Source: a virus. From it: a DNA stretch of 43,269 bases. Below the pieces are notes generated by a model. That model saw only the letters and a list, made by a program, of their open reading frames with translations. It was not told the DNA's origin and made no database searches. Below are positions 1 to 43,269 of the stretch, in pieces. Positions within the stretch are counted from its first letter, which is position 1, and each line of letters begins with the position of its first letter. Location: the IMG/VR virus record IMGVR_UViG_3300034071_000597, positions 1-43,269 of that record; one strand, given 5' to 3'. Position numbers and translations under genes: made by a program.

Positions 1-157
1 GTTGACGTACGTAGTCAGCTTGGCGTAGGCTTCTGGGTCAGTCAAGAACTCGCTGCTCTTGTTGCCAGTTAGAATACGCCCGATGTTGCGAGCGAAGAAC
101 GTAGGGCTCAGGGACACGGCCACACCAGCCACGTCGTCCAGCCCGACCGGCGCTCGC
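1..157. repeat. Terminal redundancy, left copy
   Basis: This stretch is repeated at 43113-43269 with one mismatch (A at 127, G at 43239). The mismatch is synonymous (both Ala codons) in the protein read on the minus strand. The overlap joins two halves of one open reading frame, so it reflects circularisation of the contig or a terminally redundant/permuted phage genome rather than a biological duplication inside the genome. Confidence 0.95.
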
Positions 158-1962
158 GCCTTTCCGGCGTTAGGCTCGGCCACGTTCTTTAGGATCGTCA
201 GAGCACGCTTAATGCCATTCAAGCGGTTCTGCTCACCAGGAGTGAACAGGTTAAGCCCTCGGATGGCGTTGCCTTCCTTCGGCGCGGTCAGCGCGTTGGC
301 AAACTTCTCCAAGTCGATCTGCGCTTCGGACGCTGGGCCAATCGTGCCTGCGCGGCGCACAGCCGAGTCTACCAGGCTCTGCCGCATCTGCAGCAGGGTT
401 TCTGGCGAATTGCGTACCATCCACTTGCGCACTTCGTTCTGGCGCACTGGCTCCAGGCCAGCAAACGCGTCAAGCATGGCCTGCGGCTCTACAGGAGCCG
501 CGTCTACCGTAGGCGACAAGCCCAGCATGCGGTAAGTGACAGAGTCCTGCAGGCCTACGATTAGCGCGCTTCCGCGAGCGTAGTCGTCGCGCATCTTGAG
601 AACAGCGTCGGCAGCTTCCTTAGAGTACATCTGAGGATCGACCGCTTCCAGGTCCTTGTAGATCGCGTCCTTGAGACGGCTACCTAGGGCTACCTGCTGC
701 GGGTCGCCGCTGCCTGTCAGCTTGTTGATGCCGATTAGCAAGTCAGCCGCGTCCGTAACGCGCATAGGGCCGGCCTTACCAGTTACGCCCTCCAGCGTAG
801 CCGCTACGCGGCGAGGCAGGATGTCTCTAGTGATGTTGCGCAGAGGGTTACGCGCATCGCTGATGATGGCAGCTGCGGTTCTGCGGAAGTTGCCGGCAGG
901 CAGCAGGTTGTACCCTGTGCCCTGCCCGGCCTTTAGCTTAAGCTGGTTAGCACCATCGACCCATATCTGGTTACGCGCCTGGCGCAGACCGGAAATGTTG
1001 CCTTCCATCTTGCTGCGGGCAGCAAGGAACGCACCGTCCAGGCTGGACGACGGTGATAGCGCAGGCTGTCTAAGAAGCTCCGCTGTTCGCGTTACGATGC
1101 CTTCGGCCTGCTTGGCGTAGAATTCCTGTAGCTGTGAGTCGAAGCCCTGCGACTCCAGGGCGCGAATGAACGGGATGCCAGTGCGCTGTCCAAGGGACAC
1201 GAAGAACGGGCCAATCTCCGCCACAGCCTGCTGGTACGCGGCTTCCGCACGCGATCCTTCTGTGATCGTCTTGACGCTCTGAACTACCTTGTTGGCTCCG
1301 GCCGGCAGCGCGGCCGACGCCGCAGTAACACCAGCCGTCAGGCCAGTGGCTCCCAGCACGTCGTCTAGACGCGAACCGTCAGCGTCAAACTGCAGCGAGG
1401 CTTCGCCCGCAGCTAGCACGGAGTTCTTAAGGACGGCACCGCCCATAGTCTCGGCGCGAGCCATAGGCCCCACAAGGCCAGCCGCCGCCCATGGGGCAGC
1501 GCTGAACACAGCCGCAGCGCCGTCGCGCAGCTTGGTAGGTACGCCAGCCTGGGCAGCAAGCTCCTTAGCTACAGTGCGGCGCTCTAGCTCCGCAATAGTG
1601 GCACGGCGACCTCGGCTGTTGGCCGGGTCGACAGGCGTGCGCGGGCTATTCACGGCCGGCGTGCCGTAGACGAACTCTGTGAACACGTCAGCAAAGTTGC
1701 CGGCTGCTTGCTTGGCAGCGCCGATTCCTCGCTGCAAGGCTTCTCCGGCACCAGCCGCAATGCCACGGGCTGTGTCCATGTCGATAGTGCCGGTCATTTC
1801 GCCAGCACCACCTACCACGGGCTCTTGAGGACGCGCTGGCTCACGACGAGCGTACTGCTCGGCTACCATGTCCGCGACTTCCTCAATCTGCGCCTGCGTT
1901 GCACCGTCGTCGACGGTTACGCGCTTAGGCCCCTGCGCTGTCTGTACTGTGATAGTCGGCAC
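1..1962 (-). CDS. Large internal virion protein, N-terminal 654 codons (gene continues at 43112)
   Basis: The frame is open with no stop from a GTG at 1962 to base 1. It resumes in phase at 43112 and stops at 43008, giving a 688-residue protein. The GTG follows GGAGAG at good spacing, 3 bp after the stop of the upstream gene. The protein begins MPTITVQTAQGPKRVTV, is rich in Ala and Gly, and has long helical stretches with no enzymatic motif that I recognise. Its place after the tail tubular genes, as the last and largest of three Ala/Gln-rich proteins before the lysis genes, matches the internal core/ejection proteins of T7-like podoviruses; that role is inferred. A linear gene caller would miss or truncate it because it starts with GTG and runs off the window. 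Confidence 0.8.
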   Translation of the reverse strand, partial: MPTITVQTAQGPKRVTVDDGATQAQIEEVADMVAEQYARREPARPQEPVVGGAGEMTGTIDMDTARGIAAGAGEALQRGIGAAKQAAGNFADVFTEFVYGTPAVNSPRTPVDPANSRGRRATIAELERRTVAKELAAQAGVPTKLRDGAAAVFSAAPWAAAGLVGPMARAETMGGAVLKNSVLAAGEASLQFDADGSRLDDVLGATGLTAGVTAASAALPAGANKVVQSVKTITEGSRAEAAYQQAVAEIGPFFVSLGQRTGIPFIRALESQGFDSQLQEFYAKQAEGIVTRTAELLRQPALSPSSSLDGAFLAARSKMEGNISGLRQARNQIWVDGANQLKLKAGQGTGYNLLPAGNFRRTAAAIISDARNPLRNITRDILPRRVAATLEGVTGKAGPMRVTDAADLLIGINKLTGSGDPQQVALGSRLKDAIYKDLEAVDPQMYSKEAADAVLKMRDDYARGSALIVGLQDSVTYRMLGLSPTVDAAPVEPQAMLDAFAGLEPVRQNEVRKWMVRNSPETLLQMRQSLVDSAVRRAGTIGPASEAQIDLEKFANALTAPKEGNAIRGLNLFTPGEQNRLNGIKRALTILKNVAEPNAGKARAPVGLDDVAGVAVSLSPTFFARNIGRILTGNKSSEFLTDPEAYAKLTTYVN

Positions 1963-1965
1963 CCG

Positions 1966-3153
1966 TTACTCTCCTTCAACGGTGAACTTCACGCCACTCT
2001 TTGTCTGCTTCGTGCCTACCCGGCTGCGTGCCGGCTGGCCGTCACGGCCTGTCGTTCCGTACATATTCATCATGACGGCGTCGACTTCTTCTTCTGACAC
2101 GTTGCCGAACTGGTCCAGGCTAAACTTGTCCCAGCTGTCGCGTCCCTCGATCTTGTCGCCAAAGCCGTTGCCAAGCACCCACGAAGCGCGCTTGCGCGCA
2201 CCTAGAAGGTCCTTAAGCACGGCGCGGGACTTCGAGATATACTGCACCGGGCTGTCGTCAGCCGTAGGCGCTGTCGACATGATTCGCGCAGCTTCCGCGT
2301 TGGACATCGCGGCACCAGTGATCTGCTTGATAAGCGCGTTCAGCTGGGCTGTGGTGTCTCGCTTCCACGCCGTGTACTTGCCCAGTGTTCGCACCTGGGA
2401 TTCGTTTAGCACGCCAGGGGCTAGGCGGTCTAGCTTGCCCGATGCAAACAGCAGCGCCTGCGTAGGCAGAGTCGAGAACGACGGGTCATAGTTGCTGGCA
2501 GCGGAGCCCATAGCAGCGATGTTGCTGTCAACACCGATAAGCGCAGTCTCAAGGTCCTGAGCAACCTTCTTGGTTGTGCCGTAGATGGCTCCGGCTTCCG
2601 CTTCCGTAGACGCGTCATCCTTAGTCCATCCGGCTGCTGCAAGCTGCTGCTGGGTTTCCGTGTCTGTCTTTAGGACTTCGCGCTTTGCCGAGCCCTTGAA
2701 CCAAGTAGAACTGTCGTTCACGTCCTGCGCAAGCTTAACGCCGCGAGCAGCCTGGTCAGTCTGGAACGTCGCCTCTGCTCGGCTTTCCTCAGCAAGCAGC
2801 TTGTTGCGCTCGACGCGCTGCGCTTCCAGCTGCACGAGGCGCTGGCGAACCTGGTCGGCTACGTCAGGCGACAAGTCCTCGACGCTGTCGCGCACGCTCT
2901 TAAGCCGCAGCATTTCGGACTCTAGCTCGTCGGCACCTTCCGGCGCTTCCGCGATAGCTCGCGCAATGTTGTCCTGGGTCTTCTGCGCACGGCGCACTTC
3001 TGGGTTGCCGAACAGCGAATCCAGGGCGTTGCCCAGAATGGCGTTCTGAATAAGAAGCGGCTGCTGGCTGGCAAACTGCTGCATGCGCTGCTGGCGCACC
3101 TGCTGCTGCACTTCCTGCGGCGTAGGGATGTTGAACCCTGCTACGTTAGCCAT
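1966..3153 (-). CDS. Internal virion/ejection protein, 395 aa
   Basis: The N-terminus (MANVAGFNIPTPQEVQQQV) is followed by a very Gln/Arg/Glu-rich helical region with predicted coiled coil (about residues 15-130), then an Ala/Ser-rich body. No catalytic motif is seen. It lies 3 bp downstream of another Gln-rich structural gene and 3 bp upstream of the 688-residue gene, so the three are almost certainly translated from one late mRNA. By position it corresponds to the internal core proteins (gp14-gp16 zone) of T7-like phages; sequence alone does not prove this. Confidence 0.6.
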   Translation of the reverse strand: MANVAGFNIPTPQEVQQQVRQQRMQQFASQQPLLIQNAILGNALDSLFGNPEVRRAQKTQDNIARAIAEAPEGADELESEMLRLKSVRDSVEDLSPDVADQVRQRLVQLEAQRVERNKLLAEESRAEATFQTDQAARGVKLAQDVNDSSTWFKGSAKREVLKTDTETQQQLAAAGWTKDDASTEAEAGAIYGTTKKVAQDLETALIGVDSNIAAMGSAASNYDPSFSTLPTQALLFASGKLDRLAPGVLNESQVRTLGKYTAWKRDTTAQLNALIKQITGAAMSNAEAARIMSTAPTADDSPVQYISKSRAVLKDLLGARKRASWVLGNGFGDKIEGRDSWDKFSLDQFGNVSEEEVDAVMMNMYGTTGRDGQPARSRVGTKQTKSGVKFTVEGE

Positions 3154-3156
3154 GGC

Positions 3157-4467
3157 TTATAGCCCTCCGATACGCGGCGCTGGTACGTTGCCCAGCAAGC
3201 TGCCTGTCACGTCCTGCATCAGCGGTGTAGACTGACGAGGGGCAAACAGGTCACGCAACGCGCCTACGTAGCCGCCCTGAGGGGCGAACTGCTGCGCGAT
3301 CTGCCCAAGAGCCTGCGCACCGCCGTACCCGGCTGCGCCGAAGTTAGGGTTGTTCACGATGTTGCCCAGCGTGCCGCCCGCACCAAGGCGTGCGTTAGCC
3401 GCCGCCTGCTCCGCCTGCAGCCCTGTGTTGAATAGGTTGAGGCCCTGGTTCTGGATACCGGCCTGCCCCTGCAGCGCTGACAGCGCGTTCTGCAGCCACG
3501 ACGCCTGTACCTGCTGCGGGAATAGGGCCGCAGTCTGCTGGTTGGCGAAGTTCTGCTGGTTGCGCTGGTACCCGATGTCGTTCATCAGGATGCTGTTGCC
3601 CAGACGCTGCTGGTTGACGTCCCCGAACATGCCAGAGGTCTGCGCGAAGCGCCCGAAGGCACTCTGCAGCAGCTGGTCGTTCAGCCCCTGTACGCCGCCG
3701 CCGATGCCGGCAAGGCCCTGCGACAGGCCAAGGGCGTTCTGCTGCGTGCTACGCGCCTCCTGGGCTGACGCTAGCTGGCGCGACAGGTCGGCCTGTCCAA
3801 GCCCCCGGGCAAACGCTTCGGTCTGTAGGGCACCGCCAGACGTGCCCAGACGGCCAGTGGCGAACTGGTTGTTCTGGAGGCTGTCGAACTGGCGCTGCTC
3901 GAACGGCTGGGCCTGCTGGCGCAGCTGTGACAGGGTGTTGGCCTGTACGTCTGAGAAGCCCTGAGAGGCCGCTACAGCCTGGTCAGCGGCTCCACGGAAC
4001 GCCGTAGAGGCTAGGCCTCCGCCCACGCCCTGGAAGCCCTGCACGCCCTGTAGCGTGTTGCCGAATAGCCCCTGTAGGCTGTTCGCCTGCATGTTGATGC
4101 CGGCCTGGGATGGGTCCTGCGGCAAGCCGCCCCCTGCGTACCAGTTGCCGATGTTCAGGGCCTGGTTGAAGCCCCCCATCTGGCTAGCCGGGTTCTGGGC
4201 CGCGCCAAGCGCCCCACCGGAAAGCCCCAGCAGGTTCTGCTGCTGGCTGTCCAGCGCCCCGAAGTTGATACCGCCCTGCCCGTTCTGGTAGTTGGCAGAC
4301 ATGCCGTTTCCGCCAGTAAAGGTGAACGGGTTAAGCTGCGTTGTCGAGCGGTCCAGCGCCTGCTGCTGCATGCGTGACTGGTCACGCGCTGCGCGCACGC
4401 CGCTGACCGCGCTACCTACGCCAGCGGCTGCGCCGGCTACTGTGGCAATGGTCGTAATTGAACTCAT
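3157..4467 (-). CDS. Internal virion protein, Gly/Gln/Ala-rich, N-terminal hydrophobic segment, 436 aa
   Basis: The start is hydrophobic and small-residue rich (MSSITTIATVAGAAAGVGSA), resembling the membrane-active N-terminus of gp14-type ejection proteins. A long Gln/Asn/Gly/Leu low-complexity body follows, with many NQQ, QGL and LG repeats. The ATG overlaps the stop of the acetyltransferase gene (TAATG type) and the gene is followed after 3 bp by the next internal protein. Function as a DNA-ejection/core component is inferred from position and composition. Confidence 0.6.
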   Translation of the reverse strand: MSSITTIATVAGAAAGVGSAVSGVRAARDQSRMQQQALDRSTTQLNPFTFTGGNGMSANYQNGQGGINFGALDSQQQNLLGLSGGALGAAQNPASQMGGFNQALNIGNWYAGGGLPQDPSQAGINMQANSLQGLFGNTLQGVQGFQGVGGGLASTAFRGAADQAVAASQGFSDVQANTLSQLRQQAQPFEQRQFDSLQNNQFATGRLGTSGGALQTEAFARGLGQADLSRQLASAQEARSTQQNALGLSQGLAGIGGGVQGLNDQLLQSAFGRFAQTSGMFGDVNQQRLGNSILMNDIGYQRNQQNFANQQTAALFPQQVQASWLQNALSALQGQAGIQNQGLNLFNTGLQAEQAAANARLGAGGTLGNIVNNPNFGAAGYGGAQALGQIAQQFAPQGGYVGALRDLFAPRQSTPLMQDVTGSLLGNVPAPRIGGL

Positions 4468-4913
4468 TAGAGCGCCTTCATGTATGCTGTCTCGGTCAAT
4501 CGGTACCCGCTGCGCTCGTAGAGCGCTCCCAGGCGGGCTGCATCTGGGGTGTTAAGAGTCATCATGGTGCAGAACTTGTGCCCTGTTGACTTGGCTTGCG
4601 CCTCGAAGGCGCGCACAAGGCGCAGCCCTAGCGAACCGTGTCTGTGCTCCGGAGATAGCCACCAGGCTAGCTCTACAGCAATGCGCATGTTGGGGTCATA
4701 CCACTGCGTCACGCTCATGCCCACCAGAGCCCCGGCCACGGTGCTGTCAACGTCTGCGACGATCAGCAGCCCCGAATCCGAGCTTGCATCGAAGACCTTG
4801 CGCAATGTAGCCGGGTCGGCCGTGCCGCCGAACGGCGAGAAGTCCGCGAAGTCCTGCCCCAGAGGGAACAGGGCCGCGTAGTCGGACTCTCTGCCGAGTC
4901 TAACGGTAGCCAT
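4467..4913 (-). CDS. GNAT-family N-acetyltransferase, 148 aa
   Basis: Length and order of elements fit a single GNAT domain. The core is ELAWWLSPEHRHGSLGLRL at residues 81-99, with the acetyl-CoA pyrophosphate loop RHGSLG at 91-96. It is followed by LNTPDAARLGALYERSGYRL, typical of the C-terminal half (N121, Y132, G136-Y137). It probably transfers an acyl group from acyl-CoA to an amine; the substrate is unknown. It overlaps the oxygenase gene by 14 bp and the following virion gene by 1 bp, so it is made late with structural proteins. GNATs in this place in podovirus late operons are often annotated but not characterised. Confidence 0.85.
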   Translation of the reverse strand: MATVRLGRESDYAALFPLGQDFADFSPFGGTADPATLRKVFDASSDSGLLIVADVDSTVAGALVGMSVTQWYDPNMRIAVELAWWLSPEHRHGSLGLRLVRAFEAQAKSTGHKFCTMMTLNTPDAARLGALYERSGYRLTETAYMKAL

Positions 4914-5547
4914 CGGACAGCTTGCCGTTGAAGAACATAGTCAGCACAAGTCGGCCGTCCTTGACGTCCGAGCCGAACCCTTCGGTCGGCAGCGCACAGT
5001 GCATGGCGCGGCTGTCAAACACCAGCGCACGGTTGCGCTTCATCTGCACGAAGTGCGTCTGGTCCCACAGGGACAGGTCGCGCTGGTCGCGAGCCCAGAC
5101 CTCGATGCCCTCCTGCGTAGTCGGGTGCATGTACATGCCTGTCTCTTTGTGCTGGTAGAAGCCTGTGCCGGCTCCCTCCTGCTCGGACAGGTACGCAAGT
5201 AGCGTATACTGGCCGGTCATGTAGTCCGTATGCACGTAGTGTGGGGCACGCGGCCCAGGCACCGACAGACGGAAGAACGATAGCACAGGCTCTACTTCGG
5301 AAAAGCCAAGATGTCGTAGCTTGGCTACGATAGACTGCACAAGCCCGGACGGTAGGTTCTTGGCAATGCCAGGATACTCCGTGTTGTCCGCAGGGTATAC
5401 CTCAGTGCGGTACGTCAGCTTGCGCGCAACGTCCTCTACGTTGGCGAACTTCGTGAAGAAGCTGTCTACGACCCTCGCTGGAAGTACGACGTTATCGCAA
5501 ACGCCATCAAGCCGCTCACTGCGCTTACTAGTCCCATTACGCCCCAT
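4900..5547 (-). CDS. 2OG-Fe(II) oxygenase-like protein, 215 aa
   Basis: A double-stranded beta-helix dioxygenase is suggested by H106-T-D108 in YVHTDY, distal H183 in MHCALP and R199 in KDGRLVLTMFF, the expected Fe(II) H-x-D...H triad plus the 2-oxoglutarate-binding Arg. The N-terminal part (VVDSFF...YPGIA) resembles the DUF6445-like phage family. The ATG at 5547 is preceded by GAGAGGGGC, so the gene begins 82 bp inside the upstream membrane-protein gene, in another frame. No later good start exists before the conserved part. Substrate unknown; modification of a virion or host component is possible. Confidence 0.75.
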   Translation of the reverse strand: MGRNGTSKRSERLDGVCDNVVLPARVVDSFFTKFANVEDVARKLTYRTEVYPADNTEYPGIAKNLPSGLVQSIVAKLRHLGFSEVEPVLSFFRLSVPGPRAPHYVHTDYMTGQYTLLAYLSEQEGAGTGFYQHKETGMYMHPTTQEGIEVWARDQRDLSLWDQTHFVQMKRNRALVFDSRAMHCALPTEGFGSDVKDGRLVLTMFFNGKLSDGYR

Positions 5548-5714
5548 GCTGCCCCTCTCCCGAAAGTCATGCTAGAACTTAGGTGTTTTACGATGCCGGA
5601 CAACTCTTCGATTGTCGACGACAAGTGCTCCATGCTGGTCACTAGTGCGGCGTTTGCCACTCTTAGGTCGCTTACGTCGCGCTCTAGCGTGTGGATTCTA
5701 TCTGCTTCTGCCAC
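5466..5714 (-). CDS. Small coiled-coil/one-TM protein, holin- or XhlA-like, 82 aa
   Basis: The N-terminal 50 residues are a likely coiled coil (heptad-like IHTLERDVSDLRVANAAL). They are followed by one transmembrane segment at about residues 54-77 and a short basic tail (YFQRGS). This architecture matches haemolysin XhlA-type phage proteins and some holins/antiholins. The last 82 bp also encode the first 27 residues of the oxygenase in another frame. A separate 3-TM-type holin lies in the lysis cassette at 41818-42219, so this one may be an accessory holin, an antiholin or a virion membrane protein. Confidence 0.6.
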   Translation of the reverse strand: MAEADRIHTLERDVSDLRVANAALVTSMEHLSSTIEELSGIVKHLSSSMTFGRGAAWGVMGLVSAVSGLMAFAITSYFQRGS

Positions 5715-5717
5715 GGC

Positions 5718-6410
5718 TTAATCCAGCTGCACCAGTTCGAGGTAGCTGCCCTCGAAGATAGTGATGTTCGTCGCGTCAGACACTACCTGCGCCCACTGCA
5801 GGGCGAGCGTGCCGCCCGTGGTCACGTTGGCACGGAAGAACGACTCTACGTGTGCCACGCCAACGGCCCCAGCTGCTGGGGTCTGCAGGTCGGCGCTATT
5901 CCATGTATCCGTACGTACGCCGTGCGGCGTAGCCGTAGCGGCCAGGGTCTGCACCAGCGAGCCGAACGCTCCGCTACCAGGCACCTGGCTAAAGTTAAGC
6001 CGCAGCTTCATCTGCGGTACAGTGCCGGCAGTGATGCGCAGCGCGCCGCGCAGCGCGTAGCGTCTGTCAGCAACCAGCGTAAACCCTGCCAAGTGCGGGT
6101 CGTCTGCCAGGGTAATAGTCGAAGCCCGCAGCGTGTCGGCAGTCTTCGTTCTGCGCTGTGTAGAGCCGGCAAACTGGCCGTTAAGGATAGCGTCTGCCAC
6201 GCGGAGCGGCGTCATTAGCACTACGTTGGACGTACCAGCGCGGGCCTGGGCCTGCGACGCAAGGTCGACGCTGTCGTACTTAGTTACGATGGCATCAGAA
6301 ATGGCGTCCAGTTCAACGTCAATCTCTGTACCTTCGATGCGCTTGTTAGGGTCTCCAGTAGTCAGCGCGTCCTTTGGGCCGAAGAACACTGTCTGTGCGT
6401 AGTCACTCAT
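5718..6410 (-). CDS. Tail fibre/virion structural protein, 230 aa
   Basis: The N-terminus (MSDYAQTVFFGPKDALTTGDP) is followed by an acidic KRIEGTEIDVELDAISDAI stretch. This kind of start is common in short tail-fibre or head-decorating proteins of podoviruses. The C-terminal 120 residues look beta-rich. The ATG overlaps the stop of the tail tubular B gene (TAATG). No enzymatic motif. Identity is inferred from position and style. Confidence 0.55.
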   Translation of the reverse strand: MSDYAQTVFFGPKDALTTGDPNKRIEGTEIDVELDAISDAIVTKYDSVDLASQAQARAGTSNVVLMTPLRVADAILNGQFAGSTQRRTKTADTLRASTITLADDPHLAGFTLVADRRYALRGALRITAGTVPQMKLRLNFSQVPGSGAFGSLVQTLAATATPHGVRTDTWNSADLQTPAAGAVGVAHVESFFRANVTTGGTLALQWAQVVSDATNITIFEGSYLELVQLD

Positions 6411-7972
6411 TATGCTAGCCGTCCAATCTTTACGAAAAGTTCCTGCTGCTGAATAGCGAACTCAGAGCTTACGTTGACCGACAGGCCTACTCTGTAGTAC
6501 TGCCCTCTGTCGCGTGCTGGCACCTTTAGGATGCTCAGGTTGATGCCGCTACCCCACTCGCCAAGGCCGTACTCCGCCACGTTCCACTCGCTGCCGGCAG
6601 TACCTGCAATGGTACGCGTAATGCTGTTTTCTACTTCGCTAAAGTCCGTAGCCCACTTAAAGGTCACGACAGCACCGGCGCGAACAAACAGAATAGCGCC
6701 CAGGCGCTTTAGCATCTTTAGCCGGTTAGCGAAGTCTTCGCCTAGGTCAAGCCACGGGCTCTTGTACTCGAAAGTAAAATCGACACCTAGGTCGTTGTCG
6801 CCCAGATAGCGCCCAACTACGCCGCCGCTGATAGACAGCAGCAGGGCGTTGCTTCTGCGCGAGTACAGGGCGGTAGGGGCGATGCCCCAGGTAGTCACTA
6901 TGCTGCACTCGTCGCCGTCAACGTCGCGGTATCTTTTGCGCTGGTCGAGCACCCAGGTAACGCCAGCTTCTGGGAACGACAGCAGGTAGAAGCCGTATAG
7001 CTCGTTGTACGAGCTACGGATGCCTGCTGGGTTTTCGGTAGTAAGCTTCGTCACAAGCTCGTCGCGAACGTACTTAGTCAGGTTCGAGATTGGCGAACTA
7101 CGTTCGTTCTGCAGTCGCTTGAGGCTCTGCACGCCAACACCGGACAGGAACAGCAAGTCGGCCTCGCCAACGGCCTGCACAGAGTGCTGGCTGACGCAGC
7201 CTACTCCACCGATAATATCAGATACATATAGATTGTCAGGATCAATACCCAGAGCAGTACCACGGCCATCAACAAAAAACACAACATGGTTTGTTCCGAA
7301 GACGATCAGCGCTCCGTTAAAGCCTACAATCGCCGTGATCGTGTCAGTGCCCTGCGTCCAGATGTTGCGCATGTCGATGATGCCTGCACCGCCTGCATCC
7401 CACGCGGACTCGTCCAGTAGGCCGCTGTACTTGATCGTTGTGCGGTCTAGGTCGGCCTGCCAGATACGGCCAAAGGCCGCTGTGCCCACGCCGCCCTGCG
7501 GCGCAACGCCCGATGTCTCCGCTACCGGCGCGAAGGTGCCGGCACCAGTAAACACTATGGCCTTCTGGCCTTCCTGGAACCCAACAAGCTTGTTGTTGAA
7601 GTTCTGGAACCACCAGTTGCCGCTAGCGTCAGTAACGGACCCGCTAATGTCGTTGCCGACAGGATCGGTAACAGACGACGCAATGCCGCCGTCCCAGGCG
7701 ACAATCGGCACTACAGCCCCGTCTGCAGCTGCGTACTCAAACAGCGTGCGCACTACAGGCGTGCCCGCGATGGCCGTACCAGTCAGACGAAGCACGCCCT
7801 TGCGAGCCGCCAGACGCCCGCTGGCGTCGATCACGGCGTTAGACGCCATCGTAGCGTACTCCTGCCCCAGCAGAGCGTTGCCCTGCGATAGGTTCAGCCC
7901 ACGGAAGCCAGGAGCGACAAGGTCGACTGGCTGCAGTGTCTGGTCAGGCGGTGTTCGTGCTAGTGACGGCAT
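6410..7972 (-). CDS. Tail tubular protein B-like (T7 gp12-type nozzle), 520 aa
   Basis: I place the start at the ATG at 7972, where it forms TAATG with the preceding tail gene; the frame stays open further upstream but that part is antisense-like. The N-terminus contains LVAPGFRGLNLSQGNALLGQ, a hallmark of podoviral tail tubular B/nozzle proteins, followed by beta-propeller-like repeats (GIDPDNLYVSDIIGGVGCVS, VDGRGT). In T7 this hexameric protein forms the tail nozzle below gp11. Length is somewhat shorter than T7 gp12 (about 790 aa), as in many T7-like relatives without insertion domains. Confidence 0.75.
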   Translation of the reverse strand: MPSLARTPPDQTLQPVDLVAPGFRGLNLSQGNALLGQEYATMASNAVIDASGRLAARKGVLRLTGTAIAGTPVVRTLFEYAAADGAVVPIVAWDGGIASSVTDPVGNDISGSVTDASGNWWFQNFNNKLVGFQEGQKAIVFTGAGTFAPVAETSGVAPQGGVGTAAFGRIWQADLDRTTIKYSGLLDESAWDAGGAGIIDMRNIWTQGTDTITAIVGFNGALIVFGTNHVVFFVDGRGTALGIDPDNLYVSDIIGGVGCVSQHSVQAVGEADLLFLSGVGVQSLKRLQNERSSPISNLTKYVRDELVTKLTTENPAGIRSSYNELYGFYLLSFPEAGVTWVLDQRKRYRDVDGDECSIVTTWGIAPTALYSRRSNALLLSISGGVVGRYLGDNDLGVDFTFEYKSPWLDLGEDFANRLKMLKRLGAILFVRAGAVVTFKWATDFSEVENSITRTIAGTAGSEWNVAEYGLGEWGSGINLSILKVPARDRGQYYRVGLSVNVSSEFAIQQQELFVKIGRLA

Positions 7973-8679
7973 TAGGCTGATGTCAGTTCGTAGCCGCCCT
8001 GTTCGGCAGCATCGCGAGAAATGGCGTTGTCCAGCGCGGTACGGAATCGGTCTTCCGTGAAGATACCTGATACGCCCTGCTGCTCGCCGCGCTCCATTAG
8101 CGCGTACCAAGTCGTGCCCATTTCAACTGGCGTTACAGGCACCTGTAGCACGGTTGCCATGTCAGCAGCTTCAAGCCGCGCCTGCGGTATGATGAGGCTT
8201 ACCTGGATTGTGCGGGCAGCCGCTGGAGTTGGGTATACTCGCAGGCGCAAATTGCCTGCCGTCCCGTTGTCTAGCACAAAGGCGCAGGGAGCCACAGCCG
8301 TCTGGGTGTCGATAGTGTCCATGTAGATCATGCGCGCATGATCCACTTCGTGCAGAGGAATGGGGTTAGCCGGGTCTGTCACGTCAAACACTAGAGGAAT
8401 CTCACGTCCCTCCCGCGAGTCCTGGATGCGGATAAGGCGGCTGCGCTCGTTAGCCCCGCTGACTGCAGCAGAGCTAGCTCCGCCAGCAATCGTAACAGTA
8501 ACCGTCTGGTGCAGCGAGCGCCAGTTGTGCGCGTCCTCTACCTCCTCCTTAATCTGGTTAAGGAATGTCAGTATCTGCAGCTGGTACGTGTCTGTCAGCG
8601 TGGTTACGCTGCCGGCAATCTCAGCTTCGCCAATAGTGCGCAGCACACGGTTTAGCGCGGAGCGTACGTTAATAGACAT
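7972..8679 (-). CDS. Tail tubular protein A-like (T7 gp11-type gatekeeper), 235 aa
   Basis: ATG at 8679 is preceded by AGGA at 7 bp. The N-terminus (INVRSALNRVLRTIGEAEI) matches the T7 gp11 adaptor pattern in which a helix begins AVNxVLRAIGE. A later segment with EVEDAHNWRSL is also typical. The product probably forms the ring between portal and nozzle. It is directly followed by the gp12-like gene, the classical order. The frame extends upstream to 8889 but that part lies within the spike gene and has no ribosome site. Confidence 0.8.
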   Translation of the reverse strand: MSINVRSALNRVLRTIGEAEIAGSVTTLTDTYQLQILTFLNQIKEEVEDAHNWRSLHQTVTVTIAGGASSAAVSGANERSRLIRIQDSREGREIPLVFDVTDPANPIPLHEVDHARMIYMDTIDTQTAVAPCAFVLDNGTAGNLRLRVYPTPAAARTIQVSLIIPQARLEAADMATVLQVPVTPVEMGTTWYALMERGEQQGVSGIFTEDRFRTALDNAISRDAAEQGGYELTSA

Positions 8680-8687
8680 GCGATATC

Positions 8688-10226
8688 CTAGTCCAGTGAG
8701 TAAGTAACGGCAAAGCCGTAGTTGACACCCTTTGTGCCGGATGCAGAAAATAGTCCGCTGCCTACAACCGTCGTGATGTCCAGCGTCAGCACGCCAGTTG
8801 TCTCGACGCGCAGCATGGTAGGCTGTCCTATGTAGTTGCTGTTGTCGAACACGCTGTCCATTGTTACTCGCTGCAGACGCGCAGGCCACAGGTCAACCGG
8901 CAACCCAGTAATGGTGCAGGCCGTAGAGTTACTTGTGCCAGTTAGCTGGTCGCAATGCAGGAACACGAGGCTGCCTACTCGCGTGTAGCGAATGGTCGTC
9001 GTGACTGTGCCGACCACGCCAGTAAGCGTCGCGGTAAATGTCCCGCTTGTCGTGCCGCCTCCGGCACTGCCGTCAAAAAACGTGACAACTACGACAACGC
9101 CGCTGCCGCCGCTGCCTCCCGCTCCTGATGCGTTAGCCGGGTTGTTGCCGCAGTAGCCGCCACCGCCAGCGCCGCCGCCACCAGGAGCGCCTCCTGCGCC
9201 GCCCGCGCCAGCAGACACGCCGCTTCCGCTGGTGCCGTTGCCGCCGCCACCACCGCCACCACCGACAAAGTGCTGCGTGTTGGCAACGCCAGCTGTGCCG
9301 GTTGCCCCTGTCAGGCCGGCCGCACCATCTACGTTCATGGTGTCGTCGTAGATGTCGAACTGAATGTCGCTGGCGCGGCCGCCAGGCCGCGCTACGTTGG
9401 CAGTCGTAGTTGCCCCACCACCACCGCCGCCGCCTCCGCACGCAAAGCGTGGGTCGGTGCCGGCCGTGTTATTCGCGCCTTGTCCCGAAGTGTTCTGCCC
9501 GCTGCCCCCGGCTAGCCCATCAGTGATGCTGCCACGGCCAATGGTACCCGCAGAGCCAGAGCCTGTAAGGCCTCCGCCGCCGCCCTGCCCACCAGTCGCG
9601 GCTACGAGCGCGCCGAAGCGGCTTGATCCGCCGTCTCCGCCGCCCGCACCGTTTGTGTCCGTGTTACCTGCGCGTGCCGCGCCGCCTGCCCCCGGAGCAC
9701 CTACGGTCACGGCCACCGTGTCAGGCAGGCCAGAGGTGGCAAAGAATGCTTCGGATCGCCCAGCGCCGCCGCCGCCACCGCCGCCCGCTGCGTTGCCGGA
9801 AATGGACGCGCGACCGCTGCCACCACCGCCTCCGCCGCCGACGCAATATGCGTAAACAAGCTGGGCGCCCGGCGGCTTTTCCCAGGTGTCATCGGCGGTA
9901 AACACCTGCACATCCGCGTTACCGCTGCCGCCAGCAAGCGTAGCCCACACAGGAGCGCCGGATGCAACAGTCAGCACCTGCGCCTCGCTGCCGATGCCTA
10001 GCCGTGCGAGCGCGCCTGCTGCGCGTGTCAGCAGATCACCGTTAGTTGTCAGAACGGCGTCAACGTCTGTGCCGCCGCCGCCAGTGGCTACGCCAGGCAC
10101 GAATTTCTGCTGCGCCTCGTCCCACACTAGTGTCTCGCCGTCTTCAATGGCGGCGATGTCGACGTCGCGCAGGTCAGCAACCTCGTGGTTGTGCTTTAGC
10201 AGCGGGTATCTACGCTCAATACTCAT
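8688..10226 (-). CDS. Glycine-rich tail fibre/spike protein, 512 aa
   Basis: Three parts are visible. An N-terminal adaptor-like segment (KHNHEVADLRDVDIAAIEDGETL) comes first, of a type seen at the virion-attached end of phage fibres. A very long glycine-rich centre (about residues 125-390) follows, with runs of up to eight Gly that resemble polyglycine-II sandwich domains of phage adhesins. The last part is a beta-rich C-terminal tip (about 395-512). Its place between capsid and tail tube genes is unusual. A terminator separates it from the capsid gene; AAGAAAGG precedes the ATG. Host-receptor contact is inferred. Confidence 0.7.
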   Translation of the reverse strand: MSIERRYPLLKHNHEVADLRDVDIAAIEDGETLVWDEAQQKFVPGVATGGGGTDVDAVLTTNGDLLTRAAGALARLGIGSEAQVLTVASGAPVWATLAGGSGNADVQVFTADDTWEKPPGAQLVYAYCVGGGGGGGSGRASISGNAAGGGGGGGAGRSEAFFATSGLPDTVAVTVGAPGAGGAARAGNTDTNGAGGGDGGSSRFGALVAATGGQGGGGGLTGSGSAGTIGRGSITDGLAGGSGQNTSGQGANNTAGTDPRFACGGGGGGGGATTTANVARPGGRASDIQFDIYDDTMNVDGAAGLTGATGTAGVANTQHFVGGGGGGGGNGTSGSGVSAGAGGAGGAPGGGGAGGGGYCGNNPANASGAGGSGGSGVVVVVTFFDGSAGGGTTSGTFTATLTGVVGTVTTTIRYTRVGSLVFLHCDQLTGTSNSTACTITGLPVDLWPARLQRVTMDSVFDNSNYIGQPTMLRVETTGVLTLDITTVVGSGLFSASGTKGVNYGFAVTYSLD

Positions 10227-10238
10227 GCGAACCTTTCT

Positions 10239-10259
10239 TGATATTCACTACCCAGTGAA
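10239..10259 (-). repeat. 21-bp motif with 6-bp inverted repeat, copy 1
   Basis: The minus strand has TTCACT, a 4-nt GGGT, then AGTGAA followed by TATCA. The same 21-bp motif occurs at 20359-20379 (17 of 21 identical), where the stem survives with G-T wobbles. This copy lies just downstream of the capsid terminator and 12 bp upstream of the spike start codon, so it may be a processing site or a regulatory hairpin for the spike mRNA. Confidence 0.5.
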
Positions 10260-10270
10260 CAATGAACATT

Positions 10271-10302
10271 AAGAAAGGCTAGGGGGCCGAAGCCCCCCAG
10301 CC
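10271..10302 (-). terminator. Rho-independent terminator after the capsid gene
   Basis: On the minus strand an 11-bp stem (GGCTGGGGGGC with its partner) closes on a TTCG tetraloop and is followed by TTTCTT. It lies 18 bp after the capsid stop. It probably limits readthrough from the abundant capsid message into the spike and tail genes. Confidence 0.85.
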
Positions 10303-10319
10303 AGTTTCACTATCCGGTA

Positions 10320-11315
10320 TTAACCGTCAGTGAACGCGACCGGCACAACGATCGGGATGATCGACGTGCTACGCACGCCCTTCACACCGTAGATCATGTC
10401 CGCAGTCATCAGCGAAGCCAGGAATTCCTGCTTGTACTGTTCCTGCACACGTACGCCCAGCTGCTCTACGAGCACCAGCGCATCGCGCTGGAAGAACAGA
10501 GCTAGCTGCTGGTCGTTGTTTGTGCCCGCGTCTTCAACGAGCGGCATCTGGGATGTTACGAACACATCCACGCCGTACACGTTGCCGACAAGGCCGTTGC
10601 GGATGGTGTTGCCCGCACCCACTTCACCAGTGAACGACTGGTTCGTGAATCGCGCAATACCCATCATGTCCGCCTTTGTTACAGGCGGCACAACCAGCAC
10701 GCGTCCGGCCATCGGCGCATCCACGTCGTCAAGACGGCGGATGAATCGACGGATACCGAGGTCGTTCAAGTCGACCGCGTTGCCGGCGTTGGCGCTGGCT
10801 GTCGGTGTCCACGCCGCCGAGTCGTCACCGATTCGGGCGTTTGTGAACGTCGACGTGCTGTCGATTTCGCCAGTTACGGCTTCTTCGACAATCGTACCAC
10901 CACCGTTACCGAAAGCCGCAGCTTCGATAATTAGGTCGTAGTCTGTACGACGAGCTAGCGAGTAGCCCGCGTCGTCTGTGTAGAAGCGACGCAGCGATTC
11001 CAGGGCCTGAACGTCGACAATGTCTTCGATCAGTCGGCTGTATTCGCGGTGACGGTTGATGTTGATAGTGATACCAGCATCAGCGCCGTGCTGAATCAGG
11101 TTAACCTGAGTTTCAGCCACCTTCGCGCTGCTTACGCCGCGAGTCGGTGTTGGGATACGAATGCTGTCGCCCTTCTTACCCTTGTGGTTCAGCTTGCGAA
11201 CCAGGTTCGCCATAACAAGGTTGGCCTTGTAGCCGGCAATAACTTCGTCGCTCCACAGCGACGGAATGAAGTTGGGAACTTCACTCTTAATGATGTGATC
11301 TGTGCCTAGTGGCAT
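10320..11315 (-). CDS. Major capsid protein, 331 aa
   Basis: The protein begins MPLGTDHIIKSEVPNFIPSL and has SDEVIAGYKANLVMANLVRK and GKKGDSIRIPTP, typical of the N-terminal region of podoviral HK97-fold coat proteins, then mixed alpha/beta sequence with RTDYDLIIEAAA (helical spine). It follows the scaffold gene and is closed by a strong terminator, the usual arrangement for the most abundant virion protein. AGGA lies 11 bp upstream of the ATG. Family assignment is from position and pattern. Confidence 0.85.
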   Translation of the reverse strand: MPLGTDHIIKSEVPNFIPSLWSDEVIAGYKANLVMANLVRKLNHKGKKGDSIRIPTPTRGVSSAKVAETQVNLIQHGADAGITININRHREYSRLIEDIVDVQALESLRRFYTDDAGYSLARRTDYDLIIEAAAFGNGGGTIVEEAVTGEIDSTSTFTNARIGDDSAAWTPTASANAGNAVDLNDLGIRRFIRRLDDVDAPMAGRVLVVPPVTKADMMGIARFTNQSFTGEVGAGNTIRNGLVGNVYGVDVFVTSQMPLVEDAGTNNDQQLALFFQRDALVLVEQLGVRVQEQYKQEFLASLMTADMIYGVKGVRSTSIIPIVVPVAFTDG

Positions 11316-11353
11316 GGTCTCTTATTCCTGTGTGTGTAGTTGGAGAGTGTAGG

Positions 11354-12196
11354 TTACTTGACGCGGCCCTGCGCGTACGCTAGCAGGATTTCGGCCTGGA
11401 AGCCTGGGTCTTCGTAGACCTGCGGCTTTTCCATCTTCAATCTGATTAGGTCTGCACGGCGGTAAACCTTGCCCGTGGGAGCGGCGGCGTCGTTGCCGCT
11501 ACCACCTTCCAGGCTGGCCTTGCGGGCTCCCTCTGTGTCGGCCTTCTGCTGTGTAGCAGAGGACGCGGCAGCAGGACGCATCGCCTTCCAGTCTGAAAGT
11601 AGCTCGTCTGCTGCGCCCCAGTCACCGCTGTACGCCTGCTGTGCAAGGCGCGAACGGTACGGAGACTTCTGCAGATAGGCCTGGAACTCCGAACTTTCGG
11701 CAATGCTCTGATAGTCAGAGTGCTTTGCCATGAACGTCTGCTGTGCAAGAGAGGCCTCTAGCTGCGCTACGCGCTGCAGGGTGGCTTGCTCCCGTGCCTG
11801 GAAGGCAGAGTCAAAGTACGTGTCTAGGGCTTCGGTTGGCTTTTCAAGCAGTTCTGACGCGGACACTGTAACCTTCTTACGTGCCGGGTCGTTGCTTACA
11901 AGGTCGTCTGAGCGCTTAAGGTCCAGAAGACGGTCAGTCAACTTTCGCTGAGTGCCAAGGTCGTTTGCCATGCGCCCGTAGGCGCTGTGCAAGTCCTGGT
12001 ACATCTGCGCGATTTCCTGTGGAGACTTGCCCTTAAACTTGTCAGGCAGGCCATCGTCAGAGTTGTTCTGCTGCGTTTCCTTGTCTCCGCCAGGCTTCTG
12101 CTCTTCGGCAGGCTTTGCTGTTGACGCGTCGCGCAGATCGGCTTCTAGCTGGGCAAGATTGCCCACATCGTTCTTCACATCGACCAAAGATACCAT
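11354..12196 (-). CDS. Capsid assembly scaffold protein, 280 aa
   Basis: I choose the ATG at 12196 (MVSLVDVKNDVGNLAQLEAD), which has AAGGAG 7 bp upstream; a GTG at 12217 would overlap that ribosome site. The protein is highly charged and Gln/Ala/Lys-rich, with an acidic Pro/Gln linker (about residues 30-50) and long predicted helices, and a basic C-terminal end (RRADLIRLKMEKPQVY...AQGRVK). This is the usual profile of podoviral scaffolds whose C-terminus binds coat protein. It lies directly before the capsid gene. Confidence 0.75.
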   Translation of the reverse strand: MVSLVDVKNDVGNLAQLEADLRDASTAKPAEEQKPGGDKETQQNNSDDGLPDKFKGKSPQEIAQMYQDLHSAYGRMANDLGTQRKLTDRLLDLKRSDDLVSNDPARKKVTVSASELLEKPTEALDTYFDSAFQAREQATLQRVAQLEASLAQQTFMAKHSDYQSIAESSEFQAYLQKSPYRSRLAQQAYSGDWGAADELLSDWKAMRPAAASSATQQKADTEGARKASLEGGSGNDAAAPTGKVYRRADLIRLKMEKPQVYEDPGFQAEILLAYAQGRVK

Positions 12197-12238
12197 ACAT
12201 CGCTCCTTACCGCCCACAAGGGGTTACGGTGTTTAGGT

Positions 12239-12538
12239 TTATAGAGGGTCGCGGGCCAACTCGTAGTGACCGGGGCCATAGTCCCCGTGTCGCTCGTATG
12301 AGCGGTCTTCGATTGCCTTCTTCTCGCGGTGAATTCGGTCAAAATGCGCGATGCTTTCTGGTCCGGCAGAGCCGGATAGGGCCATCGCGGTACGGTCGAT
12401 CCGAACCGGCGAGATAACTCTGTTAGCAGTGTGTCCGCATAGGACGCAGGGCAGGTTACCCGTTAGGGGCTGCACCAGGTCCTCAAAGACGTGCTGACAG
12501 TTTGTGCAACGAAAATCGAACATCATGAGCTTGGACAT
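12239..12538 (-). CDS. Small zinc-ribbon protein (FmdB-like), 99 aa
   Basis: Residues 7-40 hold two CxxC knuckles, CTNC and CVLC, spaced as in FmdB-type regulatory zinc ribbons (FRCTNCQHVFEDL...LPCVLCGHTANRVIS). The rest is charged. Such proteins occur next to portal/scaffold genes in several T7-like and marine podoviruses; their role is unknown. It starts 7 bp after the preceding gene. Confidence 0.7.
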   Translation of the reverse strand: MSKLMMFDFRCTNCQHVFEDLVQPLTGNLPCVLCGHTANRVISPVRIDRTAMALSGSAGPESIAHFDRIHREKKAIEDRSYERHGDYGPGHYELARDPL

Positions 12539-12544
12539 CAGTCG

Positions 12545-12853
12545 TTACTCAAAATCTTCAACGCTCGTTGCACTGTTTACTGCTGCCTCGCGTGCTTGCG
12601 CGGCTAGCTCCGTAAATTCGTTTTCAGTCGTCTCGGCTAGCGTGCCGAGCTTGTAGAAGGCAAGCCGCTGGCCTACAGCCACGCGGTTCTCCTCCCAGGT
12701 GTTAACGGTAGCGCAGCGTAGCGACGCCTCGTCGAAGTTGAGGCGTGCCCACTGCATGACTAGCTCCCAGCCCTCAGAGCCGAAAAGCCGGTCTAGCTTC
12801 GCGTACTTGTCCTTCTGCTCTGCCGACAAGTGTTGCAGTAGTTCCATATCCAT
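12545..12853 (-). CDS. Hypothetical protein between portal and zinc-ribbon genes, 102 aa
   Basis: An acidic helical protein (MDMELLQHLSAEQKDKYAKL) with no recognised domain. It follows the portal gene by 18 bp, with a GGAGGAGAG ribosome site, and precedes the zinc-ribbon and scaffold genes in the head module. A head-assembly accessory role is plausible but unproven. Confidence 0.7.
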   Translation of the reverse strand: MDMELLQHLSAEQKDKYAKLDRLFGSEGWELVMQWARLNFDEASLRCATVNTWEENRVAVGQRLAFYKLGTLAETTENEFTELAAQAREAAVNSATSVEDFE

Positions 12854-12871
12854 AGGCTCTCCTCCTATTGG

Positions 12872-14911
12872 TTATTTCTTAGCAGCTTCTGATTGCTTGA
12901 TCTTTAGCTGCTTCTCTTGAAGTTCTAGTCGCTTAAACGCGATCTGATTCTGTTCTGCGAAGGCGGCGACTTCCTGCTGCTGCAGGCCAATGCGCTGCTG
13001 CTCCTGCAGAATCTGGTCGTCGGCAACGTCGGCCTTGCGGATCGACAGCTGCGCGTCGGCAAGCGTCTTGCGAATCTGCGCAATGGTTAGCTGGTTTTCA
13101 AGCAGCACACCCTGCGCCTTGCCTAGCTCGGCTTCGTACAGGACTTCCTGCATCTTCTTGGCCTTCTCCTGCTCTTCTGGCGGAGGCGGCTGCAGGGCCG
13201 CGTTCACGGCCTTCGTGATTTCCAGCTTGTTGTTGACAGCTGAGTTCTCGATAATGCCCTGCGCAACGGCCAGGCTTACACCTGGGAACTGCTCAGGAAG
13301 CATCGCCATCAGCTGCGTAAGCTGCACGCTCTGCAGTTCACGAGCAATGATGCCCATAGTCGCACGAGCGCGGAACTTGTAGTCACGCGGGTAGCGTTCT
13401 GGGTCGAACTGCATGTAGCGCCACACGGCCTTCTCGACCATAGGCACGACGAGATTGCGGTCTACGTTTGCGATAGCGCGCTTCGCACGCTTCACGTAGG
13501 CACCCATCATCATGCTGTTCGACGACGCGCCGTTGGCCCCCGACTGGCTCTGGCTGTTAAGCGCAGACGCGGTGTCGAAGGCACCAGTGCCCATCTGCAC
13601 CATGCGTTCCATTTCCTGCGCCTGGTTGAAGGTCGCAGGGTTCAGGTCGCCCAGTGTGATAGGCTGCAGCACTTCGCTAGGGTTGCCCTGCGTCAGCCAG
13701 ACCTTGCCCGGCTTGACTTCGAGCTTGAAGCCACGCGGCACACGGCCGCTGTCGACGCCAAGCATAGGCGAGCTAATAAAGCCCAGCGCGTCGATACGCG
13801 CACGGATTTCGGCGTCAAGCGCCTTCTGCGGGTTGTAGCCCTTTTCGGCCACACCGCGACCCCAGAAGCGGCCAGGAACCTTCTCGAACTGGAACGCGAT
13901 GATAGAGCGGTCCGTCATCACGAACGGGTTGACCATGGCGCGTAGCAGCACGGTACCGTTAGCGATAGTCACGATGGCCTCGACTAGCGCTCCGTTAGCC
14001 CCTGTGTCAGGTTCTGCGGCCAGCACGTCATCCAGCGCGGTCGTCTTTTCCATCACCGCCGTAAGCATGCGAAGAGGGACCTTGCCGTGGTACTCCACGA
14101 TGTCCACCAACTCAGAGGCTTCCGGAGTCGTTGACGACTGCGGGTCCTGGCGGTCAATGTCCGGGTTGTCCGGGCGCTTCACTCCAGAGATAGTGTCTAG
14201 CGCGTCCTTGCGGTACGTGCCCTGCTCGATGCGCTCCAGCACTACGTGCTTAGGGCGGCTCACTCGGTGAGCGCAGCCCAGCATTTCCGCAATGGTACGG
14301 CCGGCAGGGTCAGGGATGAACTCGTCAGGACGGATGGACTCTACGGCCACGACTACCTGATCGCGTTCCTTCGCGGCGGCAGAGCCAGTGCGTTCGTCTC
14401 GGTACAGCGACTTGGCCTTTGTGACCGTCGTGTTGATCTTGACGATGCCCGTGCCGAAGATGGCAGCGTTCAGCACGGCTTCCGAGCAGGCGTCCTTAAC
14501 GCCCGCGCAGTCGAAGTCTTCCAGAAGCTGGTCGCGCACGATGAGCGCGTCGACCTTGTCTTCGTCCTTGATGTCGTCCGTGATGTCCAGCCAGACGTCG
14601 CGAGAGAACAGACCTTCGTCGATTTCCGACACGGTCATTTCGATGGCCTGCGACAGCGCCGGAGCAATCAGGCGCGAGCGCTCAGACAGCCGGTTACGAT
14701 CCTCGTCTGCCCACTGTCCGCGCCACATGCGCCAGTATTCCGCCCACTTGGCCTGGTAGCCCTGGTTACGGTGCTGCTCCCACTTGCGCGTGCGGTCAGC
14801 TACCCACGACACGAGTTCAGCACCGGGCTGCACCATGCGCGCCTTCTGCGCGCTGGCGCTATCCGGGTCATCGACCAGAATGCTGTTACCCTGTGTGTAA
14901 GCAAGACTCAT
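12872..14911 (-). CDS. Portal (head-tail connector) protein, 679 aa
   Basis: Located immediately after the large terminase, with 3 bp between the genes. N-terminal helices carry WEQHRNQGYQAKWAEYWRMWRGQW. They are followed by DLF-like LFSRDVWLDIT, the EAVLNAAIFGTGIVKI segment and FWGRGVAEKGYNPQKALDAEI, all typical of podoviral portals. A Gln/Glu-rich coiled-coil C-terminus (about residues 570-679, EQEKAKKMQEVLYEAELGKA) corresponds to the barrel. The dodecameric portal is the DNA channel and the terminase docking site. Confidence 0.9.
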   Translation of the reverse strand: MSLAYTQGNSILVDDPDSASAQKARMVQPGAELVSWVADRTRKWEQHRNQGYQAKWAEYWRMWRGQWADEDRNRLSERSRLIAPALSQAIEMTVSEIDEGLFSRDVWLDITDDIKDEDKVDALIVRDQLLEDFDCAGVKDACSEAVLNAAIFGTGIVKINTTVTKAKSLYRDERTGSAAAKERDQVVVAVESIRPDEFIPDPAGRTIAEMLGCAHRVSRPKHVVLERIEQGTYRKDALDTISGVKRPDNPDIDRQDPQSSTTPEASELVDIVEYHGKVPLRMLTAVMEKTTALDDVLAAEPDTGANGALVEAIVTIANGTVLLRAMVNPFVMTDRSIIAFQFEKVPGRFWGRGVAEKGYNPQKALDAEIRARIDALGFISSPMLGVDSGRVPRGFKLEVKPGKVWLTQGNPSEVLQPITLGDLNPATFNQAQEMERMVQMGTGAFDTASALNSQSQSGANGASSNSMMMGAYVKRAKRAIANVDRNLVVPMVEKAVWRYMQFDPERYPRDYKFRARATMGIIARELQSVQLTQLMAMLPEQFPGVSLAVAQGIIENSAVNNKLEITKAVNAALQPPPPEEQEKAKKMQEVLYEAELGKAQGVLLENQLTIAQIRKTLADAQLSIRKADVADDQILQEQQRIGLQQQEVAAFAEQNQIAFKRLELQEKQLKIKQSEAAKK

Positions 14912-14914
14912 TCG

Positions 14915-16252
14915 TTAGTATCCAGATTCCAGGTCAAGCGGTTGCCATTCGGTGATTTCGCTCTCGTCCATGTACGAGACGGTAGCCATTTGGTCTGTGT
15001 ACGCCAAAGCGTCAAGACCGTCGTCGTGAGCAAGCGGGTCTGGAAAGTCCGCAGCCTGATCCAGGAACCAGCTGTTCCAGTCGCCCTTTACCAGCCGGAT
15101 GCGCTGGCGTTCGGCGCGACCTTGCAGCGCCCAGGCTATACGATCAGTCTTCTTCTGCTGATTGTGCATCAGCGGCTCGACGTTGATGTAGCGCTGGTAC
15201 TCTCGCATGTAGTCTTCGAGGTACGGACCTACAGCGTTCTTGAGCGCGCCAGACTCAATGCCCAGGCGTGCGCCTGAGTACTTGCGGCACGCTAGCACGA
15301 TCTGCAGGGCGGTCTCGCGGACGTCCCAGCGTCCATGCACAATGTCCAGTACGTTCCAGTGGTCAGGCGTCACGTACGTAGTACAGATAGCCGTCTCGTC
15401 GGTACGCAGTATCTTGTTGCCGGCTTCCTTCGAGAAGCCAGCCAAGTCTACCGTAATGTAGATGCTGCCCTCGTTAAAGCGGCCGATGCCAGGTATGATC
15501 GGGAACCATTCGGCTTTTAGGACCTTCTGGCCTCCGCTGATGAAGCTGGCCTCGATTTCCTGCTTGATGACTTCGCGGCTCTTGTTGCCGCCAGTCAGCA
15601 TGCGCTTCTTTTCCTTTTCGCTTAGAAAAGGATTGTCGAATGACTGGAAGTGAAACGCCTCCCAATCTGCCCAATTGCTGTTATCGCCAGTCTGCCCGTT
15701 GATAGGCTTCTCTAGCGCACCCATAAACAGCTTGTAGAAGTGGTTTTTGCCCTTCGGCGTTCCGATGAATAGGGCGGAACCTTCGACGTCGATGAGCGCA
15801 GGGTCGATAATCTCTTCCCATACGTTCGCCTTCATGTCGGCGTACTCGTCGAGTACGACATACGACAGCGCGATACCTCGCAGACTGTCTGGGTTGTCCG
15901 CACCCTTAATGTAGATGCGGCGACCACCTACGACTTCGATCCAGCCGTCGTTGGTGTTTTCGTTTACGATGTAGCCGCCACGCGAGGCGTATCCTAGGAT
16001 CGCTCGCAGCTTGGGCCACATGACGCGCTTCGCCTGGTCAAAGGTTGGCGCGATGTAGTACACGCCGTGCTCCGGCGTGAGTGAGTAGCCGGCTTCGTTG
16101 CGGTTGCGCATGGCCTCAATGCCAAGCACAACGGCGGCGTAGTGACTCTTACCGAAGCGGCGACCGGCCGCTACTACCTTGAATCTGGCGGGGCTGTTGT
16201 ACACAGCCGCCTGCCCAGGATGCAGGCTAATCTCGAACGTACGGGCTGTCAT
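14915..16252 (-). CDS. terL: Terminase large subunit, 445 aa
   Basis: ATPase: Walker A at residues 28-36 (AAGRRFGKS), Walker B VVLDEY at 132-137 with D135/E136, and the coupling motif FIGTPKG at 162-168. RNase-H-like nuclease: D269 in TVDLAG, E333 in GIESG, and DDGLD at 410-414. It packages DNA into the procapsid through the portal. The start has GGGGAG 6 bp upstream. Neighbours are the small-subunit candidate upstream and the portal downstream. All key residues are present. The packaging type cannot be read with certainty, although direct or permuted ends are both possible. Confidence 0.95.
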   Translation of the reverse strand: MTARTFEISLHPGQAAVYNSPARFKVVAAGRRFGKSHYAAVVLGIEAMRNRNEAGYSLTPEHGVYYIAPTFDQAKRVMWPKLRAILGYASRGGYIVNENTNDGWIEVVGGRRIYIKGADNPDSLRGIALSYVVLDEYADMKANVWEEIIDPALIDVEGSALFIGTPKGKNHFYKLFMGALEKPINGQTGDNSNWADWEAFHFQSFDNPFLSEKEKKRMLTGGNKSREVIKQEIEASFISGGQKVLKAEWFPIIPGIGRFNEGSIYITVDLAGFSKEAGNKILRTDETAICTTYVTPDHWNVLDIVHGRWDVRETALQIVLACRKYSGARLGIESGALKNAVGPYLEDYMREYQRYINVEPLMHNQQKKTDRIAWALQGRAERQRIRLVKGDWNSWFLDQAADFPDPLAHDDGLDALAYTDQMATVSYMDESEITEWQPLDLESGY

Positions 16253-16287
16253 TTAGCTCCCCTAAACGACAAGACACGACTAACAGC

Positions 16288-16488
16288 CTAGTAGCCGTTA
16301 GCCGCGTCTGTGCTCTGCCGCTGTCGGCCGCTGCTCATGTCGTTGATTTCCTGCTCCAAGCGTCGCTGGCGCTGCCGCACAGCGCGGGGCGCGGTAGCGT
16401 CAATGATAGCGTTGCCCGCGTCCTTGAGTGCCCCTGTGATGCCAGGGGACACTTCTCGACGGTAGCGCGGCTTTGGCTTGTCAGCCAT
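16288..16488 (-). CDS. Small basic hypothetical protein, 66 aa
   Basis: Arg/Lys/Gln-rich (KPKPRYRREVSPGITGALK; RQRQRRLEQEIND) and probably helical. It is coupled by TAATG overlap to the upstream 55-aa ORF and sits between terminase subunit genes. No family recognised. A DNA-binding or packaging accessory role would fit composition and place but is not shown. Confidence 0.6.
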   Translation of the reverse strand: MADKPKPRYRREVSPGITGALKDAGNAIIDATAPRAVRQRQRRLEQEINDMSSGRQRQSTDAANGY

Positions 16489-16655
16489 TAGGTGCTACCC
16501 TTGGGGCGCGACGTTGTCTGGTTGTCGGACTGGCCGGTCTTGCCTAGGAAGGCGGGCGGCTGGTGGAGACGGCCAGAAGGAGCCTTGCCTACGACGTTAC
16601 CGCCTGACGAGTCCTGTGTGCGCGTCTGGTTGCTTGGTACTGCGCCTGTTGACAT
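16488..16655 (-). CDS. Small low-complexity protein, 55 aa
   Basis: It starts at the ATG at 16655, directly abutting the stop of the small-terminase candidate (TAAATG), and ends in TAATG shared with the next gene. The composition is Ser/Thr/Gln/Gly/Pro-rich (MSTGAVPSNQTRTQDSSG), probably disordered. Too short for family recognition. The tight coupling on both sides argues that it is translated. Confidence 0.55.
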   Translation of the reverse strand: MSTGAVPSNQTRTQDSSGGNVVGKAPSGRLHQPPAFLGKTGQSDNQTTSRPKGST

Positions 16656-17081
16656 TTACTTAACCTCTGTGAATTCGGCCTCTTCGGCCTCAATGATTGA
16701 CGGCTGTTTGCCGGCTGCAAACGTGGCGTTCTTGATGACGATTGTCACGCCTCCCTCCCCACTGTCGACTTCGTCCGAGTCGCGTGCGTTCGAGACGCAC
16801 TTATCGAGCAGCAGCTTGGCGGCAGGGACGCTCCCCTCTTCCGCAAGCTCTACGAGCTTGTCTACGATCCGTGTGATCTTGCCGACCGTCATGCTCTGAC
16901 GTACGGCGAGTTCCAGTTCCTGCTTGTGGGCAGTAATGGCGTTCTTAACGCCCTTCCCTCGGCCGTGCGGGTTACCCGACACGCCTTGCACGAACTGCCC
17001 AGCCTCGTTACGCACAGCCGGGCGGGGTGCCTCTACGGCTGCAGCCTGTGCGGCTTTCGCAGCCTTTGAATTACGCGCCAA
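16656..17081 (-). CDS. Terminase small subunit candidate (DUF5681-like start), 141 aa
   Basis: The N-terminal segment EAGQFVQGVSGNPHGRGKG matches the G-x-F-x-x-G-x-SGNP-x-GR motif of DUF5681-type phage proteins, which lie beside terminase genes. Basic N-terminus, helical middle (AITAHKQELELAVRQ), acidic C-terminus. It sits three genes before terL on the same strand. Small-terminase function is inferred from motif and position. Confidence 0.6.
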   Translation of the reverse strand: MARNSKAAKAAQAAAVEAPRPAVRNEAGQFVQGVSGNPHGRGKGVKNAITAHKQELELAVRQSMTVGKITRIVDKLVELAEEGSVPAAKLLLDKCVSNARDSDEVDSGEGGVTIVIKNATFAAGKQPSIIEAEEAEFTEVK

Positions 17082-17877
17082 CGTAGTACGACACGTTCAC
17101 GCGGCTTAGAACCGCCGCGCCCGCAGCAGCCGCCACGATTGTTGTGGCGGTGTTGGCTGCAAGAGACTTGAGCGGTGCGGTAGGCGTGTAGTTTACGTCT
17201 CGTTCCGTTCCGCCCGCGATAATGTTGTTGCCAACAGACCACGCAGGGGAGCCAGGAAGGTTAGTCGACGTGTGGATCAGCGTGGCCGTACCAGCTAGCG
17301 CGGCTGTGGCGTTTCGCGTGATTTCGATAGACGTGATGTAGTGAAACAGGCTAGGGCCGGCTGCTGGCAGCGTAGCTGTTACGGCAGTGTTGGCCGCACC
17401 TGTAGCTGTAACGTGAAGCGTGGCAGGAATCTGGCGTCCGTAGAGGATCTTGTCCGCGACTGTTGCGCGGCTAGAAACCGTGATGTTGCCAGACGTGTAA
17501 GCCGAGACACGAAGGCGGACGCGGCGCAGGCCTGCGCAGCCTACCGTGTAGTACCCGGAGTGCGTAGTTGCTACTACAACCTGCCCGACGTACTGTTCGG
17601 CTACCGCTGCAGCGGCCAGCAGCTGGAAGTTGGCCCACATCGGAATGGCAAAGTAGTTGGTACCGTCGACGGTACCTTCCGCCACGTACGTAAGCGCGCC
17701 GGCAGCTGTACGAACGTCAAACGCGGCAGTGAGCTTGCCCTGTACGTCCATCAAGGTTTCGGCGTTCAGCGCACCTAGAACCGCGCTGATCGGGCGGCCG
17801 TCGGTGACCGTTTCGCCCGTTATCGTGTCAATCGACCCTACAAAGGGATTACCACGCGGGTCAATAAGTACAGCCAT
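17071..17877 (-). CDS. Beta-rich virion structural protein, 268 aa
   Basis: Thr/Ala/Val/Gly-rich with alternating hydrophobic pattern and no enzyme motif. Small-residue sequence such as VTATLPAAGPSLFHYITSIEIT suggests a beta-sandwich virion or fibre-associated protein. The ATG overlaps the upstream gene stop (TAATG), and its own end overlaps the small-terminase start by 11 bp. Probably a head or fibre decoration protein. Confidence 0.55.
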   Translation of the reverse strand: MAVLIDPRGNPFVGSIDTITGETVTDGRPISAVLGALNAETLMDVQGKLTAAFDVRTAAGALTYVAEGTVDGTNYFAIPMWANFQLLAAAAVAEQYVGQVVVATTHSGYYTVGCAGLRRVRLRVSAYTSGNITVSSRATVADKILYGRQIPATLHVTATGAANTAVTATLPAAGPSLFHYITSIEITRNATAALAGTATLIHTSTNLPGSPAWSVGNNIIAGGTERDVNYTPTAPLKSLAANTATTIVAAAAGAAVLSRVNVSYYVGA

Positions 17878-18533
17878 TATGCAGTTACCAGGTAGTTAAT
17901 TTTGATCGCGCCACCCATCGGCTGGCGGTCGTTTGTGGGCGTTACTAGCAGGCGGAACGAGCCTGTTGCGGGAATGGCCGAAAACACGACAGGCTCTTCC
18001 GGCGTATTCTCGTCAGAGTCGAGAACTGTGCCCCAGCCAATGACGATCTTCGACGTTGCCGTTACGGCGGCGTCCGTCACTGTCACTTCGCGTGTGCCAA
18101 ACCCGTACGGTAGCGTTGCGGTTACAGCAGTAAGGGATGCGCCGCCTCCGCCACCACCAGGAGGCGCGGCAAACGTGCCGTCCGCTCTCAAGAAGTTGGT
18201 AGTTCCACCACCGGAAGGAGGCACAAGGCCTGCCTCAGATGACGTGAACAGCGGCAGGGTTACGTCTGTGCCTGTGTCGCTAGCCAGCACACGCGTCGCG
18301 GCTGTGTACGTCAGGTTAGTGATACCAGGAGGTAGAGCCCACGCGCCGTCAGCGCGCAGGAAGTTTGACGTACCGCCTCCTGTAGCTGGCGCAAGCCCGG
18401 CGTTGGCGCTGCTTACCAGTGGTAGCGTGACGTCCGCGCCAGTGTCGCTCTCAAGGAGGCGAGTGGCTGCGACGTAGCTCAGGTTGGTAGGGGCTCCACC
18501 ACCGCCTGACGTCAGAAAGAACAAGCCCGACAT
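17877..18533 (-). CDS. Tail fibre protein with tandem FLRADG modules, 218 aa
   Basis: Two internal repeats of about 48 residues, each with a YxAATRxLxSDTGxDVTLPL segment, then AGLxPxxGGGTxNFLRADGxxAxPP. The same GGGTxNFLRADG element occurs in many phage tail fibres and collar-type adhesins. A Gly8-like linker (PPGGGGGGAS) leads to a C-terminal beta domain. It lies between two other beta-rich virion genes upstream of the terminase. Confidence 0.7.
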   Translation of the reverse strand: MSGLFFLTSGGGGAPTNLSYVAATRLLESDTGADVTLPLVSSANAGLAPATGGGTSNFLRADGAWALPPGITNLTYTAATRVLASDTGTDVTLPLFTSSEAGLVPPSGGGTTNFLRADGTFAAPPGGGGGGASLTAVTATLPYGFGTREVTVTDAAVTATSKIVIGWGTVLDSDENTPEEPVVFSAIPATGSFRLLVTPTNDRQPMGGAIKINYLVTA

Positions 18534-18886
18534 TAGTAGGCCGGCTCGACAGTGTACGCTAGCATACCGTTTAGGTCGCTTGCAGTGGCGTTGTTAAGCA
18601 CCAAAGCCTCGCCTGGCAGCGTGGTAAACCACGGAGCCTGCCCTACGTCCAGCACAAACGCGGCACCTGACGGAATGGGCAGGTTGCCTGATAGCGAGTT
18701 GGCAGCACCAGACTTCCAGCGGAATCCGGTAGCAACAGTTGCTACGACGAACACGCGCCACATCTTGATGACCTTGCCCGCTTCCGCAGGCACAAGCGTG
18801 AAATCACCCGATCCGGTCGTGTCGATAGGCACGCCGACGAGTGGGTACGTTGTGTCTCCGTATGTAACCGCAGTAGGAAGCCCCAT
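18533..18886 (-). CDS. Hypothetical virion-associated protein, 117 aa
   Basis: MGLPTAVTYGDTTYPLVGVPI followed by GSGDFTLVPAEAGKVIKMWRVFVVA is typical of small beta-sandwich capsid decoration or fibre proteins. TAATG couplings on both sides place it in the late operon. No specific function can be given. Confidence 0.6.
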   Translation of the reverse strand: MGLPTAVTYGDTTYPLVGVPIDTTGSGDFTLVPAEAGKVIKMWRVFVVATVATGFRWKSGAANSLSGNLPIPSGAAFVLDVGQAPWFTTLPGEALVLNNATASDLNGMLAYTVEPAY

Positions 18887-19062
18887 TAGGCAAGCCGATA
18901 CGGCTTAACCGCGTCGCGCAGGGCCTGGCGCTGCTCCTTGAGCATTCGCGCAGCCTTGGCAGCTGGCGACTTCTCGCGCTGCCGGTTAATCAACCACTGG
19001 ACGCCTAGCGTCGTGGCGACAGTTACAACTACGAGCGTTGCCGCAGCAAGAACGTCAAACAT
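18886..19062 (-). CDS. Small single-TM protein, 58 aa
   Basis: ATG at 19062. Residues 3-24 (DVLAAATLVVVTVATTLGVQWL) form one membrane span, followed by a strongly basic tail (NRQREKSPAAKAARMLKEQR), so N-out/C-in topology is likely. It ends in TAATG with the next gene. It is the first protein gene after the tRNA array and about 18 bp downstream of the last tRNA. Role unknown; a small lysis or superinfection-related membrane protein is possible. Confidence 0.6.
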   Translation of the reverse strand: MFDVLAAATLVVVTVATTLGVQWLINRQREKSPAAKAARMLKEQRQALRDAVKPYRLA

Positions 19063-19079
19063 GCGGTACTACCTATTAG

Positions 19080-19152
19080 TGGAGCGGAATACGGGAATCG
19101 AACCCGTCTATGCCTCGTTGGCAACGATGCCGGTCGCCTTGACCAACTCCGC
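19080..19152 (-). tRNA. tRNA-Gly(GCC)
   Basis: Acceptor GCGGAGT pairs with ATTCCGC (one wobble), T-arm GGGTTCGATTCCC, anticodon loop TTGCCAA, discriminator T and encoded CCA. Short D-arm. Last tRNA of the array in transcription order. Confidence 0.85.
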
Positions 19153-19156
19153 GAAT

Positions 19157-19231
19157 TGGCTGTCACGCTAGGAATCGAACCTAGCTCGCATCCGTTAACA
19201 GCGGAGCCGCACACCTTGTGCGTTCATGACA
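19157..19231 (-). tRNA. tRNA-Asn(GTT)
   Basis: Acceptor TGTCATG/CGTGACA, anticodon loop CTGTTAA, T-arm CTAGGTTCGATTCCTAG, CCA encoded. One C-T mismatch at the base of the anticodon stem. Confidence 0.85.
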
Positions 19232-19237
19232 ATAAGA

Positions 19238-19311
19238 TGGATGATCCTCTACGACTCGCACGTAGATTCCCAGGGTCAAAGCCTGGCGTCCTACTATTAG
19301 ACGAAGGATCA
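19238..19311 (-). tRNA. tRNA-Gln(TTG)
   Basis: Perfect acceptor TGATCCT/AGGATCA, anticodon stem CCAGG/CCTGG with loop CTTTGAC, T-arm CTACG/CGTAG, CCA encoded. Confidence 0.9.
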
Positions 19312-19315
19312 AAAG

Positions 19316-19395
19316 TGGTACCCTGTGTCAGGATCGAACTGACTCATGCAGCCTTGTAAGAGCCGCTGCCGTCCAACGGCCAAGGCATACAGCAT
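19316..19395 (-). tRNA. tRNA-Val(TAC)
   Basis: T-arm GTCAGTTCGATCCTGAC and loop CTTACAA are clear, A73 and CCA encoded. The best 5' end is ATGCTGT, which pairs 6 of 7 with ACAGGGT (one G-G mismatch). The D-loop is then long, with two GG pairs. The acceptor is the weakest part. Confidence 0.7.
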
Positions 19396-19400
19396 TTAGT

Positions 19401-19417
19401 GCGTATTTCAAAAATAC
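19401..19417 (-). other. 7-bp hairpin between tRNA-Val and tRNA-Gly
   Basis: CGTATTT and AAATACG enclose a 3-nt loop. It has no adjoining T-tract, so a terminator is unlikely; an RNA processing site is possible. Confidence 0.5.
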
Positions 19418-19433
19418 GTACTACACTGCGTAA

Positions 19434-19506
19434 TGGAGCGGATAGAGGGAATCGAACCCTCTCTGCACAGGGTGGAAACCTGGCGGCACGCCTCGTGCGT
19501 ACCCGC
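19434..19506 (-). tRNA. tRNA-Gly(TCC)
   Basis: Acceptor GCGGGTA/TATCCGC, anticodon loop TTTCCAC, T-arm GAGGGTTCGATTCCCTC, discriminator T, CCA encoded. Confidence 0.9.
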
Positions 19507-19512
19507 GACAAG

Positions 19513-19600
19513 TGGCGGATGGCTGTGTACTCGAAACACAGACCCCGAAGGGTCCAGTTCGGTTAGCAACCGGCTCCCAGCCCTGCTGGGTTAGCCATCC
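19513..19600 (-). tRNA. tRNA-Ser(GCT)
   Basis: Perfect acceptor GGATGGC/GCCATCC, loop TTGCTAA, long variable arm (GGACCC-TTCG-GGGTC), G73 and CCA. Class II body as expected for Ser. Confidence 0.9.
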
Positions 19601-19605
19601 ATGAT

Positions 19606-19682
19606 TGGTGCCGCCTGCCTCGACTTGCACGGGCCGTCTGCCGCTTACAAGGCGGCTGCATCGCTATCAATGCTTAGGGGGC
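19606..19682 (-). tRNA. tRNA-Thr(TGT)
   Basis: Perfect anticodon stem GCCGC/GCGGC with loop CTTGTAA, A73, CCA. Acceptor GCCCCCT/AGGCGGC has one mismatch and the T-stem also has mismatches. Confidence 0.8.
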
Positions 19683-19687
19683 GAAAG

Positions 19688-19762
19688 TGGTACCAGAGTC
19701 AGGAACTGCCCCTGCATCCCTCGGTTATCAGCCGAGCGCTCTTCTACTTGAGCTACACTGGT
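19688..19762 (-). tRNA. tRNA-Ile(GAT)
   Basis: Acceptor ACCAGTG/CTCTGGT (one mismatch), anticodon stem CTCGG/CCGAG with loop CTGATAA, T-loop TTCCTGA-like, A73, CCA encoded. Confidence 0.85.
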
Positions 19763-19769
19763 GTTGAAT

Positions 19770-19846
19770 TGGTCAGCCCGGCAGGACTCGAACCTGCATG
19801 TACCTGGTTCCAAGCCAGGACGATTGCCCTTTCTCGTAACAGGCTG
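19770..19846 (-). tRNA. tRNA-Pro(TGG)
   Basis: Acceptor CAGCCTG/CGGGCTG, anticodon stem CCTGG/CCAGG with loop CTTGGAA, T-arm GCAGGTTCGAGTCCTGC, A73, CCA. Confidence 0.9.
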
Positions 19847-19847
19847 A

Positions 19848-19903
19848 TGGCGGGCATTTAACGCATGCCCATGCGCAGGGATATTACGCCACACCTGCCC
19901 GGG
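19848..19903 (-). ncRNA. CCA-ended tRNA-like minihelix or tRNA remnant
   Basis: Only about 55 nt between neighbouring tRNA genes. The 3' end GCCCG-CCA has a possible 5' partner CGGGCA, and GGGCAT-GCGTTAA-ATGCCC forms an alternative 6-bp/7-nt hairpin. No U33-type anticodon loop is present. It is either a decayed tRNA or a processed tRNA-like RNA. Confidence 0.4.
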
Positions 19904-19907
19904 CGAT

Positions 19908-20032
19908 TGGAGCATGTAGGGGCGCTGCCTGGGGCAAGCGACTCGTCTCGCAATTCAAAGTCCCGATTAGCGCCTCGTGACTACGGCGGACCTCGGGCGT
20001 TGGTTGGGCTTTCGCCTGACTCGGCCCTAGTT
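19908..20032 (-). ncRNA. Structured CCA-ended spacer in the tRNA array
   Basis: About 125 nt without a canonical tRNA. Complementary stretches: GGCGCT with AGCGCC as an outer stem, a bulged GCTTGCC/GGCAGC hairpin, GCGA/TCGC, and a GGC-GAAA-GCC tetraloop hairpin. The 3' end is GCT-CCA. Function unknown. Confidence 0.35.
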
Positions 20033-20109
20033 TGGTAGCGGAAGCTGGTAACGATCCAGCCTTGGCCGGGTTATGAGCCCGGAGCGAATCCATCTTCGCA
20101 CATTCCGCT
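20033..20109 (-). tRNA. tRNA-Met(CAT)
   Basis: Perfect acceptor AGCGGAA/TTCCGCT, anticodon stem CCGGG/CCCGG with loop CTCATAA, A73, CCA. Three G-C pairs next to the loop recall initiator tRNA, but A1-U72 is paired, so elongator, initiator-like and Ile2 (lysidine) identities cannot be separated here. Confidence 0.85.
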
Positions 20110-20115
20110 ATAAAG

Positions 20116-20192
20116 TGGTCGACATGGTAGGAGTTGCACCTACAAGCCCCTAGGTTTGAGCTAGGGAGGTCTGCTATTCCCATCACACGTCG
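20116..20192 (-). tRNA. tRNA-Leu(CAA) with short variable arm
   Basis: Acceptor CGACGTG/CATGTCG, anticodon stem CCTAG/CTAGG with loop CTCAAAC, T-arm GTAGG/CCTAC, A73, CCA. The D-arm (TGATGGGAATAGCAGAC) is Leu-like, but the variable region is only about 5 nt rather than a class II arm. Confidence 0.75.
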
Positions 20193-20196
20193 AAAT

Positions 20197-20280
20197 TGGT
20201 ACCCTGCACAGGAGTTGCACCTGTACGACTTGCGTCGCTGCGTTCTAAGCGCAGTGTGTCTGCTGTTCCACCAGCAGGGC
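20197..20280 (-). tRNA. tRNA-Leu(TAG)
   Basis: Acceptor GCCCTGC/GCAGGGT, anticodon stem CTGCG/CGCAG with loop CTTAGAA, variable arm CGACGCAAGTCG, T-arm ACAGG/CCTGT, A73, CCA. Confidence 0.9.
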
Positions 20281-20286
20281 ATAAAG

Positions 20287-20360
20287 TGGACACGCAGACA
20301 GGGGTCGGACCTGCATGACTGGGGCTGCAATCCAGTGCCTAGCCATTCGGCCACTGCGTG
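20287..20360 (-). tRNA. tRNA-Cys(GCA)
   Basis: Perfect acceptor CACGCAG/CTGCGTG, loop TTGCAGC, discriminator T73 as required by CysRS, CCA encoded. One A-C mismatch closes the anticodon stem. Confidence 0.85.
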
Positions 20361-20379
20361 ATATTCATTAACTGGTGAA
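20359..20379 (-). repeat. 21-bp motif, copy 2 (see 10239-10259)
   Basis: Matches the copy upstream of the spike gene at 17 of 21 positions in the same orientation. Here it lies immediately upstream of tRNA-Cys. Confidence 0.5.
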
Positions 20380-20437
20380 AGACCCGGCCCTGATGCGCAT
20401 ATCCGCCCTGCGGTAGAGGCGTGGCCGGGTGTGTTTC
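20361..20437 (-). ncRNA. Hairpin-rich spacer between tRNA-Ala and tRNA-Cys
   Basis: ACCCGGCC and GGCCGGGT form an 8-bp outer stem, with an inner CCGC-AGG-GCGG hairpin and an ATGCGCAT palindrome. No anticodon arm. It may be a tRNA-like RNA or a processing element. Confidence 0.4.
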
Positions 20438-20512
20438 TGGTGGACCGTGTGAGACTCGAACTCACCAAGCTGCAATCTTGCAAGGATTGCCTGGGTGCCC
20501 TGCCCACAGCCC
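20438..20512 (-). tRNA. tRNA-Ala(TGC)
   Basis: Acceptor GGGCTGT/ACGGTCC, anticodon stem CAATC/GATTG with loop CTTGCAA, T-arm GTGAGTTCGAGTCTCAC, A73, CCA. Confidence 0.9.
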
Positions 20513-20517
20513 GTAAT

Positions 20518-20591
20518 TGGCACACCGTATCGGTGTCGATCCGATCTATTGTGGGTTGAAAGCCCACATGCGTCACCGGACGCAACGGTGC
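20518..20591 (-). tRNA. tRNA-Glu(TTC)
   Basis: Acceptor GCACCGT/ACGGTGT, anticodon stem GTGGG/CCCAC with loop CTTTCAA, T-arm ATCGG/CCGAT, G73 as expected for Glu, CCA. Confidence 0.9.
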
Positions 20592-20597
20592 ATAGTC

Positions 20598-20673
20598 TGG
20601 TTGGCCCTGTCGGAATCGAACCGACATCACTTCGCTTAAAAGGCGAGTCTCTGTCCCGCTGAGTTAAGGGCCT
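20598..20673 (-). tRNA. tRNA-Lys(TTT)
   Basis: Acceptor AGGCCCT/AGGGCCA (first pair A-A mismatched), loop CTTTTAA, T-arm GTCGGTTCGATTCCGAC, A73, CCA. Confidence 0.85.
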
Positions 20674-20677
20674 ACAT

Positions 20678-20752
20678 TGGCGATTCGTACGAGAATTGAA
20701 CTCGTCTCAGAAAGTAGACAGCTTTCCTGCGACACCAGTCGCATCACGAACC
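20678..20752 (-). tRNA. tRNA-Asp(GTC)
   Basis: Acceptor GGTTCGT/ACGAATC, anticodon stem GAAAG/CTTTC with loop CTGTCTA, T-arm ACGAG/CTCGT, G73 as expected for Asp, CCA. Confidence 0.9.
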
Positions 20753-20758
20753 ATTGTC

Positions 20759-20849
20759 TGGTCGTCCTGCTCGGACTCGCACCGAGACTGCCCGCTAATC
20801 TGGCGGAATACGGCTTATAAGTCCGTCCGTGCTGCTTTACACCACAGGA
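20759..20849 (-). tRNA. tRNA with TAT anticodon on a class II body
   Basis: Acceptor AGTCCTG/CAGGACG (first pair mismatched), loop CTTATAA giving TAT (formally Ile, AUA). It has a long variable arm (CCGC-CAGATTA-GCGG) and a Leu-like D-arm, with T-arm CTCGGTGCGAGTCCGAG, A73 and CCA. Ile tRNAs are class I, so amino-acid identity is uncertain; Leu charging is conceivable. Confidence 0.65.
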
Positions 20850-20855
20850 CTAAAT

Positions 20856-20932
20856 TGGTCGGCCCACTGAGTCTCGCACTCAGACATCACTGGGTAAGAG
20901 CCAGGTAGGCTGTCTAGTAACCTCCTGGGCCG
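20856..20932 (-). tRNA. tRNA-Lys(CTT)
   Basis: Perfect acceptor CGGCCCA/TGGGCCG, loop CTCTTAC, T-arm CTGAG/CTCAG, A73, CCA. A C-T mismatch at the base of the anticodon stem. Confidence 0.85.
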
Positions 20933-20937
20933 AATAT

Positions 20938-21012
20938 TGGTGCAGCCTCTAGGTATCGCACCTAGCTTTGCTGGTTTTCAGCCAGCCGCTAATCTGTCTC
21001 AGCTAAAGCCGC
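20938..21012 (-). tRNA. tRNA-Phe(GAA)
   Basis: Acceptor GCGGCTT/AGGCTGC, anticodon stem GCTGG/CCAGC with loop CTGAAAA, T-arm CTAGG/CCTAG, A73, CCA. Confidence 0.9.
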
Positions 21013-21016
21013 GAAT

Positions 21017-21092
21017 TGGCACCCACTGTAGGAGTCGAGCCTACGCAGTCGACGTTCGTAGCGTCGCTCCCGAATTCCCTCGGGCAATGGGC
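21017..21092 (-). tRNA. tRNA-Arg(ACG)
   Basis: Acceptor GCCCATT/AGTGGGT, anticodon stem CGACG/CGTCG with loop CTACGAA, T-arm GTAGG/CCTAC, G73, CCA. A34 would need host TadA to make inosine. Confidence 0.9.
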
Positions 21093-21097
21093 ATAAA

Positions 21098-21173
21098 TGG
21101 CACGCCTAGTAGGATTCAAACCCACGCACTGAGGGGTAGAAGCCCTCTGCTCTGTTCTCTGAGCTATAGGCGT
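21098..21173 (-). tRNA. tRNA-Arg(TCT)
   Basis: Perfect acceptor ACGCCTA/TAGGCGT, anticodon stem GAGGG/CCCTC with loop CTTCTAC, T-arm GTGGG/CCTAC, G73, CCA. Confidence 0.9.
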
Positions 21174-21177
21174 AAAA

Positions 21178-21252
21178 TGGCGGGCCGGAAGCATGCTGGC
21201 TAACGCTTTCTGCTGCCCTCGCAGCAGTCCGGGACTAACTCCCGGAAGGCCC
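21178..21252 (-). ncRNA. tRNA-like element without a usable anticodon loop
   Basis: tRNA length (75 nt), GGGCC/GGCCC acceptor end, G73 and CCA, and a CCGGG-AGTTAGT-CCCGG hairpin where the D-arm should be. The anticodon position is a 7-bp stem with a GAGG tetraloop and no U33. No normal T-arm is visible. It may be a decayed tRNA or a tRNA-shaped RNA. Confidence 0.5.
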
Positions 21253-21256
21253 AAAA

Positions 21257-21345
21257 TGGCGGATGGCTGATAGAATCGAACTCCAAGCCCCGGAGGACTC
21301 CATCGGTTTTCAAGACCGTGGCAGGCCCAGCCTGCATAACCATCC
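21257..21345 (-). tRNA. tRNA-Ser(TGA)
   Basis: Acceptor GGATGGT/GCCATCC, loop CTTGAAA, long variable arm, G73, CCA. The T-stem is imperfect around the canonical GAGTTCGATTC loop. The acceptor resembles the other Ser tRNA, giving SerRS similar elements. Confidence 0.8.
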
Positions 21346-21416
21346 AGAAGACGTACGGTTCTTTTAGTGACCACGGCCCCGTAGGACAATGGAGGGCGAA
21401 CCGAAAAGCCTGCGCT

Positions 21417-21492
21417 TGGATGATCCGGCAGGGATCGAACCTGCGTGGGCGACGTTCAGAGCGTCACTGGGATACCAGCAACCCACAGATCA
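21417..21492 (-). tRNA. tRNA-Gln(CTG)
   Basis: Acceptor TGATCTG/CGGATCA, close to that of the other Gln tRNA, anticodon loop CTCTGAA on a GACG/CGTC stem, T-arm GCAGG/CCTGC, CCA. Confidence 0.9.
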
Positions 21493-21507
21493 ATAGTAGC
21501 ACTGAGT

Positions 21508-21577
21508 TGGCAGATTGTCAAGGACTCGAACCTTGCTGCAGAGATTTGGAGGCTCCGCTGCTCCCTGAGCACAACCC
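21508..21577 (-). tRNA. tRNA-Trp(CCA)
   Basis: Acceptor GGGTTGT/ACAATCT, T-arm CAAGGTTCGAGTCCTTG, G73 as expected for Trp, CCA. Anticodon loop CTCCAAA, closed by a C-T mismatch. Compact D-arm makes the gene only 70 nt. Confidence 0.8.
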
Positions 21578-21583
21578 ATTGTT

Positions 21584-21669
21584 TGGTGCATCGTCTTGGA
21601 GTCGAACCAAGCAGGCCATAAGGCACCAGATTTACAGCCTGGTCAGGGTCCGTCCCTGGCTAACGACAC
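21584..21669 (-). tRNA. tRNA-Tyr(GTA)
   Basis: Acceptor GTGTCGT/ACGATGC (two wobbles), anticodon loop CTGTAAA on CCAGG/TCTGG, long variable arm as expected for bacterial-type Tyr, T-arm CTTGG/CCAAG, A73, CCA. Confidence 0.9.
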
Positions 21670-21675
21670 GAAATT

Positions 21676-21748
21676 TGGGGTGATCGCTGGGTTTTGCTCC
21701 CAGTAGGATCGGGTCACGGCCGATGCTGCGTACTAACACCCGACCACC
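21676..21748 (-). tRNA. tRNA-His(GTG)
   Basis: Acceptor GTGGTCG/CGATCAC with C73 and an encoded G at position -1 to pair it, the His identity element. Anticodon loop CCGTGAC on ATCGG/CCGAT, CCA encoded. First tRNA of the array, about 12 bp after the -10 box. Confidence 0.9.
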
Positions 21749-21759
21749 GCAGAAACTGA

Positions 21760-21788
21760 ACTCTAGCACGCCTGGGCGTGCATGTCAA
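21760..21788 (-). promoter_or_regulatory. Sigma70-type promoter of the tRNA array
   Basis: Minus strand: TTGACA at 21788-21783, exactly 17 bp, then TAGAGT at 21765-21760. The spacer is occupied by a perfect inverted repeat, GCACGCC-CA-GGCGTGC. The predicted start lies just upstream of tRNA-His, so the transcript would begin almost at the first tRNA. The palindrome may be an operator. Confidence 0.8.
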
Positions 21789-21795
21789 GCCCCGG

Positions 21796-21993
21796 TTACG
21801 GGCGGATCACCGACAGGTAGCTGGGGTAAACACCAGCATCCTTGTACTGATCCTTGTAGGGCTGGTCCCACATAGCGGTCCCGCCGACACTGCTGCCAGC
21901 ACGGACATCGCGCACAGGCTTAGCGTCACCGCGACCTGTCGCATTGGGATCGCCAGCCTTGCTGTTGTCATCGTCGGTTCTCTGATCGGCCAT
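21796..21993 (-). CDS. Small acidic hypothetical protein, 65 aa
   Basis: Polar, probably disordered N-terminus (MADQRTDDDNSKAGDPNATG) and an aromatic C-terminus (MWDQPYKDQYKDAGVYPSYL). A CCCGGC-TACT-GCCGGG hairpin lies just upstream, with a G-rich ribosome-site candidate after it. It ends 8 bp before the tRNA promoter. No family recognised. Confidence 0.55.
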   Translation of the reverse strand: MADQRTDDDNSKAGDPNATGRGDAKPVRDVRAGSSVGGTAMWDQPYKDQYKDAGVYPSYLSVIRP

Positions 21994-22028
21994 TTGGTTC
22001 GTCCCCCCGGCAGTAGCCGGGTCTCAAG

Positions 22029-22247
22029 TTAGACTCGGGGTCGCGGGACCCCGTAAGCGTTGCGCTTCGCAAGTTGGTATAGCTGGTCGGCGTAGGACAG
22101 AATAGCTGCTAGCTCGTCTGCTGGGGGCCGCGTAGCGAAAGCCCCCATCCGGGACTGCTCGAACTTGCCATCGGCGTTAGGCTTTTCCGCCTTGGCGTAG
22201 ACAGCAAACTGGTTACCCGCAGTGTTGGGCTGAACCTCGAACCTCAT
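22029..22247 (-). CDS. Hypothetical protein, 72 aa, first gene of the leftward unit
   Basis: I choose the ATG at 22247 (MRFEVQPNTAGNQFAVYAKA) because GGAGAG lies 6 bp upstream; a longer frame to 22322 has none. The mixed alpha/beta sequence, FEVQ...QFAVYAK then a C-terminal helix (PADELAAILSYADQLYQLAK), suggests a small single-domain protein. Two hairpins with 3-nt loops, at 22282-22296 and 22308-22322, lie in the leader. Confidence 0.6.
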   Translation of the reverse strand: MRFEVQPNTAGNQFAVYAKAEKPNADGKFEQSRMGAFATRPPADELAAILSYADQLYQLAKRNAYGVPRPRV

Positions 22248-22363
22248 GGCCTCTCCTGCCGTAAAGGGTTTCCTTGCATCCTTCCCAAAGGGAAGGGCAG
22301 AATGAGACAGCAAAGCTGTCAAAATGCATGATATTACATAAATTTCATGTAATATTATTCTAA

Positions 22364-22405
22364 TCTCTTACTCTGTTATCGAGTAAAAGCTACGTTTTGT
22401 CACAC
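22364..22405. repeat. Diverged direct repeat, copy 1
   Basis: TCTCTTACTC-T-GTTATC...CGTTTTGTCACAC; copy 2 is at 22517-22558, 153 bp away. This copy also contains TTACTC-7 nt-GAGTAA. Confidence 0.6.
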
Positions 22406-22516
22406 AAAACGTAAAAAATAATTCGTGATTTAAGCTAAGTGACTGATTTTTAACAGAATACGCAGCTACGCTGCTCTGTGTCACGAGACTTAGCCATAAA
22501 CCACGAAAACTCGTGG

Positions 22517-22558
22517 TCTCTTACTCGGTTATCAGTACTTTTCATCGTTTTGTTACAC
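22517..22558. repeat. Diverged direct repeat, copy 2
   Basis: TCTCTTACTC-G-GTTATC...CGTTTTGTTACAC, paired with copy 1 at 22364-22405. Both copies are followed by an ACAGAATA segment. Confidence 0.6.
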
Positions 22559-22850
22559 TTCTGACAGAATATCGTCCTGCGGACGCTAGATACGGCCTAC
22601 GGCCTCGTAGGGGATACCATCCCCTACATCCCCTTCCTACTTTAGTCAGCCAATAGAGCCTCGTAGTTCGCTTCGCAGCTACCTGGACTAGCGTCCAGCT
22701 GCTTGCGAACAGGTAAAACCGATCATTTTCACTTTTTCACTTGTGAAACAATGACATACTGTTGCTTTTTAGCAACAGCAAACCCTGTACTTTCCAGTTT
22801 TTCACTTCTCGCGTGTGAGCTCACATGGAGCAAAATCAATGTTCCCAATT

Positions 22851-22877
22851 AGGAGGATACCCCCTATGTTACCATAA
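22851..22877 (+). promoter_or_regulatory. Consensus Shine-Dalgarno with a three-codon ORF
   Basis: AGGAGG at 22851-22856 is followed after 9 bp by ATG TTA CCA TAA (22866-22877). It is one of the strongest ribosome sites in the window, yet drives only Met-Leu-Pro. It may be a leader peptide or a decoy ribosome site ahead of the iteron region. Confidence 0.45.
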
Positions 22878-22887
22878 CCTGGCTCGA

Positions 22888-23020
22888 TTATGTTCAATGC
22901 ACCAGAATGGTGCATGATTATGTCAAATGCACCGAATTGGTGCATAGATTATGCTCGTGTCCATTATGTCAAATGAACATAACAGGCAATGCATTATGTT
23001 AATGCACCAAAATGGTGCGA
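22888..23020. repeat. Iteron-like array of about 30-bp units with ATGCACC/GGTGCAT palindromes
   Basis: Palindromes with 7-bp arms and a 5-nt centre lie at 22897-22915, 22927-22945 and 23002-23018 (last arm imperfect). Each is preceded by an ATTATGT element at 22889, 22919 and 22994, with a degenerate unit at 22963-22992. The first two are 30 bp apart, about three helical turns. The pattern fits binding sites of a dimeric protein (repressor or origin binder). Confidence 0.75.
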
Positions 23021-23030
23021 GTCTATGTGA

Positions 23031-23220
23031 CATCTTCATATACGTCATAACCCGCATCCTAGTCATGCATTATGGCACATAGCACGGGGTATGCATAGCA
23101 TGGTGCGTTGCACAACATGGTGCATTGCGTCATGGCATGGCGTATGCATGGGTATGCAATGTCTGTGCCATGCCTTGCGGCATGGGTATTGCTAGGCAAT
23201 TAGCATGCCATCCGCTACGT
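23031..23220. other. Non-coding stretch rich in GCATGC-, CATGG- and TGCAT-type words
   Basis: Many short palindromic words, including CCATGCC-TTGC-GGCATGG at 23168-23185 and ATTGC-TAG-GCAAT at 23188-23200. No ORF is credible. It continues the iteron region up to the first rightward promoter candidate. Confidence 0.55.
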
Positions 23221-23242
23221 GGTCATGCTGTGCGATGCATGC

Positions 23243-23270
23243 TTGACAGCATGCCGGACCATAAGAGAAT
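23243..23270 (+). promoter_or_regulatory. Promoter candidate for the rightward amidoligase module
   Basis: TTGACA at 23243-23248, 16 bp, then GAGAAT at 23265-23270. The -35 box is flanked on both sides by the palindrome GCATGC, a likely operator arrangement. It lies 42 bp before the first ORF of the unit. Confidence 0.55.
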
Positions 23271-23311
23271 GCACGCACGGTCAATTCGGCCGGGTAGTGA
23301 GTAGCCCCACA

Positions 23312-23524
23312 ATGAGCATACCTAGCAACGCATTGCGCGACGCGGTCGCGCTGTTTGACGAATGCCGCACCTTTGGGCTGTCAGAGCGCAGCGCACGCGA
23401 GCAAGCGATCACGCAGTACGCCAAGGATGCGAGCCTGTCACGGATTACAGCGGGCCTTGCTATCGACGCTGCGCTAGCGCGTCGTCACATGACTGCCGAA
23501 TGGCTCGCGAGTGGGCCGGCGTGA
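23312..23524 (+). CDS. Hypothetical protein, 70 aa, first gene of the amidoligase module
   Basis: I prefer ATG 23312 (MSIPSNALRDAVALFDECRT) because the frame upstream to 23219 runs into the repeat region and promoter. The product is helical and Ala/Arg-rich. It ends in GTGA, coupling it to the next small membrane ORF. No family recognised. Confidence 0.5.
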   Translation: MSIPSNALRDAVALFDECRTFGLSERSAREQAITQYAKDASLSRITAGLAIDAALARRHMTAEWLASGPA

Positions 23525-23613
23525 CCCGCGTGTCACTGGTGCCGGGCTACATTGCGTTAGTGAGCCTGTCAGGCTTGCTAGCGTTGTCCGTTTGTTTCTA
23601 CATCACACGGTAA
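23521..23613 (+). CDS. Tiny membrane protein, 30 aa
   Basis: GTG start overlapping the previous stop (GTGA). After a short polar start, residues 9-27 (GYIALVSLSGLLALSVCFY) form one hydrophobic span. AGAGGAT for the amidoligase gene follows at once, so translation coupling is likely. Role unknown. Confidence 0.45.
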   Translation: MTRVSLVPGYIALVSLSGLLALSVCFYITR

Positions 23614-23625
23614 GAGGATCGAAGC

Positions 23626-25257
23626 ATGTTTAGTCAGGAACACATAGCCGCTATGCATTCATTCGTAGAGCATGGCGGTACTAGCAGTTACGTACGCACG
23701 CAACTGCGGTTCGCATGGTCATGCGCGCAACTCGTGGACGCATTGCGCGATGCAAACCCAGATTGCGCGGCATTGTCTGATCCGCTGTCGGACGACTTTG
23801 CCGCGCTGTTTGATAACGAGACTGACGCGCCGACTGCGCTACTGCGGTCGCTCGTTATTCCGCAGTTCATCCGGGAGCGGGCGCTGTCGGATCACGATGA
23901 CACGGACTCGCACTTGTTGATACTGCGCGCATTGGCGACGCGCAAGGCCGCACGCTCTGACGCGCGCCAATGGGTAAACGGAGCGCGCGTTAGCGAGGCC
24001 GTAGAATCGACTGCCGTACGCCGCTGCGCTGTCGCGCACGGCATGCTCGCGGCGCAATGGCTCGACGCTAACTACGCTGACAGCGTCACGGCGTGCAGTG
24101 ACTGCGGATCAATGCACTATTCGCTTGCTGGCGGCGACGAACGCGCGCACGACATTGGCGACCCGCTGAGCCTCCGCAGGGTAGAGCCTCCGCACGCTAT
24201 ACCGACGGTCATTTGTCGGCATTGCGATAACAACTACATAAACTTGATTACTGGCGAACGTATCCGGCTCGCGCCCGCGCACCACGTGCGCGCACAGGAT
24301 ACAGGCCGGTATGCTCGCAATGGGTATGCGCGCAACCATTGGCACATGGACACTCGCGGACACCTGTACGAAACGGAAACCGCACGGGATCACGCCGAAG
24401 AAGACTACCGGGCGGAAATGGATTCGGACGACTACGGCGGCGACAGCGTCGTGCTGGACTACAACGCAAACCCGTTTGACTATTTCAAATGGCACAAGGC
24501 GAACGCACACGATGCGCTAGTGATGGGCGTAGAACTTGAGATGGAATCCGTTGACCAAAACGAGGATCAAGTACGGGAGATTATCGACGCACTAGGCGGT
24601 AACGTCTGCGACAACGCGATATTGAAGCATGACGGATCGCTGGATTATGGCGTAGAACTTTGTACTATGCCGTTTACGCTTGACCAACATCGCAAAGAGT
24701 TTAACTGGCAGCGACTCACGGCCGTGCACCGTCTCGCGATGTCTGGCACAGGTACTAACAATTGCGGTATGCATGTTCATGTAAACCGCAGCGCGCTAAC
24801 GGCGCTACAACTCGGCAAAATGCTCGTGTTTATGAATTCGCCCGAACTGCGCACGCTCATAACCGCAGTCGCGCAGCGTCAGGAAAACTCGTATTGCAAG
24901 CGCAAGACAAAGAAACTTAGCGACGGCAAATACTTTAGCGACGACAGGTACGATATTCTGAACGTCGGCGTTCGCCGTCCGACAGCGGAATTCCGCTTGT
25001 TTAAAGGCAATTTGCGCCCCGAGCGAGTGTTGAAAAATCTTGAATTCGTCCATGCCGTTTGCGTGTACTGCCGCGACGTAAGCATGCGTGACGTTGAGTC
25101 GTGGGCTAACTTCTCGCGCTGGCTGATCGCCAAACGTGGGCAATATCCGCAGCTGGTGCGGTTTCTTGCGGAGCGTGGCGTCTTCGGGTTTCGCCAATTG
25201 CAAGCCAAGGTACTGCGACGCCAGGGCGAACCGCTGGCCGTGCTGACCGACGCCTAA
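23626..25257 (+). CDS. Amidoligase (COOH-NH2 ligase, Amidoligase_2 family) with zinc ribbon, 543 aa
   Basis: The C-terminal half has the motifs of glutamine-synthetase-fold amidoligases: GVELEME at about 301-307, DGSLDYGVELCTMPF at 336-350, GMHVHVN at 381-387 and EFRLFKGNL at 455-463. The glutamates and histidines there would bind Mg-ATP. A four-Cys zinc ribbon is formed by CSDC (about 157-160) and CRHC (about 197-200), preceded by a helical N-terminal domain. Such enzymes join an amine to a carboxylate using ATP. The next gene is a class II amidotransferase, the partner predicted for this family by Iyer and Aravind. The substrate is unknown: protein, peptide or small metabolite. Confidence 0.8.
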   Translation: MFSQEHIAAMHSFVEHGGTSSYVRTQLRFAWSCAQLVDALRDANPDCAALSDPLSDDFAALFDNETDAPTALLRSLVIPQFIRERALSDHDDTDSHLLILRALATRKAARSDARQWVNGARVSEAVESTAVRRCAVAHGMLAAQWLDANYADSVTACSDCGSMHYSLAGGDERAHDIGDPLSLRRVEPPHAIPTVICRHCDNNYINLITGERIRLAPAHHVRAQDTGRYARNGYARNHWHMDTRGHLYETETARDHAEEDYRAEMDSDDYGGDSVVLDYNANPFDYFKWHKANAHDALVMGVELEMESVDQNEDQVREIIDALGGNVCDNAILKHDGSLDYGVELCTMPFTLDQHRKEFNWQRLTAVHRLAMSGTGTNNCGMHVHVNRSALTALQLGKMLVFMNSPELRTLITAVAQRQENSYCKRKTKKLSDGKYFSDDRYDILNVGVRRPTAEFRLFKGNLRPERVLKNLEFVHAVCVYCRDVSMRDVESWANFSRWLIAKRGQYPQLVRFLAERGVFGFRQLQAKVLRRQGEPLAVLTDA

Positions 25258-25291
25258 TCTGTTTTCACTTCATCGAATAGGAATTTACACC

Positions 25292-26212
25292 ATGTGTTTG
25301 ATCGCTTACTCACCTACCGGACGCGCAATCCCTGCCGACGTCTTCGAATCCGCCGTTACGCAGAATGAGGATGGCATCGGCGTCATGTCGCTAGACGGCG
25401 TCGCGAAGTTCATCGGCCGCAAGTTCAAAAAGCGTGCAAAACGGTACCTGCGTTCGCTGGCGGATGCAGGCCAGCCATACGGCGTACACTGGCGTTACGC
25501 TACGCACGGCCGTATCAGCCGCCGCAATACACATCCGCATTTTGTGCCGTCATCCGACGCGGTCGTGATGCACAACGGTGTACTGTCGCTTACCGCTGCG
25601 GAAGCTACAGAGGAACTGTCAGACACTGCGCTCTTTTGTGAGCAATACTTGCCATCTGCGCCGGACCATTCCGACAGCGGCTACTACGATTACTGGCGCA
25701 AGGTCGCTGACATGATCGGGTACGGTAACAAGTTCCTAGTCATGCACGCGGATACCGGCCGGTTTACGCTCGTTAACGAGGATGCCGGCGAATGGATAGA
25801 CGGCCTGTGGTACTCCAATACCTACAGCCTGCCGGACTATATGGACCGATGGTCTAACCCGTACTACGGGTCGCGCAAGTTCGGTTACGGCGAAACGTGC
25901 GCAGCTACGCCAGTAGCCGCGCCATCGGCGCAAGTTTTCGTCGGCGCGGATGGCCGTCTGCATCGCGTCACTGATACCAGTATCGAATCTTTCGACGTGC
26001 CCGGTTACGAAGACGATCCGTATTACATCGCCAAGGCTCGCGAGGCCGGGTATCACGACGACGGCATGACAGTCGGCGAGCGTGCGGCGCGGGCCGCGCT
26101 GGGGCTGGACGACGACGACGCGGCTAGCGCCCGCGTCTTGCGGGAGTCTCGCGCCGACGACGCACGATACAAGCAAGCATTGCGGCGCGCAGCGGGCCGG
26201 ATGGCTCGCTAA
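25292..26212 (+). CDS. Class II glutamine amidotransferase (Ntn hydrolase), 306 aa
   Basis: Cys2 follows the initiator Met (MCLIAYSPTG) and would be the N-terminal nucleophile after Met removal. HWRYATHGRISRRNTHPHF (about residues 65-83) and MHNGVL (about 93-98) are the R-x-AT-HG, N-x-HP and HNG motifs of the family. It should hydrolyse glutamine and supply ammonia, most likely to the amidoligase encoded 34 bp upstream. The C-terminal about 110 residues, after an Ala/Pro linker, are charged and not part of the core domain. AGGAA precedes the ATG and a strong terminator follows the gene. Confidence 0.85.
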   Translation: MCLIAYSPTGRAIPADVFESAVTQNEDGIGVMSLDGVAKFIGRKFKKRAKRYLRSLADAGQPYGVHWRYATHGRISRRNTHPHFVPSSDAVVMHNGVLSLTAAEATEELSDTALFCEQYLPSAPDHSDSGYYDYWRKVADMIGYGNKFLVMHADTGRFTLVNEDAGEWIDGLWYSNTYSLPDYMDRWSNPYYGSRKFGYGETCAATPVAAPSAQVFVGADGRLHRVTDTSIESFDVPGYEDDPYYIAKAREAGYHDDGMTVGERAARAALGLDDDDAASARVLRESRADDARYKQALRRAAGRMAR

Positions 26213-26234
26213 CCGTCCGACTGGCTGCCACGAT

Positions 26235-26266
26235 GGGCGCGGCTCGCAAGGGTCGCGCCCTTTTTC
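26235..26266 (+). terminator. Rho-independent terminator closing the amidoligase module
   Basis: GGGCGCG and CGCGCCC enclose a 12-nt loop and are followed by TTTTTCTT. It lies 22 bp after the amidotransferase stop, making the amidoligase genes a discrete transcription unit. Confidence 0.85.
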
Positions 26267-26435
26267 TTACCTGTAGCATTTACCATAATATGCCCATCGT
26301 ATAACGAGCGTATAACGTCGCGGTGACTAGCGACCGCGCCCCGCTGCTAGGGTAGCTACCTACCTATGGAACGGCGCACAGGCTAGCGCCAGCGCGAGCC
26401 GCAAGGCATCACACTGCGCGCAGCGGATGCGCCGA

Positions 26436-26464
26436 TTGACAACGGCTGGCCGTTGTGGTAGAAT
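26436..26464 (+). promoter_or_regulatory. Strong sigma70-type promoter with palindromic core
   Basis: TTGACA at 26436-26441, 17 bp, TAGAAT at 26459-26464. CAACGG-CTGG-CCGTTG (26440-26455) overlaps the -35 end and the spacer. Downstream is a leader with ATTATGT-type repeats and the tiny ORF ATG AGC GTG CAT TAA at 26486-26500. Confidence 0.8.
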
Positions 26465-26489
26465 AGCAACAATCGAGGGCCGACTATGA

Positions 26490-26595
26490 GCGTGCATTAA
26501 GTTAAATTTTGCGTTATGACAACAATGCGTTATGTCGCATGCATTATGTGCAATGCGCATTATGTCATGTTGCACTGCACATTTGTCATAACGGG
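26490..26595. repeat. Second cluster of GCRTTATG repeats
   Basis: GCGTTATGACA, GCGTTATGTCG, GCATTATGTGC and GCATTATGTCA occur within about 80 bp. They share the element seen in the 22.89-23.02-kb iteron array. It lies in the leader between two promoters ahead of the sigma-like gene. A common DNA-binding protein may act at both places. Confidence 0.65.
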
Positions 26596-26692
26596 CCGAG
26601 GGACGGACTCGACTTGGTTTGCGATTTTGAAATTAAGATCACTCTATAGCTAAAAACCGGGAGATTTTCAAAAATGCCTATTTTTCCAGTAC

Positions 26693-26721
26693 TTTACACA
26701 CGCTCTCCCGTGTGCTACAAT
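26693..26721 (+). promoter_or_regulatory. Sigma70-type promoter of the sigma-like gene
   Basis: TTTACA at 26693-26698, 17 bp, TACAAT at 26716-26721. CACACG-CTCTCC-CGTGTG spans the end of the -35 and the spacer. GAGGAA and the start codon follow at 26744. Confidence 0.8.
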
Positions 26722-26743
26722 GGTGGCACAATGAGGAACCACA

Positions 26744-27406
26744 ATGTCTAAACAAGGCCCAGAGTCCTACACCAAGTACAAGACTACTCAGCTTGACAAC
26801 GCGCTGCTTGTCTCGCTGGCGGAACGGTACCGCGCTGGTGACGTTGCAGCGCAGAAGGAGCTATGGGGGAGGGGGGCTGGCTACGCCATGGGCGTAATCA
26901 GCAAGATGATACACGACGGACAGCTGCGCAGTGATGCGTTCGCTGATGGGGACCTTGTGCAGGAGGCTATGCTTGCCGTAGGCGGGGTCATTGAGCGGTG
27001 GCAACCAGAACGCGGGGCGTTCTCGACGTTCGCGTACCATCGCATCAGGGGGGCTGTGCTCAGTTACCTGGGCGGTGAGACGCGGCATGCTGCCGCTACA
27101 GCGGAGCCGACGCCACTCGCGGATGACGACGAGGACGGCATAGAGTTCGAGCCGGAGACGGCGAGCACAGGGCAAGATGATGTGATGTACACCGAGGTAC
27201 TGCTTTCGGAGATACTGGGCGAGATTGACCGCTTGCCGCCGGAGCAGAACGACGCCATCATGTACCATTACGGGCTTCGTGGACACGAGCCCATGACGCT
27301 GCGAGAAGTGGCGGGTGCGCTGGGCTACACGCATCCGACCACGGCTAAGCGATTGATTGATAAGGGCCTTGCTACGCTGCAAAACAAGTTTTACAATATA
27401 GCTTGA
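26744..27406 (+). CDS. Sigma-70 family RNA polymerase sigma factor (regions 2 and 4), 220 aa
   Basis: Region 2: a helical stretch at about 35-110 with DLVQEAMLAVGGVIERWQPE (70-89) and GAFSTFAYHRIRGAVLSYL (91-109), the 2.1-2.4 pattern with aromatic residues for -10 melting. An acidic linker follows. Region 4: LPPEQNDAIMYHYGLRG (164-180) and a helix-turn-helix at 184-212 (MTLREVAGALGYTHPTTAKR). It should bind host core polymerase and redirect it to phage promoters, filling the role of the missing phage polymerase. Its last codons overlap the -35 box of the next gene's promoter. Confidence 0.85.
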   Translation: MSKQGPESYTKYKTTQLDNALLVSLAERYRAGDVAAQKELWGRGAGYAMGVISKMIHDGQLRSDAFADGDLVQEAMLAVGGVIERWQPERGAFSTFAYHRIRGAVLSYLGGETRHAAATAEPTPLADDDEDGIEFEPETASTGQDDVMYTEVLLSEILGEIDRLPPEQNDAIMYHYGLRGHEPMTLREVAGALGYTHPTTAKRLIDKGLATLQNKFYNIA

Positions 27407-27431
27407 CAAGATCGTGCAAGCTAAGTATAAT
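27403..27431 (+). promoter_or_regulatory. Perfect consensus sigma70 promoter
   Basis: TTGACA (27403-27408), 17 bp, TATAAT (27426-27431); the -35 includes the stop codon of the sigma-like gene. The leader has GGCTCC-TGGC-GGAGCC and two further GGAGCC copies (27442-27475), able to form alternative hairpins before the next start codon. Confidence 0.9.
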
Positions 27432-27491
27432 ATTAATTCTTAGGCTCCTGGCGGAGCCCAAGCGGAGCCAAGGAGCCAATATAACTTACTT

Positions 27492-28037
27492 ATGACTACT
27501 ACAGCAGAACAATGGAAAGAGGCTGCAGAGGTCTGCCTTGCGTTCATGGGTAGCAAGGGGTACTTCGACTCTGACATCCGGCAGGAAGTGCTGTCGCACA
27601 TACCGGAGTTCCTCACTCGACAGGCGCCTGTCGACTGGCGTAGCAGTCCTAACACTTGGATCGGCGCTCAGGCCATCCGCAAAGCAGGCTCGGTAGCTCG
27701 CAAGGAGCGCCAGCGAGGTCTGCAGATGCGCGGAGGTAGCACGAACTGGTCTATGCACAGCCTTGACGAACTGGTTGACAGCGACGATACAATCACGTAT
27801 CATGACATCCTGCCTGGCGAAGCCAGCGAACAGGACTGGCTGGAAGCAGCCGAGACAGCAGCTGCTATGATGCTTGAGCAGGACCCTGCGAACGTGCCGG
27901 ATGCGCGTGTGCGCAGCAAGAGCCGGGAGTATCAGCGCGAGTACAAGCGGAAGTGGGAAGCGCGGCGTGCCGCCGCACTGGCGGCTGGTGTGCCCATGAA
28001 GCGGGCTAAGTACCGCAAAGCATTGCAGGAGGCGTAA
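27492..28037 (+). CDS. Divergent sigma-like protein with region 2-like part only, 181 aa
   Basis: DIRQEVLSHIPEFL (about 28-41) and SPNTWIGAQAIRKAGSVARK (about 53-72) resemble sigma region 2, and SMHSLDELVDSDDTITYHDI (about 87-106) resembles the linker after it. The C-terminus is a basic helix (REYQREYKRKWEARRAAAL) with no recognisable region 4. This could be a gp55-like sigma needing a partner, or a regulator of the other sigma. There is no good Shine-Dalgarno at the ATG; GGAG lies 17 bp upstream after a hairpin leader. Confidence 0.55.
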   Translation: MTTTAEQWKEAAEVCLAFMGSKGYFDSDIRQEVLSHIPEFLTRQAPVDWRSSPNTWIGAQAIRKAGSVARKERQRGLQMRGGSTNWSMHSLDELVDSDDTITYHDILPGEASEQDWLEAAETAAAMMLEQDPANVPDARVRSKSREYQREYKRKWEARRAAALAAGVPMKRAKYRKALQEA

Positions 28038-28378
28038 TGTCGGACATCAATGCGACAAGCAACGGGCCGGAACTGCCGCCGATGGCGCTGGTCAGGGTCG
28101 AGCATTACGAGCAGTTGCAGGCCGAACTCGCCGCCATTCGCGCCGAGCGGGATGCGTTCTACATAGACTATCGCGAGAGGTGCGACGAGGAGACGAAAGC
28201 GCAAGAAGTCACAATCGAAGCCCTGTGCGCCCGCGTGGCGGAGTTGGAGGCGGCGCTGCGCACAATCGCAGGCTTTGACCCCGGCGAGTTTCGCGGGCTG
28301 GCTGATGAAATTGCTATTCACCAGATTGCCAGTGATGCGCTGCGAGCAACAGAAAGCGCGGGAGCCGTGCAGAAATGA
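28037..28378 (+). CDS. Coiled-coil hypothetical protein, 113 aa
   Basis: Starts in TAATG with the previous gene. Residues about 20-75 form a long charged helix (VEHYEQLQAELAAIRAERDA, then EVTIEALCARVAELEAALRT), probable coiled coil. It ends ESAGAVQK, a tail shared in form with three neighbouring ORFs. No function known. Confidence 0.65.
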   Translation: MSDINATSNGPELPPMALVRVEHYEQLQAELAAIRAERDAFYIDYRERCDEETKAQEVTIEALCARVAELEAALRTIAGFDPGEFRGLADEIAIHQIASDALRATESAGAVQK

Positions 28379-28620
28379 GCAGTACAGTTGAACAGGAGCG
28401 GCAGCGGTGTATAGCTCTGTCCGAACAACGGGGCGACTTCGTGACCGGGGACGACGGTTATGTTGTCTATTGGCCGGCGTCGCGCAAAGTCGGTGCACTT
28501 AGCCCGCACCATTTGCGGTGGCTGGCTGATGAACTGGACCGACGCAACGCAGACTGGGACGCCATCGTACAGAACGATCCTGAAATAGCAGTTCCACGAC
28601 AGGGAGCGGTGCAGCCGTGA
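28375..28620 (+). CDS. Hypothetical protein, 81 aa
   Basis: ATGA overlap with the previous gene. Mixed sequence with DDGYVVYWPASRKVGALSPH and a helix HLRWLADELDRRNADWDA. It ends RQGAVQP, the recurring tail. Members of this kind are found in phage and prophage accessory blocks; function unknown. Confidence 0.65.
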   Translation: MSSTVEQERQRCIALSEQRGDFVTGDDGYVVYWPASRKVGALSPHHLRWLADELDRRNADWDAIVQNDPEIAVPRQGAVQP

Positions 28621-28808
28621 ATTGGCTAGAGCAATCGCCGCGCAGCCATGCCGATTACGAGCGCGACTGGGGGTTTACTCGGTGGCTGGTGACGAATACG
28701 CACTGGGCCGACCCCTTGAACAGGCTTGGTGTTGTGGCTTCAATGACTGAAGTTATTGATGACACCCACGCCTGCGGGGATGAGGGGGCATCAGATGCCG
28801 TTTATTAG
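28617..28808 (+). CDS. Hypothetical protein, 63 aa
   Basis: GTG start overlapping the previous stop (GTGA). Aromatic and acidic (MNWLEQSPRSHADYERDWGF). Its end overlaps a 20-codon ORF at 28795-28857 that carries the SESAG tail element, so this part of the block looks rearranged. Confidence 0.55.
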   Translation: MNWLEQSPRSHADYERDWGFTRWLVTNTHWADPLNRLGVVASMTEVIDDTHACGDEGASDAVY

Positions 28809-28857
28809 AACATCTGAAAGCGCGGGAGTGGCTCGCGGCGAAGGGGCTGATCTATGA
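28795..28857 (+). pseudogene. Remnant ORF of 20 codons carrying the SESAG tail
   Basis: MPFIRTSESAGVARGEGADL, ending in ATGA with the next gene. The DNA at 28811-28828 is identical over 18 bp to 29995-30012. It looks like the leftover 3' end of a lost gene that still provides translational coupling. Confidence 0.4.
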
Positions 28858-29432
28858 GCGGCCCGATGCGACCGGATGAAGTGGCGGCGGCCAAGAAGGT
28901 GGTGATTCCCGACGCCGTTTGGGATGCATTCAACGCTGAAATTGCAAGTCGATTCATTGGCGGTTGCGCCATTGTTCCGCAGCAGGCGGTGGTCGATAAG
29001 CTGATAGCTGCCGGATTCAACGAGATCGACATTTTCGACAAGGGGTGGTTAAACGTAGAGGACGGGTATCGCGCACTCGGATGGCACGTCGAGTATGACA
29101 AGCCCGGTTGGAACGAGTTTTACCCGGCTAAGTACAAGTTCACCGCAGCAGGCGCTGTGTGCGCAACTCCACGACAGCAGGAGGGCGGCATTTGCGAGGA
29201 AGCCGCCACCGAAATCGAGCGGCTGCGCTTGGAACTGGCACAGGCAAAGCTGGCCGAGGACGCCGCCGCTAACCTGGAGGCGGAGATACTGCGGCTGCGT
29301 GAACTGCTGCGCGACTGGCTCGAATTCGCAAAGGATGTAAAGCCGGGTTGCGCGGCTGGCGCTGATTGGCTCGAAAGCCTGCGCAAACGAACAGCACTGG
29401 CACCGGGAGCGGTGCAGGAGGGCGTGAAGTGA
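28854..29432 (+). CDS. Hypothetical protein with C-terminal coiled coil, 192 aa
   Basis: N-terminal globular part (IPDAVWDAFNAEIASRFIGG, then WLNVEDGYRALGWHVEYDKP). After a linker comes a charged helix at about 120-160 (EIERLRLELAQAKLAEDA, LEAEILRLRELLRDW). It ends APGAVQEGVK. It overlaps both neighbours through ATGA and GTGA. Function unknown. Confidence 0.65.
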   Translation: MSGPMRPDEVAAAKKVVIPDAVWDAFNAEIASRFIGGCAIVPQQAVVDKLIAAGFNEIDIFDKGWLNVEDGYRALGWHVEYDKPGWNEFYPAKYKFTAAGAVCATPRQQEGGICEEAATEIERLRLELAQAKLAEDAAANLEAEILRLRELLRDWLEFAKDVKPGCAAGADWLESLRKRTALAPGAVQEGVK

Positions 29433-29728
29433 GCAACGCGAACGAATCGGCGTATCCGCGGGGCGAGCACGGCACGGCACTGGGCGGCCTGACCAAGCGT
29501 GAACTGTTCGCCGCGATGGCGATGCAGGGGCTGCTGAGTTGCGTTGAGGAACGCGCTGGCCCGCAAACCGTTGGCCAATGCGAGATAGTTTTGGGGCTGA
29601 AACCCTGCGAGTACAGGGCCGATGTTCATTACCCCATGCTGGTTGCGATGGATGCTTGCAAGTACGCCGACGCGCTGCTGGCCGCACTGGAACAGCCAAC
29701 TCAAGGAGAGGGAGCAGCGCATGAGTGA
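29429..29728 (+). CDS. Phage accessory protein of the KREL/YFAAMAMQGLL type, 99 aa
   Basis: GTG at 29429 overlaps the previous stop; the longer frame from 29366 has no ribosome site. GLTKRELFAAMAMQGLLSC matches a motif seen in many small proteins of phages and prophages of Proteobacteria. DACKYADALLAALEQ at the C-terminus is also typical of that group. Function unknown. Confidence 0.7.
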   Translation: MSNANESAYPRGEHGTALGGLTKRELFAAMAMQGLLSCVEERAGPQTVGQCEIVLGLKPCEYRADVHYPMLVAMDACKYADALLAALEQPTQGEGAAHE

Positions 29729-30122
29729 GTGCCCGGAATGCCACAACCAATTTGTGCAGCCGTTCGTTTGCACGACGTGCGGGGCAGCGAAGCTTTACGA
29801 TGCCACCGTCACGTCGCTGCAAGCACGGAACGAAGCCCTGCGCGCGGGCAACGAGCGGCTTCGCAAGATGCGGCAGGACGAACTGTGGTACGTCGCAGAC
29901 ACCATCAAGCTGACGCGCACAATGCTGCTAGGCAATGCGCGAGAGCAACTAGAAGATCTGATGGCGTGGGCAAAAAATCGTGCCACGCAAGAACCATCTG
30001 AAAGCGCGGGAGCGGTGCCTTTCCGCAAGTGCGACGACTGCCCATCGCACATGGCGGCCGCGTGCGTCGAGTTCAGCCGGTGCGGGCTGGGAGCATTTCA
30101 ACGACAGGAAGAAGGTCGATGA
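29721..30122 (+). CDS. Zinc-finger hypothetical protein, 133 aa
   Basis: ATG 29721 has GGAGAGGGAG upstream. CPECHNQF with CTTCG (residues 4-21) form a zinc ribbon, and CDDCPSHMAAAC forms a second Cys cluster near the C-terminus. A helix lies between them. The PSESAGAVPF segment before the second cluster is the recurring tail element of this block, so the C-terminal zinc part may have been added by recombination. Confidence 0.65.
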   Translation: MSECPECHNQFVQPFVCTTCGAAKLYDATVTSLQARNEALRAGNERLRKMRQDELWYVADTIKLTRTMLLGNAREQLEDLMAWAKNRATQEPSESAGAVPFRKCDDCPSHMAAACVEFSRCGLGAFQRQEEGR

Positions 30123-30226
30123 GTGAGTTTAGATGCGGGTGGCGGCACTACGGGTGCCGGCGTACGTTTCGCACGGAGTGGCGTCGCATGTTGCATGAAC
30201 TATTTGGCTGTAGGTACATGGAATGA
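30119..30226 (+). CDS. Small basic Cys-containing protein, 35 aa
   Basis: ATGA start overlap and ATGA end overlap with the primase gene. MSEFRCGWRHYGCRRTFRTEW has Arg-rich sequence with three Cys. Probably translated by coupling; function unknown. Confidence 0.5.
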   Translation: MSEFRCGWRHYGCRRTFRTEWRRMLHELFGCRYME

Positions 30227-31005
30227 ACCACAACTACATCAAGCTCGAATCTGCAGTGCTGGGCCTGGGGTCCAGCATTCGCTCATTCTGCCCTGACTGC
30301 GGGCAGCGCACGCTGTCCATCACGCGCACGCCAGAAGGCGCAGTGTGGCAGTGCTTTCGGTCAAGCTGCAGCGCAGGCGCTGGATTCACGCCGCTAGGCG
30401 CTGTCAGCGCGCCGCCTGAGCAGTACGTGCCAACTACCCGCCCGTACACTGGCGAGACGCTGTCGCTAACCGAGGCCGACCACGACTATTTCCTTGAGCG
30501 CTTCGAGATAGAGGCGTGCAAGCACGGAATCCAGGTGTCCTCTGATGGGCGCTACGTGCTTCCTGTCCGCGACTTGTATAACCGCAAGCGCGGCATCATT
30601 CTGCGCCAGCCGTGGAGCGGCTGCTTTCGCGGGCCTGTGTACGGCAAGCCCAAGTCCGACATCTACATGCACGAGGAAGGCCCCGCACAAAGCTGGCACG
30701 GAGTGCCGGGCCGTGGGCAGACGGTTGTCATCGTCGAGGACAGCCTATCCGCCATGAAGATTGCGGAAAACACCGAGCGTGCGGCTGTCGCCCTGCTGGG
30801 CACCAACCTGAACGCGGAGCGCGTCCGCGAGATTGCGTCCATCAAGCCCAGCGAAGTGTTGATTGCCCTGGATTATGACGCCACCGCTAAGGCGTTCGCT
30901 ATGGCTCGCAAATGGGGGCTTGCGTTTCCTAGCACGCGTGTTATACTCCTGAGTCAAGACATCAAGGACACGCCGCGTAGCCGGCTTCGTGGTATCCTGA
31001 GCTAA
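30223..31005 (+). CDS. DNA primase (zinc finger plus TOPRIM), 260 aa
   Basis: N-terminal zinc-binding domain with C23, C26, C44 and C49 (FCPDCGQR...QCFRSSC), as in the primase part of T7 gp4 and DnaG. TOPRIM fold: VVIVEDSLSAMKIA at about 168-181 (catalytic Glu) and LIALDYDATA at about 212-221 (DxD). It makes RNA primers for lagging-strand synthesis. Unlike T7 gp4, the helicase is a separate gene just downstream. Confidence 0.85.
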   Translation: MNHNYIKLESAVLGLGSSIRSFCPDCGQRTLSITRTPEGAVWQCFRSSCSAGAGFTPLGAVSAPPEQYVPTTRPYTGETLSLTEADHDYFLERFEIEACKHGIQVSSDGRYVLPVRDLYNRKRGIILRQPWSGCFRGPVYGKPKSDIYMHEEGPAQSWHGVPGRGQTVVIVEDSLSAMKIAENTERAAVALLGTNLNAERVREIASIKPSEVLIALDYDATAKAFAMARKWGLAFPSTRVILLSQDIKDTPRSRLRGILS

Positions 31006-31014
31006 GGAGTGATT

Positions 31015-31143
31015 ATGCGCCTAATGAAGTGGTTGCGCAGTATGTGGCACCGTGACGAGGTACTGCCGGAGCCTGTCCAGCGCTGCGTCGTGGGCCACAG
31101 CCCTCGGCGGCTAATCAAGAACACGAACAGGGACATTCTGTAA
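31015..31143 (+). CDS. Small basic protein between primase and helicase, 42 aa
   Basis: AAGGAG precedes the ATG at 31015. MRLMKWLRSMWHRDEVLPEP and RRLIKNTNRD give an amphipathic basic N-terminus and a basic C-terminus. No recognised family. Its place may reflect a former linker between primase and helicase, or a regulator. Confidence 0.5.
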   Translation: MRLMKWLRSMWHRDEVLPEPVQRCVVGHSPRRLIKNTNRDIL

Positions 31144-31147
31144 CTAC

Positions 31148-32359
31148 ATGCACGATTCTAACATACTGGCTGCGGCTATCGCTAGCCGCGCTGCCTTTGA
31201 GCGTGCGCTGCCGCATATCGACCGTGGCAGCATGCAGGCTACGTCGCAGTTTTGGTGGGACTACGTGCAGGATTGGTACAAAAACGATCCTACTGCGGAG
31301 CGGGTAGACCTAGAGATTCTGGCGGCACGCGGCAAGCGTGCTATCTCGAACCCCAAGCACGAGGATGTGCTGATGGGCTATCTGGCAGACCTGCCGGAAG
31401 CCGTCAGCGCGTCCAACGTGGTGCAGGAGGTCATCGAGCTTAAGCGGTACACGAAGGGCAACGAGCTTGCTGCCGCCATTGCTGGCCGTCAGCCGGCTGC
31501 TGCCATCCGTGCGCTCGTAGAGCAGTACGAGGCGCTGCTGAGTGACTCGGCGCTGACCACGGACCTTAACGAGGTCAATGACGATGACGAAATGTTCGAG
31601 TTCTTGGACCGCAAGAACGCGATTCCGCTGGCTCCGCTCAAGCTGAACGAGCGCGCCGGAGGCGGCGCAGTGCCTGGCGATCACATCGTCATCTTCGGCC
31701 GTCCGGAGGCTGGCAAGAGCCTGTTCTGCGTGAATATGGCAGCTGGCTTCCTCAAGACAGGGCACAAGACGCTGTACATCGGCAACGAAGAGGACCTGCG
31801 CAAGACACGCATGCGTATCCTGACTAACCTAGCGAACTGCACGAGGGAGCAGGCCGTGGCCGAGAAGGCCAAGGCGCTGCGGCTGGCTCGCGACAAGGGC
31901 TGGGAACAGCTGCGCATGGCACAGCCAGATGACGCCAGCATTGCGTCTGTCGTCAAGCTGATCGAGAAGCACGAGCCCCAGGTGCTGGTGCTGGACCAGA
32001 TTCGCGGCATGACCATTGACGGCCCGGAAGGCCACAACATGACGCAGAAATTGTCTCGACTTGGCATCGAGGTTCGTGCTATACTCAAGAAGTACAAGCT
32101 GGTGGGCGTCAGCGTGACCCAGGCCAACGACCGTACCGAGCGGCACGGACAGGAGCCGCCACCGTGGCTGGATATGGCAGATGTGGACAGCAGCCGCACG
32201 GGCTTGCCCGCGCAGGCCGACCTTCTGATTGGCATTGGCGCGAACAACGAAATGCGCATGCACAACACTCGCGCCATCAGCCTGCCCAAGAACAAGCTGG
32301 GCATGACGCACGAGCCGTTCACTGTCGAGATTGACACACTGCGGAGTAAAGTACGATGA
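31148..32359 (+). CDS. Replicative DNA helicase (DnaB/gp4-like), 403 aa
   Basis: RecA-type core: Walker A GRPEAGKS at about 184-191, Walker B VLVLDQIRGM at about 279-288, and GVSVTQANDR (about 320-329) as the sensor region. An N-terminal helical domain of about 160 residues resembles DnaB N-domains. The hexamer should unwind DNA 5'-3' ahead of the family A polymerase. It overlaps the next gene by 4 bp (ATGA). Confidence 0.85.
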   Translation: MHDSNILAAAIASRAAFERALPHIDRGSMQATSQFWWDYVQDWYKNDPTAERVDLEILAARGKRAISNPKHEDVLMGYLADLPEAVSASNVVQEVIELKRYTKGNELAAAIAGRQPAAAIRALVEQYEALLSDSALTTDLNEVNDDDEMFEFLDRKNAIPLAPLKLNERAGGGAVPGDHIVIFGRPEAGKSLFCVNMAAGFLKTGHKTLYIGNEEDLRKTRMRILTNLANCTREQAVAEKAKALRLARDKGWEQLRMAQPDDASIASVVKLIEKHEPQVLVLDQIRGMTIDGPEGHNMTQKLSRLGIEVRAILKKYKLVGVSVTQANDRTERHGQEPPPWLDMADVDSSRTGLPAQADLLIGIGANNEMRMHNTRAISLPKNKLGMTHEPFTVEIDTLRSKVR

Positions 32360-32628
32360 AGATGTCTTACGCCAAGGCCGAGGCCATTGTGGCTCGCGCT
32401 GTCCATGCTCGCAAGAAGTTCGGCCGGCAGGCCATGACCAGTGTTTCGCAGGACGATCTGCTGGACGCCTTGGTTGCGTTCAGTGAGGGCGCTCCGCCCG
32501 AAGACGAGACCGGCCTTAAGGCGCAGCTGACCAAGGCTAACCGCCAACTGGCCGCGCTGAACGCTCGTTACACCGCGCTTGAACAGCGCTATGAAGTTGC
32601 AAAGTCCGCACTAGCCGCGATTGAGTAG
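32356..32628 (+). CDS. Hypothetical protein, 90 aa
   Basis: ATGA coupled to the helicase. Two helical parts; the second (LKAQLTKANRQLAALNARYT) is a probable coiled coil. Position between helicase and polymerase suggests a replication accessory factor, without direct support. Confidence 0.6.
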   Translation: MKMSYAKAEAIVARAVHARKKFGRQAMTSVSQDDLLDALVAFSEGAPPEDETGLKAQLTKANRQLAALNARYTALEQRYEVAKSALAAIE

Positions 32629-32629
32629 T

Positions 32630-34585
32630 ATGCTGCCAGCATTTCTCGCCAATCTTGACCCTTCAATCTATTTCAGCAACAACTACGTTGTGCTGGACTT
32701 CGAGATTGACACGAGTCATGGCGACTACGGTAACCCGGTACATCCGGCTAACCAGATGCTGCTGGCTGTGTGGGCTACGAGCGAGGGGCACAAGCACGGA
32801 CGCCGTGCCTCCGCTCTGTGGGGCGGCGAGTTCGACATGGGGCCGCTTGTCGAGGCTATCGAGTCCGCTGACTTCGTCGTGGCGCACCAGGCAAAGTACG
32901 AGCTTGCGTGGCTGCGCCGCTGCGGCCTGGACCTGGCTAAGGTCCTGCCGTTCGACACCAAGATTGCGGAGTTCGTGCTGCTGGGCAACCTCGCCGCAGG
33001 CGATGATCGTGGCATGCCCCCTGTCAGCACGTCGCTAGACGACTGCTGCATCCGCCGTGGCTGGCGTCCGAAGGACCCAGTCGTGGACATCCTGATGGGC
33101 AACGGCATTAACCCTGTGCGCATGCCGCGCCCATGGCTCGAAGGTCGCTGCCGGCAGGACGTAGCTAGCACCGAGGCGCTGTTCAAGGACCAGCTACGCC
33201 GCCTCGTAGCGAGCAACCGGCTGGCGGTGCAGTACACGCGCTGCTTGCTTACTCCTGTGCTTGCGGACATCGAGTTTAGCGGCATGGCGCTGGACGAGAT
33301 TGCGGTCGAGAAGACCTACCAGGAGTTCTTTGATCGCAAGATCGAGCTAGAGCAGAAGATGTCGGCGCTGACTGGCGGCATCAACTGGCGCAGCAGCAAG
33401 CAGGCCGGCGAGTTCCTGTACGACGTGCTCAAGTTCGACGAGCTTGTGCGGCACAACGGCAAGCCGAAGCGCACAGTAACCGACAAGCGCATGACCAGCC
33501 AGAAGGCTATGGACCAGCTTGTGGCTACCACGGACGCGCAGCGGGAGTTCCTGACTCTGCGTAAGGAGATTGGCAAGGTATCCGCAGCGCTGTCGAAGAG
33601 CCTAGAGTTCTTCATGGGCGTATGCAAGGAGCGAGGGGGCGTATTCCACGCTGAGTTTAATCAGACGACTACGGCCACGCATCGCCTTAGCTCGTCCGGC
33701 ATCGCCATGCACTTCGACCTGTTCAAGCGCAAGGATGGCAAGCCGGCCGCGAAGCGCGCCCAGTTCCAGAATCTAGCCCGCGCCTTCAAGGTGCTATTTC
33801 GCGCCCGCCGCGAAGGCTGGCTCATGGCCGAAGCTGACGGCTCGCAGCTGGAGTTCCGCGTAGCGGCGTTCCTGGGCCAGGACAAGCAGGCCATGGCCGA
33901 CATCGAGAACCCAGACTACGACGTCCATATGTTCACGGCGTCGGAACTCAACAAGGTGCCACTCAGCGAAGTGACGACTGGCGGCACTGAGTCGATGCGC
34001 CAGAAGGCCAAGTCCGAGACCTTCAAGCCGCTTTACGGCGGCACGAAGGGCACGCCTGACCAGGAGCGCTACTACCGAGCTTTCCGCCAGCGCTACCCGG
34101 AACTGGCTGCTACGCAGGAGGCGTGGGTCTACGAGGTACTGAACACGAAGCGGCTGGTTACTCCGTGGGGCATGCAGTACTACTGGCCGCAGGCCAGCAT
34201 GAGCCGCAGCGGATACGTCAACGTGACCAGCAGCGTGTACAACTACCCTGTACAGGCGCTGGCTACGGCGGAGATTATTCCGGTGGCGCTGGTGTACTTC
34301 TGGCATCGCCTGCGCGAGCGCAACCTAATGGACCGCATTGTCGTGGTCAACACGGTGCATGACTCGCTGGCTGCGGAGATTGCTCCGGACGCCAGGGAGG
34401 AGTTCACGCAGCTGGCGAAGCAGTGCTTTACGACGGACGTATACAATTACCTTGACAAAGTCTACAAACTGTGCTTTAATGTCCCACTAGGATGTGGAAT
34501 CAAGATCGGTCCTCGCTGGGGCAAGGGCGATGAAGTGAAATTTAACGTATGGAACACAGGAAAAGAGGTTCGCATCAATGAGTAA
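32630..34585 (+). CDS. DNA polymerase, family A, 651 aa
   Basis: 3'-5' exonuclease: VLDFEID at about 20-26 and FVVAHQAKYELAWL at about 82-95. Polymerase: motif A ADGSQLEFR at about 400-408, motif B RQKAKSETFKPLYGG at about 456-470, and motif C NTVHDSLAAEI at about 573-583 with the catalytic HD. I use the ATG at 32630; a TTG at 32621 overlapping the previous gene is the alternative. Length is near T7 gp5 (704 aa). It is the main replicative polymerase. Confidence 0.9.
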   Translation: MLPAFLANLDPSIYFSNNYVVLDFEIDTSHGDYGNPVHPANQMLLAVWATSEGHKHGRRASALWGGEFDMGPLVEAIESADFVVAHQAKYELAWLRRCGLDLAKVLPFDTKIAEFVLLGNLAAGDDRGMPPVSTSLDDCCIRRGWRPKDPVVDILMGNGINPVRMPRPWLEGRCRQDVASTEALFKDQLRRLVASNRLAVQYTRCLLTPVLADIEFSGMALDEIAVEKTYQEFFDRKIELEQKMSALTGGINWRSSKQAGEFLYDVLKFDELVRHNGKPKRTVTDKRMTSQKAMDQLVATTDAQREFLTLRKEIGKVSAALSKSLEFFMGVCKERGGVFHAEFNQTTTATHRLSSSGIAMHFDLFKRKDGKPAAKRAQFQNLARAFKVLFRARREGWLMAEADGSQLEFRVAAFLGQDKQAMADIENPDYDVHMFTASELNKVPLSEVTTGGTESMRQKAKSETFKPLYGGTKGTPDQERYYRAFRQRYPELAATQEAWVYEVLNTKRLVTPWGMQYYWPQASMSRSGYVNVTSSVYNYPVQALATAEIIPVALVYFWHRLRERNLMDRIVVVNTVHDSLAAEIAPDAREEFTQLAKQCFTTDVYNYLDKVYKLCFNVPLGCGIKIGPRWGKGDEVKFNVWNTGKEVRINE

Positions 34586-35306
34586 CATGGTCGTTCAGGG
34601 CTTTGTAGCCCGCATCAGCGAGAAGTCGGGCAACGGGCAGCGAGGCCCATGGACGGCGTACAGCGCCCGTATCGAGAAGGCCGATGGCACCGAGTATCCG
34701 CACTGGTTCCAGTTCGGCTTTACGCGGCCTGACCTTAAGGACGGCGACTACGTCCGCTTCGACGCGGTAGAGAAGGACGCCAAGACGGCTACCGCTGACC
34801 CGAAGAGCATCAAGCACGGCAAGAATCCGCCTGCTCGTGCGCCGAAGGCCGAAGCCCCGCGCAGCGGTGGCAAGTCGTGGGGTGGTGGTGGGTACAAGCC
34901 CCAGGGTCCGCGTGAGGGCAAGGGCATCAACGACCGCACGAACCCTGTGGACTCGGCTCGCATTGCGTACCAGAACGCCCGAATGGCGTCTGTCGAGGTT
35001 GTGCGCCTGCTGATCGAGGCGAAGGCCCTGCCGCTGTCTAAGGCCGACACCAAGGCCGGCGAAGCCAAGCGCTTCGACGAGGTCATGGCAGCGGTCAACA
35101 AGCTGACTGTGCAGCTGTACAACGACATGGGTGAGCCGTCTGCGGCGAACTTCCGACTGCTGGCCGAAGTGGCTGACGGCGGCGACGTGGAAGGTTCGAG
35201 CAAGCCCGCTGCCCTGCCGCAAGCGGCTGAGGCGCAGGACGACGAGGATGACTTCGATTCGGCGGATGCAGCGGCCGGCGATGACGAGGATGACGACTTT
35301 GAATAA
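34578..35306 (+). CDS. Single-stranded DNA-binding protein-like, 242 aa
   Basis: N-terminal about 75 residues look like an OB fold (MVVQGFVARISEKSGNGQRG, YVRFDAVEKD). A Lys/Gly/Pro linker (GGKSWGGGGYKPQG), a helical part and a strongly acidic tail ending DDEDDDFE follow, the usual docking tail of SSB proteins. It overlaps the polymerase gene end by 8 bp, as expected for a replisome partner. Confidence 0.75.
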   Translation: MSNMVVQGFVARISEKSGNGQRGPWTAYSARIEKADGTEYPHWFQFGFTRPDLKDGDYVRFDAVEKDAKTATADPKSIKHGKNPPARAPKAEAPRSGGKSWGGGGYKPQGPREGKGINDRTNPVDSARIAYQNARMASVEVVRLLIEAKALPLSKADTKAGEAKRFDEVMAAVNKLTVQLYNDMGEPSAANFRLLAEVADGGDVEGSSKPAALPQAAEAQDDEDDFDSADAAAGDDEDDDFE

Positions 35307-35628
35307 GCTGTACCAGGAGTCTAAGGACTTCCGGCTTGTCCTCGCGCAAGCGCAGTACAAGACGGCCTTTCGCGGCCACATCTGCTTCCGCTTGCTGAAC
35401 AAGCGGACAGGGCTGTGCGAAGCGGAGGGTGTCCAGGAGGCAACGGCTATTCGCTCTCTGCACGACGCGCAGCGTGCGCTGGACGCTGTGACCCAGGACC
35501 CGACTGGAGTACTGGAGCGCGCTGCGGAAGCAACGGCAGAGAAGGAACTGGAAGAGGCCTTGCTGGCGCAGATTGCTGGGGCCGACAAGCCCCCGCCAGC
35601 TAGCGGCACTCCGCCCGTTCGCCACTGA
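35290..35628 (+). CDS. Hypothetical protein, 112 aa
   Basis: Begins inside the acidic tail codons of the SSB-like gene; ATG 35290, ATG 35281 and TTG 35299 are possible starts and the site is ambiguous. Core NKLYQESKDFRLVLAQAQYK then a helix (EATAEKELEEALLAQI) and Pro-rich end. A terminator follows 12 bp later. Confidence 0.55.
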   Translation: MTTLNKLYQESKDFRLVLAQAQYKTAFRGHICFRLLNKRTGLCEAEGVQEATAIRSLHDAQRALDAVTQDPTGVLERAAEATAEKELEEALLAQIAGADKPPPASGTPPVRH

Positions 35629-35640
35629 GTGTGTGTAGTT

Positions 35641-35668
35641 GGGGAGGGACTACTACCTCCCCTTTTTT
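35641..35668 (+). terminator. Rho-independent terminator after the replication block
   Basis: GGGGAGG and CCTCCCC with an 8-nt loop, then six T residues. It partly insulates the downstream secreted-protein and nucleotide-metabolism genes. Confidence 0.85.
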
Positions 35669-35679
35669 AAAGGAATACC

Positions 35680-36213
35680 ATGAACAAGTTTTTGGCTATT
35701 GTGCTCCTCGCTGCGGCGGGAGCCGCGTCTGCTAAGACCCCTGTGCCTGTTCCGCCAAGTCCCGTAACTCAGTCTCAGTCGATGGAGCAGGAGCAGAACC
35801 AGTCGCAGGGGCAGTCGCAGAGCGCTAGCGCGCAGGCCGGGGCTACTGCCAGTTCTGGCGGTAACACCCAGCAGGTAGTGATTACGCAGCCTCGTCAGGC
35901 CCCTGCAGTGCTCGCGGCGCAGACCAACACGACAGCTAAGTGCGCCCGCGCCGTAGGCGCTAGCGTCGCAGTCGCAGGCTTCGGCATTGGGGGCAGTATG
36001 GCCGTCCGTGACAAGGACTGCCGCCTCGCGGAGGCTGCGGAGTACGAGCTTGCCCAGGGTAACAAGGGGGCGAGTATCGCGCTCCGCTGTCAGGTAAGCT
36101 TCTACAAGGTGACCTTTGGCGATACGTGTATCGCGATACTGAACGAGGTTACTGTCGAGCGGCCTAGCCTGTCTCGTGAACAGGTGCGCGAGGCACTCAG
36201 TGGCGGCAAGTAG
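35680..36213 (+). CDS. Exported protein with signal peptide, 177 aa
   Basis: MNKFLAIVLLAAAGAASA-K is a good Sec signal with an AxA cleavage site near residue 18. The mature protein has a Gln/Ser-rich linker (QNQSQGQSQSASAQ) and a C-terminal part with three or four Cys (KCARAV, KDCRLA, RCQVSF, DTCIAI) and a Gly-rich hydrophobic stretch (VAVAGFGIGGSM). It probably acts in the periplasm or at the outer membrane. AAGGA precedes the ATG. Function unknown; envelope modification or exclusion is possible. Confidence 0.7.
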   Translation: MNKFLAIVLLAAAGAASAKTPVPVPPSPVTQSQSMEQEQNQSQGQSQSASAQAGATASSGGNTQQVVITQPRQAPAVLAAQTNTTAKCARAVGASVAVAGFGIGGSMAVRDKDCRLAEAAEYELAQGNKGASIALRCQVSFYKVTFGDTCIAILNEVTVERPSLSREQVREALSGGK

Positions 36214-36562
36214 CGCTATCTGGCTTGTTTGCGGCGGGCGCGAGTTTGAGGACGCCGACGCAGTATTCGGGGCGCTGATGTGCGCCGCCGAAGAGCGCGG
36301 CCAGCCGGCCATGCTTATACACGGCGGCTACAGGGGCGTGGACCTTCTGGCGGCGGAGTGGGCGCGAGAAAACGGCGTACACTCGGCAGAAGTTCTGGCG
36401 CTATGGGACGAGTACGGCAAGGCTGCTGGACCGAAGCGCAACGCGGCCATGCTGTTGCTTAGGCCCGACCTAGTGATCGCGTTTCCGGGCCGCGTGGGCA
36501 CCGCTGACATGGTTCGCAAGGCGGTGGCCGCAGGCGTAGAGGTACTGAAATGGAACTACTGA
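36200..36562 (+). CDS. SLOG-family protein (DUF2493-like), 120 aa
   Basis: I use GTG 36200, with GAGG upstream; a GTG at 36176 is the alternative. IWLVCGGREFEDADAVFGAL and IHGGYRGVDLLAAEWARENG, then GPKRNAAMLLLRPDLVIAFPG, match the Rossmann-like SLOG/DUF2493 pattern with a glycine-rich nucleotide site. Family members bind or process nucleotide ligands. It overlaps the exonuclease gene by 13 bp. Confidence 0.75.
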   Translation: MAASSAIWLVCGGREFEDADAVFGALMCAAEERGQPAMLIHGGYRGVDLLAAEWARENGVHSAEVLALWDEYGKAAGPKRNAAMLLLRPDLVIAFPGRVGTADMVRKAVAAGVEVLKWNY

Positions 36563-37506
36563 TTGACGCCGACCCGCTTGTGTACCGATGCGGCTTTGCC
36601 GCTGAGGATGCTAGCTACTCTGTAGTGCTGCAGAACGCTGCAGGCGATTTGGAGCAGCTGCACTTTTCCAGTGGCAAGAACGCGGAAGGCGAGCACGAGA
36701 CGGCGGGGGCCAGAATGAAGGCGGCGCTGCTGCTGCGCTCGCAGGCCGGATGGGAAGTCCTGTCCAAGGAGAAGCAGGTAGTACCCGCGCCCAAGTCGCA
36801 CGCGCTGTTCCTGGCGCGGCAGAGCTTGGAGGACATGGTAGGCCGTGTCATGCAGGAAGCCAGAGTCAAGGAACTGACTGTGCGTGTGGTGCTGTCCGGC
36901 GCGGACAACTACCGCGAAGGCATCGCCAAGCAGCGCCCGTACAAGGGCAACCGTGACGAGGCGGCGAAGCCGTACTGGTACGCCGTGCTGCGCACGTACC
37001 TGACGGACATTCACGATGCCTACGTAGTGACCGGCCGTGAGGCCGATGACGAAATCGGCATCCGTGCCACTCGTGCCGCTGGGCGCTACTGCGTGGCGAC
37101 AATCGACAAGGACCTGGACCAGGTACCGGGCTGGCACTACGACTACGTGAAAAAGGTGTTCTACGCCGTCACGGAGCAGGAAGCCCGCGAAATGTTCTGG
37201 CGTCAGGCGCTGTCTGGCGACGCGACAGACAACATCCCAGGATGCTACAAGCTGGGAGCCGTCAAGGCGGCGGCTATTATCCGCGAAGCGGTAGACAGTG
37301 GGTACAGTGACGCGGACCTGTGGGAACTGGTGTGCGACAAGTACACCGTGTCGCAGACAATCGCTCACTGCCCGTACGCGCAGCAGGACGCGGCGGAGGT
37401 CGCGCTGGAGACTGCACGACTGGTGTACATTCAGAGGGAGCCACAGGAACTGTGGACTCCGCCAGGCTGGCCTAAGCAGACGATTGGAGGGAACCTTGAT
37501 GACTAG
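36550..37506 (+). CDS. 5'-3' exonuclease (T7 gp6/FEN-like), 318 aa
   Basis: Acidic metal-binding motifs in order: LLIDADPLVYR (4-14), GADNYREGIAKQRPYKGNR (about 117-135), GREADDEIG (about 161-169), TIDKDLDQ (about 184-191) and LSGDATDNIPG (about 219-229). In T7 the homologue degrades RNA primers and host DNA ends. The gene sits within the nucleotide metabolism block. Confidence 0.85.
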   Translation: MELLIDADPLVYRCGFAAEDASYSVVLQNAAGDLEQLHFSSGKNAEGEHETAGARMKAALLLRSQAGWEVLSKEKQVVPAPKSHALFLARQSLEDMVGRVMQEARVKELTVRVVLSGADNYREGIAKQRPYKGNRDEAAKPYWYAVLRTYLTDIHDAYVVTGREADDEIGIRATRAAGRYCVATIDKDLDQVPGWHYDYVKKVFYAVTEQEAREMFWRQALSGDATDNIPGCYKLGAVKAAAIIREAVDSGYSDADLWELVCDKYTVSQTIAHCPYAQQDAAEVALETARLVYIQREPQELWTPPGWPKQTIGGNLDD

Positions 37507-37657
37507 CGCTACTAACCAGGAACTGTTCTACGCCTTGTTGCAGAAATACAACAACGGCATTGAACCGCTCGAATCGTGGGCAGACGAGGACATCGAGACG
37601 CTGTTCGACATCGTGACTGACCTGTACGTCGGCATGGTGGTGGACGAAGACAAATGA
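37499..37657 (+). CDS. Small acidic protein, 52 aa
   Basis: ATG 37499 overlaps the exonuclease end, with GGAGG 8 bp upstream. LESWADEDIETLFDIVTDLY is an acidic helix. DNA-mimic or inhibitor roles are possible for such proteins but nothing specific can be said. Confidence 0.6.
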   Translation: MTSATNQELFYALLQKYNNGIEPLESWADEDIETLFDIVTDLYVGMVVDEDK

Positions 37658-38217
37658 GTCTTCACATTCCACACGACCGTGGACCCATGGTCTACACCAA
37701 AACGGGCCGCTTCTACGTTGCGGACTCTCCGTTTGACATGGAATGTGTAGCGCACTCGCTGGGGCAGCTTGCCCGCTTCAACGGCAACGGTAGCTTCTTC
37801 TACAGCGTGGCAGAGCACAGCGTGCTGGTGTCGCTGCTGATGGAGGAGCTTAAACTGGGAGACCCGCTGGAGGGGCTCCTGCATGACGGTACAGAGTCCG
37901 TCCTGTCCGACGTGCCGTCGCCTATCAAGTCCCTGCTGCCGGACTGGTGCAAGCTAGAAACTCTGCTTGACAAGCGGCTGCGCAGGCAGTATGATCTGCC
38001 GCTTGAGAAGACGGCAGGGTGCCACCACGCTGACCAGCTTGCGCTGTTCATCGAGGCGTACCAGCTTGTCACGGACAAGGGAGTCTCGATAAAGGACTCC
38101 CTGCAAGTAAGGCCGCAGGCCTTGACCCTGCGCAATCAGGGCTGGATGATACGGGGGCTAGAGTGGCATCACGCAAGCGAAGTGTTCCTGTCGCGGTTCT
38201 CACGGCTGAAGAGGTAG
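37654..38217 (+). CDS. HD-domain phosphohydrolase (YfbR-like), 187 aa
   Basis: SVAEHSVLVSLLMEE and GLLHDGTESVLSDVPSPIKS hold the HD-domain metal ligands (H55 region and H-D at about 76-77), with a later CHHADQLALFIEAYQ segment. This matches phage 5'-nucleotidase/dNTP hydrolase HD proteins. It probably acts on deoxynucleotides; no purZ gene is seen, so a Z-genome role is not supported. Confidence 0.8.
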   Translation: MSLHIPHDRGPMVYTKTGRFYVADSPFDMECVAHSLGQLARFNGNGSFFYSVAEHSVLVSLLMEELKLGDPLEGLLHDGTESVLSDVPSPIKSLLPDWCKLETLLDKRLRRQYDLPLEKTAGCHHADQLALFIEAYQLVTDKGVSIKDSLQVRPQALTLRNQGWMIRGLEWHHASEVFLSRFSRLKR

Positions 38218-38220
38218 CCC

Positions 38221-38784
38221 GTGCCCAGAAAGAGCGTGCTGAAAAAGACGAAGAGCAGCAGGCGCTCGAAGAGTGCGCCGAGCTTCGGCGGCAAGAGGGC
38301 TGGTACGAAACGCTCGGACAAGCGGTGGATAGCCGATGACGGTACGGAGTGGGCTAGCCGCTTTGAGTACGGCGTTTTCAAGACTCTTTCGGAGAAAGGC
38401 TATGCGGTTGAGCGTTGTATCCAAGGACAAGACAGCCTCAGTTACCGTGCTGCCGTCAGGCTGGGAAAGTGCGACAGTTGCGGTTCTTCGAGCGTACATA
38501 CTGAGAGATCGTACACTCCCGACATACGTGTACGTGCGAAACCCGGATCGGCGTCACTTTCCGGACGCCCAGGCTATCTGCTGGAGACTAAAGGATATTT
38601 GCGAGGGCCGCAACGTACACTGCTCCGTGCATTCCGTAAATCTCGCCCGGACGTTGATCTGCGTTTCATCTTCCAGCGAGACTACCCAGTCACCAAGCAG
38701 CTGAGTATCGCGCAGTGGTGCGCTAAGTATCTGAAAGCACCACACTGCGTATGGTCAGGCGATCTACCGGAGGAATGGAAGTGA
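38221..38784 (+). CDS. Endonuclease I-like (T7 gp3/Holliday resolvase), 187 aa
   Basis: GTG start 3 bp after the HD gene. EWASRFEYGVFKTLSEKGY, SYTPDIRV and LLETKGYLRGPQRTLLRAFR contain the E...D...E-x-K nuclease residues in gp3 order, and a CDSC pair lies before them. The N-terminus is Lys/Arg-rich. T7 gp3 resolves branched DNA and breaks host DNA. Confidence 0.75.
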   Translation: MPRKSVLKKTKSSRRSKSAPSFGGKRAGTKRSDKRWIADDGTEWASRFEYGVFKTLSEKGYAVERCIQGQDSLSYRAAVRLGKCDSCGSSSVHTERSYTPDIRVRAKPGSASLSGRPGYLLETKGYLRGPQRTLLRAFRKSRPDVDLRFIFQRDYPVTKQLSIAQWCAKYLKAPHCVWSGDLPEEWK

Positions 38785-38996
38785 GCTACGAAAACGAGGA
38801 CAAAGAATCAGTCATGCGCGTGCGTCTAGCAATGCAAGAACTGAACGACGCGCTAGCGGCGGTGCCTAAGCCGGTAGAATTGCGGTGCGCGCTTGTGCGG
38901 GCCGAGCCTGGCACGGACCTGAATCGGGTCGAGTGCGGCTTCGGCAAGACCCACCGCGTTCGAGTTCAGGACGCGTTCATGACGGTGCAGCTATGA
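38781..38996 (+). CDS. Hypothetical protein, 71 aa
   Basis: GTG 38781 overlaps the nuclease stop, with GGAGG 7 bp upstream, better placed than the ATG 6 bp earlier. Contains SVMRVRLAMQELNDALAAVP and a beta-like C-terminus. No family recognised. Confidence 0.6.
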   Translation: MSYENEDKESVMRVRLAMQELNDALAAVPKPVELRCALVRAEPGTDLNRVECGFGKTHRVRVQDAFMTVQL

Positions 38997-39214
38997 ACAA
39001 GCCAATTGTCGAATACGTAGGCGAGGCCACGCGGTTCGTGGGCCACGCGTTGCTGGTGCCTACCAATCACCCCAATCCTGCGGGCTTGGTGAGCAACGCC
39101 CAGGAAGTGATTACGTCCAAGGTGCTGTCGTGGGATGGTGACGGACGTATCGAGACGGAGAACACGATCTACGTTCGTGCGGGCTATGCACTGGAGGGTA
39201 ACCGCGATGTTTAG
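38993..39214 (+). CDS. Hypothetical protein, 73 aa
   Basis: ATGA coupled start. NKPIVEYVGEATRFVGHALL and a TSKVLSWDGDGRIETENTIY stretch suggest a small beta domain. The type recurs in podoviral early regions; function unknown. Confidence 0.65.
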   Translation: MNKPIVEYVGEATRFVGHALLVPTNHPNPAGLVSNAQEVITSKVLSWDGDGRIETENTIYVRAGYALEGNRDV

Positions 39215-39458
39215 CGTCGAAGTCAAGATCAACGGGGCTGTCATCGTGTCCGTTGTGGGCCAGAACATGGGCTACACGGACTCTGTCGAGGGCTTGCCGC
39301 ACGATACGTGCGACTACAAGTGGGCTGCTGTGGAGTACGACGCGGCCACGCTGGAGCCGAGCACGGCCACTGGCTGGCTTAAGCACCGCCGCTCGGCGGG
39401 CATCGTGCCTCTGGTGCAGGACGTGCTGGCGGCGTACCGCAAGGCGGAAAAGGAATGA
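39207..39458 (+). CDS. Hypothetical protein, 83 aa
   Basis: ATG 39207 has GGAGGG upstream and overlaps the previous gene by 8 bp. Begins MFSVEVKINGAVIVSVVGQN and ends in a helix (LVQDVLAAYRKAEKE). Possibly a partner of the gene before. Function unknown. Confidence 0.65.
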   Translation: MFSVEVKINGAVIVSVVGQNMGYTDSVEGLPHDTCDYKWAAVEYDAATLEPSTATGWLKHRRSAGIVPLVQDVLAAYRKAEKE

Positions 39459-39958
39459 GTCTGCCGACCGATGACACCGAACGCAAGCGCATGCAGATGT
39501 GGACGTTCTTGACCGAGTACTTCCCTGATGCGTTCGAGGAAGTGGTCAAGGTAGCCGTAGCCGGCAACGAGCAGCATAACCCAGGCGAGAAGCTGCACTG
39601 GGCTCGCGGCAAGTCCATGAACCAGATGGACACGGCTTTCCGGCACCAGTGGGACTACGCTCGCGGTGTCCACAAGGACACGGACGGCATGTACCATCTG
39701 GCTAAAGCCATCTGGCGACTGCAGGCGGAACTGCAGCTGCTGATCGAGCAGGAAAGGTCGCCTACTCCACAAACGCCAAGCCCGCAGCTAACTGGTAACC
39801 CCGCCTACTGGCTAGCCTGGTGGCCCGCCGCCGTACCTGTAGCATGCAGCACCACTAAGGGAGACCCGAGTGCGCAGACATCTAATCATTCCGGACACGC
39901 AGATTCGGCCGGGAGTAAGCTCGGACCATCTCACCTGGGCCGCTTACGCTATAGTTGA
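39455..39958 (+). CDS. MazG/DUF5664-like nucleotide pyrophosphohydrolase, 167 aa
   Basis: Residues about 20-97 (AFEEVVKVAVAGNEQHNPGE, RQWDYAR-type helix, HLAKAIWRLQAELQL) have the all-alpha pattern of DUF5664/MazZ-type dNTP pyrophosphohydrolases. The His/Asp-rich helix carries the likely metal residues. The last about 70 residues are low-complexity, and the last 89 bp overlap the phosphoesterase gene in another frame. It may cleanse or balance dNTPs. Confidence 0.6.
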   Translation: MSLPTDDTERKRMQMWTFLTEYFPDAFEEVVKVAVAGNEQHNPGEKLHWARGKSMNQMDTAFRHQWDYARGVHKDTDGMYHLAKAIWRLQAELQLLIEQERSPTPQTPSPQLTGNPAYWLAWWPAAVPVACSTTKGDPSAQTSNHSGHADSAGSKLGPSHLGRLRYS

Positions 39959-40634
39959 CTACAAGCCGGACGTGGTCATCCATCTGGGCGACCACTGGGA
40001 CTTCCCTAGCATGAGTTCGCACAGCGCTCCGGGCTCGCTGGAACTGGAGACGCAGCGGTACGAAGACGATCTGCTGGCAGGAGACGTCGGCTTTGCCCAA
40101 CTGTCTGCCCCTATGGAGGCCGAGGAAGCGCGACTTGCCCGTAACAAGAAGAAGGGCTGGAAGCCGCGCAAGGTCTTCCTTAAGGGTAATCACGAAACTC
40201 GGCCCGACCGAGTTGCGGCGCAGTCTCCTAAGCTACAGGGCGTGCTAGGCTCGCACCAGTGCGACACGCGGGACTGGGAAGTCCATGAGTTCTTGAAGGT
40301 AGTGCAGATTGATGGAATACGGTACTCTCATTACTTTCAGAACGTCAACAGCAGCAAGGGCATTGGTGGAAGTATCGACAACCGGCTCAACCGGATTGGA
40401 GAGTCTTTCGTGCAAGGTCACGAGCAGGGATTCCTATACGGTAACCGCACGTTTCCTACCGGCAAGGTTAAGCATGGCCTCGTGGCCGGGAGCTACTATC
40501 TGCACGATGAGGCGTACAAGGGAGCCCAGGGTAACGGTCACTGGCGAGGCATCGTCGTGCTGAACGAGGTTCAGGACGGCAACTACGACGTCATGCCTTT
40601 GTCTATCGACTACATGAGAAGGAAGTACGGCTAA
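39870..40634 (+). CDS. Calcineurin-like metallophosphoesterase, 254 aa
   Basis: GTG start with GGGAG upstream. Metal motifs: PDTQI (8-12, a D-x-Q variant of D-x-H), HLGDHWD (about 38-44), KGNHETR (about 105-111) and GHEQG (about 182-186). Likely a phosphodiesterase acting on DNA or nucleotides. It is coupled to the next gene through TAATG. Confidence 0.85.
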   Translation: MRRHLIIPDTQIRPGVSSDHLTWAAYAIVDYKPDVVIHLGDHWDFPSMSSHSAPGSLELETQRYEDDLLAGDVGFAQLSAPMEAEEARLARNKKKGWKPRKVFLKGNHETRPDRVAAQSPKLQGVLGSHQCDTRDWEVHEFLKVVQIDGIRYSHYFQNVNSSKGIGGSIDNRLNRIGESFVQGHEQGFLYGNRTFPTGKVKHGLVAGSYYLHDEAYKGAQGNGHWRGIVVLNEVQDGNYDVMPLSIDYMRRKYG

Positions 40635-41152
40635 TGGCAATCGAATCCAGCGACATCACCGACAAGCACATCATCGAGAACACGAAGGTTGAGTCTGTGA
40701 CCGGCAAGGGCTTCCGCTTCGTGTACGCCCTGCCGCATGATGACAAGACCGTAGTGTCGGACTACGCACCGCAGGTGCTCGATCTGCAGAAGGGCATGAT
40801 GGCCTGGACTGCTGCGTGCCGTGATGCACACGTTGCGAACGTCGAAGACAAGCAGCTGCGCACCAAGCGCGCCGCTATCGAGCGTATGGCGGAGGAGCGG
40901 GCTGCAGCAGCGAACACGGCCGCAGTGTACGCGCCTGAGCGCGCCATAGATACTCCGGCGCAGTACGAGCACCGAGGCGAGGCGTACATGACGCAGGACC
41001 CTGACGAGCACGTCAATGCCCAGATTGCGCTGCTGCGCAAGGAGTTCGACCACTGGTCTGCGGTAGCCAGTGACGCTGCGGCGAAGCGCCAGACGTGCGA
41101 GCGTAAGCTGGTTAAGTGGGAAGCCATGGCGGCTGCTATGGCGGAGGCGTAG
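40634..41152 (+). CDS. Hypothetical helical protein, 172 aa
   Basis: Last gene of the rightward unit. A short beta-like start (GKGFRFVYALPHDDKTVVSD) is followed by long Ala/Arg/Glu-rich helices (RAAIERMAEERAAAANTAAV, NAQIALLRKEFDHWSAVASD), probable coiled coil. No function recognised. Confidence 0.65.
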   Translation: MAIESSDITDKHIIENTKVESVTGKGFRFVYALPHDDKTVVSDYAPQVLDLQKGMMAWTAACRDAHVANVEDKQLRTKRAAIERMAEERAAAANTAAVYAPERAIDTPAQYEHRGEAYMTQDPDEHVNAQIALLRKEFDHWSAVASDAAAKRQTCERKLVKWEAMAAAMAEA

Positions 41153-41155
41153 GCA

Positions 41156-41194
41156 ATAAAAAGCCCCTGCCGCAGAGTTACCCACGGCAAGGGC
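41156..41194 (-). terminator. Rho-independent terminator of the leftward late unit
   Basis: Minus strand: GCCCTTGCCG pairs with CGGCAGGGGC over a 12-nt loop and is followed by TTTTTATT. It lies about 90 bp after the SPFH gene stop. Another hairpin (CTCACAG/CTGTGAG) is at 41201-41219. Confidence 0.85.
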
Positions 41195-41233
41195 TGAATC
41201 TCACAGTAGCCGCTGTGAGTCGGGGAGAGACAT

Positions 41234-41262
41234 GGCCCGCCTAGTGCGGGCCTTTTCTTTTC
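41234..41262 (+). terminator. Rho-independent terminator of the rightward unit
   Basis: GGCCCGC-CTAGT-GCGGGCC followed by TTTTCTTTTC. With the leftward terminator beside it, it forms the convergence point of the two units. Confidence 0.85.
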
Positions 41263-41285
41263 TAGGCTTTGGTGTCAAGCCACTT

Positions 41286-41813
41286 CTAGGTTATTCCGCC
41301 ACCGCTGTTCCACAGGCGCAGCGACCGACACAGGCTCACGTCAACCAGCTGCACGCGCAGAATCTCTACGCCGTAGCGCCAGGCCTGCTTGCGCGCAACC
41401 TTAGTCAGGCTGTCCATGAACTCGTCCGTGTGCAGCGACGAGTAGCTGGCTGTAGCCACGCCAGACGCGATAGCTGCGTAAGTCGAGTCGCGCAGCGCAT
41501 GGTCCACGCCCTCGACGTTCAGCAGCGCCTTTTCGATGTCGCTGATGCGCGCAGTGATGACTCCTGACACCACGACGTTGCGCTCGTCCTTGGTTGTCAG
41601 CGATTGCGCATCCAGCTTGACTGTGCGCGGCACCACGTTGTCCGTCAAGACCGAGTCGATGCCGAACGGCAGTATCCAGTGGAAGCCTGGCGTGATGGTG
41701 CGGTCGAACCTGCCTAGTCGCAGCACGACCCCCTGCTCGTAGTGGTCAATGACTTCCCAAAAACGGAACAGGTCCAGAACGCCAAGGACAAAGTCAATCA
41801 GCCGGTCTAGCAC
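41286..41813 (-). CDS. SPFH/Band 7 domain protein, 175 aa
   Basis: N-terminal amphipathic/hydrophobic part (LIDFVLGVLDLFRFWEVIDH), then the SPFH signature YEQGVVLRLGRFDRTITPGFHWILPF (in pieces), VPRTVKLDAQSLTTKD and VSGVITARISDIEKALLNV. It ends soon after the core, without the C-terminal coiled coil of stomatins and prohibitins. It probably associates with the inner membrane. It is the last gene of the lysis cassette, 4 bp after the holin gene, so a role in holin timing or membrane microdomains is possible. Confidence 0.8.
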   Translation of the reverse strand: MLDRLIDFVLGVLDLFRFWEVIDHYEQGVVLRLGRFDRTITPGFHWILPFGIDSVLTDNVVPRTVKLDAQSLTTKDERNVVVSGVITARISDIEKALLNVEGVDHALRDSTYAAIASGVATASYSSLHTDEFMDSLTKVARKQAWRYGVEILRVQLVDVSLCRSLRLWNSGGGIT

Positions 41814-41817
41814 GAGG

Positions 41818-42219
41818 CTAGGTGTCCGACTGCGTTCTGCGCCACCATCTGATGCCGTACGTCGCCATGAACACCGACATAGAGCCGATGACGTACCACG
41901 TCGGCGTCTTGGCTAGGGCGTCGAAGCCCGCAGCCACGTATGGTGCCGCCTGCGGCACGAAGCACAGCACGAACGGCGTCGAGAACATGATAAGGACAAA
42001 CTCGTCCTTCCATCCTCCAGAATGCGCCTTTAGGCTCTCTAGCTCCCAGGTAGCGTCTGCGTGCAGACCTTCCTTGATTAGCTCGATCTGTCGCTCAACC
42101 TGCGCGGCCTTGATGGCACGCTCCTGCTGGCGGTCCTGTGCCTTGATTTCCTGTCTGCGAATGAAGTAGTCCGAGACAGGCTTAGCTGCCCCTGCTACCA
42201 AGTCTTTGAAGAAGCCCAT
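41818..42219 (-). CDS. Holin (GTA_holin_3TM-like), 133 aa
   Basis: N-terminal amphipathic helix, a Gln/Lys-rich linker (RRQEIKAQDRQQERAIKAAQ), then AHSGGWKDEFVLIMFSTPFV and two clear membrane spans at about 72-92 and 106-124, with a basic tail. The GGWxDE motif before the first span is typical of the three-TM holin family from gene transfer agents and podoviruses. It would open the inner membrane for the endolysin. Confidence 0.8.
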   Translation of the reverse strand: MGFFKDLVAGAAKPVSDYFIRRQEIKAQDRQQERAIKAAQVERQIELIKEGLHADATWELESLKAHSGGWKDEFVLIMFSTPFVLCFVPQAAPYVAAGFDALAKTPTWYVIGSMSVFMATYGIRWWRRTQSDT

Positions 42220-42243
42220 TGATCCACTCCTTGATGGCCGCGA

Positions 42244-42555
42244 TTAGGCGACCGAAAGGTCCAAAGGGCGGTTCGGCACACGACCAAGCACCAGCGTAGC
42301 CGGGTTGCTCCAATCGGACGCGTAGTCGTCGCTGTTAACCGTGCGCAGCCGCAGGGTGTACGTACCTGGCGCAAGGCCAAGTGACGCGATAGGGAACGTG
42401 TACTGGCGGTCTTCGTCCCACGCGGCAGGGATAGCTACGGCACCAGCGCCGTTAACCTCTAGCTCGTAGCCGCCGAACTGCGCCTGTGTAAACGGCGTGC
42501 CGTCGACGTTGTCTACCGGCTGACGCCATGTTAGGTTCTGTGGATTTGCAGGCAT
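42244..42555 (-). CDS. Fibronectin type III-like domain protein, 103 aa
   Basis: One beta-sandwich domain is suggested by NLTWRQPVDNVDGTPFTQAQ, YELEVNG, YTFPIASLGLAPGTYTLRLR and VNSDDYASDWSNPATLVLG, the strand order and Trp/Tyr/Leu core of FN3 domains. No signal peptide. It lies between endolysin and holin genes; such small FN3 proteins may be virion decorations or cell-wall binding factors. Confidence 0.7.
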   Translation of the reverse strand: MPANPQNLTWRQPVDNVDGTPFTQAQFGGYELEVNGAGAVAIPAAWDEDRQYTFPIASLGLAPGTYTLRLRTVNSDDYASDWSNPATLVLGRVPNRPLDLSVA

Positions 42556-42564
42556 GTATCTCTC

Positions 42565-43011
42565 CTAGTCCTTCGGCCACTGGCCGGTTTCCATCATAAG
42601 AGCAAGGCGCGTGGCGCGTCTGCCTACCTGCCTTGCCCACAAAGTCTTGCGCATGTTGGCCGCAGCTGCGGTGTACTGGCCGGTCTTCACCTGGTTCACG
42701 AAGATAGGCCAGTCCTTGAAGCCGTCACCGTCAAACGGCTCGATGCCCAGGTTGAACGTCATGTCTACCATGACGGCGTGACGCACCTGGTCCAGCTGCG
42801 CTACCCACGGAATGGCCTGCACAAGCGCCCGCTCGTGTACGAGTAGGTCGTACTCGAACAGCGCGTCAATGATGTGCGCCGGCAGCTTACCGCCCTTGCG
42901 CTTATCAATCAGGTGGCCGATGCCGATGGTCCACCAGCCCAGGCTGTCCTGGTACGCGTGTTCCACACGGCCCTCGTGCAACGTCAATAGCTTTCGGAGG
43001 TTGTTAATCAC
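42565..43011 (-). CDS. Endolysin, T4-type lysozyme (GH24), 148 aa
   Basis: Catalytic triad in the T4 lysozyme order: E13 (HEGR), D22 (AYQDSLG) and T28 (WWTIGIGH). The rest, LVQAIPWVAQLDQVRHAVMV and MTFNLGIEPFDGDGFKDW, fits family 24. It hydrolyses peptidoglycan after holin opening; no signal-anchor N-terminus is seen. The GTG start overlaps the stop of the 688-residue virion gene (GTGA). Confidence 0.9.
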   Translation of the reverse strand: MINNLRKLLTLHEGRVEHAYQDSLGWWTIGIGHLIDKRKGGKLPAHIIDALFEYDLLVHERALVQAIPWVAQLDQVRHAVMVDMTFNLGIEPFDGDGFKDWPIFVNQVKTGQYTAAAANMRKTLWARQVGRRATRLALMMETGQWPKD

Positions 43012-43269
43012 TTCGGCGTTTCCTCGTCGGGTGGGTAATTATCCTGGAGGTACTCCGCAAGGGCAAGACGAGCACCGTCCTGCTCCAGGCGGCTAAACGT
43101 ACCTGCGCGGGTGTTGACGTACGTAGTCAGCTTGGCGTAGGCTTCTGGGTCAGTCAAGAACTCGCTGCTCTTGTTGCCAGTTAGAATACGCCCGATGTTG
43201 CGAGCGAAGAACGTAGGGCTCAGGGACACGGCCACACCGGCCACGTCGTCCAGCCCGACCGGCGCTCGC
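43008..43269 (-). CDS. Large internal virion protein, C-terminal part (same gene as 1-1962)
   Basis: The frame enters from the right edge and ends in TGA at 43008, the last residues being YLQDNYPPDEETPK. Bases 43113-43269 duplicate the start of the window, so only 43008-43112 add new sequence (34 residues and the stop). Together with 1-1962 this makes the 688-residue protein. Confidence 0.85.
   Translation of the reverse strand, partial: RAPVGLDDVAGVAVSLSPTFFARNIGRILTGNKSSEFLTDPEAYAKLTTYVNTRAGTFSRLEQDGARLALAEYLQDNYPPDEETPK
43113..43269. repeat. Terminal redundancy, right copy
   Basis: Identical to bases 1-157 except G instead of A at the third-codon position 43239. See the left copy. Confidence 0.95.

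Follow-up and report, generated by a model that had tools for sequence, protein, structure and literature searches.

The window analysed here, a virus record of 43,269 bases, carries an amidoligase gene and a class-II glutamine amidotransferase (GATase) gene side by side, and the two form a real unit that is inherited together. Their products probably combine as two subunits into a glutamine-dependent amidoligase, i.e. a carboxylate-amidating enzyme, since a class-II GATase next to an ATP-dependent carboxylate ligase is most simply understood as a glutamine-dependent amide synthetase. The locus adds a new, minimal case to a module already known from many phages. The initial annotation of this DNA had presented it as an uncharted system, a view that has to be abandoned, because reports of the pair exist for several phage groups, and a putative role in cell-wall modification or superinfection exclusion is already in print (PMC10580990, PMC5498523, PMC11945000).

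Table 1. Features of the module and its surroundings in the window; residue numbers are those of the respective protein
Feature	Position	Strand	Basis or remark
Operator-like repeats (putative)	22885–23018		three dyads interleaved with TTATGTNNAATG; enriched over shuffles
Small ORF	23219–23524	+	between control DNA and amidoligase; putative coding
Amidoligase (COOH-NH2 ligase), 543 aa	23626–25257	+	Pfam Amidoligase_2, AlphaFold2, Foldseek, motifs
Amidoligase N-terminal zinc ribbon (CxxC…CxxC)	C157, C160, C197, C200		cysteine conservation
Amidoligase catalytic motifs	G301-x-E303-x-E305, D336-G-S338, E344, H383-x-H385, R418, E455-x-R457		
Class-II GATase (Ntn), 306 aa	25292–26212	+	profile and fold match to GlmS glutaminase
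GATase active-site residues	Cys2, H66-x-R68, T71, G73, H81-P82, H94-N95-G96, D111		
Intrinsic terminator	26235–26260	+	11-bp stem, 9 GC pairs, then TTTTTCTT (T-run)
Second TTATGT-type motif cluster (TTATGTNNAATG)	26530–26591		3′ of module, 5′ of sigma-factor gene

The late genes (portal, major head protein and terminase) lie on the minus strand and are followed by a tRNA cluster on the same strand, an AT-richer gap of about 900 bp and then the plus-strand early genes, the first substantial ones being those for the amidoligase and the GATase. These two adjacent ORFs were confirmed as initially delimited; they are separated by 34 bases, and Shine-Dalgarno-like sequences precede both starts (AAGAGGA before 23626 and TAGGAA before 25292). 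On the 3′ side of the pair come the terminator, promoter-like sites, a sigma-70-family gene at 26744 and the genes for primase/Toprim, a DnaB-like helicase and PolA. The latter is 42% identical to PolA of Vibrio phage VpV262 and the replication backbone of the window is therefore VpV262-like. A DNA-level search of public phages with the 4-kb module region returned no match, and neither Pfam nor PHROG gives one for the small ORF upstream of the amidoligase.

The tRNA cluster (19080–21669, minus strand) comprises 17 tRNAs according to ARAGORN and at least two more Rfam tRNA matches, in a phage of 43 kb. One tRNA missed by ARAGORN (21261–21345, minus strand) scores 47 bits with the Rfam selenocysteine-tRNA model, which is exactly the gathering score. 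Its 8-bp acceptor stem and 6-bp D stem are both Sec-like and its anticodon loop, CUUGAAA, reads UGA (serine); it is possibly an unusual serine tRNA. Downstream on the plus strand, the window encodes a YspA/cpYpsA-related protein of the SLOG family, a nucleotide-ligand-binding type of fold (36176–36562; PF10686, E = 3.6e-14), a deoxyribonucleoside monophosphate phosphatase-like protein (37654–38217; phrog_318) and a dATP/dGTP diphosphohydrolase N-terminal domain (39455–39958; PF18909, E = 8e-11). Nucleotide-pool enzymes such as the latter two are of a kind that occurs with altered-base phages; PurZ was not recognized among the scanned ORFs of the window.

The initial annotation described the module as preceded by iteron-rich control DNA and closed by its own terminator. 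The terminator was borne out (folding energy –23.7 kcal/mol, z = –2.8). Repeats do exist upstream, but in the form of inverted dyads, not simple iterons, and they sit 600–730 bp from the pair, with the small ORF in between. The window has perfect GCACC-N5-GGTGC dyads only at 22899, 22929 and 23004, which amounts to six strand-counted matches as compared with 0.64 expected, a count reached by none of 100 shuffles; they alternate with TTATGTNNAATG at 22888, 22918 and 22964. Given the distance, the intervening ORF and the presence of TTATGTNNAATG on both sides of the module, this control DNA may not belong to the module alone. Judging from its sequence, the dyad region looks like the operator of a divergent late/early switch, with a second site in front of the sigma gene.

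The first protein of the pair matches Pfam Amidoligase_2 (PF12224, E = 1.5e-7; 32.0 bits against a curated cutoff of 22), a family whose Pfam text mentions a GATase neighbourhood. In an AlphaFold2 model built from 53 sequences, the core (approximately residues 281–520) has a pLDDT of about 95, and confidence is low over the N-terminal half. Searching PDB sequences with the profile of the amidoligase produced noise only, and relatives were found by fold comparison instead: YbdK and its Salmonella homologue are the top Foldseek matches in the PDB (E = 1.7e-6 to 3.7e-6), and Dop, glutamate–cysteine ligase, PafA and glutamine synthetase (GS) are found further down, along with annotated phage amidoligases. 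As modelled, the protein is a COOH-NH2 ligase of the GS-superfamily fold, which is what had been proposed for it. Residues E303, E305, S338, E344, H383, R418, E455 and R457 are present in all 94 non-redundant pairs that made up our conservation survey. The predicted zinc ribbon also stands. Its four cysteines are kept in at least 90% of the 53-member alignment, and at least one CxxC lies N-terminal of the core in 90 of the 94 non-redundant relatives. Because confidence in the model is low over this half of the protein, assignment of the ribbon rests on this cysteine conservation, which identifies it as a family trait and not an accident of the window sequence.

The second protein starts with Met-Cys, and C2, R68, T71, N95 and G96 are invariant across the 94 pairs (D111 in 87), so that the catalytic Cys2, like the Glu and His residues of the ligase, is retained in relatives. 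In our alignment, Cys2, HxRxxT, HP, HNG and Asp111 fall on what we take to be the glutamine-site positions of GlmS, and all of them are conserved without exception or almost so. Taken alone, the window protein falls below the Pfam cutoff (GATase_6, E = 0.071; 13.6 bits against 27), a cutoff that is a detection threshold and not a functional feature. Among its relatives, 39 of 51 match GATase_4 and 16 of 51 match GATase_6 (E up to 0.01), and by such profile comparisons the window protein is classed as a divergent member of the class-II GATases. With the profile of the family as query, the GlmS glutaminase domain (1xff) is retrieved at E = 2.8e-11. Residues 1–180 of the model reach a pLDDT of at least 90, and Foldseek places GlmS glutaminase first (E = 1.4e-6, probability 1.00), followed by PurF and EgtC. 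The modelled structure has the Ntn fold, in agreement with the original description of an Ntn amidotransferase with an N-terminal Cys.

The EgtC match raises another reading of the pair, modelled by analogy on the ergothioneine and butirosin pathways: the ligase would load an amine with an amino-acyl group, glutamyl or another, and an EgtC-like GATase would later remove or trim this group. EgtC-type amidohydrolases, which have the same GATase fold, work without ammonia channelling, and this we counted against a two-subunit enzyme, as we did the failure of a search for natural ligase–GATase fusions to find any, and that of the literature search to find any biochemistry of the amidoligase/GATase family. 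The occurrence of YbdK and glutamate–cysteine ligase among the fold matches of the amidoligase also agrees with an add-and-remove pair, as does that of gamma-glutamyl cyclotransferase (GGCT), an enzyme of gamma-glutamyl amines, which is fused to the GATase in two loci and lies nearby in several; such fusions and neighbours hint at gamma-glutamyl chemistry and likewise weigh against the two-subunit reading. In the two fusions (L013:4001-5218 and L016:4001-4897), the AIG2-like GGCT domain is C-terminal, which provides a lead on module chemistry. However, GlmS-type glutaminases outscore EgtC by far in the profile comparison, where the EgtC match is weak (E = 0.059). Moreover, no more than about 9 of the 94 non-redundant pairs have a GGCT alongside the GATase, GGCT replaces the GATase in none of the inspected loci, and neither a GGCT nor an ATP-grasp gene was found among the scanned ORFs of the window. 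Since GlmS outscores EgtC and the scanned window ORFs include no GGCT or ATP-grasp gene, we rank the gamma-glutamyl explanation second and consider it unlikely.

That the two genes belong together is apparent from two viral surveys, one per seed protein, which yielded 78 amidoligase-seeded and 77 GATase-seeded new loci. The GATase lies immediately 3′ of the amidoligase in 76 of the former, and the amidoligase immediately 5′ of the GATase in 73 of the latter; in two of the four exceptions, the GATase is less than 300 bases from the start of the locus. The two members nearly always occur in the same order, a few bases apart, as expected of the discrete module that had been postulated. Bacterial genomes give a similar picture, with a downstream GATase in 20 of 21 loci (12 detected by HMM and 8 divergent ones by motif). 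An apparent lack of GATase in about half of these genome loci proved to be an HMM artefact, a divergent GATase being present downstream in all eight readable cases. In the locus scan, three-member alignments worked, and the diverse-family alignments A3 and A4 were too divergent. Distances between amidoligases correlate with those between GATases (Mantel r = 0.82, permutation maximum 0.09; r = 0.35 for distant pairs alone). One could imagine that a GS-like gene and a piece of GlmS were acquired as common metabolic genes and lie side by side devoid of joint function, and the isolated GATase indeed matches GlmS models over a short stretch only; this is hardly credible, being already contradicted by the near-universal adjacency and fixed order in unrelated phages, the joint divergence of both proteins and their invariant active sites.

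Hosts and homes of the pair are found among Proteobacteria, Actinobacteria and Firmicutes. Of the four nearest phages, two, whose modules are 44–52% identical to that of the window, lack its DNA polymerase, although these records may be fragments; the module therefore seems to move between backbones. It also precedes a helicase gene in two survey loci, L017 and L073, and in L017 a primase gene as well. A mycobacterial plasmid (NZ_CP015269.1, 148727–149281) carries a GATase of the same family, over which glucosamine 6-phosphate synthetase and amidoligase enzyme are annotated, and the pair may thus travel on plasmids too. An unnamed family of 216–318 aa is encoded just 3′ of the GATase at L153:3581-4384 and 17 other loci (8 of the 94 non-redundant ones); it was not found in the window. 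In gut Firmicutes loci L011, L173, L184 and L192, a DUF3846-like gene (a family of 124–148 aa) adjoins the pair. PADLOC profiles match neither protein, and a known anti-phage defence system was accordingly dismissed.

If the pair is a two-subunit enzyme, the GATase would split glutamine at Cys2 and pass ammonia to the amidoligase, which would use ATP to activate a carboxylate, forming the acyl phosphate, and convert it to a carboxamide. By analogy, this chemistry would match that of MurT/GatD or asparagine synthetase B in principle, with different protein components. The zinc ribbon may aid recognition of a macromolecular target that bacterial phyla have in common, be it an envelope peptide or a protein of the host, and modification of this target might help early host takeover or exclude competing phages. 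Together, the ribbon and the host range suggest a large bacterial target, and the spread of hosts over three phyla argues for a widely shared one. A cell-wall or envelope peptide is a possible, tentative candidate, and a host or phage protein is a slightly less likely one. Unlikely is the more specific idea of a phage protein-amidating enzyme, in which a PafA/Dop-like ligase would use glutamine-derived ammonia to amidate particular carboxylates on a conserved protein of the host; to our knowledge, post-translational takeover by protein amidation is not known in phages. The signalling metabolites and DNA-linked groups initially listed as targets are not favoured in particular by any result, and nothing in the neighbour survey indicates base modification or a DNA-linked role.

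The envelope candidate coincides with the view that the module is a peptidoglycan cassette, here of two genes, that alters stem-peptide linkages of the host and excludes superinfecting phages, as proposed for phiEco32 and LUZ24-like phages. This view concerns the target and is compatible with the two-subunit enzyme. It has been published for homologous cassettes (PMC5498523, PMC10580990, PMC11945000), and MurT/GatD (PMC3267633) sets a precedent for a two-gene enzyme amidating the stem peptide. Nevertheless, those cassettes have an ATP-grasp enzyme, a GGCT and a second ligase that are absent among the scanned window ORFs, a small murein precursor has no obvious need of a zinc ribbon, and the literature search found no experiment for any phage, so that we regard this proposal as conceivable but short of probable. 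For phage amidoligases, the predicted targets are cell walls, proteins or metabolites. The literature search found no demonstrated substrate for any of these enzymes, in line with the initial statement that the substrate is undescribed, and the study of OM43 phages, which reports amidoligase and GATase as a pair, concludes that their functions 'remain to be explored' (PMC10580990). In this respect, the recurrence of the two genes alone across very different phages and hosts makes the two-protein enzyme the smallest testable unit, and its glutaminase half (Gln to Glu) offers a ready assay with which to screen for the substrate.

Among characterized enzymes, PafA/Dop and YbdK share the GS-superfamily carboxylate-amine ligase fold with the amidoligase, at about 11–16% identity over aligned columns. 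We know of no GATase partner for either. MurT and GatD have the Mur-ligase and class-I GATase folds and are not homologous to the phage pair. The Staphylococcus aureus enzyme is comparable by analogy only, as a two-subunit, glutamine-dependent system for carboxylate amidation (PMC3267633).

The closest parallels come from phages. The combination of amidoligase and GATase has been noted in phage tf and other LUZ24-like phages (PMC3517423, PMC3890496), and RIO-1-like podoviruses carry a seven-gene 'peptidoglycan modification' cassette (PMC5498523). Superinfection exclusion has been proposed for phiEco32 and secondary-metabolite synthesis for Marvin, both as cited in PMC10580990. Like the window, the cassettes of LUZ24/PaP3/tf, RIO-1 and phiEco32-like phages combine an Amidoligase_2 protein with a class-II GATase (PMC3517423, PMC3890496, PMC5498523); these cassettes also comprise an ATP-grasp enzyme, a GGCT and a further COOH-NH2 ligase, of which the scanned window ORFs showed none, and in UFV-P2, unlike the window, another gene separates the GATase from the amidoligase. 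The Methylophilales (OM43) phages MEP401 and MEP402 have the adjacent pair upstream of primase, helicase and polymerase, as in the window, with 24–26% identity for each protein (PMC10580990), but in MEP402 the two genes share 10 bases, whereas a gap of 34 separates those of the window. Finally, gp105–gp106 of mycobacteriophage Marvin and its relatives show the same two families, order and adjacency at 28% identity per protein, albeit near the right genome end and in another phage lineage.
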